Part shown: one piece after another, positions 1 through 44,798 of the stretch | How the letters are laid out: every line of letters begins with the position of its first letter | Position numbering within the stretch: position 1 is the stretch's first letter | Assembly (NCBI GenBank): GCA_028825335.1 | Contig: JAPKAI010000014.1 | Location: 1-44,798 of the forward strand | Source: Gammaproteobacteria bacterium | GTDB lineage: Bacteria; Pseudomonadota; Gammaproteobacteria; Pseudomonadales; Pseudohongiellaceae | Direction: 5' to 3' | DNA length: 44,798 nt | The notes under the pieces: model-generated | What the model was told of the DNA's origin: nothing | Databases searched by the model: none | The model's input: only the letters and a program-made list of their open reading frames with translations | Program-made: the position numbers and the translations under genes

Positions 1-1
1 C

Positions 2-361
2 TTCTGCTTCTTCTATACGGCATTAGTATTTAATCCACGCGATGTAGCCGAGAATTTGAAGCGTTCGAGTGCATTTATTCCCGGCATTCGGCCTGGCGAG
101 CAAACTGCGAAGTACATCGATGGTGTAATCACGAGGCTGACTATGTTCGGTGCTGTGTACATCACCCTTGTATGTTTGTTGCCGAATTTTATGCAAATGT
201 TTGCCAACGTCCCTTTCAATTTGGGTGGCACGGCGCTATTGATTTCGGTGGTTGTAACTATGGACTTCTGGTCACAGGTACAGTCGCACCTAATGTCTCA
301 TCAGTATGATTCTTTGATGAAGAAATCAAAGTTAGGCAACTACGGACGTAGTGGTATTTAG
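2..361 (+). CDS. secY: Protein translocase subunit SecY, C-terminal part
   Basis: Central channel of the Sec translocon in the inner membrane; it moves unfolded proteins across or into the membrane with SecE, SecG and SecA. The window opens inside the gene, so only the last 119 codons are visible, in a frame that is open from base 2. The text [20 protein letters not shown] followed by RPG is the very conserved SecY segment before the last transmembrane helices. Two hydrophobic helices follow, then the short basic cytoplasmic tail with [10 protein letters not shown]. Position directly before rpmJ is the standard gammaproteobacterial spc operon order. What lies between it and rpmJ (a short inverted-repeat element) is unusual. 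Identification is secure; the N-terminus is outside the window. Confidence 0.97.
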
Positions 362-365
362 AATA

Positions 366-440
366 ATTGGGGTCAGAGTAAAATTTCTTTCACAATTCAG
401 TAAAATTTGTAAACGAGATGATGAATTTTCACTCTGACCG
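366..440. repeat. Element A copy 1: 70-bp inverted-repeat element between secY and rpmJ
   Basis: Right after the secY stop lies a segment beginning GGTCAGAGTAAAATT (371 on) and ending AATTTTCACTCTGACC (to 439). The ends are imperfect inverted repeats of about 15 bp, differing by one inserted base. The interior contains TCACAATTCAGTAAAATTTG. A second copy in the same orientation lies at 1010-1083 with roughly three quarters identity, and end fragments recur elsewhere in the window. It codes for nothing. The form suggests a small non-autonomous mobile element, possibly one mobilised by a Y1 (REP-associated) transposase; that origin is inference. Confidence 0.75.
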
Positions 441-469
441 CATTTATTCAAGAACAACGGAGAACAAAC

Positions 470-586
470 ATGAAAGTTAGAGCATCTGTTAAGAAGATTT
501 GCCGAAACTGTAAAGTAATTAAGCGTAATGGTTCTGTGCGAGTAATTTGCAAATCTGAACCAAGACACAAGCAACGTCAGGGTTAA
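470..586 (+). CDS. rpmJ: 50S ribosomal protein L36 (zinc-type)
   Basis: Small basic protein of the large ribosomal subunit, 38 residues, too short for most ORF filters. The translation begins [20 protein letters not shown] and ends EPRHKQRQG, nearly the same as Escherichia coli L36. C11, C14, C27 and H32 give the CxxC...C...H pattern of the zinc-binding (C+) form, so this is the normal zinc version and not the zinc-independent paralogue. The start ATG has a purine-rich AACGGAGAACAA region upstream (456-467) that serves as ribosome binding site. It sits between secY and rpsM as expected, 30 bases after repeat element A copy 1. Confidence 0.97.
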
Positions 587-639
587 TTCTGACACGACTG
601 TATTCGTAAGCAAGATTAGTAGAGAACGGAGCACCTTTT

Positions 640-996
640 ATGGCACGTATTGCCGGAGTCAACATACCCGATAACAAGCACATCGTTATTTCTTTACGTT
701 ATGTGTTTGGAATTGGCCCAACTACCGCAAATGCGATTTGTGACAAGACTGGAATCACGGCTTCAACGAAGACTAGTGAGCTCAGTCCTGAGCAATTGGA
801 TAGCATTCGCGCGGAAGTGTCGAACCTTACTACCGAGGGGGATCTCAGACGTGCAGTATCCATGAACATCAAGCGTCTTATGGATTTAGGTTGCAACCGT
901 GGTATTCGTCATCGCCGCTCTCTGCCAGTTCGTGGGCAGCGTACGAAAACTAATGCTAGAACGAGAAAAGGTCCGCGCAAACCAATTCGTAAGTAA
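640..996 (+). CDS. rpsM: 30S ribosomal protein S13
   Basis: Head protein of the small subunit that contacts the A- and P-site tRNAs and forms intersubunit bridges. The 118-residue translation starts [19 protein letters not shown] and has the [14 protein letters not shown] helix-hairpin motif. It ends with the basic tail [20 protein letters not shown] that contacts tRNA. Length equals the bacterial norm (118 in E. coli). The start is supported by GAACGGAGCACC (624-635) just upstream. First gene of the alpha operon block, followed after a 119-base gap (normally short) by rpsK; that gap is filled by repeat element A copy 2. Confidence 0.98.
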
Positions 997-1009
997 TGAG
1001 ATTCAAATA

Positions 1010-1083
1010 GGAGTCATAGTGAAAATTCATTCACAGTTTAGTAAATTTTGTGGATGAGATGGTGAGTTTTTACTCTGACCCCA
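1010..1083. repeat. Element A copy 2 between rpsM and rpsK
   Basis: Second copy of the inverted-repeat element seen at 366-440, in the same orientation. It runs from GGAGTCATAGTGAAAATT to TTTTTACTCTGACCCCA. The interior words TTCACA.TT.AGTAAA.TTTGT and GAGATG.TGA are shared with copy 1. The left end is more decayed here (GTCATAGT for GTCAGAGT). It accounts for most of the rpsM-rpsK gap, and the rpsK start follows 33 bases later. Confidence 0.75.
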
Positions 1084-1115
1084 GATTCGAAAAATTAAGT
1101 TAGATGGAATAATTT

Positions 1116-1511
1116 ATGGCTAAGCCAGCAGAGAAGTCGACTAAGAAGAAAACCCGCAATGCCGTTATCGATGGCCTTGCTTATATCCATGCATCCTTTA
1201 ATAACACGATCATTACTATTACTGATCGTCAGGGTAATGCGTTGGCCTGGGCGACTGCCGGCGGTTCCGGTTTCCGTGGTTCCAGAAAGAGCACGCCTTT
1301 CGCAGCACAGGTTGCTGCAGAGAAGGCAGGAAAAGCGGCGATAGAACTTTATGGATTACAGACTCTTGACGTGAAAGTTAACGGTCCTGGTCCTGGTCGC
1401 GAGTCGGCTGTAAGAGCGCTGAATAATTGCGGTCTTCGAGTTGGAAATATTACTGACGTCACGCCTATTCCACACAATGGTTGCAGACCCCCTAAGAAGC
1501 GTCGCGTTTAA
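1116..1511 (+). CDS. rpsK: 30S ribosomal protein S11
   Basis: Platform protein of the small subunit, lining the mRNA exit region with S7 and S21. The 131-residue translation has the diagnostic string [18 protein letters not shown], then [20 protein letters not shown] and [14 protein letters not shown]. The C-terminus is THE family end [18 protein letters not shown]. Length is close to the family value (129). ATG at 1116 is preceded by AGATGGAATAATTT (1101-1114), which gives a modest ribosome binding site. It lies between rpsM and rpsD in the alpha operon; the preceding gap holds a repeat element, so expression depends on read-through across it. Confidence 0.98.
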
Positions 1512-1565
1512 ACGATAAGTAAGCAGAAGCTCTTCTGATACGTGAAAGAGCACAGGAGATAGACT

Positions 1566-2186
1566 ATGGCCCGTTATTTAGGCCCAAAATGTAAGTTGTC
1601 CCGTCGTGAAGGAACAGATCTGTTCTTGAAGAGCGGTGTTCGTCCACTTGATAGCAAGTGCAAGGCCGATACGATTCCTGGTCAGCACGGCGCACGTCGT
1701 GGCCGCCTATCTGATTACGGTGTGCAACTTCGAGAGAAGCAGAAAGTCAGGAGAACTTATGGTGTGCTGGAGAAGCAATTCCGCGGCTACTATAAGGAAG
1801 CGGCTCGCATTAAAGGTGCTACAGGTGAGAACCTATTGCAGTTATTAGAATGCCGTCTAGATAACGTTGTTTATCGCATGGGTTTTGGTTCGACTCGCGC
1901 CGAATCACGTCAACTTGTCGCACACAAATCAATCACAGTTAATGGTGAAGTGGTAAATATTGCTTCTTACCGCGTTTCTGAAGGCGACTCTGTTGCCATT
2001 CGTCAGAAAGCGAAAGAACAGCTACGAATTAAATCAGCATTGGAATTAGCTTCGCAGCGTAATCCGATCGATTGGATAACAGTAGATCAAAGCAAGCTAG
2101 AGGGTCAGTTCACGCGCAAGCCTGAGCGTGAAGATCTGCCTTCAGAGATCAACGAGAACCTAATCGTCGAGCTATATTCTAAGTAG
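1566..2186 (+). CDS. rpsD: 30S ribosomal protein S4
   Basis: Primary 16S rRNA-binding assembly protein; in enterics it also represses its own operon by binding the alpha operon mRNA. The translation is 206 residues, the same length as the E. coli protein. It opens [20 protein letters not shown] and has the S4 RNA-binding domain around [20 protein letters not shown] and [14 protein letters not shown]. The start has CACAGGAGATAG (1551-1562) just upstream, a strong Shine-Dalgarno. The TAG stop overlaps a GTG that could extend the next frame, but rpoA is better started at 2213. Whether the S4 autoregulatory pseudoknot is kept upstream of rpsM was not testable by eye. Confidence 0.98.
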
Positions 2187-2212
2187 TGACAATCACACAA
2201 AAGGTGGATTTC

Positions 2213-3211
2213 ATGCAAATTTCTTTATCAGATTTTTTAACGCCGCAATCGATACAGATCGACGAGTTCGACTCCTGCCACTCGAAGGTTGTATTAGAGC
2301 CGTTAGAGCGGGGCTTTGGCCATACATTGGGTAATGCACTACGAAGAATTTTACTTTCTTCTATGCCTGGTGCTGCAGTTGAAGAAGTCGAGATAGATGG
2401 CGTTGTACATGAGTACAGCACTATAGAAGGCGTGCGCGAGGATGTAATTGAGATTCTTCTTAACCTCAAAGGTCTCGCCGTAGTACTGAACAACAAAGAA
2501 GAGGCCGTTCTAACTCTAAACAAGAAAGGGTCCGGCACCGTTACTGCAGGCGATATAGCTGTGGACCACGATGTTGAGATCATGAACCCAGATCATGTTA
2601 TCGCGAACTTAAATGGGAATGGCGAGCTAAACATGCGCCTAACTGTTCGCAAAGGCAGAGGCTACTCTCCTGCGGATAGTCGTGCTTCTGAAGACGATGA
2701 GACTCGTAGCGTTGGAAGACTTGTCCTAGATGCTTCCTACACACCAGTTATTCGTGTGTCTTACGCGGTAGAAAGTGCCCGTGTTGAGCAGCGTACTGAC
2801 TTGGATAAGTTGGTTATAGATGTTGAAACTAACGGAACTATTGACCCAGAAGAAGCTATTCGCCGCGCCGCTACAATCTTGCAGCATCAGCTAGCGGTAT
2901 TCGTCGATCTGCAAAGTGAAATCATTGCAGAGCCAGAAGTACATGAAGACGAAATCGATCCTATTCTCCTTCGTCCGGTCGACGATCTTGAGTTGACAGT
3001 ACGCTCCGCGAACTGCCTCAAGGCTGAAGATATTTATTACATTGGCGATCTTATTCAGCGCACAGAAGTTGAGCTGTTGAAGACACCAAACCTAGGTAAG
3101 AAGTCTCTAACAGAGATTAAAGACGTATTGGCTACACGTGGACTATCACTTGGTCTGCGTCTAGAAAATTGGCCTCCGTCTAGTCTTAAATCAGACGAAC
3201 GGGCAGCTTAG
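2213..3211 (+). CDS. rpoA: DNA-directed RNA polymerase subunit alpha
   Basis: Alpha subunit, the scaffold for RNA polymerase assembly; its C-terminal domain binds UP elements and activators. Translation from ATG 2213 is 332 residues (E. coli 329). The start [11 protein letters not shown] corresponds to the E. coli MQGSVTEFLKP, and AAGGTGG at 2201-2207 is a well-placed ribosome binding site. An upstream GTG (2186) is open in frame but would add nine residues with no family match. The N-terminal domain shows [20 protein letters not shown]; the C-terminal domain shows [17 protein letters not shown] and [16 protein letters not shown] with the alphaCTD DNA-binding helices. It lies between rpsD and rplQ as usual. 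Confidence 0.98.
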
Positions 3212-3244
3212 ATTAAGTTCAGTCCTTAGAGAAGGTATCGAGTT

Positions 3245-3646
3245 ATGCGTCATAGACAAAGCGGTCGCCAGCTAAATAGAAATAGTTCGCACCGACAAGC
3301 CATGTTCAGAAATATGGCTATCTCATTAGTTGAACATGAGATTATTAAAACCACACTAATCAAGGCGAAGGAACTGAGGTCCGTTGCTGAACCTCTGATT
3401 ACTTTGGCAAAGAAGGACAGTGTGGCGAACCGCCGCTTGGTATTCAGTCGTACTCGCAGCAAAGCTGCAGTGGGTAAACTGTTTACCGAACTAGGTCCAC
3501 GCTATACTGATCGTCCTGGTGGCTATATCCGCATTCTTAAGTGTGGGGAACGCGCCGGTGACAATGCGACTATGGCTTATGTTGAATTGGTAGATCGACC
3601 CAATGCGGAAACTAACGATTCAGTTGCGGAAGCTACTGAGGATTAA
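3245..3646 (+). CDS. rplQ: 50S ribosomal protein L17
   Basis: Large-subunit protein near the peptide exit tunnel. The 133-residue translation opens [20 protein letters not shown] and includes the conserved [18 protein letters not shown] and [20 protein letters not shown] segments. The family core ends near residue 118; the remaining acidic tail ([12 protein letters not shown]) is variable in the family. The ATG follows AGAGAAGGTATCGAGTT (3228-3244), which contains a usable AAGG site. It is the last gene of the alpha operon; a strong intrinsic terminator follows within 25 bases. Confidence 0.97.
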
Positions 3647-3669
3647 GCGGATAGTTTTCAAGTGTATTG

Positions 3670-3698
3670 AAAAAAGCCGGGTCATACTCGGCTTTTTT
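3670..3698 (+). terminator. Intrinsic terminator of the alpha operon
   Basis: AAAAAGCCG and CGGCTTTTT form a 9-bp stem around the loop GGTCATACT, followed by a T run ending near 3698. It lies 24 bases after the rplQ stop and before the unrelated aminotransferase gene, so it most likely ends alpha operon transcription. The A-rich left arm could also let it work on the opposite strand. Confidence 0.9.
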
Positions 3699-3741
3699 AT
3701 GGATCCCGTTTTTACAATGTCACACTAGAGGTTAGTACTCA

Positions 3742-4917
3742 ATGAAATCATTTCATCCGCCAGTTCGTACACTCATGGGCCCCGGTCCTTCTGATGTGAA
3801 TCCACGAATTCTCGAGGCCTTGTCCCGACCTACGATAGGGCATCTTGACCCTGCCTTTATCCAGATGATGGATGAGATCAAGCAGCTTCTACAGTACGCC
3901 TTTAAAACAGAAAACGAACTTACGATGCCGGTTTCCGCCCCCGGCTCTGCGGGTATGGAAACTGTATTTGTAAACCTGATCGAGCGTGGTGACAAGGTGA
4001 TCATTTGTCAGAATGGCGTGTTCGGCGGGCGCATGAAAGAAAATGTAGAGCGTTGTGGTGCCGAGGCGATCATGGTGGAAGACCCCTGGGGTAGCACCAT
4101 CGATATCGACAAGGCTGAGCAGGCTATGTCAGACAATCTCGATGCGAAGGCTATTGCTTTTGTTCATGCTGAGACCTCAACCGGAGCTTGCTCTGATGTG
4201 CAGGCGCTCTGTGGCCTAGCCGCGAAGTATGACTGTCTCTCGATAGTCGATGCCGTTACATCACTAGGTGGTATCGAGTTGCAGGTAGATAATTGGGACA
4301 TTGATGCGATCTATTCTGGTACACAGAAGTGTCTGTCCTGTGTGCCGGGTTTGTCTCCAGTATCTTTCTCAGAACGTGCTGCAGAGGAAATACGGCAACG
4401 AAAGACTAAGGTTCAGAGTTGGTTTCTCGATTTGAATCTGGTCATGGGTTATTGGGGTAGAGACGCAAAACGCTCCTACCATCATACTGCGCCGGTAAAT
4501 TCTCTATATGCTTTGCATGAGTCGTTGCTGATCTTGCAAGAAGAAGGATTACAGAACGCCTGGAATAGGCATGCCCTTAATCATGAGGCGCTAGCAGCAG
4601 GCTTGGAATCGCTAGGACTGAAGTTCGTCGTAGATAAGGAATATCGACTGCCCCAGCTAAATGCCGTCTCATTCCCAGATTCAGTAGACGATGTGGCTGT
4701 ACGTACGGCGTTATTGAATGACTACAATCTCGAAATTGGATCTGGCCTAGGCGTGCTAGCAGGTTCAGTGTGGCGTATCGGTTTGATGGGTTACGCTAGT
4801 AATAAGAAAAACGTCTTGCTCTGTATTTCCGCGCTCGGCAATGTACTTGCTACGCAGGGCATGCAAGCAGATGTCAGTAAGGCAGTAGTGGCTGCGGAAG
4901 CGGTTTACTCTGCTTAG
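3742..4917 (+). CDS. Class V aminotransferase, alanine/serine-glyoxylate type
   Basis: PLP-dependent aminotransferase, probably transferring an amino group from alanine or serine to glyoxylate. The 391-residue translation starts MKSFHPPVRTLMGPGPSDVN, the AGXT-family opening. APGSAGMETV (66-75) matches the phosphate-binding region, SIVDAVTSLGG with D170 is the residue that contacts the PLP ring nitrogen, and SGTQKCLSCVPG places the Schiff-base lysine at K196. HHTAPVNSLYAL is also typical. ATG 3742 is preceded by AGAGGTTAG (3727-3735). It stands alone after the alpha operon terminator. Substrate is inferred from family resemblance; phosphonate (2-AEP) and other class V members are possible alternatives. 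Confidence 0.85.
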   Translation: MKSFHPPVRTLMGPGPSDVNPRILEALSRPTIGHLDPAFIQMMDEIKQLLQYAFKTENELTMPVSAPGSAGMETVFVNLIERGDKVIICQNGVFGGRMKENVERCGAEAIMVEDPWGSTIDIDKAEQAMSDNLDAKAIAFVHAETSTGACSDVQALCGLAAKYDCLSIVDAVTSLGGIELQVDNWDIDAIYSGTQKCLSCVPGLSPVSFSERAAEEIRQRKTKVQSWFLDLNLVMGYWGRDAKRSYHHTAPVNSLYALHESLLILQEEGLQNAWNRHALNHEALAAGLESLGLKFVVDKEYRLPQLNAVSFPDSVDDVAVRTALLNDYNLEIGSGLGVLAGSVWRIGLMGYASNKKNVLLCISALGNVLATQGMQADVSKAVVAAEAVYSA

Positions 4918-4970
4918 TCAGTTGGGCAGGCTATCGGGTAAATCAACTCGACTGCTTGTCTCGCACACAA

Positions 4971-4996
4971 CTCTCTCTCTCTCTCTCTCTCTCTCT
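4971..4996. repeat. (CT)13 dinucleotide tract upstream of the EamA permease gene
   Basis: An uninterrupted run of thirteen CT units lies between the aminotransferase and the permease gene, ending 28 bases before the permease ATG at 5025. Perfect dinucleotide runs of this length are uncommon in bacterial chromosomes and are prone to slippage. It sits in the expected leader region, so length changes could affect transcription or translation; no such effect is shown by the sequence alone. Confidence 0.95.
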
Positions 4997-5024
4997 GCGG
5001 TTGCGCAGAATAGGCTCTCCGACA

Positions 5025-5939
5025 ATGCAGACGAGTGAACCCGCGCTAGAAGACTATCTCGTGCTAATACTACTCTCTGGAATTTGGGGAGCCTCTTTTT
5101 TGTTTCTGCGGATTAGTTCTCCCGTGTTTGGTCCTTTCTTTCTCATTGAAATGCGCGTGGCTTCAGCATTGCTGGTGCTGTTACCAGTTTGCATCGCGCT
5201 GGGAAAGCAGCATGAGATAGTTTCAAACTGGCGTCCTATTCTTCTGCTCAGTTTCTGCAATATGACAGCGCCATTCTGTCTTTTGGCTTACGCTACCCTG
5301 AATATAGGTGCCGGATTCGCCTCAATTATCAATGCCACCGTTCCTTTTTTCACAGCCATTCTTGCGTTCACTTTGTGGCAGCAACGACTCGCATTGAAAG
5401 CAATAGTGGGTATGTTCATTGGTTTTTTTGGTGTAGTGCTACTAATGCTGGATCAGTCTGGTCCGATAGGCTCAAACGCAAATATGATAGCGATAGCGGC
5501 AGCACTATTAGGGTCGGTATTCTATGGTCTAGCAATAAACCTAATGGCTCAATATCTCCGTGGTGTTAGTGGCGTGGCAGTTACGACAGGTAGTTTGTTT
5601 TTCTCCTCGTTAACTCTACTACCTCTTGCTCTTTGGCAAATGCCTGAGACCATGCCAACGGGTTCGATCTGGTTGAGCGTCTTTTCTCTGGGGATAATCT
5701 GCACAGGCTTCGCCTTCGTTCTGTTCTATAGACTCATATCGCGAATAGGGTCAAATCTCGCTGTCACCAATACATTCATGATTCCCTTGTTCAGTCTGTT
5801 TTGGGCGAATCTTTTTCTTGCGGAAGAAGTCACATTTTTCATGCTGTTTGCCTGTACGCTTGTGCTGACCGGAGTAGGCTTGACCACTGGAAGCCTAGCG
5901 AGGTTGATCAATTTCTGCAGAACTAAGCTGGTTAAATAA
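5025..5939 (+). CDS. EamA/DMT-family permease
   Basis: Inner-membrane transporter of the drug/metabolite superfamily, 304 residues from ATG 5025, with about ten hydrophobic segments arranged as two EamA halves. The first half starts LILLSGIWGASFLFLRIS, the usual DMT opening with G-W/S pattern; the second half begins near IAIAAALLGSVFYGLAINLM. The open frame extends back to a TTG at 4956 through the CT tract, encoding a serine-leucine alternation that is not protein-like, so the ATG is preferred; AGAATAGG (5007-5014) may serve as ribosome binding site. Substrate cannot be told from sequence; members export amino acids, metabolites or drugs. Confidence 0.88.
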   Translation: MQTSEPALEDYLVLILLSGIWGASFLFLRISSPVFGPFFLIEMRVASALLVLLPVCIALGKQHEIVSNWRPILLLSFCNMTAPFCLLAYATLNIGAGFASIINATVPFFTAILAFTLWQQRLALKAIVGMFIGFFGVVLLMLDQSGPIGSNANMIAIAAALLGSVFYGLAINLMAQYLRGVSGVAVTTGSLFFSSLTLLPLALWQMPETMPTGSIWLSVFSLGIICTGFAFVLFYRLISRIGSNLAVTNTFMIPLFSLFWANLFLAEEVTFFMLFACTLVLTGVGLTTGSLARLINFCRTKLVK

Positions 5940-6100
5940 AAAGCTGTCCGATTCGAGGCAGAACGGATTACAAAGCCTTGGCTTGTTTGGTGAAAAAAAG
6001 AGATCGACAACAAGCTAAATAGACAATAAATTCAATAAGATGCACAAATTATGCAGTTTTTCAATTCAGGCTAAAGTACTGAAGAAATTGAGGAGTAAAA

Positions 6101-6857
6101 ATGCAAAGCGAATCAGGGATTGTGATGGAGCCCTCAATGGGCATGGGTTCACAATCTCCCCCTATAATGAAGATTGACCCTTAAACCTCCGCCATTTTCG
6201 GATGTGCATGAGGGTCCCGAATACGCCAATACCTCAGTAACTCTTGAACAGAATAATAATATCAGCACTAAGGGTAAGCTCACTCAGTTCAACGCGTCTA
6301 CCGAAACAATCAGCATACTCGACCCACGCGCTAGCGATCCTACCGATATTGATATGGCCAACATTAAGTTTCTTCGACTGGAGAGCCCATATCAATTGAT
6401 GTTGGAAAGCCAGAATACTGAAGAGAAAAAAGGGTCTGAATGTCAACACGGCTGCGCGTTCCTTCGAGGTGTTTTTTAAAGAGAGAACGAAAATCACCGG
6501 CAAGACTTACGGCTCGCGCACCGACAAGAACGGGCTCCATTTCTACGAGTAAACAAAAGTCGGACGCAAGTGGCGCTACTGTACCCAGCTCTTCGCCTCC
6601 AAAGCCGTAATCGAAAGTACCGCCATTGGTGGCCAAATCGGTGACCTGCTCGTTCAAGAGCAACAAATTTCTCAGGAAGCACTAAGCACCGCTCTCCAGG
6701 AACAACTGTCAGAACGCTCGCGCATTATTGGTGAATAGTTAGTAAGCAACAAAATCGTTGATGCAGATGAACTTGAGGGGCTCTCTCTCGGCAGAAAAAC
6801 ATGCCGGACCTAAAACTCGGTGAGATTCTGCTGGCGAAGCACAAGAATTATGGTGCA
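6101..6857 (+). pseudogene. Decayed PilB/GspE-like ATPase, N-terminal part only
   Basis: Starts with ATG 6101 after a good AGGAG (6091-6095) but runs only to TAA 6182. The reading resumes in another frame (PPFSDVHEGPEYANTSVTLE ... ISILDPRASDPTDID), shifts again near 6440-6470, and continues as KITGKTYGSRTDKNGLHFYE. It then meets TAA at 6550 and TAG at 6736, and shifts once more near 6790 to NMPDLKLGEILLAKHK. Pieced together, these give a PilZ-like front segment, then an MshEN/GspE N-terminal domain (IGGQIGDLLVQEQQISQEAL and LSERSRIIGE). The Walker A/B ATPase domain is absent. Family assignment rests on remembered patterns of type IV pilus/type II secretion ATPases; that the locus is broken is directly visible. 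Confidence 0.65.
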
Positions 6858-7173
6858 CTTAAGGGCGGCTGGCTTTATCTCTGGTAACCCTACTGACGCT
6901 GCTCTACTGTCTCTTCCTACAAATACATGGGGTGGATTCATGGGTGTTACTACAGCTGTTATGGGTGGCAATTTGACTGGTAATAAAGTGTGCTTGAGCC
7001 AAGTTCCAGGTTCCTCGGCGATCTCTATCGACAACGAGCTCGATGATGGCTTAGGCATATCGGGTCGTATGCGAGCTACTATTGGTACTAGTGGCGTGAA
7101 CACTTACCCAAGCAGCGCAGCTGGACCTGTCTGTAGTGAAGATAACGTTTACACTATCTGCTACAGAATCTAA
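6858..7173 (+). pseudogene. Pilin-like C-terminal fragment without its N-terminus
   Basis: An open frame gives GFISGNPTDAALLSLPTNTW, then GNKVCLSQVPGSSAISID and NELDDGLGISGRMRATIG, ending PVCSEDNVYTICYRI. The ID.ELDDG..+GR+RA pattern and the paired late cysteines resemble the C-terminal part of type IV prepilin-like proteins. The cleavable leader and hydrophobic helix (GFTLIE-type) that such a protein must have are missing. The frame instead runs straight out of the ATPase remnant. I read this as a deletion scar joining two former pilus genes, followed by its old terminator. A small intact protein from ATG 6820 is formally possible but would begin with out-of-frame ATPase sequence. Confidence 0.55.
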
Positions 7174-7203
7174 CTAGTCAGCTAGATTAGAACTAGAAAC
7201 GGG

Positions 7204-7236
7204 AAAACTCGACCGCTTATGGCAGTCGGGTTTTTT
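7204..7236 (+). terminator. Intrinsic terminator after the pilin-like remnant
   Basis: AAAACTCGAC pairs with GTCGGGTTTT (one T-G wobble) around the loop CGCTTATGGCA, followed by six Ts. It lies 30 bases after the pilin-like stop and faces the convergent LspA-like gene ending at 7263. Confidence 0.85.
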
Positions 7237-7262
7237 ATCCCTCGAGTTTGGTGACTCGAAAT

Positions 7263-7763
7263 CTAATTCAGTTTGCTCGAATTGGTTTCATCTGTGCTTA
7301 CTAAGAAGCTTAAAAAGAGAAGGGGCCAGATGCCGACGTGGACCATGACATCGGCGGTATTGAATATGTAGTTCCAGTAGGGGATATGTTGAATGTCGAT
7401 AAAGTCGATCACACTGCCATACACAAGTCGATCCAATATATTGCTGGCTCCGCCACCGACTATGAAACCGAAGCAGATATATTCATAGCGTTTGATCGAC
7501 GGACTGACCCAGAGATAGGTGCTTACGCCTATCAGGAGCGCGATGCTAATCACGGCAAATACCCCGCCCATCCCCTGCAGCATGCCAAAAACACCGCCAT
7601 GATTGCGGATATGAGTGAAGTGAATCAGGCGGCTCCACTCTACCGATGTGTTCTGAGGTATCGTGCTGTTTACCCAGTAGCCAATGATCTGTGACAGGGC
7701 CAGTACAGTTAGAACGATGCCAACGAACCAGAGCATATTAGTTTGCTTATTTTCAAACTGCAT
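7263..7763 (-). CDS. Divergent signal peptidase II (LspA)-like protein
   Basis: Membrane aspartyl peptidase fold, 166 residues from ATG 7763, with four hydrophobic helices. HIRNHGGVFG matches the LspA NxGxxFG motif. NILDRLVYGSVIDFID carries the catalytic-type D111, and FNTADVMVHVG carries D138. The first helix reads ALSQIIGYWV, where true LspA has a conserved D-Q-x-x-K pattern, so the first-helix Asp and Lys are missing. This suggests a paralogue rather than the housekeeping lipoprotein signal peptidase. A TTG at 7790 would add nine residues. It is the last gene of the glpK cluster, 44 bases after DUF1499, and converges on the pilus remnants. Confidence 0.78.
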   Translation of the reverse strand: MQFENKQTNMLWFVGIVLTVLALSQIIGYWVNSTIPQNTSVEWSRLIHFTHIRNHGGVFGMLQGMGGVFAVISIALLIGVSTYLWVSPSIKRYEYICFGFIVGGGASNILDRLVYGSVIDFIDIQHIPYWNYIFNTADVMVHVGIWPLLFLSFLVSTDETNSSKLN

Positions 7764-7807
7764 AGACGCGCTATTTTCTTTGAGTATCAATTATTGTGGA
7801 AGTATTT

Positions 7808-8611
7808 CTAATTCTCAAGCAAGGCAAACAGTTTGCGCATTCGTATTGCATTCGCTCCGACGTCGCCAGTGCCCACTCGGGAAACCGATCTGACATCAAC
7901 TGCAGTATCGGATCCCTGTTGATTGATCTTAATTACAACATCGTCCTTAAAACGAAACCAGAATGTTGTGTCCGTAGCCTCTATTCTACCAGCGGAAGCG
8001 TCTTGCGCAACAAGCTCCCAGCCTAAATCATCGACGGCAGCCAGCGCCTTCTCAAAAATTACGCCTGTGGATTCGCTATAGCGTTGTGTAACTAGATCGG
8101 GGTAGGCCTCATCTGTTAGCTCGATTAGTCGCTGCGATGTCATATTGTTGGAGCCGCCATAGACCAATGTATTCGATGCATCGGCACGCAGTGGAGCTAC
8201 CGCAACAAACTCAGGAGGATTGACTCGATTAGTTGAGATGTCGTGAATCGGTGGGTAATTCACGTCTTCGCCGGGGCGGAAGCTTTCTGGAATAAGATAA
8301 GCAACCCATGCTACCAATGCACCAATAGCCGCGAGGCTTACGAATTTTCCAGCATTCTTAACTTTGAAAAATTGGCTAGCTACGAGCGTGGCAGCTGCTA
8401 GTAAAAGACAGGTCCAGGCAAGCCATTGTCCGTATTGGTTGGCCGCACCGAGAAGGGAAAACCCGCGCCTGAAGTCCCAGAAGCCTAGCCAGATTCCAGC
8501 GGCCGAGGCGAGCGTGAGCAATCCTAAGCCGAGGCCCAATGCTAGACTGGCGAGTCCGCCGATCTTTAGCCAGAATCTCGGTTTTGCTTGCTCGGTTGTT
8601 TCGGTATTCAT
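7808..8611 (-). CDS. DUF1499 membrane protein
   Basis: 267-residue protein with an N-terminal membrane part and a soluble C-terminal DUF1499 domain. Hydrophobic segments lie around 20-48, 60-80 and 88-107. The soluble part begins at YPPIHDISTNRVNPPEFV (about 118-135) and ends with IEATDTTFWFRFKDDVVIKI and VDVRSVSRVGTGDVGANAIR, which are the hallmark strings of this family. Function of the family is unknown. Its ATG lies two bases after the stop of the phosphatase gene upstream, so the two are probably translationally coupled within the glpK operon. Confidence 0.85.
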   Translation of the reverse strand: MNTETTEQAKPRFWLKIGGLASLALGLGLGLLTLASAAGIWLGFWDFRRGFSLLGAANQYGQWLAWTCLLLAAATLVASQFFKVKNAGKFVSLAAIGALVAWVAYLIPESFRPGEDVNYPPIHDISTNRVNPPEFVAVAPLRADASNTLVYGGSNNMTSQRLIELTDEAYPDLVTQRYSESTGVIFEKALAAVDDLGWELVAQDASAGRIEATDTTFWFRFKDDVVIKINQQGSDTAVDVRSVSRVGTGDVGANAIRMRKLFALLEN

Positions 8612-8613
8612 AA

Positions 8614-9249
8614 CTATTTCTTGATAAATTGCTGGTCGGCGTACTGCAAAATGTTAGCGCTGCAAGTGTCATCGACTGAACTGAAAGCTACGATGCTGTG
8701 GGCGCAATTGTGCATTCTCGGAGGTGCCCATAGTTGGTCCATACTACGACCTTCGACGTGACAAAGATAAGATTTTATTAGAGCCCCGTGACTCACTATC
8801 GCGACTTTCCTACCACTCGCAGAACCCGCTCGGTGTGTGGTCTCAATCTTCGCCACGGCATCGATGGCCCGCTGCTGTAACTCAAAAAAGCTTTCGGCAC
8901 CACTTACCTGAAACAGATGAGGCTGCTCCCAGAAATGGCGATGAGATTCTGGTTCTCTCTGGGCAAGATCTTCATAGAGGTGACCTTCCCAGGGCCCGAG
9001 AAATATTTCACGAAGCTCATCGAGATAATTAATCTCTGTGGTCGACTCAGGGAACGCATGTTCCGCAGTCTGGCGCGTGCGTAGGCTGCTGCTGCAATAA
9101 ATCTTATCAAACTCTAGGTGCGAAATACGCTGCCCAAGTTCCTTCGCCTGTTGGATGCCCAAATCTGTTAGATGGGATTCGCTCTGACCCTGAACTCGTC
9201 GTTCTTTGTTCCAGTTGGTCTCTCCGTGCCGAATTAAATGAAGCTCCAT
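8614..9249 (-). CDS. Histidine phosphatase (phosphoglycerate mutase-like)
   Basis: Histidine phosphatase superfamily enzyme of 211 residues, probably cytoplasmic because no signal peptide is seen. The N-terminus MELHLIRHGETNWNKERRVQ contains the RHG motif, with H8 as the nucleophile. CSSSLRTRQTAE supplies the second arginine, and IVSHGALIK supplies the second histidine (H154). The overall layout is that of small-molecule phosphatases such as CobC/GpmB-type enzymes; the natural substrate is not evident. The start codon sits two bases beyond the glpK stop, so it is cotranscribed with glycerol kinase. A role on a phosphorylated glycerol-pathway intermediate is only a guess from context. Confidence 0.88.
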   Translation of the reverse strand: MELHLIRHGETNWNKERRVQGQSESHLTDLGIQQAKELGQRISHLEFDKIYCSSSLRTRQTAEHAFPESTTEINYLDELREIFLGPWEGHLYEDLAQREPESHRHFWEQPHLFQVSGAESFFELQQRAIDAVAKIETTHRAGSASGRKVAIVSHGALIKSYLCHVEGRSMDQLWAPPRMHNCAHSIVAFSSVDDTCSANILQYADQQFIKK

Positions 9250-9251
9250 TT

Positions 9252-10751
9252 TTAATTTTCCCTGTCAATAAAGTTGGTTCGCGTTCTAGAGACGGCATCC
9301 AACCAACCGTTATATTGTTTCTCTCTCCAGACAGCATCTTTGCCTGCTTCGAAGCGCTGGTCTAGTTTCCACTTCGCGCTGATTTCATCTAGTGATTCAA
9401 AGATGCCAGCCTGTAGGCCGGCGGCATAGGCCACGCCCAGTGCGGTGGTTTCTGTAAGTTCGGGTCTTAGTACTTCTAGATTTAGCAGATCAGACAACTT
9501 CTGCATCACATAGTCATTGTTCGCCATTCCCCCATCGACACGAAGGCTAGCTACGGTGCCGCCATCCGCTTCGATCGCGACCAAAAGGTCTTTGCTCTGA
9601 TAGCAGACGGAGAGAAGGGCGGCAGTGACCACTTCCTTCACCCCACTATCGCGAGTGAGACCATACAAGGCCCCTCGCGCTTCTGGGTCCCAGTATGGCG
9701 CTCCTAGGCCGGTGAATGCCGGTACCAGATAGACGCTTAGGTCTTCGCTGGTTTGCTCCGCCAACGCTTCAGACTCGCTGGCCTGTTCTATGAGTTTTAA
9801 GCCGTCTCTAATCCACTGCACCGTCGCACCTGCCATGAAGATACTGCCTTCAACGGCGTAGCTGGTTTCGCCGTTGAGGCGAAAGGCAACCGTGCTTAGT
9901 AGACGGTTTTTAGATTGGACCACCTGACTGCCCGTATTCAACAAGAGGAAGCAACCGGTGCCATAGGTGCTCTTGGCCATGCCGGCGGAGAAGCAACACT
10001 GGCCGAATGCCGCTGCCTGTTGATCGCCCATCATTCCCGTAACGGGAATGGAGCTTCCGAAGAACTCGGCATCACACTCGCCATACTCAGCGGCACAATC
10101 CTCAACAGTTGGTAACAGCGAGGCGGGTATATCGAAAATTTCGAGTAACTCGTCGTCCCATCGCTGGGTATGAATATTAAATAGCTGTGTTCTGGATGCG
10201 TTCGTAGCATCGGTGCGGTGACTGCGACCCTTACTTAGATGCCACAGCAGAAAACAATCGACTGTACCGAAAGCGAGTTCGCCATTTTCAGCTCGCTCTC
10301 TAGCACCTGCAACATTCTCCAGTATCCAGCGAATCTTACTCGCAGAAAAGTAAGCGTCAATGAGCAGGCCCGTTTTCTGCTGAATCGTTTCTTCTAAATC
10401 TTGAGCTTTTAATGTTTCGCAATAGTCGCCGGTTCGACGATCCTGCCAAACGATTGCATTGTAGATCGGCAGGCCAGTCTCTCGGTCCCACACGATAGCG
10501 GTCTCGCGTTGATTGGTTATTCCTATGCAACGAATCTGTTCAGCTGTAATTGAGGCTGATTCGAGTGCGCGGTGGCAACTGGCAACAGTGCTTTGCCAAA
10601 TCTCCATAGCATCGTGCTCTACCCAGCCGTTGTTAGGGAAGTGCTGTGTGAATTCCTGCTGTCCCACGGAGAGTTTATTGCCCTGAGAGTCGAATATCAG
10701 GGCGCGGCTGCTGGTAGTGCCCTGGTCGATCGCGAGAATGCAATTGTTCAT
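9252..10751 (-). CDS. glpK: Glycerol kinase
   Basis: Phosphorylates glycerol to sn-glycerol 3-phosphate with ATP in the cytoplasm. The 499-residue length fits the family. The N-terminus [19 protein letters not shown] holds the phosphate-1 loop of FGGY kinases; [22 protein letters not shown] and [10 protein letters not shown] are glycerol kinase signatures. [20 protein letters not shown] and [20 protein letters not shown] complete the C-terminal half. The gene is divergent from glpD across 197 bases and heads a four-gene minus-strand cluster with a histidine phosphatase, a DUF1499 protein and an LspA-like protein. Together with glpD and the ABC transporter it forms a full glycerol uptake route. 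Confidence 0.97.
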
Positions 10752-10948
10752 GCTAATACTCTCTTCAATAATATCGGGCTATTCTCTTGCCTCTCAATCT
10801 CCTAAACTTTGCAAGAATCTCATTGCACTGCAGAGATTGAATAATGAGAGAAGCAGCTGCTCATGTTACACTAACTGCTCCTTTCTTGGGCAAGTTCGTA
10901 GGCTAAATTAGGCCGCTTCCAACCAAGAGTATCTGAGCCAAAAAACCT

Positions 10949-12424
10949 ATGCATGATCTTCTTATAATCGGTGGCGGCATCAATGGAGCCGGCATCGCTG
11001 CCGATGCTGCGGGCCGCGGTTTGGATGTCGTCCTCTGCGAAAAGGCTGATCTTGCCTCGGGAACTTCTTCTTGGAGCACTAAGCTTATCCATGGCGGCTT
11101 GCGCTATCTCGAATTCTACGAATTTGGCTTGGTTCGAAAGTCATTGCAAGAGCGCGAAGTGCTCATGCAAGCCGCCGCACATATTATTAAGCCACTTGCC
11201 TTTCACATTCCTCAATTACCACACTCGCGAAGCTCATGGCTTATTCGCATCGGGCTGTTCTTGTATGACAATTTGGCACGAAGTAAGCGTTTAGAGGGTT
11301 CGCGCTCTATGAAGATAGATCCCGAAGGCCCGCTAAATTCGGCAATTACCCGTGGCTTCGAATATTGGGACGCACAGGTAGATGACTCACGCCTAGTCGT
11401 ATTGAATGCGTTGCAGGCGAAGCAGCGTGGTGCACAGATACGCACGCGCACAGAATGCACGGGCATGACGTCCCTAGATAATGGTTGGCGTGTCACTCTT
11501 CACGATCATGCTAGCAATACTGACCTTGAAATCGACTGTAAAGCCATCGTGAATGCGGCAGGGCCCTGGGTCGCTGCCTTATCTGAACAACTTAGTAGTG
11601 AGGATGCGGAGCATGAAATTCGCCTCGTCAAAGGCAGTCATATCGTAGTGCCACGTATTCATGCTGGCTCACAGGCTTTTATGTTGCAGCATAATGATGG
11701 CAGAGTAATTTTTGTGATCCCGTGGTTGCAAGACTACACCTTGATAGGTACGACTGAAGCGGAGTACAAGGGAAGTCTAGAACGTGTAGAAATCTCTAAA
11801 GAAGAGACCAGCTATCTACTCTCGATAGTGAATCTATACTTCAAGAAATCGATCTTGCATTCGGATGTTCTTTACAGCTTCGCGGGCGTGAGACCGCTCA
11901 TAGACGATGAAGAAGTAAACGCGAGCAAGGTATCGCGAGACTACAACTTAGAATTGGCATCTGATCCGCATCCAATACTCTCAGTCTATGGTGGCAAGGT
12001 GACTACCTATCGAGTCCTCGCGGAAGATGTGTTGAGTAGGCTAAAGGACACGTTGCCCAATATGGGCCCGGCGTGGACTAAGGATGCAACGCTACCTGGA
12101 GGCGACTTTGATCTCCCGGAACATCTATCTCAAAAAATGGTCTCCAAGTATGCGTGGTTGGGTCCGGATCTTATAAACCGTTGGTTGAACAGCTACGGTA
12201 CTCTCAGCTTCGATATCCTGAGTGATGCTTCAGCTATGGGCGATCTAGGCGTGAATTTTGGTCATAACCTCTACCAGAGAGAAGTAGATTATCTTTGCAC
12301 AGAAGAATGGGCGAAGTCGACAGACGATATTCTCTGGCGACGCAGCAAGCTAGGCCTGAAATTTTCACGTGCGCAACGTGATTCACTCGCCAACTATATA
12401 GAGCAGTTTTTTCTTGCAAACTAG
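10949..12424 (+). CDS. glpD: Aerobic glycerol-3-phosphate dehydrogenase
   Basis: FAD-dependent, membrane-associated enzyme that oxidises glycerol 3-phosphate to dihydroxyacetone phosphate and passes electrons to quinone. The 491-residue translation starts MHDLLIIGGGINGAGIAADA, the FAD-binding glycine motif at residues 8-15. It then has SGTSSWSTKLIHGGLRYLE, diagnostic of GlpD. FAGVRPLIDD and SVYGGKVTTYRVLAED are further conserved parts, and the C-terminal domain ends near SLANYIEQF. It is divergent from glpK and followed after 16 bases by the ATPase genes of the glycerol ABC transporter, so it heads that operon. No GlpR-type regulator gene lies in the window. Confidence 0.96.
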   Translation: MHDLLIIGGGINGAGIAADAAGRGLDVVLCEKADLASGTSSWSTKLIHGGLRYLEFYEFGLVRKSLQEREVLMQAAAHIIKPLAFHIPQLPHSRSSWLIRIGLFLYDNLARSKRLEGSRSMKIDPEGPLNSAITRGFEYWDAQVDDSRLVVLNALQAKQRGAQIRTRTECTGMTSLDNGWRVTLHDHASNTDLEIDCKAIVNAAGPWVAALSEQLSSEDAEHEIRLVKGSHIVVPRIHAGSQAFMLQHNDGRVIFVIPWLQDYTLIGTTEAEYKGSLERVEISKEETSYLLSIVNLYFKKSILHSDVLYSFAGVRPLIDDEEVNASKVSRDYNLELASDPHPILSVYGGKVTTYRVLAEDVLSRLKDTLPNMGPAWTKDATLPGGDFDLPEHLSQKMVSKYAWLGPDLINRWLNSYGTLSFDILSDASAMGDLGVNFGHNLYQREVDYLCTEEWAKSTDDILWRRSKLGLKFSRAQRDSLANYIEQFFLAN

Positions 12425-12440
12425 TTTACGGAATTTCTGA

Positions 12441-13520
12441 ATGCTTGAACTGCGAAACATTACACGTCACCAAGGGGAGGAGGTTTTCCTTGATGATATT
12501 TCTCTGTCTATGCAGCGCGGCGATTTGAATATTCTTCTCGGCCCCACGCTCGCCGGCAAGACCTCCCTGATGCGTATCATGGCCGGCCTAGACAAGCCCG
12601 ATAGCGGTGAGCTGCTCTTCGATGGTGTATCGGTGTTGGGCATGGCTGTGCAGAAACGCAACGTGGCAATGGTATATCAACAATTTATCAACTATCCCTC
12701 GCTGTCGGTTTTTGAGAATATTGCCTCACCGCTCCGGGTGGCTCGAGTTGAGAAGAATCAAATAAACAGGCAAGTAGCTGAGGTAGCCGAGTTGCTGCAA
12801 TTGACGGAGATGCTCAATCGCACACCCGATACTCTCTCCGGTGGGCAGCAACAGAGAGTCGCGTTAGCGCGTGCACTTATTAAGAAGGCCGACTTGGTGT
12901 TATTGGATGAGCCATTGGCAAATCTCGATTACAAATTACGCGAGGAACTGCGTGCTGAACTGCCGGCCTTATTCGCGGCCATGGGTGCAGTCTTGGTCTA
13001 CGCGACCACCGAGCCTACCGAGGCCCTCGTACTCGGCGGCAATACGGTATGTCTGTATGAGGGCAGGGTCGAGCAGTTCGGTCCGACTTTGGATCTGTAC
13101 CGAACGCCCGCCAGTCTGAGCTCGGCCAAGATTTTTTCAGATCCACCACTGAATAGCGCGAAGGTGGAATGTGTTTCAGGGCAGTTGATGTTCGCGAATA
13201 GTCAGCAAAAACTCGGGATCAACATCGAGAAGATACCGGATGGAAGCTACACCTTGGCGGTACGGCCGCATCATCTTAGTCGCGAAAGAGAGGGTATCGA
13301 TGACATAGAGGTTAAAGGCAGTGTGTCAGTCACAGAATTGACTGGCTCTGAGACGTTTGTGCATTTTTCTATGGAAGATAATTCGTGGGTCGCGCTTCTT
13401 CACGACGTACAGAATTTTGCAGTAGCGAGTACGGTAGAATTTTACCTTAAACCACAGAATTTATTCTTGTTCGACAACGATGACGCGCTTGTTGAATGGC
13501 AGCTGGCAATAAAAAGCTAA
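12441..13520 (+). CDS. glpS: Glycerol ABC transporter ATP-binding protein GlpS
   Basis: One of two different ATPases of a CUT1-like importer of 359 residues. Walker A is GPTLAGKT (34-41), the signature is LSGGQ (132-136), and Walker B is LVLLDEP with D156/E157. The residue in the switch position, a His in most ABC proteins, is a Thr here (T190 in VYATTEPTEA). A MalK-type regulatory/OB region fills the C-terminal third (LAVRPHHLS). Order glpD-glpS-glpT-glpP-glpQ matches the glycerol transporter described in Rhizobium leguminosarum, which gives the gene name. Start ATG 12441 is 16 bases after glpD. Assignment to glycerol comes from family plus context. Confidence 0.88.
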   Translation: MLELRNITRHQGEEVFLDDISLSMQRGDLNILLGPTLAGKTSLMRIMAGLDKPDSGELLFDGVSVLGMAVQKRNVAMVYQQFINYPSLSVFENIASPLRVARVEKNQINRQVAEVAELLQLTEMLNRTPDTLSGGQQQRVALARALIKKADLVLLDEPLANLDYKLREELRAELPALFAAMGAVLVYATTEPTEALVLGGNTVCLYEGRVEQFGPTLDLYRTPASLSSAKIFSDPPLNSAKVECVSGQLMFANSQQKLGINIEKIPDGSYTLAVRPHHLSREREGIDDIEVKGSVSVTELTGSETFVHFSMEDNSWVALLHDVQNFAVASTVEFYLKPQNLFLFDNDDALVEWQLAIKS

Positions 13521-13527
13521 ACACACA

Positions 13528-14601
13528 ATGGCATCTATACAACTACAATCTTTGGCACATCGTTACCCCTCAGCCCCCGACTACGCGCTCAATAGCATGC
13601 AGCAGAGCTGGAGTGACGGAGGTGCCTATGCTTTACTCGGTCCATCCGGTTGCGGCAAGACGACGCTATTAAATATCATCTCGGGCTTGCTCAGACCATC
13701 CGAAGGGAGGGTGCTCTTCGACGACATCGATGTGACAGACCTGACAACACAGCAGCGCAATATCGCGCAGGTATTTCAGTTTCCCGTTGTCTACGACACG
13801 ATGACCGTCGCAGATAACCTGGCATTTCCTTTGCGCAACAGGGGCATCGCCAAGAATGAGATTGAGAAGCGAGTAGCGGACGCATTACAGATGCTCGACT
13901 TACAGGAACGAGCGAACGATCGAGCGCACTCGCTGACCGCTGATGATAAGCAGAAGATTTCTCTAGGCCGAGGGCTGGTTAGAACCGACGTTCAGGCAAT
14001 TCTCTTCGACGAGCCGTTAACTGTTATCGATCCGCATCTGAAATGGCAATTACGTACCGAGTTGAAAAAGATTCACCAGCGCTTTCAACATACGATGATC
14101 TATGTGACCCATGATCAGACCGAGGCGCTTACATTCGCCGATCAGGTGATTGTTATGTACGAGGGGGCGGTTGTGCAGATAGGGACACCTCAGCAACTCT
14201 TTGAGACACCGGAACACACCTTCGTTGGCAAGTTCATTGGCTCGCCAGGTATGAACGTGCTGCCCTGCGAGATCGATGGAAGCGAAGCGGTATTCGCGGG
14301 GAAGAGATTCTCTCTGAACACAGCTATCGACAACCCTGCCGCTCGCTTCGAGTTGGGTATTCGTCCCGAAAATATAAAATTATCTCCAAGCGAGGGCATG
14401 CCACTCACCGTAACCGCGCTGGAAGATGTGGGTAGACACGTTATTGTTCGCGGCGAGATAGCGGGCGCTCAGCTGAGTGCCTTGGTTAAAGACGGCGTCG
14501 CGATCCCTGAGAATCCTCGCGTTTCGTTCGATTCGGCGCACATCAACCTCTATGCAGACGACTATAGAGTCGCCAGTGGCAGAGGAGACCAAGCAATATG
14601 A
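13528..14601 (+). CDS. glpT: Glycerol ABC transporter ATP-binding protein GlpT
   Basis: Second ATPase of the same importer, 357 residues; not the MFS glycerol-3-phosphate permease also named GlpT. Walker A is GPSGCGKTT (38-46), Walker B is ILFDEP with E162, and the switch histidine is present (H195 in YVTHDQTEA). The signature motif is degenerate: LTADD (136-140) in place of LSGGQ. With GlpS this predicts a heterodimer with one complete and one defective ATP site. FELGIRPENIKL marks the C-terminal regulatory domain. It starts eight bases after glpS, and its stop overlaps the ATG of glpP by four bases (ATGA), so the genes are translationally coupled. Confidence 0.88.
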   Translation: MASIQLQSLAHRYPSAPDYALNSMQQSWSDGGAYALLGPSGCGKTTLLNIISGLLRPSEGRVLFDDIDVTDLTTQQRNIAQVFQFPVVYDTMTVADNLAFPLRNRGIAKNEIEKRVADALQMLDLQERANDRAHSLTADDKQKISLGRGLVRTDVQAILFDEPLTVIDPHLKWQLRTELKKIHQRFQHTMIYVTHDQTEALTFADQVIVMYEGAVVQIGTPQQLFETPEHTFVGKFIGSPGMNVLPCEIDGSEAVFAGKRFSLNTAIDNPAARFELGIRPENIKLSPSEGMPLTVTALEDVGRHVIVRGEIAGAQLSALVKDGVAIPENPRVSFDSAHINLYADDYRVASGRGDQAI

Positions 14602-15494
14602 GTATCCAGAAGGTTCAGAACAACAAAGCCTGGTTCATGGTAATGCCAGTGCTCATCTTAGTTGCCATCAGCGCGATTATCCCGCTGATGACTGTAGTTA
14701 ACTACTCTGTGCAGGATACTTTTGGAAACAATGAGTTTTTCTGGGTCGGCACGGAATGGTTTCAAGAGATACTCACCTCGGAACGATTTCATAATGCGCT
14801 ATTAAGAACGCTGTTGTTCTCGGGCCTGATTCTCGCCATCGAAATCCCTTTGGGTATATTGATTGCACTGGCGATGCCGAAACGTGGCTGGGGCGTGTCC
14901 GTATGTCTGGTACTAATGGCTCTGCCACTGCTGATCCCGTGGAACGTGGTCGGCACCATATGGCAGCTGTTTGGAAGAGTGGATATCGGTCTGCTAGGTC
15001 ATGGGCTCGCTAGCCTCGGTATCGATTACAACTACACACAAAATAACTTGGATGCTTGGCTGACGCTGATACTCATGGATGTCTGGCACTGGACCTCATT
15101 GGTCGTGTTGCTCTGCTATTCGGGGCTCGTATCGATACCCGAAGTTTACTATCAGGCGGCGCGGATCGACGGCGCATCACGCTGGGCGGTGTTTCGCTTC
15201 ATTCAACTGCCAAAGATAAAGCGCGTGTTGCTGATCGCGGTTCTGCTGCGCTTCATGGATTCCTTCATGATCTACACCGAGCCGTTCGTAATTACAGGCG
15301 GAGGGCCGGGCAATATCACGACCTTCCTCTCTATCGATCTCGTGCAAATGGCGGTGGGTCAATTCGATCTTGGTCCTGCTGCGGCCATGTCGCTTATCTA
15401 TTTCCTCATCATCCTTTTAGTTTGCTGGATTTTCTACACGGTGATGACGAGCTACGACAATGATGAGCAGTCCAATGGCGGGGGTCCACAGTAA
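14598..15494 (+). CDS. glpP: Glycerol ABC transporter permease GlpP
   Basis: Inner-membrane permease of the MalF/UgpA type, 298 residues with about six transmembrane helices. The first helix is WFMVMPVLILVAISAIIPLM. The cytoplasmic EAA loop, which docks to the ATPases, reads YYQAARIDGASRWAVFRFIQ and then LPKIK. SFMIYTEPFVITGGGPGN follows, typical of the first permease of CUT1 systems. It overlaps glpT by four bases upstream and glpQ by one base downstream, so the subunits are tightly coupled. Confidence 0.88.
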   Translation: MSIQKVQNNKAWFMVMPVLILVAISAIIPLMTVVNYSVQDTFGNNEFFWVGTEWFQEILTSERFHNALLRTLLFSGLILAIEIPLGILIALAMPKRGWGVSVCLVLMALPLLIPWNVVGTIWQLFGRVDIGLLGHGLASLGIDYNYTQNNLDAWLTLILMDVWHWTSLVVLLCYSGLVSIPEVYYQAARIDGASRWAVFRFIQLPKIKRVLLIAVLLRFMDSFMIYTEPFVITGGGPGNITTFLSIDLVQMAVGQFDLGPAAAMSLIYFLIILLVCWIFYTVMTSYDNDEQSNGGGPQ

Positions 15495-16315
15495 TGGCGA
15501 TCTCGGCGAATAGCATGCTCAAGGTTAAGCGCGCCGGCATCACCGCCTATATAGTCTTCTTGATGCTGCCTCTGTATTGGCTGCTGAACATGAGTTTCAA
15601 GACTAATCAGGAGATCCTGTCCACGTTTACGCTGTGGCCGCAGGACTTCACGCTGGACAATTACATCACCATTTTTACCGATCCGTCTTGGTACAACGGT
15701 TACATCAATTCGCTTACCTATGTAGTGATGAACATGGTTATCGCCATCAGCGTCGCTTTGCCTGCAGCCTATGCCTTCTCGCGCTATAAATTCTTGGGGG
15801 ACAAACATCTCTTCTTCTGGCTGCTTACCAACCGCATGGCGCCCCCAGCGGTCTTCGTCCTGCCATTCTTTCAGTTGTACTCGGCCTTCGGCTTGATCGA
15901 CACACATATCGCTGTGGCGCTTGCTCATTGTCTATTCAATGTGCCGCTGGCGGTTTGGATTCTTGAAGGATTCATGTCCGGTGTACCGAAAGAGATTGAC
16001 GAGACCGCCTACATCGACGGCTACTCTTTTCCGCATTTTTTCGTCAAGATATTTACTCCACTTATCGGCTCGGGAATCGGCGTCGCCGCGTTCTTCTGTT
16101 TCATGTTTTCCTGGGTCGAGCTTCTTATCGCCAGGACTCTAACTGTCACCGATGCGAAGCCTATAAGTGCTGTTATGACTCGTACTGTTTCTGCCTCGGG
16201 TTTGGATTGGGGCGTCCTCGCTGCTGCGGGTATTCTCACCATTATTCCTGGCGCGCTGGTGATTTACTTTGTTCGGAATCATATTGCTAAGGGGTTTGCT
16301 TTGGGGCGAGTGTAG
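15494..16315 (+). CDS. glpQ: Glycerol ABC transporter permease GlpQ
   Basis: Second permease (MalG/UgpE type), 273 residues with about six membrane helices; not the periplasmic phosphodiesterase also called GlpQ. YIVFLMLPLYWLLNMSFK starts the first helix, and the EAA loop is IDETAYIDGYSFPHFFVKIF. The C-terminus IPGALVIYFVRNHIAKGFAL is the standard end of these permeases. Its ATG shares a base with the glpP stop. In the described Rhizobium order glpU follows directly; here a 426-base gap and a 2.5 kb unrelated gene intervene. Confidence 0.88.
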   Translation: MAISANSMLKVKRAGITAYIVFLMLPLYWLLNMSFKTNQEILSTFTLWPQDFTLDNYITIFTDPSWYNGYINSLTYVVMNMVIAISVALPAAYAFSRYKFLGDKHLFFWLLTNRMAPPAVFVLPFFQLYSAFGLIDTHIAVALAHCLFNVPLAVWILEGFMSGVPKEIDETAYIDGYSFPHFFVKIFTPLIGSGIGVAAFFCFMFSWVELLIARTLTVTDAKPISAVMTRTVSASGLDWGVLAAAGILTIIPGALVIYFVRNHIAKGFALGRV

Positions 16316-16741
16316 AGCTGGTTTGGTTATATTTTTCCGCGCTCAGCAGCGGCGAAGATTTTAAGTTTATTTTTTTAGCAGTCGCACAGTCTATGGGGTT
16401 ACCCTTGGATGCTTGCAGTTCCTCCATAGGGTTCTCCTTCGCGAGCCTATGGCTCTGATTGATCTTCCAGAATCACCCCGCCGCTGTATGCTCGCCTTTT
16501 CAAAAAATCCTACTCCTCTAATAGATGCTCTAATTTTCCAATATTTAAGTTGGGCTGTAAGGTGCTAATAGCGAACAATTAGCGCCGAAGGCTCGCGAGT
16601 GGTTAGTACGCTGCAGGCCAACGGTCGCGACAGAAAGATGAGCTATTCAATGACTAATGCGAACTTGAAGATATTGGTATAGTCTTGATCTAATTACGCA
16701 TAACAATAATTCAATGCCAGCACCCTGGAGCCCGAATTTCT
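16316..16741. other. 426-base intergenic gap after glpQ
   Basis: No coding frame of note. It contains an inverted pair CCATAGG (16424-16430) and CCTATGG (16446-16452) around a 15-base loop without a T run, and no element A or B sequence that I could recognise. It probably holds the promoter for the following large gene, since the last 60 bases are AT-rich, but no clear -35/-10 pair could be assigned. Confidence 0.6.
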
Positions 16742-19267
16742 ATGAAGCCGATTCGCCTAGTTTCCCTAGTCCTATTTATCGCTGTGAGTATTCTTAGTGT
16801 CGAGATATCAGCGCAGGCACGTTTCTATCCCGCTGCGAGTAGCGGTGGAAACTACATGCATAATTTCTATTTTCCGCCTTCGCCGAGTGCGACGCCCTGG
16901 GCGCCGGACTGGTCGCCAGATGGTGAGTGGATAGCGGTAGCGATGCAGGGAAGTATCTGGAAAGTTGACCCGGGTACGGGTGGGGCCTATGAACTCACCT
17001 ACAACGATGCCTACCACTCCTCGCCGGATTGGTCCCCCGACGGGAAATGGATAATCTATACCGCTGACTATGAGCACCAACGCATTCAGCTCGAAATCCT
17101 CAATACCGAGACTGGCGAGTCTCGCATGTTAACCGACGACCAAGCTATCTATACAGATCCGGTCTTTTCGCCCGACGGTAGTAAGGTTGCCTATGTATCT
17201 ACCAATCCCAGCGGCTACTTCAATGTGTATGTTAGGGCGATTTCGGGCGGGCAATGGGCAGGGGAGCCGATAGCCGTTAGCCGTGACAATGAATACGGCA
17301 GCAACAGGCTCTATTTCGGTAGCGGCGACATGCATATCACGCCGGCATGGTTACCCGATGGCAATGAATTGCTGATCGTATCGAATAGAGATGTGCCGTT
17401 AGGCTCGGGTAATGTGCTGCGTGTGCCAGCGGTAGAAGATGGAATCCTACAGGCCATTACTGTTCTCGCCGAACAGACTCTGTATCGTACGCGGCCGGAT
17501 GTGTCGATCGATGGACGCCGCTTTGTTTATACCTCTACTAGTGGCTCTGCCGATCAATTTAATAATCTCTATGTGCAGCCAACTCAAGGCGGTGAGCCCT
17601 ATAAGATGACATTCTTCCAGCACGATGCCTTTCATCCGCGTTGGTCGCCAGATGGCGAATGGATTGCCTTTATTTCTAATGAGGGCGGACTTCCTCAACT
17701 GCAACTGCTGGAGACGTATGGCGGAAAACTAATTCGTGTTGCAATGAGTGAACTTCATTTCAAACGTCCTATGGGATATTTAAAAGTTCGAGTCATAGAT
17801 AACAGCGGTGATGCCACACACAATAGAGTGCACCTAGAGGCCTCCGATGGAAAGTTCTACACGCCTAACGATGCGTATGCTCGTGCAGGCACGCGAGGTG
17901 ATCAGATATTTCACAACGCCGGCGAGTTTGAGCTAACTCTTCCCGTTGGTGAAGCCTCGCTAAATTTTGTAAAAGGTTTCGAGTATTTTCCACAGAGTAT
18001 TGAGGTGGAAGTCCAAGAGGGAGAAGTCGCTCAGCTGACTGTTGAGTTGGAGCAAATGACCGACATGGGAGCGAAAGGTTGGTATAGCGCCTCAACCCAT
18101 GTGCATGCGAACTACGGCGGCAATCTACACAACACCTTAGAAAACTTAATGATGATGTCGCGTTCTGAGGATCAGGACTTGGTGCTCGAGCAGGTGGCGA
18201 ATAAAGACAATCGCATCCTCGACTATCAATTCTTCGTGCCCGGCGGTGGGCAACACCCTATTTCAGAGAAAGATCAGATTGTTGTAGTGGGTCAGGAGTA
18301 TAGGCCGCCATTCTATGGCCACGTGTTCATGTTTGGCATGCGCGAGCATCTAATCTCGCCGTTTGTTACCGGCTATGAAGGTACTGCTGTTGAGAGCCTA
18401 TACCCGAGTAATACCGACATGTTCCGCAAGGCGAAGGCGCAAGGGGCTATAACGGGTTATGTGCATCCCTTCCTGGGAGAGGAAGATCCGCTGGAAGGTA
18501 ATCTAGGTGGCGGCAAGGGATTCATGGTGGATGCGGCCCTGGGCACTGCCGATGCATTGGAGTGGTCGGACTCTGCGACATCAGGCTTCTACCCCCTGTA
18601 CGCTGTCTGGAACAGCGGTCTGCGAGTAACGGCAACAGGTGGTGAAGACTCGATATCCTCACTGCATCGCAGCAAGCTGATTGGCTCGTATCGCACTTAT
18701 ATCTATACCGGAAACCTCGGCCTAGATATGGATGCTTGGTTTAACGGTTTGAAGCGTGGCCGTGCGTTCGTTAGCTCTGGTCCTCTGCTGGAGATGCAAG
18801 TAGGTAACTCATTACCAGGCGATACAGTTCAACTACCGGCTAACGGCGGTGAGGTGACAATCTCTGGGCGCCTGCGATCTATTACTGAGCTTGAAGAGGT
18901 AGCACTCGTCTGTAATGGCGAGCTCGTTGAGACTTTTCCACTGCGCAGAAATAGAAATAGTTTGGATATTTCATTCGAGCATTCAATTCAGCGCAGCGGC
19001 TGGTGTCACCTACGCACGGAAGGGGAAAGAGATCAACGTTTTCCTTTCGATGTCGGTTATGTGCAGGCATTCACTAACCCAATATGGTTTCAGGTAGGCG
19101 ATCAGCCGATTCGAAACCCGCAATCGGTTGACTATGCGATCCGCTGGATCGATAAACTGCAAGCACTCGCCGATGCATGGCCAGGCTGGCGTTCCGATAC
19201 AGAGAAGGCTCACGTCTTCGCGCAGTTCGAGGAGGCGCGTCAGGTCTATAGGAGCAAACTCAACTAG
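16742..19267 (+). CDS. Exported TolB-like propeller with CehA/McbA-type metallohydrolase domain
   Basis: 841-residue protein with an N-terminal signal peptide (cleavage near SAQA, residues 22-26). PD40 propeller repeats follow, with WSPDGEW (57), WSPDGKW (97), FSPDGSK (142), WLPDGN (203) and WSPDGEW (301). Residues about 345-440 look like a beta-sandwich, and the rest is a CehA/McbA-like PHP-fold hydrolase with STHVHANYGG (H453, H455) and ITGYVHPFLG as probable metal ligands. Substrate unknown; CehA and McbA hydrolyse carbamate/phosphate esters or modify peptides. It lies between glpQ and glpU, on the same strand but with its own 426-base leader, so it looks inserted into the transporter operon. 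The fold is well supported; any link with glycerol uptake is not. Confidence 0.75.
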   Translation: MKPIRLVSLVLFIAVSILSVEISAQARFYPAASSGGNYMHNFYFPPSPSATPWAPDWSPDGEWIAVAMQGSIWKVDPGTGGAYELTYNDAYHSSPDWSPDGKWIIYTADYEHQRIQLEILNTETGESRMLTDDQAIYTDPVFSPDGSKVAYVSTNPSGYFNVYVRAISGGQWAGEPIAVSRDNEYGSNRLYFGSGDMHITPAWLPDGNELLIVSNRDVPLGSGNVLRVPAVEDGILQAITVLAEQTLYRTRPDVSIDGRRFVYTSTSGSADQFNNLYVQPTQGGEPYKMTFFQHDAFHPRWSPDGEWIAFISNEGGLPQLQLLETYGGKLIRVAMSELHFKRPMGYLKVRVIDNSGDATHNRVHLEASDGKFYTPNDAYARAGTRGDQIFHNAGEFELTLPVGEASLNFVKGFEYFPQSIEVEVQEGEVAQLTVELEQMTDMGAKGWYSASTHVHANYGGNLHNTLENLMMMSRSEDQDLVLEQVANKDNRILDYQFFVPGGGQHPISEKDQIVVVGQEYRPPFYGHVFMFGMREHLISPFVTGYEGTAVESLYPSNTDMFRKAKAQGAITGYVHPFLGEEDPLEGNLGGGKGFMVDAALGTADALEWSDSATSGFYPLYAVWNSGLRVTATGGEDSISSLHRSKLIGSYRTYIYTGNLGLDMDAWFNGLKRGRAFVSSGPLLEMQVGNSLPGDTVQLPANGGEVTISGRLRSITELEEVALVCNGELVETFPLRRNRNSLDISFEHSIQRSGWCHLRTEGERDQRFPFDVGYVQAFTNPIWFQVGDQPIRNPQSVDYAIRWIDKLQALADAWPGWRSDTEKAHVFAQFEEARQVYRSKLN

Positions 19268-19311
19268 CTGCTGATCGGCCGGGTTGGGAGTCATTGGGAC
19301 GGCATATAAAC

Positions 19312-19334
19312 AATTGGGGTAAGGGTAAAATTTT
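19312..19334. repeat. Element A end fragment upstream of glpU
   Basis: AATTGGGGTAAGGGTAAAAT followed by TTT resembles the left end of element A (AATTGGGGTCAGAGTAAAAT at 365-384), with two changes. No matching right end is visible before glpU. It marks the downstream side of the gene inserted between glpQ and glpU. Confidence 0.5.
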
Positions 19335-19387
19335 GCTAAGCTCAGACCTCTCGAAATATCCATGAAAGCACGGTTAAGAAGGTATCA

Positions 19388-19669
19388 ATGGACCTAAGTT
19401 GGATGGCTTGGACACAGCCCACGGCGATATTCTTCGCAGTGATCGCCTCGCTGCTCCTCACTATGTCGATCTGGGAATATTTTAGCCCAGGTGGTGGTCC
19501 GCGGCTCGGTATCCTTCGCTTCGAAACCACTCGCGGAGACAGGCTGTTCGTCTCTCTGCTTGGCAGTGCGTTTATCTGTATGGCTTGGTTGACCCTAGTG
19601 GGTCTGAATCTGTGGTGGGGTCTTGCTGCATGTGTGGTCTATGCCTTGTTGGTTTTTCGTTTCGTGTAG
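19388..19669 (+). CDS. glpU: Small membrane protein GlpU (DUF2160)
   Basis: 93-residue protein with two or three hydrophobic helices. AIFFAVIASLLLTMSIWEYF is followed by SPGGGPRLGILRFETTRGDR, a conserved soluble loop, and then LLGSAFICMAWLTLVGLNLW. This matches the DUF2160 family encoded inside glycerol ABC transporter operons and named GlpU in Rhizobium; its exact job in the complex is not known. It precedes the binding-protein gene by 65 bases. ATG 19388 follows AAGAAGGTATCA (19377-19388), a good ribosome binding site. Confidence 0.85.
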   Translation: MDLSWMAWTQPTAIFFAVIASLLLTMSIWEYFSPGGGPRLGILRFETTRGDRLFVSLLGSAFICMAWLTLVGLNLWWGLAACVVYALLVFRFV

Positions 19670-19734
19670 AGAAAAAGGTTTTGTAGTGCGCCGCGCAGTG
19701 AGTCGTGGGTGATATTGATTAGAAGGGGGTTTTC

Positions 19735-21465
19735 ATGGTGTTTCATCAACCAACGGTTCCAAAAATAAGGTTTCCAAAAGCGCTGCTGAGCTGTGCGGTA
19801 TTTCTATCAACGATAGCGACAAGCTCTGCCGATGTTGAAGATGCCGAAAGGTGGCTTCCTGAGTTTCAGCCCTCAACTCTCGATCGTGCACAACAGCTTG
19901 CAGAGATGCAGTGGTTTATTGAAGCGGCACGACCTTTCGCGGGAATGGAAATCAAAGTGGTTTCAGAGACCATTACGACCCATGAGTATGAGGCGCAGGT
20001 GTTAGCAAAGGCGTTCACCGAGATCACTGGCATTCAGGTAACTCACGATCTGATAGGCGAGGGCGACGTAGTAGAAAAGCTGCAGACGCAGATGCAATCG
20101 GGTGAAAACATCTACGATGCCTACGTGAATGACTCCGACTTAATAGGCACACACTTTCGTTATCAGCAGGTTCGCAACCTGAGTGACTGGATGGCGAGCG
20201 AAGCAAGCGATGTCACATCGCCCACATTAGATTTAGAAGATTTTATCGGCATCTCATTTACCACCGGCCCAGATGGAAAGATCTATCAATTGCCGGATCA
20301 GCAATTCGCCAATCTCTACTGGTTTCGGTACGACTGGTTCACTGACCCCGATCTGAAGCAGCAGTTCAGTGATAAGTACGGCTATGAGCTGGGTGTGCCA
20401 GTGAATTGGTCTGCCTACGAGGATATCGCTGAATTCTTCAGTAACGATGTCGGCGAGATCGATGGGCGGACAGTCTATGGCCACATGGACTACGGCAAGA
20501 AAGACCCGTCTCTAGGCTGGCGCTTCACCGATGCCTGGCTGTCGATGGCAGGGGCCGGAGACAAGGGCATTCCTAACGGTCTTCCAGTGGATGAATGGGG
20601 TCTTAGAGTTGATGGTTGTCGTCCCGTGGGCTCGACTGTTGAGCGCGGCGGTGCGACGGACGGTCCAGCGGCGGTTTATTCTGTTACTAAATATGTAGAT
20701 TGGCTGCAGCGCTATGCACCACCCGAAGCTGCGGGCATGGTATTCAGTGAGGCGGGACCAGTTCCTGCGCAGGGCAATATCGCACAGCAAATTTTTTGGT
20801 ATACAACATTTACCGCAGACATGGTTCTGCCAGGCCTGCCGGTAATGAATGACGACGGCACGCCTAAGTGGCGCATGGCGCCTTCGCCCCATGGAGCGTA
20901 CTGGGAAGAAGGACAGAAGCTAGGCTATCAAGATACTGGTGCTTGGACATTGATGAAGTCGACGCCGGCGGACAGAGCGAAGGCTGCATGGCTGTATGCG
21001 CAGTTCGTTACTTCGAAGACAGTCTCTCTAAAGAAGAGCCATGTAGGACTCACTATTATTCGCGATTCAGATATCCGTCATGAGAGCTTCAGTGAGCGCT
21101 CAGTGGAACTCGGTGGTTTGGTAGAATTTTATCGTTCACCTGCACGTGTGCAGTGGACACCTACCGGGACTAACGTGCCGGACTATCCACGACTGGCGCA
21201 GCTTTGGTGGCAGAACATCGGTGATGCTTCCTCTGGTGCCAAGACGCCACAAGAAGCGCTGACGTCGCTCGCTGTAGCCCAAGAACGCCTGATGCAGAGG
21301 TTAGAGCGAGCTGACGTATTGGGCGAGTGTGGGCCGCGATTGAATGAGCCGCAAAGCCGAGAGTATTGGCTGAGCCAGCCCGGCGCACCAAAGCCAAAGT
21401 TAGCTAACGAGAAGCCGCAAGGCATCACCATTGACTATGATGAGCTGGTTAGCTCTTGGCAATAA
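19735..21465 (+). CDS. glpV: Glycerol ABC transporter substrate-binding protein GlpV
   Basis: Large periplasmic solute-binding protein of 576 residues with a signal peptide ending near TSSADVEDAE. After cleavage it has the CUT1 binding-protein fold: VVSETITTHEYEAQVLAKAF, GEGDVVEKLQTQMQSGENIY and QLPDQQFANLYWFRYDWF are typical of this longer subfamily found with glpU. The long C-terminal region (IGDASSGAKTPQEALTSLAV) also fits. AAGGGGG at 19723-19729 supports ATG 19735. As last transporter gene it completes the glycerol system. Glycerol as ligand is inferred from synteny with glpK, glpD and the Rhizobium system. Confidence 0.87.
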   Translation: MVFHQPTVPKIRFPKALLSCAVFLSTIATSSADVEDAERWLPEFQPSTLDRAQQLAEMQWFIEAARPFAGMEIKVVSETITTHEYEAQVLAKAFTEITGIQVTHDLIGEGDVVEKLQTQMQSGENIYDAYVNDSDLIGTHFRYQQVRNLSDWMASEASDVTSPTLDLEDFIGISFTTGPDGKIYQLPDQQFANLYWFRYDWFTDPDLKQQFSDKYGYELGVPVNWSAYEDIAEFFSNDVGEIDGRTVYGHMDYGKKDPSLGWRFTDAWLSMAGAGDKGIPNGLPVDEWGLRVDGCRPVGSTVERGGATDGPAAVYSVTKYVDWLQRYAPPEAAGMVFSEAGPVPAQGNIAQQIFWYTTFTADMVLPGLPVMNDDGTPKWRMAPSPHGAYWEEGQKLGYQDTGAWTLMKSTPADRAKAAWLYAQFVTSKTVSLKKSHVGLTIIRDSDIRHESFSERSVELGGLVEFYRSPARVQWTPTGTNVPDYPRLAQLWWQNIGDASSGAKTPQEALTSLAVAQERLMQRLERADVLGECGPRLNEPQSREYWLSQPGAPKPKLANEKPQGITIDYDELVSSWQ

Positions 21466-21500
21466 GCTTTTCTTTGTACCGTAACTATTTGGAGCATGCT

Positions 21501-22901
21501 ATGAACCGATACATTTGGAATATTACTGGGCTTGCAGCTGCGTTGCTTCTAGTTACTAGCCAATCAGTTGCACAAGTGCCAAGTGCTACCATTAGCGGCC
21601 CGATCTCGGCGGACAAAGCAGGTAGCGGGACTCTCAACACTATCTACAGTGCGAGCGCTATCGAGCTTACGAGTGCAGGCTATGTTGAGGAAGAGTTTTT
21701 CATTGAAGGCAGGGCAAATCGTTACAGCAATCCTGAATTAGAAAATGCATCAGTTCTTGATAGCGATCATCGCTATAAGACGCGTCTTATTGTGCGCCGA
21801 CCCGAAGCTTCCGCATTCAACGGCATCGTCATCGTCGAATGGATCAACGTAACCGGGGGCCCTGATAAAGATATCGACTGGTGGCAATCGGGTAGCCATT
21901 TTATTCGTAATGGCTATGCCTATGTAGTGGTATCTGCTCAGCAGATGGGTATCGATACCATGAGGCAGTGGAGCGATGCTCGCTACGGGTCACTAGATGT
22001 CACTCACGACGGCATGGCGAATCGCGACGGGCTTTCTTACGATATATTCTCCGCTGTTGGAAAGGCTATACATAGAGTTGGCGAGTCTTCAGCTAATGGC
22101 GAAGTGGATATTCTTGATGGGCTCAAGGCTGAGCAAATCATCGCCACTGGTCATTCGCAGTCGGCAAGCCGTCTTGCAACCTACCTCAACAACGTACATC
22201 CGCTAGAGCCAGTCTACGACGGCGTGATGGTGCATGGCGGAGGAGGCCGGATAAGAGATGATCAGCCTGTAAAGGTTTTCAAGATCATGGCAGAGACGGA
22301 CATGCCGCGCCGCGCGGCGTCGCCACAGCCGGATACCGACACGTTTCGCCAGTGGGAAGTGGCAGGTAGCTCTCACGTAGACCTACCCTTCGAGATCGAA
22401 TACGGCAAAGTTAGAAATTTGCGTGAGAATCTGTCACTAGAAAATGTTCAGCCACGAGATCAGGGCTGCGACTTGCCTACCTATAGCCGCGTACCCTTCC
22501 GTGATGTGATGAATGCCGCGTTCGAGCATTTGGTCGTTTGGATTCGTGATGACATAGCACCACCCACAGCCGAACCGTTGCAACTCAGGCGTATGATGCC
22601 AGAAGTGGAATTCGCCCGTGATGAATACGGCAATGTGCTAGGTGGTATTCGTCTTGCAGAGCACGTTGTCGCTACGGCGAAGAATACGGGCATGAATAAT
22701 GGCAGCAATCGCTTCTGCTTTCTCTATGGCTCGCACCAGCCATTCGATCAGGCAACGCTGGATACACTCTACCCTAACCACAGCTCCTATGTGGATGCGG
22801 TCAGGGAAGTAGCGGGACAGAATGTTGCGGACGGCTATATCTTGCCACTAGCGGCACAGCAGACGATTCGCGAAGCGCAGGATTCAAACATAGGCCGCTA
22901 G
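21501..22901 (+). CDS. Exported alpha/beta hydrolase of the Abhydrolase_10 type
   Basis: 466 residues from ATG 21501, preceded by TTTGGAGCATGCT (21488-21500) with a clear GGAG. The open frame extends 45 bases upstream into glpV, but the signal peptide MNRYIWNITGLAAALLLVTS starts at this ATG. The nucleophile elbow is ATGHSQSASRL; GIVIVEWINVTGGPDKDIDW and GYAYVVVSAQQMGID are conserved in the large exported 'alpha/beta hydrolase domain' proteins. Likely an esterase of unknown substrate acting in the periplasm. It follows glpV by 35 bases and may be read from the same transcript, although no functional link with glycerol is known. Confidence 0.78.
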   Translation: MNRYIWNITGLAAALLLVTSQSVAQVPSATISGPISADKAGSGTLNTIYSASAIELTSAGYVEEEFFIEGRANRYSNPELENASVLDSDHRYKTRLIVRRPEASAFNGIVIVEWINVTGGPDKDIDWWQSGSHFIRNGYAYVVVSAQQMGIDTMRQWSDARYGSLDVTHDGMANRDGLSYDIFSAVGKAIHRVGESSANGEVDILDGLKAEQIIATGHSQSASRLATYLNNVHPLEPVYDGVMVHGGGGRIRDDQPVKVFKIMAETDMPRRAASPQPDTDTFRQWEVAGSSHVDLPFEIEYGKVRNLRENLSLENVQPRDQGCDLPTYSRVPFRDVMNAAFEHLVVWIRDDIAPPTAEPLQLRRMMPEVEFARDEYGNVLGGIRLAEHVVATAKNTGMNNGSNRFCFLYGSHQPFDQATLDTLYPNHSSYVDAVREVAGQNVADGYILPLAAQQTIREAQDSNIGR

Positions 22902-23128
22902 TCATATATGGCTGTAGAGCTATTTGCATAGCTTGATGTGCTCATTTATGCATTTATGAATGTACTCTGAAGTCAGTGCCTCACCCAAGGGGTCGAATAT
23001 TTCCGGAGCAAGTAAGGCGATATTTCGTGCAATAGGAGGCGTGGACATAAATTGAGGCGGCGTTTATCGTTCTTATTCTCAAGTGTCGGCCTAATTACAA
23101 TATTTTCCTATTCGCGAATTAATGGTGA

Positions 23129-25159
<2,031 letters not shown>

Positions 25160-25250
25160 ATCGCTGGGCAATACGTACTACATACCTATAACACTTACCT
25201 AGAATGTAGGGCTATTTCTTAGCCCGTAATCTTGAGCTATAGAAATACTT

Positions 25251-26069
25251 ATGCAGCTTATATTTTTTGATCTGGATGGCACGCTATTAAACGATGCATC
25301 TGAAATATCGCCCTTTACTAAAGAAACGCTTTCTCTGTTAAGCAAAAATAATATCGCCTATACGGTAGCAACAGGGCGCTCTATGCTTTCGGCGCAGGGC
25401 ATCATAGATGGGCATGATTTTGGCTTGCCTCAAATCTACAATAATGGGGTGACAGTATGGGACCCTAAGATTCAGCAGTTTACTTTTGAGAATCTACTCA
25501 ACCGCGCTGAGATTTCAACTGTGATTGATACGGCGGTTTCACAAGGGATTACTCCTTTTGTTCATGCCATCGAGAATCATCGTCATCTAATTTTTCATGC
25601 CAGAGCACGTCATGATGTAGAAAAAGAACTTATCGATAAGTACTTTTCTCGCATCAATGTAAGACTCTTGCCTTTAGAGGCGCTGCCCGCGAATAGTCAA
25701 GTTACTAACATTAGTATGATTGGTGTTGCAGCTACAATTAACGAAATGTGGCGCAAATTCAGCGCACACGAAAACTTAGTTGCTTACTCCGGGGCCGCGT
25801 TAGAAGATAAGAAATTTGTGTGGATGGATGTTCATCACTGTCGTGCTAGTAAAGGTGCGGCGGTTACCAACTTAAAGGAACAGTTAGGAGCAACCAACGT
25901 AATTTGTTTTGGCGATAGTGATAACGATCTAAGTATGTTTGCTCTTGCTGATGAAAGCTATGCTCCAGAAAATGCGAAAGCCGAAATCAAAAAGTCTGCT
26001 AGCGCCGTAATTGGGCATAATAACGAGGATGGCATAGCGTTTTTTTTGCGTGAGCGCTTCTCATTATAA
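25251..26069 (+). CDS. HAD-superfamily phosphatase, Cof type
   Basis: Cytoplasmic phosphatase of 272 residues with the four HAD motifs. The nucleophile motif is FFDLDGTLLN (D7, D9), the threonine motif AYTVATGRS, the lysine is in HHCRASKGAAV, and the last motif is CFGDSDNDLSMF. The cap between them is of the C2 (Cof/YbjI) type. These enzymes dephosphorylate sugar phosphates, flavin or PLP precursors; the sequence does not decide between them. It stands alone, 91 bases after fadH and convergent with the gamma-glutamyltransferase gene. Confidence 0.88.
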   Translation: MQLIFFDLDGTLLNDASEISPFTKETLSLLSKNNIAYTVATGRSMLSAQGIIDGHDFGLPQIYNNGVTVWDPKIQQFTFENLLNRAEISTVIDTAVSQGITPFVHAIENHRHLIFHARARHDVEKELIDKYFSRINVRLLPLEALPANSQVTNISMIGVAATINEMWRKFSAHENLVAYSGAALEDKKFVWMDVHHCRASKGAAVTNLKEQLGATNVICFGDSDNDLSMFALADESYAPENAKAEIKKSASAVIGHNNEDGIAFFLRERFSL

Positions 26070-26094
26070 CTAGGCGCGAAGCGTTCGATATGTA

Positions 26095-26112
26095 AAGGGG
26101 CAGAATAAAAAG
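26095..26112. repeat. Element A-like end fragment (GGGGCAGAATAAA variant)
   Basis: AAGGGGCAGAATAAAAAG, 26 bases after the HAD gene stop, is close to the reverse complement of GCTTTATTCTGCCCCTT at 37156-37172. It differs from the main element A terminus by loss of the T and an A for G. No partner end is obvious nearby. The rest of this 218-base gap holds nothing I recognise. Confidence 0.4.
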
Positions 26113-26287
26113 ACAGTAGTTGTAGGGCAGGGCGTGCTACGAAAGTCGATAAAATCACACTTTTTCCTGCATAAATGTAAATCTTTCCTAAGCTGCGTAT
26201 TAATCCATTTAGTCCAAACATGTGCCGTATCATGGAGAGCCTCAGACTCCTCTTTTATATGTAAGATCTGGCTAGGCCCAAACGAGG

Positions 26288-27991
26288 CTAAATACTTGGT
26301 AGCTCGACAATCTTCGACACACCCCTATCTCTAGGATCGGATGCTGGGCTCAATTTGTCACCATCTCGCCAGATAACTTGGATATCGCCAAACTCAAAGC
26401 TATGCGGTTCAACACGGTAACCCTTGTCAGTCAATTCCCTAATTGTATTCTCTGAAAGGGGTAGCGAAGGACTTTGAGTAATCAAATCCGGGGGCAGCAG
26501 TTGATGGTGAAAACGTGTAGCAGCAACTGCCTCCAATGGGCTCATACTAAAATCCAGAATATTGATAATGGCTTGAAAAACTGAGGTAAAAATTGTTGAA
26601 CCCCCCGGGGTACCAATAACCATATGTGCTTCATTATCCTTGATGAGTAATGTTGGGGACATGGACGAAAGCATTCGCTTGCCAGGCTGGACTTCGTTGG
26701 CCGTATTTCCAACCACACCAAATATATTTGGGGTGCCCGGCTTCGCACTAAAGTCATCCATTTCATTATTCAAAAGGAATCCAGCGCCGGAGACGACAAC
26801 CCCTGAACCATATGCCCAATTAATAGTATAGGTATTCGATACTGCATTGCCATCACCATCAATAATCGAATAGTGAGTTGTATTTGGTGATTCTAATCCA
26901 GGCGCAACATGTTCAAGTTGGGATATTTGCAGCGGATCTACTTCCATTGCACGCCGTTTAACATAAGTATCACTAATGAGTTCTGACATATCGATGTCAA
27001 CGAAAGCAGGATCTCCTAGATACTCTGCTCGATCTGCGAATACCCGTTTTTCCATTTCTGCAACTAAGTGAACGTATTGGGCTGAATTATGTTCGAGGTC
27101 TTCAAACTCTTCATTTAAGTAATCTTTCATTTTTAAAAGTTGTATTACACCAAATCCACCCGAACTTGGTGGCGGTGCAGAGACCACTTCAAAATCTCGC
27201 CATTTTGCCTTGAGTGGTTCTCGCCATATTGCTTTATAGCTTTCAAGATCCTCTAGACTAATGAGCCCCTCGTCTTGATTCATCTGGGCTACTAATAACC
27301 TTGCGGTTTCACCATTGTAAAAATCCTCTTCACCTTGTTCTGCGATCCTCGTAAGTGTTGCTGCCAGTTCAGCCTGCTTGAATAATTCACCCGCTTTTAC
27401 TTCACCAAAGTATTGATTAAAGTTAGTACGTGTCCCAAACCAGTCAAATCGTGACTGAACATCATCAGCCAATATTTGCACAGGGACGAAGCCTTCCCTT
27501 GCCAACTTAATCGCTGGTTGTAAAAGCTGGTTCCAAGGCAATTTCCCAAATCGTTGATGTGCCGCCCAAAAGCCAGCAACTGTACCGGGAACACCTGCAG
27601 CGCGCGCACCAATTAAAGTAGAGTTTTCGATAACATCCCCTTGCTCGTTAAGGAACATATCTCTGTGTGCCGCCAGCGGTGCCGTTTCACGATAATCAAG
27701 AAAGTAGGGTTTACCCTCCATATGAATTAGCATAAACCCGCCGCCGCCAATGTTGCCAGCGTCCAAATAGGTGACAGCAAGTGCGAAGCCCGTTGCTACA
27801 GCAGCATCTACAGCATTGCCTCCAGCCACGAGTATTTCTTCGGTGACCCTGGCTGCGTATTCGTCGGGAATCGCGATTGCGGCTTCTTTGACAGGATTCG
27901 CATCACGATACGGAGTAACTTCCCCTTGATCCGTGCAGGCTGCCAGAGGAAGTATTGCGAGGACAAAACATAGTCGTAATAAATATTTCAT
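26288..27991 (-). CDS. ggt: Gamma-glutamyltransferase, predicted lipoprotein
   Basis: N-terminal-nucleophile hydrolase that splits gamma-glutamyl bonds of glutathione and related peptides outside the inner membrane; 567 residues. The N-terminus MKYLLRLCFVLAILPLAACT has a lipobox with C19, so it is likely a lipoprotein. AGGNAVDAAVATGFALAVTY and GNIGGGGFMLIH are large-subunit signatures. The autoprocessing threonine is T371 in SPNTTHYS, followed by INWAYGSGVVV and GAGFLLNNEMDDFSAKPG and then GKRMLSSMSPTLL. Family and cleavage site are clear. It is a single gene; the 175 bases upstream hold no other feature. Confidence 0.93.
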   Translation of the reverse strand: MKYLLRLCFVLAILPLAACTDQGEVTPYRDANPVKEAAIAIPDEYAARVTEEILVAGGNAVDAAVATGFALAVTYLDAGNIGGGGFMLIHMEGKPYFLDYRETAPLAAHRDMFLNEQGDVIENSTLIGARAAGVPGTVAGFWAAHQRFGKLPWNQLLQPAIKLAREGFVPVQILADDVQSRFDWFGTRTNFNQYFGEVKAGELFKQAELAATLTRIAEQGEEDFYNGETARLLVAQMNQDEGLISLEDLESYKAIWREPLKAKWRDFEVVSAPPPSSGGFGVIQLLKMKDYLNEEFEDLEHNSAQYVHLVAEMEKRVFADRAEYLGDPAFVDIDMSELISDTYVKRRAMEVDPLQISQLEHVAPGLESPNTTHYSIIDGDGNAVSNTYTINWAYGSGVVVSGAGFLLNNEMDDFSAKPGTPNIFGVVGNTANEVQPGKRMLSSMSPTLLIKDNEAHMVIGTPGGSTIFTSVFQAIINILDFSMSPLEAVAATRFHHQLLPPDLITQSPSLPLSENTIRELTDKGYRVEPHSFEFGDIQVIWRDGDKLSPASDPRDRGVSKIVELPSI

Positions 27992-28166
27992 GGCACGGAT
28001 ACCGAGCGGGTGAATGAATCAATTAATATAGTGCGTTTTTGACCCTTGTTTCAAGATAGAGTTGAAATAGGGAAAATTAATTTCGAGCTAGTTCTACTAT
28101 TCATTTCAATAATAAAGATGTTCCTATTTACCCTCTGCCTGGAGCTAAAAATAATGTTCAAATAGT

Positions 28167-29246
28167 TTAATCTTTGGAGGGTAATTCCTTGATATAGATA
28201 TCCTGTTTTGAATAAGGGATTTCCACGTTGTTATCTCTGAACTGGTGATAGATTTTTGTATTGAGTATGTCCACTACTCTTCCTCGTAACATGGGCTTCT
28301 CAATCCACACGAGTAGTTCAAAATCTAGGCTTGATGCACCAAATACCCTGAAGCGCACCCTGGGCTCAGGATCGACGCAAACAGTTTCCTCTGCAATGGC
28401 GATATTGACTAGAATGTTTCTAACAAGATCGATGTCGCTGCCGTAAGCAACACCAACTGCTATCGCGCAGCGGAACTTCTCGTGAGGGCCCCCGGATTCG
28501 TTGATAATTTTGGTATTACCCATAACAGAGTTGGGAATGGTAATTTCCACGTCTCCGCGGGTTAGCATGCGAGTGGAACGAATACCGATATGGGTGATTT
28601 CACCTCTCTCCAAAGTATCCAGAACAACATAATCCCCAATTTTGTAAGGAGCGTCTGCCATGATGAAGACGCCAGAGAATAGATTCGCAAGTGTGTCTTT
28701 GGCAGCGAAGCCGACGGCAATACCTACAATGCCTGCGGATGCTAGCCAGGCTGTCATATCTATATGCCATGCGGAGAAAATAAAATAAACCGCCATAACC
28801 ACAATGAATATGTTAATCAGGTTCAAGAACAAAGGCAGCGTTTGATTGTGAACAGCCTTAACTCTATTCTCATTTCGAGCTATTGCAGTCAGCATGATCC
28901 GATTGCTTTTCAGCAGAAAAGTTACCCAGATTACAATTGCAAAAGTTTGAATCGTTGAAAAAGAAATTCCGAGGTAAGGCTCCGTTGGAGCAAGAATTAG
29001 TACGGAGCCAGAAAGTCCTACTAACAAAATGCTATTGAATAGGGGGCCTTGTAGTAGGTCGAATAGATGGTCATCGACTAAGAGGTTGGTCTTGGAAGCC
29101 AGCTTCTTCAAATTGGTGATGATAATGTTATTAAAAACCCACCCAGCCGCTATGCCTAGAATGAGAGGAATCAATGCTTGTAGATAAACGTTTTCGCCCA
29201 CCAGCGATAGCAATGGAGCGAGCAATGTAGAAGCTTCTTCGTTCAT
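28167..29246 (-). CDS. MscS-family mechanosensitive channel
   Basis: Inner-membrane channel of 359 residues that releases solutes under hypo-osmotic stress. Four or five hydrophobic helices precede the pore helix region MTAWLASAGIVGIAVGFAAK, which has the Gly/Ala packing of MscS TM3. It continues DTLANLFSGVFIMADAPYKI into the beta domain (GDYVVLDTLERGEITHIGIR and TIPNSVMGNTKIIN). The C-terminal alpha/beta part ends with IPYSKQDIYIKE. The N-terminal membrane part is longer than in E. coli MscS (286 residues), so it belongs to the YnaI/YbiO-like side of the family. It is single in its neighbourhood. Confidence 0.92.
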   Translation of the reverse strand: MNEEASTLLAPLLSLVGENVYLQALIPLILGIAAGWVFNNIIITNLKKLASKTNLLVDDHLFDLLQGPLFNSILLVGLSGSVLILAPTEPYLGISFSTIQTFAIVIWVTFLLKSNRIMLTAIARNENRVKAVHNQTLPLFLNLINIFIVVMAVYFIFSAWHIDMTAWLASAGIVGIAVGFAAKDTLANLFSGVFIMADAPYKIGDYVVLDTLERGEITHIGIRSTRMLTRGDVEITIPNSVMGNTKIINESGGPHEKFRCAIAVGVAYGSDIDLVRNILVNIAIAEETVCVDPEPRVRFRVFGASSLDFELLVWIEKPMLRGRVVDILNTKIYHQFRDNNVEIPYSKQDIYIKELPSKD

Positions 29247-29501
29247 TCTTTTCGACCCTTTTTGTTGTGCCTAGATTGTCTCACCAAATTACTGCTATGA
29301 GGCATCTTACTGAGTAGTATCAGCGTAGCCAAATAACAATTCAATGCTTGTGTATATACAACATCCCAAAAAACATTGGCAGTTTTCGGAAAATTGGACA
29401 ACCCCATGGATGGGAGAGTCAATAATATGACAGTTTGTCTGATTCGGGTGTGTAGCAAGCTGCTAGCGCAGTGTCTGGAACCATCTACCCTCGTCGATAT
29501 T

Positions 29502-30635
29502 TTAGTCTATGACACGATAGCCAGATGGGGTGTATTCAATAGAGCTGGGGAAGTCTAATTCCTCGATTTTTGAATGGCCCACAAAGACTGCATCATCAGC
29601 CGCCCTACCTGAGAGATAACTCCGCATAAAACCACTTTCGGATTCACGGTCGGGTAGCTGACCTGTAAGAGCCATGCGGACTATTTTGGCGACTTCTTCC
29701 GGACTCTCGCGCTGAGGATAGTGGGCCGCTGTTGGTAGTACCCAAAAGCTACTCTGAGCCTCTCGGTCATTTAGGTAGGTATCCCACACATGGTGGGAAA
29801 TACGAACGGGATTCACGCTATCGCCTAATCCCCAAAGATAAGCCACGGGCACTGGGCTGCGTGGTAAATTCTCCAGCCAGCGCACTTCGTTTGCCTGGCG
29901 TTCCAACAAATAGCGGCCAACATAGATCAGGGAAATATTGCCCTGGTTGAACGCGAAGATGTCGGAGTAGGCAAGCGATTGTGGCTCGCCTTCGGTGCGC
30001 CGTGTTTGCGCTGCACGTGATGCAAGCATCTGCGCGGCGGTATCGGGATCGAGCATCCTCATTTGACCGGTCCCCAGATTGGCCAATGGGAGAAACATGC
30101 CACTGTTGGATAGGAAGTGATAGTTAACCGTATAGCCCGGATTGGGGCTATCTAGGTAATTGCCTAGAAAAGCTAGACCTATACTCACGCCGCGATCATG
30201 AGTATAGAGCGCAAAATCTTCGAACCCAACTACTTCGCGAACGAAATGATCAACGATCTCTGCATTCTCTGCCAACATGTAGTTGTAGCCATCAAGCGGC
30301 TTGTCAGAGAAGCCTGACCCGGGAAAATCCAGCGCGGCAATATGATATTCGTCTTCAAGAAAGGGAATCATCTTGTAATAGTCGAAACTGGAATTAGGGA
30401 AGCCATGGATCAACACTAACTTCGGTTTAGTTTCGTCTCCCCAGGTCCTGTAGAAAACATTTACCTTAGCGTCGTTATTGTCTTCAGTGGTAGATGTCCA
30501 CTCGAAATAATCTCCACCCTGATACCAGTCCCGTGACAGCTCAGAATAGAAAACAAAATCATCATCCTGTGCTATCAATGACTGGGAGCTAAACAACATA
30601 AGTAACAGAAGAGAAATCTTTCTTGTTAAAGTCAT
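29502..30635 (-). CDS. Exported epoxide hydrolase/haloalkane dehalogenase-like hydrolase
   Basis: Alpha/beta hydrolase of 377 residues with a signal peptide (MTLTRKISLLLLMLFSSQSL, cleavage after IAQ). The oxyanion motif LVLIHGFPNSSF and the nucleophile elbow FALYTHDRGVS (D147) show an Asp nucleophile, as in epoxide hydrolases and haloalkane dehalogenases and not a Ser esterase. PTAAHYPQRESPEEVAKI carries the catalytic His. Substrate is unknown. It follows the MBL-fold gene by 43 bases on the same strand, so the two probably form an operon of exported hydrolases. Its TAA stop lies inside a sequence resembling repeat family B. Confidence 0.82.
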   Translation of the reverse strand: MTLTRKISLLLLMLFSSQSLIAQDDDFVFYSELSRDWYQGGDYFEWTSTTEDNNDAKVNVFYRTWGDETKPKLVLIHGFPNSSFDYYKMIPFLEDEYHIAALDFPGSGFSDKPLDGYNYMLAENAEIVDHFVREVVGFEDFALYTHDRGVSIGLAFLGNYLDSPNPGYTVNYHFLSNSGMFLPLANLGTGQMRMLDPDTAAQMLASRAAQTRRTEGEPQSLAYSDIFAFNQGNISLIYVGRYLLERQANEVRWLENLPRSPVPVAYLWGLGDSVNPVRISHHVWDTYLNDREAQSSFWVLPTAAHYPQRESPEEVAKIVRMALTGQLPDRESESGFMRSYLSGRAADDAVFVGHSKIEELDFPSSIEYTPSGYRVID

Positions 30636-30678
30636 GATTTGATCCTAAAGTTCTGAATTAATTGTTTGCAGAGTTAGA

Positions 30679-31629
30679 TTAGCGATCGGCCAAGCGTCCA
30701 GAACCGCCTAGTTCATAATAGACGACTGGAACAAAATCCACCGGGCCCCAACCAGGGTCATCGGTCCATTGCGCATCATAGGCGGCAGTCGGTTGTGCCG
30801 CCATCACCTCGTCCAATTTTTTCCCTTCTCGGATCAAGCTGAGAACTTGACCTTGGATGTCGAGAATCATGTCACGAAATTCTATTAATTCGTTTCGACC
30901 AACGACTTCGAGGCCATGACCCGGTATAACTTTTGTGTCTGGGCCGGCTAAATCGATAGCCTGATCTATTGCCGCAATTGTGCCTCTTAGGGTGCCGCCG
31001 TTGTAGATATCGATAATGGGGTAGCTAGTGGTGCGGTACACATCGCCAAGATGGAGCACGTCGGATTCTGCAAAGTAGACGAAGCTATCTCCATCTGTAT
31101 GGGCCGGAGGTGCCAAAAAAGCGCGTACCTCTTCGCCATTGAGATAGAAGCTCATGGTGTCGTTGAAGGTTATTAGCGGTCTAGCTGCAGCAGGTTGCTG
31201 AGGAGCGTAACTGCCCCCAGCCCTTGGGAAGCGGCTTCTTTCCTCGAAAAATCGCAGGCGCGTGTTGTCATGAGCAAAGATCAGTACGCCCATGTCTGCC
31301 AGATTCTCATTACCACCTACGTGATCAATATGAATATGGGTATTGACCAGAAACCGAATTTCTTCGTCGCTCACCTGTTTCACGGCTGCTACTAGTCTGT
31401 CCGTAAGTGGTGCGAACAGGGAGTCCACCAAGAGTACACCGTCGGGACCAACTTGAACGCCGATGTTACCGCCGCCCCCTGGGCGCTGGACCATGTAAAC
31501 GTTACCAGCTACAGGCGTTATGGAAAGTTCCACCCCGGCAAACCCCCCCTGGCTATAAGAGAGGCTGGTGGTAGCTGATAACCCCAGAGCAGTTACAGTG
31601 AATAGTAGTATTTTGCGGAGCTTGTTCAT
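30679..31629 (-). CDS. Exported MBL-fold metallohydrolase
   Basis: Metallo-beta-lactamase fold enzyme of 316 residues with a signal peptide (MNKLRKILLFTVTALGLSAT, cleavage near SYSQ). The zinc motif HxHxDH is plain in VNTHIHIDHVGG, with further ligands in PPAHTDGDSFVYF and VIPGHGLEVV. This layout is found in many periplasmic class B3-like and quinoprotein-relay hydrolases, so resistance should not be assumed. An ATG 12 bases upstream (31641) is also possible, but AAAGGG just before 31629 favours the shorter form. It is the first gene of a two-gene unit with the epoxide-hydrolase-like gene. Confidence 0.85.
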   Translation of the reverse strand: MNKLRKILLFTVTALGLSATTSLSYSQGGFAGVELSITPVAGNVYMVQRPGGGGNIGVQVGPDGVLLVDSLFAPLTDRLVAAVKQVSDEEIRFLVNTHIHIDHVGGNENLADMGVLIFAHDNTRLRFFEERSRFPRAGGSYAPQQPAAARPLITFNDTMSFYLNGEEVRAFLAPPAHTDGDSFVYFAESDVLHLGDVYRTTSYPIIDIYNGGTLRGTIAAIDQAIDLAGPDTKVIPGHGLEVVGRNELIEFRDMILDIQGQVLSLIREGKKLDEVMAAQPTAAYDAQWTDDPGWGPVDFVPVVYYELGGSGRLADR

Positions 31630-31757
31630 CGTCCCTTTCATCCTTATCTGTTTGTTTTGAACAGTGCTAATCTATCGAGTCGGCAGCGATAATTCAACTT
31701 GATCACAATGAATCCTGAATTTGAAGGATCACCTAGGATCGCTAACAGTATTTTTAT

Positions 31758-31778
31758 TCTAGTCTGACCCCATTTACT
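31758..31778. repeat. Element A end fragment upstream of the amidase gene
   Basis: TCTAGTCTGACCCCATTTAC matches the inverted form of the element A terminus (TACTCTGACCCCA at 1071-1083), with AG for CT in the middle. It is isolated in the 256-base divergent gap between the MBL-fold and amidase genes; nothing else was recognised there. Confidence 0.45.
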
Positions 31779-31885
31779 TTTTATATTTCTGTCAAATCCA
31801 GTGTCATATTGTTCAAAGTCTAAAACTTTCTCGAGCGAGGTGGTAAGATTTCAAGAATTCATAGATATTACTCAAATTTGAAATT

Positions 31886-32839
31886 ATGCTGAATAATCTA
31901 ATGCGCAATCATTTTTGGACCAACAAGCCAGTTATTACGCGTGCTCTAAATGCTCGTAGAAGAGTAGCTCTATTATTGGCGCGTTCTAGCTTTCTAATTG
32001 TCCTAGCTACCCTCGTGGGTTGTGTGGCCGACGCCACAGTCTTTGTCGAATCAACAAACCAAAATAGCCGAATCGAATTCATTGTTATTCACGCCACTTC
32101 GGAAAATTTTTCGGAGTCGCTTAGACTGCTAACTACCCGAACCAGTAATCCTGTCAGCTCTCACTACCTTGTTCCAGAATTGAATGATCCCTCGTACCCT
32201 TTTTATTCACTGCGCGTGCATTCTCTAGTGCCTGAACATCGAAGGGCATGGCATGCCGGAGTGAGTTATTGGGGTGAAGAAGTTGGATTGAATGATCGGT
32301 CAATCGGCATCGAAGTGGTCAACGAATTCAAGTGCTCTGGAACCCAGGTGCCTGTTTCGGAAATTCAGTTAGACGAAGTGGAATGTGATTTCCCTTCCTA
32401 CTCCGATGAGCAAATCGAATTGCTTGTCGGTTTACTCAATTCAATTTTGAGTAGATACCCAAACATTAATCCCATCGACATTGTTGGCCACTCTGATATC
32501 GCTATCATGAGAAAGTCCGACCCCGGCCCTTCGTTTCCCTGGGAAGTTCTCTATGAACAGGGCATTGGAGCATGGCCAGACGGGTTGCTTAAAGAGAAGC
32601 ATCGGTTACAGTTTTCTGGCGCGCTGCCTTGTGCAACAAAAATTCAAGAAGCACTGTTGGCATTGGGTTACCAGATTAAAATCACCGGCGAGCTAGACTC
32701 GCAGTCGACATTTGCCTTGCGAGCTTTCCAACTGCATTTCAGGCCAGCTGATTATTCGGGCGAAGTTGATGTTGAGACAGTGGCTATATTGTGGGCGCTG
32801 TTGGAGCAATACAGACCAAGGGAATCTGCAAACTTGTAG
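31886..32839 (+). CDS. AmiD-like N-acetylmuramoyl-L-alanine amidase
   Basis: Peptidoglycan amidase of 317 residues that cuts the bond between muramic acid and the stem peptide, probably for cell wall recycling at the outer membrane. LATLVGC (C46) is a likely lipobox after a long N-terminus. The Amidase_2 domain has zinc ligands H69 (FIVIHATS), H202 and D212 (GHSDIAIMRKSDPGPSFPW), the AmiD pattern. A peptidoglycan-binding domain follows (IQEALLALGYQIKITGELDS). An in-frame ATG at residue 6 could be the true start. It is monocistronic; the LRR gene is convergent. Confidence 0.9.
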   Translation: MLNNLMRNHFWTNKPVITRALNARRRVALLLARSSFLIVLATLVGCVADATVFVESTNQNSRIEFIVIHATSENFSESLRLLTTRTSNPVSSHYLVPELNDPSYPFYSLRVHSLVPEHRRAWHAGVSYWGEEVGLNDRSIGIEVVNEFKCSGTQVPVSEIQLDEVECDFPSYSDEQIELLVGLLNSILSRYPNINPIDIVGHSDIAIMRKSDPGPSFPWEVLYEQGIGAWPDGLLKEKHRLQFSGALPCATKIQEALLALGYQIKITGELDSQSTFALRAFQLHFRPADYSGEVDVETVAILWALLEQYRPRESANL

Positions 32840-32914
32840 CCATGAGAATTTGAATATTGGTTGTATTTCTAGCGGTTCTCTCAGACCCTAATTGAGGAAA
32901 GACTTCTTACTTCT

Positions 32915-33979
32915 TTATCTCTGTCTGGTGGCAGTGGCGCAAGAAGAAAATATTTCTGTACGAACTTCTACTCCTTTTTCTGCCAGTCGCTCCTGGTCTG
33001 TACATGACACATTCGTATGTCTTAACTCGACAACATCTCCAGCCCCAATGCCTGGGTTTTCAAACAGTGCCTGTATATTGCTTAATTCTGGATTAAAACG
33101 CAGATCAAGCTGCATCAGGTTTGTTAGGCCGCTAAGCGGCGTGATATCAGTTATATCGTTGCCAGTAAGTTCGAGGTACTCGAGCGTAGCGAGCCCCCGC
33201 AAGGGACTGAGATCAGTGAATGAATTTGCTGCTAGTCGCAATTCAATCAGAGAGGTCAAGCCACTCAATGGTGTCAGGTCGCTAATATCCTGAGTATGAA
33301 TATTAAGGTCCACTAGTTTGGTAAGTTTTGCCAACGGGCTTATGTCGGTTACGGCATTGGTAAATAGTAAGCCTGTCGCTCCCATATGGGTTCTGGGGTT
33401 TTGTCCCCCGATGAAGTCGCCGTGACGGTGCATTCGAAGCACTCTCAATTCAGTAAGCTCACTCAGTGGGCTGATATCAGTCAAGGGATTCTCGGCAACA
33501 CGCAACCTGACCAGCTTGGTCAACTCACGTAATGGGCGGATGTCAGAAATCCAATTTGTATGGAGGTTTAGATTCACCAGTTCGGTCAGCCCAGCCAGCG
33601 GGCTAATGTCAGAGAGGCCTCGATTCCTGAGAGCGAGGTCGGTTAATCCTGTGAGATTCTGTATTCCCGAAAGATCATGAAATAGGTGCTCGGGATCTTG
33701 CCATTCAGGAGACCCTGAAACTGATCTTCTCGCACCTGCACCGGAGGCATTCAGCGTCGTCAATTGCGCGGCTTGATAACAGCTGAGGCTATCTTGTGGT
33801 CCCAGTGACAAAGCCTCATGCACTTCTCTCTCTAGAACTGTATCGGCAAAGGTCACAATGGAAGAAGCAGAGTGATCCCGACAGTTGTCAGAGGGCTGCA
33901 GAACTTGCTGGGCCGGAGCCCCGGAACAGAGAACAAGCGAGAGAGCGGTTAAAGACAATCTTATAGTGAGGTTTTTCAT
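32915..33979 (-). CDS. Exported leucine-rich-repeat protein, internalin-like
   Basis: 354 residues with a signal peptide (MKNLTIRLSLTALSLVLCSG, cleavage near APAQ). From about residue 105 to 320 there are some nine 22-residue repeats of the form ISPLxxLTxLxxLxLxxNxL, for example LTGLTDLALRNRGLSDISPL and LSGLTSLIELRLAANSFTDL. One repeat is longer and carries an insert HRHGDFIGGQNPRTHMGATG. The last part has a possible disulfide pair (VSCTDQER ... FSSC). Such proteins bind other proteins at the surface or in the periplasm; the partner is unknown. It is a single gene, convergent with the amidase gene. Confidence 0.85.
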   Translation of the reverse strand: MKNLTIRLSLTALSLVLCSGAPAQQVLQPSDNCRDHSASSIVTFADTVLEREVHEALSLGPQDSLSCYQAAQLTTLNASGAGARRSVSGSPEWQDPEHLFHDLSGIQNLTGLTDLALRNRGLSDISPLAGLTELVNLNLHTNWISDIRPLRELTKLVRLRVAENPLTDISPLSELTELRVLRMHRHGDFIGGQNPRTHMGATGLLFTNAVTDISPLAKLTKLVDLNIHTQDISDLTPLSGLTSLIELRLAANSFTDLSPLRGLATLEYLELTGNDITDITPLSGLTNLMQLDLRFNPELSNIQALFENPGIGAGDVVELRHTNVSCTDQERLAEKGVEVRTEIFSSCATATRQR

Positions 33980-34059
33980 AGTAAGGTTCCTCTGCTAGAC
34001 ACGGTCAAAGTTAACCCCTACAGGAAGACGTGTCTATATATGATGCCCAGTGGGGGAAT

Positions 34060-34157
34060 GGGGCCATCGACACGGAAATTTTGGGTAGGCTGTGCGAAGA
34101 AGTGTGCTATGAGCTTTGTATAAATCCAAGTCAACTTACTCTGGCCCTATTTATTCT
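34060..34157. repeat. Element B copy 0 (partial) with adjacent element A end
   Basis: GCCATCGACACGGAAATTTT (34063 on) matches ACCATCGACACGAGGATTTT of the fuller element B copy at 37022. GAAGAAGTGTGCTATGAG (34096-34113) matches AAGAAGTGTGCTATGA at 37108. The hairpin arms seen in the other copies are absent, so this is a truncated copy. TTACTCTGGCCCTATTTATT (34137 on) beside it resembles the inverted element A terminus. Confidence 0.6.
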
Positions 34158-34167
34158 AAACTGACTT

Positions 34168-35211
34168 CTATCGCAGCACATGTCGCTCTAACATCTGTCG
34201 TCTAACCACCGCGCCGTAAACATTTCCGTTAGCATCCACGCCAACACCCTCGGCACCTGAATGATCGTCCCGCAGTGGTTCCATGTCTTCGATGAATTCA
34301 GTCACTGTGCCATCAATGGCTGAGCCGATGCGAATACCCTTTTTTATTCCCACCAATTCACCCGCACCGGTGTCGGGTCCGGATTCTGAGTCGGCCACAT
34401 AAATTTTGTCATCCGGGGTAATGAAAATACCGCTGGGGCGACCGAACTGTCTCCATTCGTCGATAAAAGCGCCTTCCTGACTAAAAATTTGAATGCGATT
34501 ATTTTCTCTATCGCCAACAAACAAACGCCCTTGAGAATCCATGGCTATGCTATGGGGTTCGCTGAGCTCTCCTTGCCCTGATCCTTTGCTTCCCCATTGG
34601 TTAATGAATCTTCCCTCAGATGAATAATGCACAATTCGATTATTCATACCGCCCCGATGGCTTTCAGCAACGAAGATATCCCCATCTTCAGGATCAATAA
34701 CAACGTCATTCGGGTTGAAGAGTAGCTCAGGCGTTGATCCGCCTCGCGCTTGCAGCCCGAGTGTCAGCAAAACCTCACCGTCGGAGCTGAACTTGAAAAC
34801 CTGATGCCCGATAGTGTCGTTACTGCGCGCGTCCGTGACCCAAAGATTTCCTTCATAGTCCACTGTGGCACCATGGGGAAAAACAAACAGTCCTGCACCA
34901 AAAGAGTCCAGTAAATTTCCGTCATAGTCATATTTGAGAATTGGTGGTTCGCTGCGACCAGCACAGGAGTTGTCAATGCAGCGGTGTATAACATAGATGA
35001 ACTGACCATCGGGAGAAGGTTCCACGGCGGTAACTGCCGCCCATTTCGCGCCTTCGGGTAATTCGCCCCAACTCCGCTGTGTCTCATAGGGCTGAGGCAG
35101 ATCATTGCGCACGCCGTGGGCTGTTCCTGCCGTCGATGGGGATTGAGCGTGGATGTGTATTCCCACATCTGCAATAAATAACAATACCAAGAAGAGACCG
35201 AGAGTTTTCAT
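34168..35211 (-). CDS. Exported NHL-repeat beta-propeller protein
   Basis: 347 residues with a signal peptide (MKTLGLFLVLLFIADVGIHI, cleavage near HAQS). Repeats of the NHL type run through it: FPHGATVDYEGNLWVTDARS, LFNPNDVVIDPEDGDIFVAE, LSEPHSIAMDSQGRLFVGDR and RPSGIFITPDDKIYVADSE, giving a six-bladed propeller. The pattern resembles the lyase domain of peptidylglycine amidating enzymes, but catalytic residues cannot be assigned. A binding or scaffold role is as likely. It is a single gene flanked on both sides by repeat-bearing gaps. Confidence 0.83.
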   Translation of the reverse strand: MKTLGLFLVLLFIADVGIHIHAQSPSTAGTAHGVRNDLPQPYETQRSWGELPEGAKWAAVTAVEPSPDGQFIYVIHRCIDNSCAGRSEPPILKYDYDGNLLDSFGAGLFVFPHGATVDYEGNLWVTDARSNDTIGHQVFKFSSDGEVLLTLGLQARGGSTPELLFNPNDVVIDPEDGDIFVAESHRGGMNNRIVHYSSEGRFINQWGSKGSGQGELSEPHSIAMDSQGRLFVGDRENNRIQIFSQEGAFIDEWRQFGRPSGIFITPDDKIYVADSESGPDTGAGELVGIKKGIRIGSAIDGTVTEFIEDMEPLRDDHSGAEGVGVDANGNVYGAVVRRQMLERHVLR

Positions 35212-35379
35212 AGTAATTTTGAGCAGTTTCCGTAATTCGTTTGAAAGAACCTGACCTGAATAGTGGCTCTGTTCAATATACTATATAAAAAAATTGTGCC
35301 CAAGGACGGAATAATTCGTTAGGAGCGAAATAGCACAGCTTAAAGCTGGCCAAAGGCCGAGTGCATGGATGTACGAGTG

Positions 35380-35547
35380 AATAACCCAAACAGCCTGAGG
35401 GTTATTTGTTCCCTAGGCGCTCGTTGCAAACTGTTGTCGCAGTTAGTCGCACCATCGACACGGGACCTTTCAGTAGAACGGGCACGATCACTGTTTAATA
35501 CCAAGTTGCTAAAAGACGCAAATCCGAGCGTGCCAAGAAGTGTGTTA
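35380..35547. repeat. Element B copy 1 (tRNA-Phe-like hairpin repeat)
   Basis: Within the 607-base gap between the NHL and TAXI genes. The inverted pair AATAACCC/GGGTTATT (35380-35406) is followed by CTCGTTGCAAACTGTTGTCG, then GTCGCACCATCGACACGGG, and 60 bases later CCAAGAAGTGTGTTA. Read on the minus strand it gives CTGAAAGG, CCGTGTCGATGG and AACTG...CAGTT, matching copies at 36923 and 38708. An open frame of 74 codons covers it but is not protein-like. The rest of the gap (35212-35379 and 35548-35751) shows nothing else recognisable. Confidence 0.7.
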
Positions 35548-35751
35548 AAAATACGGGTATTATTCGGTGTTTTTAGCTGTAATTCCTAGTCCAATTGTGG
35601 CCCGTAATTACCCTTTTTATTGGGCTAACGCCTTGAGGTAATGCTTTAGCGTTTCGTTAGCTGCATCCTTGTTGGTTTCATTTTTGCTAACGTCTGCTTC
35701 CGATTGAGCTCATAGCCAATAGCGATGTATAGACATTAAAACTACTGGATA

Positions 35752-35768
35752 TTTACTCTGACCTCCAT
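35752..35768. repeat. Element A end fragment before the TAXI gene
   Basis: TTTACTCTGACCTCCAT is the inverted form of the element A terminus (TTTACTCTGACCCCA at 1069-1083) with one change. It lies about 200 bases from element B copy 1, another case of the two families occurring close together. Confidence 0.5.
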
Positions 35769-35818
35769 AATCGATTGGACCCTAATAGATAGTTGGCTGA
35801 ATAAAGTTGTAATACACG

Positions 35819-36829
35819 CTACCCACCCAATAAGTGTTCAGGGATTTCCACTCCCTTTTCTTTATAGTAGCGGAGTGCCCCTTTATGTAGCGGTACGGGA
35901 ATGCCTTTCAGTGCCGCTTCAATGGCCATCGATTTAGTAGCGCTATGAATCTCCTGTAATGTAGCTAGGTTGTCCCATAACAATTTTGTCATGTTGTAGA
36001 CAACTTCTTCTGAAACGTCATCTCGAACTACAAAAACATTGGAACTGTAGGCCGTTGTGACTGGCTTTTCCTGGCGCGGATACGTCCCCGGCTGCAATTC
36101 ATAGAAATCCCACAATGGAAAATTTCGATTGATAGCTGTCATTTCATCTTCGGAAAACGCTAGGATGGTCATGCGCTCGCCTAGTAGTGCGTAAGCACGA
36201 GCTATGGCCGTTACTGGTGGGCCTGCGGGCACATTCATGCCGACAATATTGCCGTCTTGCAGGGCGTTGGTAGACGGGCCGTAGCCCAAGTAAGCAATAG
36301 ACAGATCCTCAGTGTAATCGATTCCAAGCGCATCGAAAATGTAGAGGCCGGTGTGCTCGGCTCCTGAATTGCGCATACCGATGGAATACCGTTCGCCTTC
36401 CAGTTTCGCAAGATCGGAAACAGTACCATCGATAACTAAATCGGAACGTAGTACGAAGTGTTCCACATTGGGCCACATCGCGCTGATGCTGCGAATATGG
36501 GGTTGGGGAGTGCTAATTGGCCCAACGCCATCGTGGGCCCAAGCTGCAAAGATGCCCAGTATCAGTCCAAACTGCGCCTGATTATCCCGCAGTAGTTTGA
36601 TGTTTTCCATCGAGCCAGCTGAACTTATTGCGGTCAATGAAAAACTTTCCTCGCCCTTTGCTGAAACTAAAGTCGAAAGGGCAACCCCCACCGGGTAAAA
36701 CGTTCCGCCAGTTGTGCCCGTTGTCAGCACGTAAGTGCGCTGGTCATCCGCTCCATCGGAACAGGCGCTGAGAAGGCAGGCTAGCAGTACACCAACGGTT
36801 GAGAATCGCGACAAGGAGTCCTCCCACAA
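35819..36829 (-). CDS. TAXI-family TRAP solute-binding lipoprotein
   Basis: Extracytoplasmic solute receptor of 336 residues. The N-terminus has a lipobox LLSAC (C23), so it is probably membrane-anchored. LTTGTTGGTFYPVGVALSTL is the diagnostic TAXI motif, followed by SAGSMENIKLLRDNQAQFGL and SIGMRNSGAEHTGLYIFDAL. TAXI receptors deliver carboxylates such as glutamate or 2-oxoglutarate to a fused TRAP permease; no permease gene is present in the window, so this is an orphan here. It is bordered on both sides by repeat elements. Confidence 0.88.
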   Translation of the reverse strand: MWEDSLSRFSTVGVLLACLLSACSDGADDQRTYVLTTGTTGGTFYPVGVALSTLVSAKGEESFSLTAISSAGSMENIKLLRDNQAQFGLILGIFAAWAHDGVGPISTPQPHIRSISAMWPNVEHFVLRSDLVIDGTVSDLAKLEGERYSIGMRNSGAEHTGLYIFDALGIDYTEDLSIAYLGYGPSTNALQDGNIVGMNVPAGPPVTAIARAYALLGERMTILAFSEDEMTAINRNFPLWDFYELQPGTYPRQEKPVTTAYSSNVFVVRDDVSEEVVYNMTKLLWDNLATLQEIHSATKSMAIEAALKGIPVPLHKGALRYYKEKGVEIPEHLLGG

Positions 36830-36845
36830 TATATTTCGGTTCTAT

Positions 36846-37172
36846 AATAATTGGGTGTCAGAGTAAAAGTACAGGAATCAATGGGGTCAGAGTACTTTGA
36901 TCGAGTGTCAAATCAAAAAATAGCGGTTCGGGGCGGAAGAATTCAAACAGGCTTAGGCCGGTTTGTCCCCTACGGGCTTCGCGCTTTCGCGCTCGTTGTA
37001 AACTGCTTCGCAGTTAGTCGAACCATCGACACGAGGATTTTCAGCAGACTGCTTCAACAAATTTATAATAAAATCAATAAGTTAAAAATCCGTAAACAGA
37101 GTGTGCTAAGAAGTGTGCTATGAATTTCTAGTAAATGTACCCTAAAACTACTGTAGCTTTATTCTGCCCCTT
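36846..37172. repeat. Composite repeat: element A ends around element B copy 2
   Basis: Left side has two element A termini, GGGTGTCAGAGTAAAAGT (36853 on) and ATGGGGTCAGAGTACTTTGA (36881 on). Element B follows: CGGGGCGGAAGAATTCAAAC, AGGCTTAGGCC, GCGCTTTCGCGC, AACTGCTTCGCAGTT, and GTCGAACCATCGACACGAGG with TTTTCAGCAG. The second conserved block AAGAAGTGTGCTATGA lies at 37108-37123, and the right edge is GCTTTATTCTGCCCCTT (37156-37172). On the minus strand, CTGAAAATCC, CGTGTCGATGG and TTCGA appear in the order of a tRNA-Phe 3' half. No convincing gene lies in 36830-37246. Confidence 0.7.
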
Positions 37173-37246
37173 GATTAACCAACCCTCCGAAACCCCTTGC
37201 TGCTATAATGAGCGCTGCTCCCTCTACGACAATCTACCGAGCGTCT

Positions 37247-38473
37247 ATGCCATTTTTAAAACTTGGATTATGTAATCCTATTGTACAAGCGATTGAAGAA
37301 TTGGGTTATACAACTCCTACCCCGATTCAGAAACAAGCCATCCCCATAATTATTTCTGGTAAAGACCTCATTGCCACCGCTCAAACGGGGACAGGTAAAA
37401 CCGCCGCGTTTGTCCTACCGCTATTAACCTTATTTAACAAAGAGCGTTGCTTGCGAGGTAAACGTATACGCGCCCTTATCCTGACTCCTACACGGGAATT
37501 AGCGGTGCAGGTTGCTGCGAATATTGCTGAGTACAGCAGGTATTTAAACCTAAGTTCTATGGCTGTTTATGGCGGTGTTGATAGCGAACCACAACAGCAG
37601 CGTTTAATTAAAGGCATTGATATTTTAGTAGCCACTCCGGGCAGATTGCTGGATTTGGCTCATCAGCGTGCGCTGCATTTTGATGAGCTTGAAGTGCTGG
37701 TGTTAGATGAAGCAGACCGTATGGTGGATATGGATTTTGGTGATGATATCAAGAAAATCATTGAGCGCTTACCTGCAGACCGTCAAAACCTATTGTTCTC
37801 GGCTACCGTGAACAATGGCGTTCGCATCTTTGCCGATTATTTTTCAGCCAGCAAAATGGGTCGGCCCGCTGTTGAGATATCGATTTCACCAAAAGCCACA
37901 ACGGCACCCAATATTTACCAGTGGTTAATCACCATAGATAAAGACACAAAGTCTGCCTTGCTGAGTCATTTAATTAACGAGCAGAAGTGGGATCAGGCGT
38001 TAATTTTTATCGAGAAGAAACACTCTGCTGCCAAACTGGTGGCTCAACTTGCAAAACGCGGTATTGAAGCAGATGCCATTCACGGTGATAAAAGCCAGGC
38101 AATGCGTGAAAAGATTTTAGCTGATTTTAAGTCTGGAAAACTAAAATACTTAATTGCCACAGGCGTTGCCGCCCGCGGTATAGATATTGGTGAGCTGAGT
38201 CGCGTTGTTAATTATGACCTGCCCTTTAAACCTGAAGAATACATTCACCGTATTGGCCGAACGGGTCGTGCTGGCGCTTCAGGAGAAGCCATATCGTTTG
38301 TGGCGATGGGCGATTTTAAAAATTTATGCGCCATTGAAAGCCGTTTAAACCATATCATCAACCGGAAAGAGATCGAAGGCTTTCCGGTTAGAAAAGTCGT
38401 TCCCGTTTCAATTTTAAATTATGTTCGCAAGAGCAAGAGCAAGAGCAAGAGCAAGAGCAAGAGCAAGCGGTAG
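37247..38473 (+). CDS. rhlE: DEAD-box RNA helicase, RhlE type
   Basis: ATP-dependent RNA helicase of 408 residues acting in RNA decay and ribosome maturation. Motifs in order: Q motif GYTTPTPIQKQAI, motif I AQTGTGKT, Ia PTRELAVQ, Ib TPGRLLD, II VLDEAD, III SAT, IV LIFIEKKHS, V ATGVAARGID and VI HRIGRTGRAG. MPFLKLGL at 37247 matches the usual RhlE opening. An ATG at 37208 would add 13 residues but overlaps TATAAT (37204-37209), which may be the -10 box. The C-terminus is a run of Lys-Ser pairs coded by a hexanucleotide repeat instead of the usual basic tail. Confidence 0.9.
   Translation: MPFLKLGLCNPIVQAIEELGYTTPTPIQKQAIPIIISGKDLIATAQTGTGKTAAFVLPLLTLFNKERCLRGKRIRALILTPTRELAVQVAANIAEYSRYLNLSSMAVYGGVDSEPQQQRLIKGIDILVATPGRLLDLAHQRALHFDELEVLVLDEADRMVDMDFGDDIKKIIERLPADRQNLLFSATVNNGVRIFADYFSASKMGRPAVEISISPKATTAPNIYQWLITIDKDTKSALLSHLINEQKWDQALIFIEKKHSAAKLVAQLAKRGIEADAIHGDKSQAMREKILADFKSGKLKYLIATGVAARGIDIGELSRVVNYDLPFKPEEYIHRIGRTGRAGASGEAISFVAMGDFKNLCAIESRLNHIINRKEIEGFPVRKVVPVSILNYVRKSKSKSKSKSKSKR
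38427..38467 (+). repeat. Hexanucleotide repeat GCAAGA in the 3' end of rhlE
   Basis: Six perfect tandem GCAAGA units and a partial seventh encode alternating Lys-Ser pairs just before the stop. Because the unit is six bases, slippage changes the tail length without shifting the frame. Confidence 0.93.
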
Positions 38474-38496
38474 CGGCAACTCAAACCAGTAGCGTG

Positions 38497-38576
38497 TTAC
38501 TTCTTCTCTTCTATTTTAGCTTTTAAGTCGGCAAACGGTTTAAAGGTTGCGGCTTTAACTTCAGTGTCTGTGGGGA
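38497..38576 (-). pseudogene. Possible 3' remnant of an HU-family DNA-binding protein gene
   Basis: On the minus strand a short frame reads IPTDTEVKAATFKPFADLKA then KIEEKK and stops at 38497. The pattern IP..T.VK..FKP...LK resembles the last 25 residues of HU/IHF-like proteins. A TGA lies directly upstream in frame, and no body of the gene is present. I take it as a decayed fragment. The rest of the 454-base gap (38474-38927) carries an inverted pair around 38634-38668 and element B copy 3. Confidence 0.35.
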
Positions 38577-38707
38577 TGGTTCATTACATTAATACCCTTC
38601 AATGGTGTGCGCTAAAAGGAACTACTGGGAACACTCACAACTTAACTGCTTAACAATTTAAGGTTGTGAAAAGTGTAGCGGTGAGACAGGCAATTAGGAG
38701 TTGACGA

Positions 38708-38840
38708 CTCGGGACGGAAGAATCCAAACAGGCTTAGGCCTGTTTGTCCCCTGAGGGGTTCGCGCTGGTGCGCTCGTTGCAAATTGCTGGCGCAATTAGT
38801 CGAACCATCGATACGAGGATTTTTAGTCCTCTGCTCCAGC
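38708..38840. repeat. Element B copy 3 (best-preserved hairpin copy)
   Basis: Plus-strand blocks: CGGGACGGAAGAATCCAAAC, CAAACAGGC-TTAG-GCCTGTTTG (9-bp stem), CCCC-TGA-GGGG, GCGC-TGGT-GCGC, AATTGC-TGGC-GCAATT, GTCGAACCATCGATACGAGG and TTTTTAGTCCTCTGCTCC. On the minus strand the last part reads GAGCAG, then GAGGA-CTAAAAA-TCCTC, CGTATC and TGGTTCGA, the order of a tRNA-Phe 3' half up to the T loop. Compared with copy 2, the stem AACTGC/GCAGTT has become AATTGC/GCAATT, a paired change that keeps the hairpin. Confidence 0.75.
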
Positions 38841-38927
38841 ACTATTTGGAAAAGCTCTCCTAACCGATAACAAACCTAAATGCCCTTCTATTTTCATTGG
38901 CTGGCAATGCAACAAAACTTAGGAAAG

Positions 38928-39434
38928 TTACTTGCTGACCTGTGCTGCTAGCACCTTGAGTCGTTCCGACCACTGCTGCTTTATCTCGTCGCCATAGAGT
39001 TCTAGGGTTTGGTCAATCTGCATCGTCAATCTGAGTTTCGTTTTCCCATCTTGAGTGTCGAGGCTTAAGTTGATCTTGCTCTTGTGAGAATTCTTCTTCG
39101 CAGCCTCGCGCCAGGTAAAACTCAGCCGTTTCGGCCTATCTATTTTTAAGTATTCGCCATCTTGCAAGAATTCCTTGCCATTGCGGGTGATGTGATAGCT
39201 ATAGGATCCGCCTGGGCGAACTTCGTTCTGTAGGTCGACTACTTTCTCATTACCAATATGACCGCCGAACATCCAGCTGCCTACAAAGGTAGGTATCAGC
39301 CAGCGATCGAAGATTTTTTCTGCAGGTGCAGCTACAGTTCTGCTTAGTGAGACACTAAACGTCTTGAATTTCGCCCCAGGCAATTCTTCTGCGGCGCTAT
39401 CGTCTTCAAACATGGAAAGCTGGTCGATGCTCAT
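38928..39434 (-). CDS. SRPBCC/AHSA1-domain protein
   Basis: Protein of 168 residues with an AHSA1-like START/SRPBCC fold and no signal peptide. From about residue 28: FKTFSVSLSRTVAAPAEKIF, DRWLIPTFVGSWMFG, NEVRPGGSYSYHITRNGKEF and YLKIDRPKRLSFTWRE. Proteins of this type bind hydrophobic ligands or act as chaperone cofactors; the function here is unknown. The open frame extends upstream into the cytochrome gene, but ATG 39434 starts seven bases after that gene's stop and is more likely. It is the last gene of the sulfite dehydrogenase cluster. Confidence 0.8.
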   Translation of the reverse strand: MSIDQLSMFEDDSAAEELPGAKFKTFSVSLSRTVAAPAEKIFDRWLIPTFVGSWMFGGHIGNEKVVDLQNEVRPGGSYSYHITRNGKEFLQDGEYLKIDRPKRLSFTWREAAKKNSHKSKINLSLDTQDGKTKLRLTMQIDQTLELYGDEIKQQWSERLKVLAAQVSK

Positions 39435-39441
39435 TGGTTGG

Positions 39442-39813
39442 CTACAAGTTAGAGTTGGATGGCATGAGATGCATGGGCAGCGCTTGACGGCGAGAAGCAG
39501 TCTTTTGCCCATAGTTCGATGTTAGATAATCGAGGATCGAGCCTTCGACTTCGAGGTCAAGCTCGCCAAGTCCTTGCGAACTCTGCATCCATTCGATGCG
39601 ACTCTTCCAGACGTCTCGGTTGCCTGAATTCTGAACGATGATTAGGCTTGAGTGGCATTCGGTGCAATTGTCGCGGACTAACTCCCAGCCTTCTTCTTGA
39701 ACCAATTCGCCTGCCGCCACACTTTCCTGCGCAGTTGAGCTTGCAGTCGTAAACAGTAGTGGCAGTGACAACGTGATCAAAGTCAGCCAGATTAATTTCA
39801 TTCTATTCGTCAT
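39442..39813 (-). CDS. Monohaem c-type cytochrome, SorB-like
   Basis: Periplasmic cytochrome of 123 residues with a signal peptide (MKLIWLTLITLSLPLLFTTA region, cleavage near STAQ). One haem motif, CTECH (C50, C53, H54), is present, and late methionines (ALPMHLMPS) can supply the distal ligand. Placed 38 bases downstream of a SorA-like gene, it most likely takes electrons from the molybdenum subunit, as SorB does. ATG 39813 was chosen because the frame upstream only offers a TTG. The body between the motif and the C-terminus is short but within the range of such cytochromes. Confidence 0.82.
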   Translation of the reverse strand: MTNRMKLIWLTLITLSLPLLFTTASSTAQESVAAGELVQEEGWELVRDNCTECHSSLIIVQNSGNRDVWKSRIEWMQSSQGLGELDLEVEGSILDYLTSNYGQKTASRRQALPMHLMPSNSNL

Positions 39814-39851
39814 GATTTCTAATTCCAATAGCGCAAATCGATGAGCCTAAA

Positions 39852-41165
39852 TTACACGACCTGTACGGCGACCCTATGACAGGCGTTATTCAAATAGCCG
39901 CGAGGATTCCAGCCTGGTACGACCATGGGCTGTGAGCGACCCTGAACATCCATCGCTCTAGCCCACACTTCAAAGTAGCCGGGCTCAGGGAATTGTGCCC
40001 AAGTCTCCCAGTTCTGCCATGCCAATCTATTGGCTGGGCCTGCTAGTGCCGACGGCAGCCATGTGGCGCCGAAGTCGATCGAGATAAAGACGCCGACTAC
40101 CTGATCGTCGCCCGCCCAGGCGTGACCGCGTACAGTCATTCGATCTCTTATATCGTGAGTAGTGCCCGACTCCGGGAAAGTAATGAGTGACTTAACCGGC
40201 ATCGATTCGATGACGCGCATGTCTTCATTCGGTACACGTGTACCAGGCGCGACCGGTGCGGCAGGGACTGAATAAGAAGGTGGAGACATTTTTTCGCCAT
40301 CGTGGACTTTATCGCGAATATCGATTCGGTTTAACCACTTCCCTGAAACAGAAGCTGGCCAGCCAGCGCAGACCAGGCGCAGTGGATAGCCATTCTGCAA
40401 AGGTAAGTCCTCGCCATTCATGGACCAGGCGATGAGTGATTCTCGCTCTAGCGCCTTAGCGATGGGCACGCCACGAGATATCGATTCGCGGTCAGGGTCT
40501 CCACTAAGATGCGTGTCGGCCCCGTAGTAGCCAATGTATTGAGCATCGGCGAGTACGCCGCAGTAATTAAGTACGTCGCGCAGTCTCACGCCTGTGAAGG
40601 TAGGACAGCCGATGGCGCCGGTAGTCCATTGATTACCACTCGCGCCTGGCACAAATTCGGCGCGCCCGTTGCCGCCACATTCTAGCTGCAGCTGTAATGT
40701 AACTGTTTCGAAGCGTTCTTTAAGCTCGGCTATGGTGAAAGTCACAGCGCGATCAGCCGATTCGCCGCCAATTTCTAATTGCCATGTATCGGGATCAACT
40801 GCCTCTGGAGCTACCCCATTGTTGCGAACGAACATGCGATTATTCGGTGTAACATCGTCATCTAGTAAATGTGCAGGAGTCTCGGCGTTGATAGGTCGAT
40901 CGTTGAGCACGATGAGGCCGTCTTTGCCGGGTATCTGCAGAGTGGAACTCTCGGCGGCAAAGGCCGCTGGAATTAGACCAGCAGGCATGAATCGAGAGAA
41001 GGGTATAGTCATGCCAAGCGCGGTAGTCATAGCAACGAGGCCGCTTTTCTTCAGGAAGCCACGCCGCGTTAGCGGATCACTTTCGCGGCCCCATAGCATT
41101 CGATCCGCCGCTATTGGGTCTTTGCTATAGAGTTCATGTATGCCCTGTTTTTGCTTTTTACTCAT
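39852..41165 (-). CDS. Sulfite dehydrogenase molybdopterin subunit, SorA-like
   Basis: Molybdoenzyme of the sulfite oxidase family, 437 residues, exported folded by Tat: LTRRGFLKKSGLVAMTTALG has the twin arginines R34-R35. The molybdopterin domain has LQLECGGNGRAEFVPG with C163 as the Mo ligand, then GVRLRDVLNYCGV and PLRLVCAGWPASVSGKWL. The C-terminal Mo-co dimerisation domain begins near KSLITFPESG and includes VVGVFISIDFGATWLPS. It probably oxidises sulfite to sulfate in the periplasm, with the cytochrome next door as acceptor. An SorT-like or other sulfite oxidase-family substrate cannot be excluded by sequence. Confidence 0.87.
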   Translation of the reverse strand: MSKKQKQGIHELYSKDPIAADRMLWGRESDPLTRRGFLKKSGLVAMTTALGMTIPFSRFMPAGLIPAAFAAESSTLQIPGKDGLIVLNDRPINAETPAHLLDDDVTPNNRMFVRNNGVAPEAVDPDTWQLEIGGESADRAVTFTIAELKERFETVTLQLQLECGGNGRAEFVPGASGNQWTTGAIGCPTFTGVRLRDVLNYCGVLADAQYIGYYGADTHLSGDPDRESISRGVPIAKALERESLIAWSMNGEDLPLQNGYPLRLVCAGWPASVSGKWLNRIDIRDKVHDGEKMSPPSYSVPAAPVAPGTRVPNEDMRVIESMPVKSLITFPESGTTHDIRDRMTVRGHAWAGDDQVVGVFISIDFGATWLPSALAGPANRLAWQNWETWAQFPEPGYFEVWARAMDVQGRSQPMVVPGWNPRGYLNNACHRVAVQVV

Positions 41166-41194
41166 AAGAAATCTCTTCTGTTGTTCGTCAGCAT

Positions 41195-42244
41195 TTAATC
41201 GGATTGCTCAGCTTCGTCTAGTCGTGCACCGGCAAGCACTCCCGGAAGCGAATAGTTGCCCTCATGGCAGGCATACTCATAGAGGATATCGTCGGTCAGG
41301 TTCATTGGCATCTCGGCGGAGAAGGATTGGACGAAGGTGTCCGGATCTTCTGCGGTGAAACTGTAGTTCATTACATTATCAGACACGCGTGTGAAGCGTT
41401 CGGTGATGCGAAAGTTTTCTGTCGCGTTTCGAAATTTTTGACTAGGGTTTAATCTGCTCGTTTCGACTACAAGCGTATCACCTTCCCAATGAGCAACTGA
41501 GTCTCCCATCCAAGGGCGAAATGCACCTGGCAGCGGGTCGGCATTGATACGAATAATGCGTGCGTCATGAACCATCTCCACCAGAATCATCACATAGCCT
41601 GGTGACTGCACGATCTGATAGTGATTGTTATACAAAATAGGTAGCATGGGAGGCCCGCTACTAGAGCCAAACGACATTAGACAGCGCTCAGCTAGGGGGC
41701 GGCTCTCGGGTCCTGCAAAGGCGCCGCGCGATTCACGTAGTTCAGCAGCAACGCGCAATCGTTCTTGCGCCTGCTGTGTATAGGCAGGCATACGACCATT
41801 GGGCGGATCTATTAGCAAGGAGCTGCGAAATTCACCGTTATAGCGTGCAACTTGAGTACCGTCGTCAAACCAAAAGTTGTTGTAACTATCGGTGAGCTCG
41901 ATGCGGTCCTTCACAGGAGGTATGCGATCTGGATCGCTAGGCTGGTCCTGCTCTGTAGTGTAGTCGGCCACGGCCTGTTCTAGCTGCATTGCTTCTTCGG
42001 GGTTTAGTACCAGCTTGTCGCCAAATTTTTCGGGGCGAGAAAAAGGGGTTATCGTGTTGCTAGTCCACATGCCCTGCAGGTCAGGGGCCCCGTCTACCGT
42101 TGTGGCTACTACATAGTCTGAGTCCTGAGCGTTTGCGCTAAATACAAGCAGCCAGAATAGGGAGATAGCTGAAGAGGCCAGCAACAGTGTTCGTGGCAAT
42201 CTGGCCGGGCTAAACAGAGAAGTCGAATTGAATGCTGTTTTCAT
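41195..42244 (-). CDS. Exported protein of unknown function upstream of sorA-like gene
   Basis: 349 residues with a signal peptide ending near SANAQDSD. Conserved-looking strings are GAPDLQGMWTSNTITPFSRP, FRSSLLIDPPNGRMPAYT, ERCLMSFGSSSGPPMLPILY and WMGDSVAHWEGDTLVVETSR. Similar exported proteins occur in many Proteobacteria and Acidobacteria without a known role; I do not recognise a catalytic site. Late cysteine C330 region (YACHEGNYS) is not a haem motif. It lies 29 bases before the SorA-like gene on the same strand, so it is probably cotranscribed. Confidence 0.8.
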   Translation of the reverse strand: MKTAFNSTSLFSPARLPRTLLLASSAISLFWLLVFSANAQDSDYVVATTVDGAPDLQGMWTSNTITPFSRPEKFGDKLVLNPEEAMQLEQAVADYTTEQDQPSDPDRIPPVKDRIELTDSYNNFWFDDGTQVARYNGEFRSSLLIDPPNGRMPAYTQQAQERLRVAAELRESRGAFAGPESRPLAERCLMSFGSSSGPPMLPILYNNHYQIVQSPGYVMILVEMVHDARIIRINADPLPGAFRPWMGDSVAHWEGDTLVVETSRLNPSQKFRNATENFRITERFTRVSDNVMNYSFTAEDPDTFVQSFSAEMPMNLTDDILYEYACHEGNYSLPGVLAGARLDEAEQSD

Positions 42245-42395
42245 TTTTATAGCTCTCTAGTCGGGTTTTATTAGAAGGTAGGCTGCAGTAAATAGATCGC
42301 TTATGTGACGCTGAGGTTACCAAAAATGCTTAGTCAACTCCATGCGATTCATGGCTTTTGTGCTCCCTTTTGAAGTCAGTACTCGACGAAGGGTT

Positions 42396-43184
42396 TTACA
42401 GGGGCTTAGTAAGCTTCAGCAGGAACCGGTCGGTGCTGCGGTTGAGCCGCGGGTCGAATATGCTGCGGCTATGGTCGTCCGTGGAGACTCGCAATGCTTC
42501 GCTGGCCTCAACCTCAAAGCCAGCCTGCCCAGCTAGCTCCACAGCCTGTTGAATCTCCATTCGGTGCAGGTCTCGATTGTCTGCCCCGACTACACCGACA
42601 TGATCGGTAATGCCCAGTACGCCTCCAGGTTTCAGCAAGAGCCTAAGCTGTTGAAGCATTTGAATTGCGCGTTCGGGGCTGGGATTGTAATAGTCATGCA
42701 ATGTCTGCGCTACGATAATCAGATCCACGGAGTTCTCTGCCAAGCCGATTTCCTTGAGTGGCCTTACGATTTGGACAACATTGCGTAGATTGCCTCGTTC
42801 TATCTTGGCATTAAGCGCCTCGCCCTGAGAAATATTTTGGCGGTCTTCCACGAAGCGTAAACCCCGTTCTGTATTCTGCGCATACACCGTTCCATGTTCA
42901 CCTACGGCTTTGGAGAGGATGAAGGTGTAGTAGCCTCCAGCTGCATACAGGTCCAATACCGTCATGCCTATCTGGATGCCAAGAAATTCAAGAACCTGAA
43001 CTGGCTTTCGAGCGCTGTCTCGCGCGAAGTCGGTAACCTCTCTATCGGGGCCCGATAAGGCCACTTCGAGTGCTCGTGCATCGAGGCCCTGTCCTAGGCA
43101 AACCGACGCACACAGGATCGACAAGAAGGCAGCGGAATAAGTGAACGATGAGCTCAATGAAACAGGAGAGCGTATTCTCTTCAT
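42396..43184 (-). CDS. Signal-peptide-bearing methyltransferase-fold protein
   Basis: 262 residues with an N-terminal signal-like segment (SFTYSAAFLSILCASVCLGQ) and a class I SAM-methyltransferase fold. Motif I is MTVLDLYAAGGYYTFILSKA, degenerate from the usual E/DxGxGxG. Then come TVYAQNTERGLRFVEDR, VDLIIVAQTLHDYY and LRLLLKPGGVLGITDHVG. Proteins of this type are common in gammaproteobacteria; SAM is not expected in the periplasm, so either the leader is not cleaved/exported or the protein has another role. It stands alone, 151 bases from the SorA cluster. Confidence 0.8.
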   Translation of the reverse strand: MKRIRSPVSLSSSFTYSAAFLSILCASVCLGQGLDARALEVALSGPDREVTDFARDSARKPVQVLEFLGIQIGMTVLDLYAAGGYYTFILSKAVGEHGTVYAQNTERGLRFVEDRQNISQGEALNAKIERGNLRNVVQIVRPLKEIGLAENSVDLIIVAQTLHDYYNPSPERAIQMLQQLRLLLKPGGVLGITDHVGVVGADNRDLHRMEIQQAVELAGQAGFEVEASEALRVSTDDHSRSIFDPRLNRSTDRFLLKLTKPL

Positions 43185-43390
43185 GTTGAGATCCTAGGAT
43201 GTATCATCGTGAGCGGTTGTTAATACAGAGAATACCAGACTGGACGAATCCATCACTTCTTTTCCTAACTTAACAAAATCCTTGAGAAGTTGATTCGCAA
43301 TGAAGTGATTCCGCAGGGTGCTACAATGAAAAATCGACTCAGGATGAAGGCCTGATCCTATTTCTAGAAAACGATTAAAGAGAGCGCGAA

Positions 43391-44572
43391 ATGCAAAGTA
43401 AGCTAATGATTCGAAATTTATCAGTGCTAACCCTACTTTGTGTGACTCCGCTTGCGTTAGCTCAGTCCGATTCGAGGCCGCGGGCCCGTGAGGCGGGTGT
43501 TGTGGTGGGTGTATTCCAGACCGGAGAATTTAACGCGATCACTGATGTTGAAGGTGTGAGAGTGGGGCATACGACTCTTATTGAAGGTGATGATATTCGC
43601 ACGGGCGTAACGGCAATCATCCCGGCGCCAGGAAACCTTTATACCCATCCCATTCCAGCTTGGATTTATACAGGAAACGGCTATGGAAAAATGGTTGGCG
43701 AGACTCAGGTGCGCGAGTTTGGTGAAATAGAAACACCGATTCTTTTGACCTGCACGTTGTGTGTATGGAGCGTGGCGAATGCGCTTAAACAATGGATGTA
43801 CGAGCAGCCCGGAATGGGTGAGCACACGCTGAATCCTATAGTAGGAGAAACTAACGATGCTCGCGTGAATAATATGTGGGCCGACCCAATCCAAAAGGAA
43901 GAAGTCTACGCCGCGTTGAATAGCGCAAGCGCAGGCCCTGTTCAAGAGGGCAGTGTTGGTGCAGGCACGGGTACACAAGCCTTTGGTTGGAAGGGCGGTA
44001 TCGGCACTAGCTCCAGGGTGCTTCCTCCAGAATTAGGTGGCTATACCGTCGGCGTATTGGTGCAGACAAATTACGGTGGAGCGTTGTCAATTAATGGCGC
44101 ACCGGTAGGGCGAGAATTGGGCAGTTATGCGTATCGCGATTTCTTAGAGCCAGTTGCGGACGCAGATAAAGAAGACGGATCGATCATGATGGTTGTTGCG
44201 ACAGATGCACCGCTCACTGCGCGCAATCTTGATCGAGTTGCTAGGCGCGCCATGATGGGGTTGGCGCGAACAGGCTCCTTTGCCAGTAATGGTTCGGGAG
44301 ACTATGTCATTGCGTTTTCAACTAATCCGAATGTACGTAAGCCTCGAGTTAGCGAAGTGCCAGTTTCGGTTGATGTGTTAGTAAACGAATCGATGACACC
44401 GCTGTTCGCAGCTACAGCTGAGGCTACTGAGGAGGCGATCTACAATGCTATCTTCAAGGCGACGACTATAAGCAGTTCGCGCGGAGAACTGCGTGCAATT
44501 CCACTAGAAGATTTGATGCGTGTTCTTGAGAAGTATCAGTCGTTGAATTGGGATCAAACGATAGGAAGATGA
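43391..44572 (+). CDS. P1-family peptidase (DmpA-like), exported
   Basis: Self-cleaving N-terminal-nucleophile aminopeptidase of 393 residues, secreted (signal MQSKLMIRNLSVLTLLCVTP, cleavage near ALAQ). NAITDVEGVRVGHTTL, VGETNDARVNN, GSVGAGTGTQAFGWKGGIGT and NYGGALSINGAPVG are DmpA-family blocks. The probable autocleavage site is G263-S264 in EDGSIMMVVATDAPL, leaving S264 as the nucleophile. Members act on D-amino or beta-amino peptides. It is monocistronic, divergent from the methyltransferase-like gene across about 200 bases. Confidence 0.92.
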   Translation: MQSKLMIRNLSVLTLLCVTPLALAQSDSRPRAREAGVVVGVFQTGEFNAITDVEGVRVGHTTLIEGDDIRTGVTAIIPAPGNLYTHPIPAWIYTGNGYGKMVGETQVREFGEIETPILLTCTLCVWSVANALKQWMYEQPGMGEHTLNPIVGETNDARVNNMWADPIQKEEVYAALNSASAGPVQEGSVGAGTGTQAFGWKGGIGTSSRVLPPELGGYTVGVLVQTNYGGALSINGAPVGRELGSYAYRDFLEPVADADKEDGSIMMVVATDAPLTARNLDRVARRAMMGLARTGSFASNGSGDYVIAFSTNPNVRKPRVSEVPVSVDVLVNESMTPLFAATAEATEEAIYNAIFKATTISSSRGELRAIPLEDLMRVLEKYQSLNWDQTIGR

Positions 44573-44586
44573 TTCCTAGCACTGCG

Positions 44587-44798
44587 CTAGGAGCTGATCC
44601 CGGTGCCTCTTGCCATCAGCAGCGCCAGCACAGGGATTAACACTAGTAGTACTAGCTGAAACTTCAATAATACTCTCAGCAGCAGAGGTACCTCGATTGC
44701 TTCTTCCTCGGACTTGCTGTGTTTGTTAAAAAATATCGCGGGTGCGATAGCGCACAAGACCATCAGAGTAAATAGGCCAAGCTTGGCATGGAAGATGG
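44587..44798 (-). CDS. DUF2214 membrane protein, C-terminal part
   Basis: Runs off the right edge of the window; the last 70 codons are visible. IFHAKLGLFTLMVLCAIAPA, then VPLLLRVLLKFQLVLLVLIP and VLALLMARGTGISS are two hydrophobic helices with the KxGLF and LxALMARG patterns of DUF2214. Function unknown. It converges on the P1 peptidase gene with 14 bases between stops. Confidence 0.7.
   Translation of the reverse strand, partial: IFHAKLGLFTLMVLCAIAPAIFFNKHSKSEEEAIEVPLLLRVLLKFQLVLLVLIPVLALLMARGTGISS

Follow-up and report, generated by a model that had tools for sequence, protein, structure and literature searches.

Repeats resembling the 3′ half of tRNA-Phe as putative attachment sites of small integrative cassettes in a Pseudohongiellaceae genome

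A stretch of 44,798 nucleotides (the window; GenBank assembly GCA_028825335.1, contig JAPKAI010000014.1) from a gammaproteobacterium of the family Pseudohongiellaceae contains four repeats that begin like the 3′ half of tRNA-Phe and continue into a series of hairpins, and the question is what such a unit does between genes. The initial annotation treated the tRNA part and the hairpins as one unit and left two origins, a tRNA-derived dispersed repeat or decayed attachment sites of an element targeting tRNA-Phe. Judged from sequence, the repeats are very probably attachment sites of small integrative cassettes, which site-specific recombination would have arranged in a row behind tRNA-Phe. This reading is supported by the geometry of arm and core, by the arrays found behind tRNA-Phe, and by an integrase of relatives which, with a similar arm, lies directly behind tRNA-Phe.

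All four copies lie on the minus strand (at about 34.06, 35.4, 37.0, and 38.8 kb), one per intergenic gap, and all present the sequence blocks in the order first described. The best local alignment with the genome's own tRNA-Phe (locus L005, 1480-1555), compared with 1000 dinucleotide shuffles per copy, reached a score of 59 for 38708-38840 (shuffle maximum 25), 49 for 36923-37123 (maximum 22), and 26 for 35380-35547 (maximum 21). The likeness to tRNA-Phe thus exceeds chance in three copies, whereas the tRNA part of the partial copy (34060-34113) is weak taken alone, its score of 18 being attained by 12 of 1000 shuffles; this copy is better recognized by its arm. The loops, given initially as CTGAAAA or CTAAAAA, read so at 37.0 and 38.8 kb, respectively, but CTGAAAG at 35.4 kb. 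The limits of the repeats had also to be widened, as three copies begin about 57 nt ahead of the tRNA half, at an arm (Table 1). The fourth (38708-38837) has no such arm, and on its left lies the end of the adjoining AHSA1 gene of a common cassette; a supposed second class of arm at this place was dropped, being that gene end. The suggested search of the genome and its relatives yielded further copies in both. In the window genome these occur on contig C74, and the true tRNA-Phe is on C193, so that the gene and its fragments are on separate contigs.

Table 1. Features of the repeat-bearing part of the window; arm-type sites, cores, and cassettes are putative assignments.
Feature	Position	Strand	Basis
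Leucine-rich-repeat protein cassette (gene 32915-33979, minus)	32909-34059		Pfam; left border not seen
Decayed site: arm (34088-34109) and core remnant	34060-34109	-	Arm 19/22 identical to canonical arm; tRNA part within chance alone
NHL-repeat protein cassette (gene 34168-35211, minus)	34110-35379		Pfam
Shortened hairpin train, extra small hairpins at far end	35328-35453	-	Far-end hairpins by eye
Degenerate core	35446-35477	-	tRNA-Phe alignment
Arm-type site	35526-35547	-	19/22 identical to canonical arm
NMT1/TAXI-type protein cassette (gene 35819-36829, minus)	35548-36922		Pfam NMT1_3
Hairpin train (HB)	36926-37024	-	33-copy alignment, pair counts
Core: tRNA-Phe 3′ half, anticodon stem to T loop, cut at GGTTCGA	37018-37055	-	Shuffles
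Arm-type site, tandem GCACAC repeat, P arm of best preserved site	37099-37120	-	Same arm at relatives' sites
DEAD-box helicase cassette (gene 37208-38473, plus)	37121-38707		Pfam
Hairpin train (HB)	38708-38806	-	Alignment, pair counts, fold z -3.8 to -4.1
Core: tRNA-Phe 3′ half cut at T loop, without tandem arm	38800-38837	-	Shuffles
AHSA1-domain cassette end (gene 38928-39512, minus)	38838-39851		Pfam; right border not seen

The complete site is seen in relatives, which by record name are uncultured Pseudomonadales/Pseudohongiella-type MAGs. It consists of a tandem arm, AGCACACTTCTTAGCACACTC, a core that starts 75 nt from the arm start, and then the tRNA-Phe 3′ half from the anticodon loop. 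An 89-nt query of such a site from a relative matches 37032-37120 of the window (E=1.4e-16). Among the 43 arms examined, of which three are the window's own and whose search was seeded with window letters, 38 have a recognizable core and five have none. The spacing is 75 nt in 32 of these 38 sites, five others have 73-76 nt, and the remaining one, truncated at a contig end, has 68 nt. The P-arm query matches 45 of 146 genomes, namely, the window's own, 42 of the same genus, and two of the same family, some of the matches being pieces shorter than 60 nt; genomes of other families within this set gave no match. The 20-nt arm was not found in viral contigs, and no match of the full site (L104) to phages (18 records) or plasmids (124) covered 80% of it; among the matches listed (eight each), the tRNA part was aligned.

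In five relatives (G012, G025, G029, G040, and G054) an intact tRNA-Phe is followed downstream by fragments, the arrangement of an integrative element of tRNA genes, with the intact gene at one end and a displaced 3′ fragment at the other. All 23 site rows counted in these genomes lie downstream of tRNA-Phe and in its orientation: eight of eight in G025, the longest run, five of five in G012, four of four in G054:C7 (two rows probably being one site), and three of three each in G029:C37 and G040:C54. Between the sites there are 1-10 kb of mostly ordinary genes. This bears on the first origin proposed, a SINE- or MITE-like repeat copying itself into intergenic regions, with ordinary chromosome between the copies. 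The several similar copies in intergenic gaps, their hairpins, and their presence on more than one contig would suit it. However, in the single-contig genome G025 the strong sites fall into two groups, a same-strand run behind tRNA-Phe and a second cluster (4.51-4.53 Mb, a stretch holding no tRNA gene), the unit carries putative integrase-type arms, and homology between genomes breaks near the sites beyond chance. A dispersed repeat is therefore highly improbable.

The breaks in homology are quantified as follows. Of 292 ends of homology blocks between genomes, 85 fall within 100 bp of a site (1000 rotations: mean 23.8, maximum 46) and 141 within 250 bp (rotation maximum 76); 19 fall inside a site, which is not above the random maximum of 20 (mean 7.2). 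Cassettes, including the DEAD-box one of the window, recur in other species, with their ends at sites and with different neighbors. The DEAD-box cassette is 89.9-93.4% identical in nucleotides in G013, G029, G035, G042, and G050, and its protein is 90% identical in G017. In all five genomes where a site was found there, 86-87 nt separate the arm from the first ATG of the frame, and no coding similarity is common to those five in the next 1.75 kb; in G013:C5 the gene is present and the nearest site is about 2.8 kb away. The AHSA1 gene likewise ends at a site in G029 and G035. Proteins 88-91% identical to the leucine-rich-repeat protein occur in the array stretches of G127 and G017, and G012 has it in two pieces of 79-89%; the NHL-repeat protein has counterparts of 42-44% in the G012 and G051 stretches, and the NMT1/TAXI-type protein has no match of at least 40% in the relatives' stretches examined. 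Gain or loss of cassettes at the same locus has been observed between species, not between strains.

Recurrence of this kind speaks against another explanation, in which several large islands or prophages entered successively at tRNA-Phe and the arrays are what erosion has left of them, with no mobility of cassettes. tRNA-Phe is a usual target of islands, integrases are rare, and many sites, the window's included, are degenerate. Moreover, AHSA1 and DEAD-box genes are adjacent both in the window and in G035, so some of the order is inherited. Against this, the short cassettes reappear in other species with their ends unchanged and other neighbors beside them, the arm and core of the relatives' sites are well conserved, and erosion of islands is considered unlikely. 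In this regard, the word "decayed" in the initial annotation fits the window copies, but not the sites of relatives, whose left side is well preserved.

A candidate for the enzyme is the integrase of G013, homologues of which occur in nine of the 146 genomes. It matches a PHROGs integrase (E=2e-34) and, weakly, a Pfam family (20.4 bits, cut-off 27.1); phage records gave no match. In G020 (97% identical), G039, and G009 the homologue begins directly behind an intact tRNA-Phe, as expected of an integrative element whose tyrosine integrase adjoins a tRNA gene, and a tandem GCACAC or GCATAC arm was seen by eye between the two; the frame of G039 has two stops. Such an arm was also seen by eye at the integrase loci of G013, G055, and G119. 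In the elements whose integrase stands directly behind tRNA-Phe, an arm of the same type as at the array sites lies on the opposite side of the core, and putative arm-type sites flank the core both ways, as P at array sites (GCACAC units 6 nt apart) and as P′ at integrase loci (5 nt, by eye). At E≤1e-10 the G013 integrase has no homologue in the window genome, and neither such a homologue nor a PF00589 match at E≤1e-3 is found in the array stretches read in G012, G025, G029:C3/C9/C37, G040:C54, and G054:C7.

It is proposed that a phrog_1-type tyrosine integrase, encoded by a few autonomous members, binds the tandem GCACAC arms that flank the core, with strand exchange probably at the anticodon loop of tRNA-Phe. 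Integration would give the gene a new tRNA 3′ half and push the old one away, so that a cassette would end in an arm plus the displaced tRNA 3′ half, and repeated insertion would produce a same-strand array of sites with cargo between them. The internal tRNA half would no longer be needed, and it is often cut at the T loop. Few cassettes bear an integrase. Since integrases are present in few arrays, the movement of most cassettes, which would take place in trans and may be current, is one that we infer.

The hairpins require separate consideration. Paired changes between copies, first suspected in one stem, were confirmed on 33 copies, consisting of 32 from a set of 51 hairpin copies and one from another family. 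This count excludes copies in which large gaps occur, as well as the one at 35.4 kb in the window, and the structure itself derives from the sequences that were counted; two of five pair measures were reached by shuffles, namely, both sides changed (28/500) and further pair types (107/500). RNAalifold gave almost no structure on the first, mixed set of 51. Folded alone, the 38.8-kb copy exceeds its shuffles (z -4.1 and -3.8), and the other two full copies do not (z about -0.8). The same conserved train also follows tRNA-Leu within the genus, and in other families it follows tRNA-Arg, -Val, -Ser, and -Phe. It follows that hairpins and tRNA part are two parts and not the single unit first described, and the train, placed behind five kinds of tRNA gene, becomes an object of its own. 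It would be a separate tRNA-linked element which arrived together with the 3′ flank of the tRNA. In five of eight loci, the tRNA copy that follows the hairpins has its best match in its own tRNA (tRNA-Arg of G089 by 20 versus 19), the exceptions being G040 Leu, G279 Arg, and G355 Phe; for the inverted copy ahead of the hairpins, Phe (G029) and Ser alone show a clear match to the own tRNA, and Leu scores 24 versus 22.

The paired changes and the position on the 3′ side of several kinds of tRNA gene would also agree with a module in the tRNA 3′ flank that is transcribed from tRNA-Phe and acts as a functional RNA, a terminator, or an insulator. Between the tRNA and the hairpins, however, the native loci read have a terminator-like palindrome, and the array copies have no tRNA promoter ahead. 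Rfam gave no match in the window at the gathering score and, in five relatives' loci at E≤1, only sub-threshold matches besides tRNA. Such a module is accordingly doubtful, somewhat less so than the erosion of islands. Neither Rfam, on the window and the five relatives' loci, nor an open-access literature search supplied a name for the train, and the 37.0-kb hairpins had no match in plasmids. A promoter and terminator scan of 33.9-39.6 kb showed no excess over shuffles.

The train might instead be an attC-like site of a sedentary integron or orphan attC array, whose cassettes are shuffled by the host's IntI. Arrays of cassettes without an integrase and sites with hairpins recall such systems, and six array genomes encode tyrosine recombinases (320-330 aa) whose long PF00589 match resembles that of IntI. 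These genes lie outside the array stretches, and the stretches read around them contain no hairpin train. The train is likewise absent within 420 nt of 16 of the 43 arms (five of these coreless or at contig ends), it follows unrelated tRNA genes in other families, and what is conserved, as in tRNA islands, is the combination of arm and tRNA core. An integron in this sense is very unlikely.

Among known systems, the cassette arrays appear to work like a tandem accretion of nonautonomous tRNA-island cassettes, that is, an additive flexible island. Site-specific accretion of CIMEs and ICEs in Streptococcus likewise builds tandem stacks at a single target from elements that have att sites at their ends and no integrase, and integrase-less elements between putative att sites are found in the array stretches read; here the cassettes measure about 1-10 kb, the target is tRNA-Phe, and runs reach up to eight site rows (G025). 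In additive flexible genomic islands (Alteromonas fGI1 and "Ca. Methylopumilus" fGI-2), tRNA genes are the insertion target of gene cassettes and tRNA-end repeats recur, that of Methylopumilus being reported as the final 20 bp of tRNA-Lys (PMC4119200, PMC10872708). Cassettes differing at one locus are found here too, the window array being unlinked to tRNA-Phe on its contig; additional features are the conserved arm at fixed spacing, often the hairpin train, and the proposed matching integrase. CALINs, cassette arrays whose integrase is absent, and integrons share small cargo cassettes with one site each and an often absent integrase, CALINs being described in this way in PMC11389934; here the site looks like a tRNA core with arms rather than attC, it is anchored at tRNA-Phe, and hairpins are not always present. 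The tycheposons of Prochlorococcus are, according to PMC10872708, tRNA-bordered elements of 4-200 kb from marine bacteria with a tyrosine recombinase and cargo, a description which sets them apart from the small cassettes seen here, mostly without recombinase.

A more far-reaching version is offered tentatively and is itself rather improbable. It would make the arrays a tRNA-anchored counterpart of integrons, with a genus-wide pool of small cassettes, each having a single arm-core site, which rare members with an integrase would shuffle in trans. The train of hairpins would then be a mobile tRNA-tail element that enters the T loops of several tRNAs, is surrounded by tRNA 3′-end copies, and has turned into a working part of many sites. 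As for the arrays themselves, built of short cassettes that mostly lack an integrase, have a single conserved site apiece, and occur in many species of one genus, they would show that tRNA islands can act as a store of genes comparable to an integron, in marine bacteria for which MAGs are the only source here. The open-access literature search listed no publication describing an array of this sort in Pseudohongiella. The definition of the site (arm, 75 nt, anticodon-loop core) renders cassette borders readable from sequence, and the candidate integrase makes mobilization in trans testable. Another route for cassette movement could be homologous recombination from site to site.

Four repeats, all on the minus strand, lie in the window, one per gap among five adjacent genes. 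The initial annotation had related them to tRNA-Phe, and this stood for the two well-preserved repeats and the degenerate one, whose alignment scores were reached by 0 of 1000 shuffles; the tRNA part of the remnant is weak by itself, its score being reached by 12 of 1000. Against the tRNA-Phe of this genome, the tRNA parts of the three align at positions 32-58, 22-58 and 31-58, respectively. No tRNA was detected in the window by ARAGORN, and the tRNA-Phe gene found in this genome is on another contig, C193, which ends one base past the CCA of the gene; the window array itself is therefore unlinked to tRNA-Phe.

Repeats and genes of the array in the window
Feature	Positions	Strand	Pfam
Well-preserved repeat	36926-37120	minus	
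Well-preserved repeat	38708-38837	minus	
Degenerate repeat	35328-35547	minus	
Remnant repeat	34060-34109	minus	
Single cargo gene between sites			NHL protein
Single cargo gene between sites			NMT1/TAXI protein
Single cargo gene between sites			DEAD-box helicase
Gene at one end of the array			LRR
Gene at the other end of the array			AHSA1
Short tandem repeat (AAGAGC), 3' end of DEAD-box gene	38430-38470		
Repeats of TACTCTGACCCC / GGGGTCAGAGTA type close to sites	34128-34155, 35748-35790, 36848-36905		

Because the window copies are worn, the anatomy of the full site was taken from relatives. The expected further copies were indeed recovered: the 130-nt repeat, used as a DNA query, matches 82 of 117 related genomes, and among the matches listed at least 21 of these genomes match beyond the tRNA part. 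In the aligned sites, a tandem arm of GCACAC type, TAGCACACTTCTTAGCACACTC (the P arm), is followed by a conserved stretch up to GAATCGGTCACGCAGTCT and then by the core, ACTGAAAATCCTCGTGTCGGTGGTTCGA, which is the anticodon-arm-to-T-loop portion of the tRNA-Phe sequence. A search seeded with the window's own three arms, covering the window and the DNA stretches L004, L005 and L035-L070, yielded 43 arms. A recognisable core is present at 38 of them, 75 nt from the arm start in 32, 73-76 nt in five and 68 nt in one that a contig end truncates. By script classes, the tRNA 3' end is full at 10 arms, the tRNA half is cut at the T loop at 25 (at least one of which, in L049, is by eye a mutated full end), an insert lies within the anticodon stem at three, and the core is lost or the contig end reached at five. 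Hairpin-rich inserts of about 75 nt occur inside the anticodon stem at some sites (L042, L043, L049); the three classed by script are in genome G029, and one more was seen by eye in G013.

Of 146 genomes, 45 match the 89-nt left side of the site: 42 share the window's genus, two share its family and one is the window's genome itself; some of these matches are pieces under 60 nt only. The exact 20-nt arm occurs in 32 stretches of named records, labelled as MAGs of Proteobacteria, Gammaproteobacteria, Pseudomonadales or Pseudohongiella. On the contig that carries tRNA-Phe, all 23 site rows within 60 kb lie downstream of this gene and on its strand (eight in G025, five in G012, three in G029, four in G054, two of them probably a single site, and three in G040), a count that covers five genomes, is no census and leaves out weak G025 rows elsewhere, chiefly of the tRNA part. 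Single rows in G035, G051 and G128 agree with this position; in G128, which belongs to another genus, arm, core and hairpins stand about 60 nt behind tRNA-Phe in a site nearly without cargo. In G025, a single 6.59-Mb contig, a second cluster of same-strand sites lies at 4.51-4.53 Mb, a stretch in which no tRNA was found.

The best reading is that the arm-core sites were left between cassettes by a tyrosine integrase inserting DNA repeatedly at the tRNA-Phe anticodon loop. The cassettes, most of which are without enzyme, would depend on an integrase acting in trans or on homologous recombination between sites. The crossover is placed at the anticodon loop because the tRNA identity starts there (ACTGAAAATCC) and because integrases of this type are known to cross over in tRNA anticodon loops. 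A candidate enzyme is encoded in G013, where a second tandem arm and then the gene for a 453-aa tyrosine recombinase stand behind a site. Its Pfam match is weak (20.4 bits vs a cut-off of 27.1), and in PHROGs it matches integrase family phrog_1 at 2e-34. Homologues are present in nine of 146 genomes, and none was found in the window's genome at E<=1e-10. In G020 (97% identical), G009 and G039 (where two stops interrupt the frame), the gene begins directly behind an intact tRNA-Phe, and a tandem GCACAC or GCATAC arm was read by eye between the two; remnants with such an arm were likewise read by eye in G055 and G119. The arm units are spaced by 5 nt in these P' arms, on the core's other side, and by 6 nt in the P arms. 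G062 has a distantly related homologue behind sequence read by eye as tRNA-Gln; the repeats there are different, which fits arms specific to each integrase.

Other recombinases were also noted. All 17 of 17 genomes scanned (e.g., stretches L064 and L065) encode a tyrosine recombinase, about 400-440 aa long, that matches PF00589 weakly, and no strong XerC/XerD-like match appeared in the PF00589 scan of the single-contig G056 and G063; either Xer has been replaced or the search has its limits here. Recombinases resembling IntI, 320-330 aa in length and matching the catalytic domain over a long stretch, are found in L058 at 7494-8459 (G012, contig C2) and among the PF00589 rows of G025, G029, G040, G042 and G054, and the stretches read around these genes contain no hairpin-train match.

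Arrays of this kind have known counterparts. Additive flexible islands of Alteromonas are described as consisting of cassettes inserted at one conserved tRNA (PMC4119200), and one in 'Ca. Methylopumilus' is marked by repeats of a tRNA-Lys end (PMC10872708); tRNA-targeted cassettes and tRNA-end repeats, as described there, are shared with the present array. Genomic islands that split a tRNA gene and then restore it are described in the Islander report (PMC4383910). What is added here is a conserved arm-core site, a candidate integrase, the hairpin train and cassettes common to several species within one genus.

The DEAD-box cassette also occurs in G013, G029, G035, G042 and G050 at 89.9-93.4% DNA identity, and in G017 the protein is 90% identical. 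In all five genomes where a site was found at that end (G000, G017, G029, G035 and G050), the first ATG of the frame lies 86-87 nt from the arm. For the next stretch, lying between 250 and 2000 nt from the arm, tblastx gave no match at 1e-5 among these five genomes, and blastn gave only three pieces of 51-67 nt. The nearest site to the DEAD-box gene of G013 (contig C5) is about 2.8 kb away, and in G042 the site end of the cassette falls outside the stretch compared. AHSA1 stands ahead of DEAD-box in the window and in G035, as does an AHSA1-end match in G050, and the cassette order is therefore partly inherited. Between-genome homology blocks of >=300 nt, compared over stretches chosen for having sites and with blocks ending at tRNA-Phe itself counted, end <=100 bp from a site in 85 of 292 cases (1000 rotations: mean 23.8, maximum 46) and <=250 bp in 141 (mean 47.3, maximum 76); 19 ends fall inside a site (mean 7.2, maximum 20), which is not above every rotation. 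The TACTCTGACCCC / GGGGTCAGAGTA-type repeats of the window are reminiscent of REP sequences of Y1 transposases.

The hairpin train, a block of back-to-back hairpins behind the tRNA half, has a match <=420 nt from 27 of the 43 arms. In 33 copies, which are related and selected and from which the structure itself was read, standard pairs fill 97.4% of 692 cells of the four hairpins (shuffled mean 92.1), and changes on both sides are seen in 39 cells (mean 11.0), values reached by 0 of 500 shuffles. Five pairs with both sides changed were reached by 28 of 500 shuffles and 13 further pair types by 107; when the hairpin partners are slid by 1-3 columns, paired cells fall to 27-45%. These counts agree with the selection on the fold proposed earlier, in that they show constraint on the fold, not a role. 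Across 390 genomes of this order, six contain a 37-nt pattern of the train's start. Two of the six are the window's genome and G029; the remaining four belong to other families, and in these the pattern stands behind two tRNA-Arg genes, a tRNA-Val gene and a tRNA-Phe gene. Weaker matches lie behind tRNA-Ser and another tRNA-Arg in one of those four, and within the window's genus a single copy stands behind tRNA-Leu. The train opens with GGTTCGA, as in a T loop, and in five of eight such loci the sequence past it best matches the 3' end of the same tRNA, most clearly at tRNA-Val, whose 3' end and terminator lie on both sides. Given its place behind several kinds of tRNA, often with their own 3' ends beyond, we infer that the train is a separate tRNA-tail element, brought into the sites along with the tRNA-Phe flank. 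Longer trains of about ten hairpins, starting in the tRNA T loop, were seen by eye in L044 (3503-3740), L042 (3299-3640) and L050. The terminator of tRNA-Phe forms a long palindrome, e.g., L041 6807-6888 on the minus strand, whose downstream arm repeats the tRNA 3' end in inverted orientation, as if it had originated by fold-back copying.
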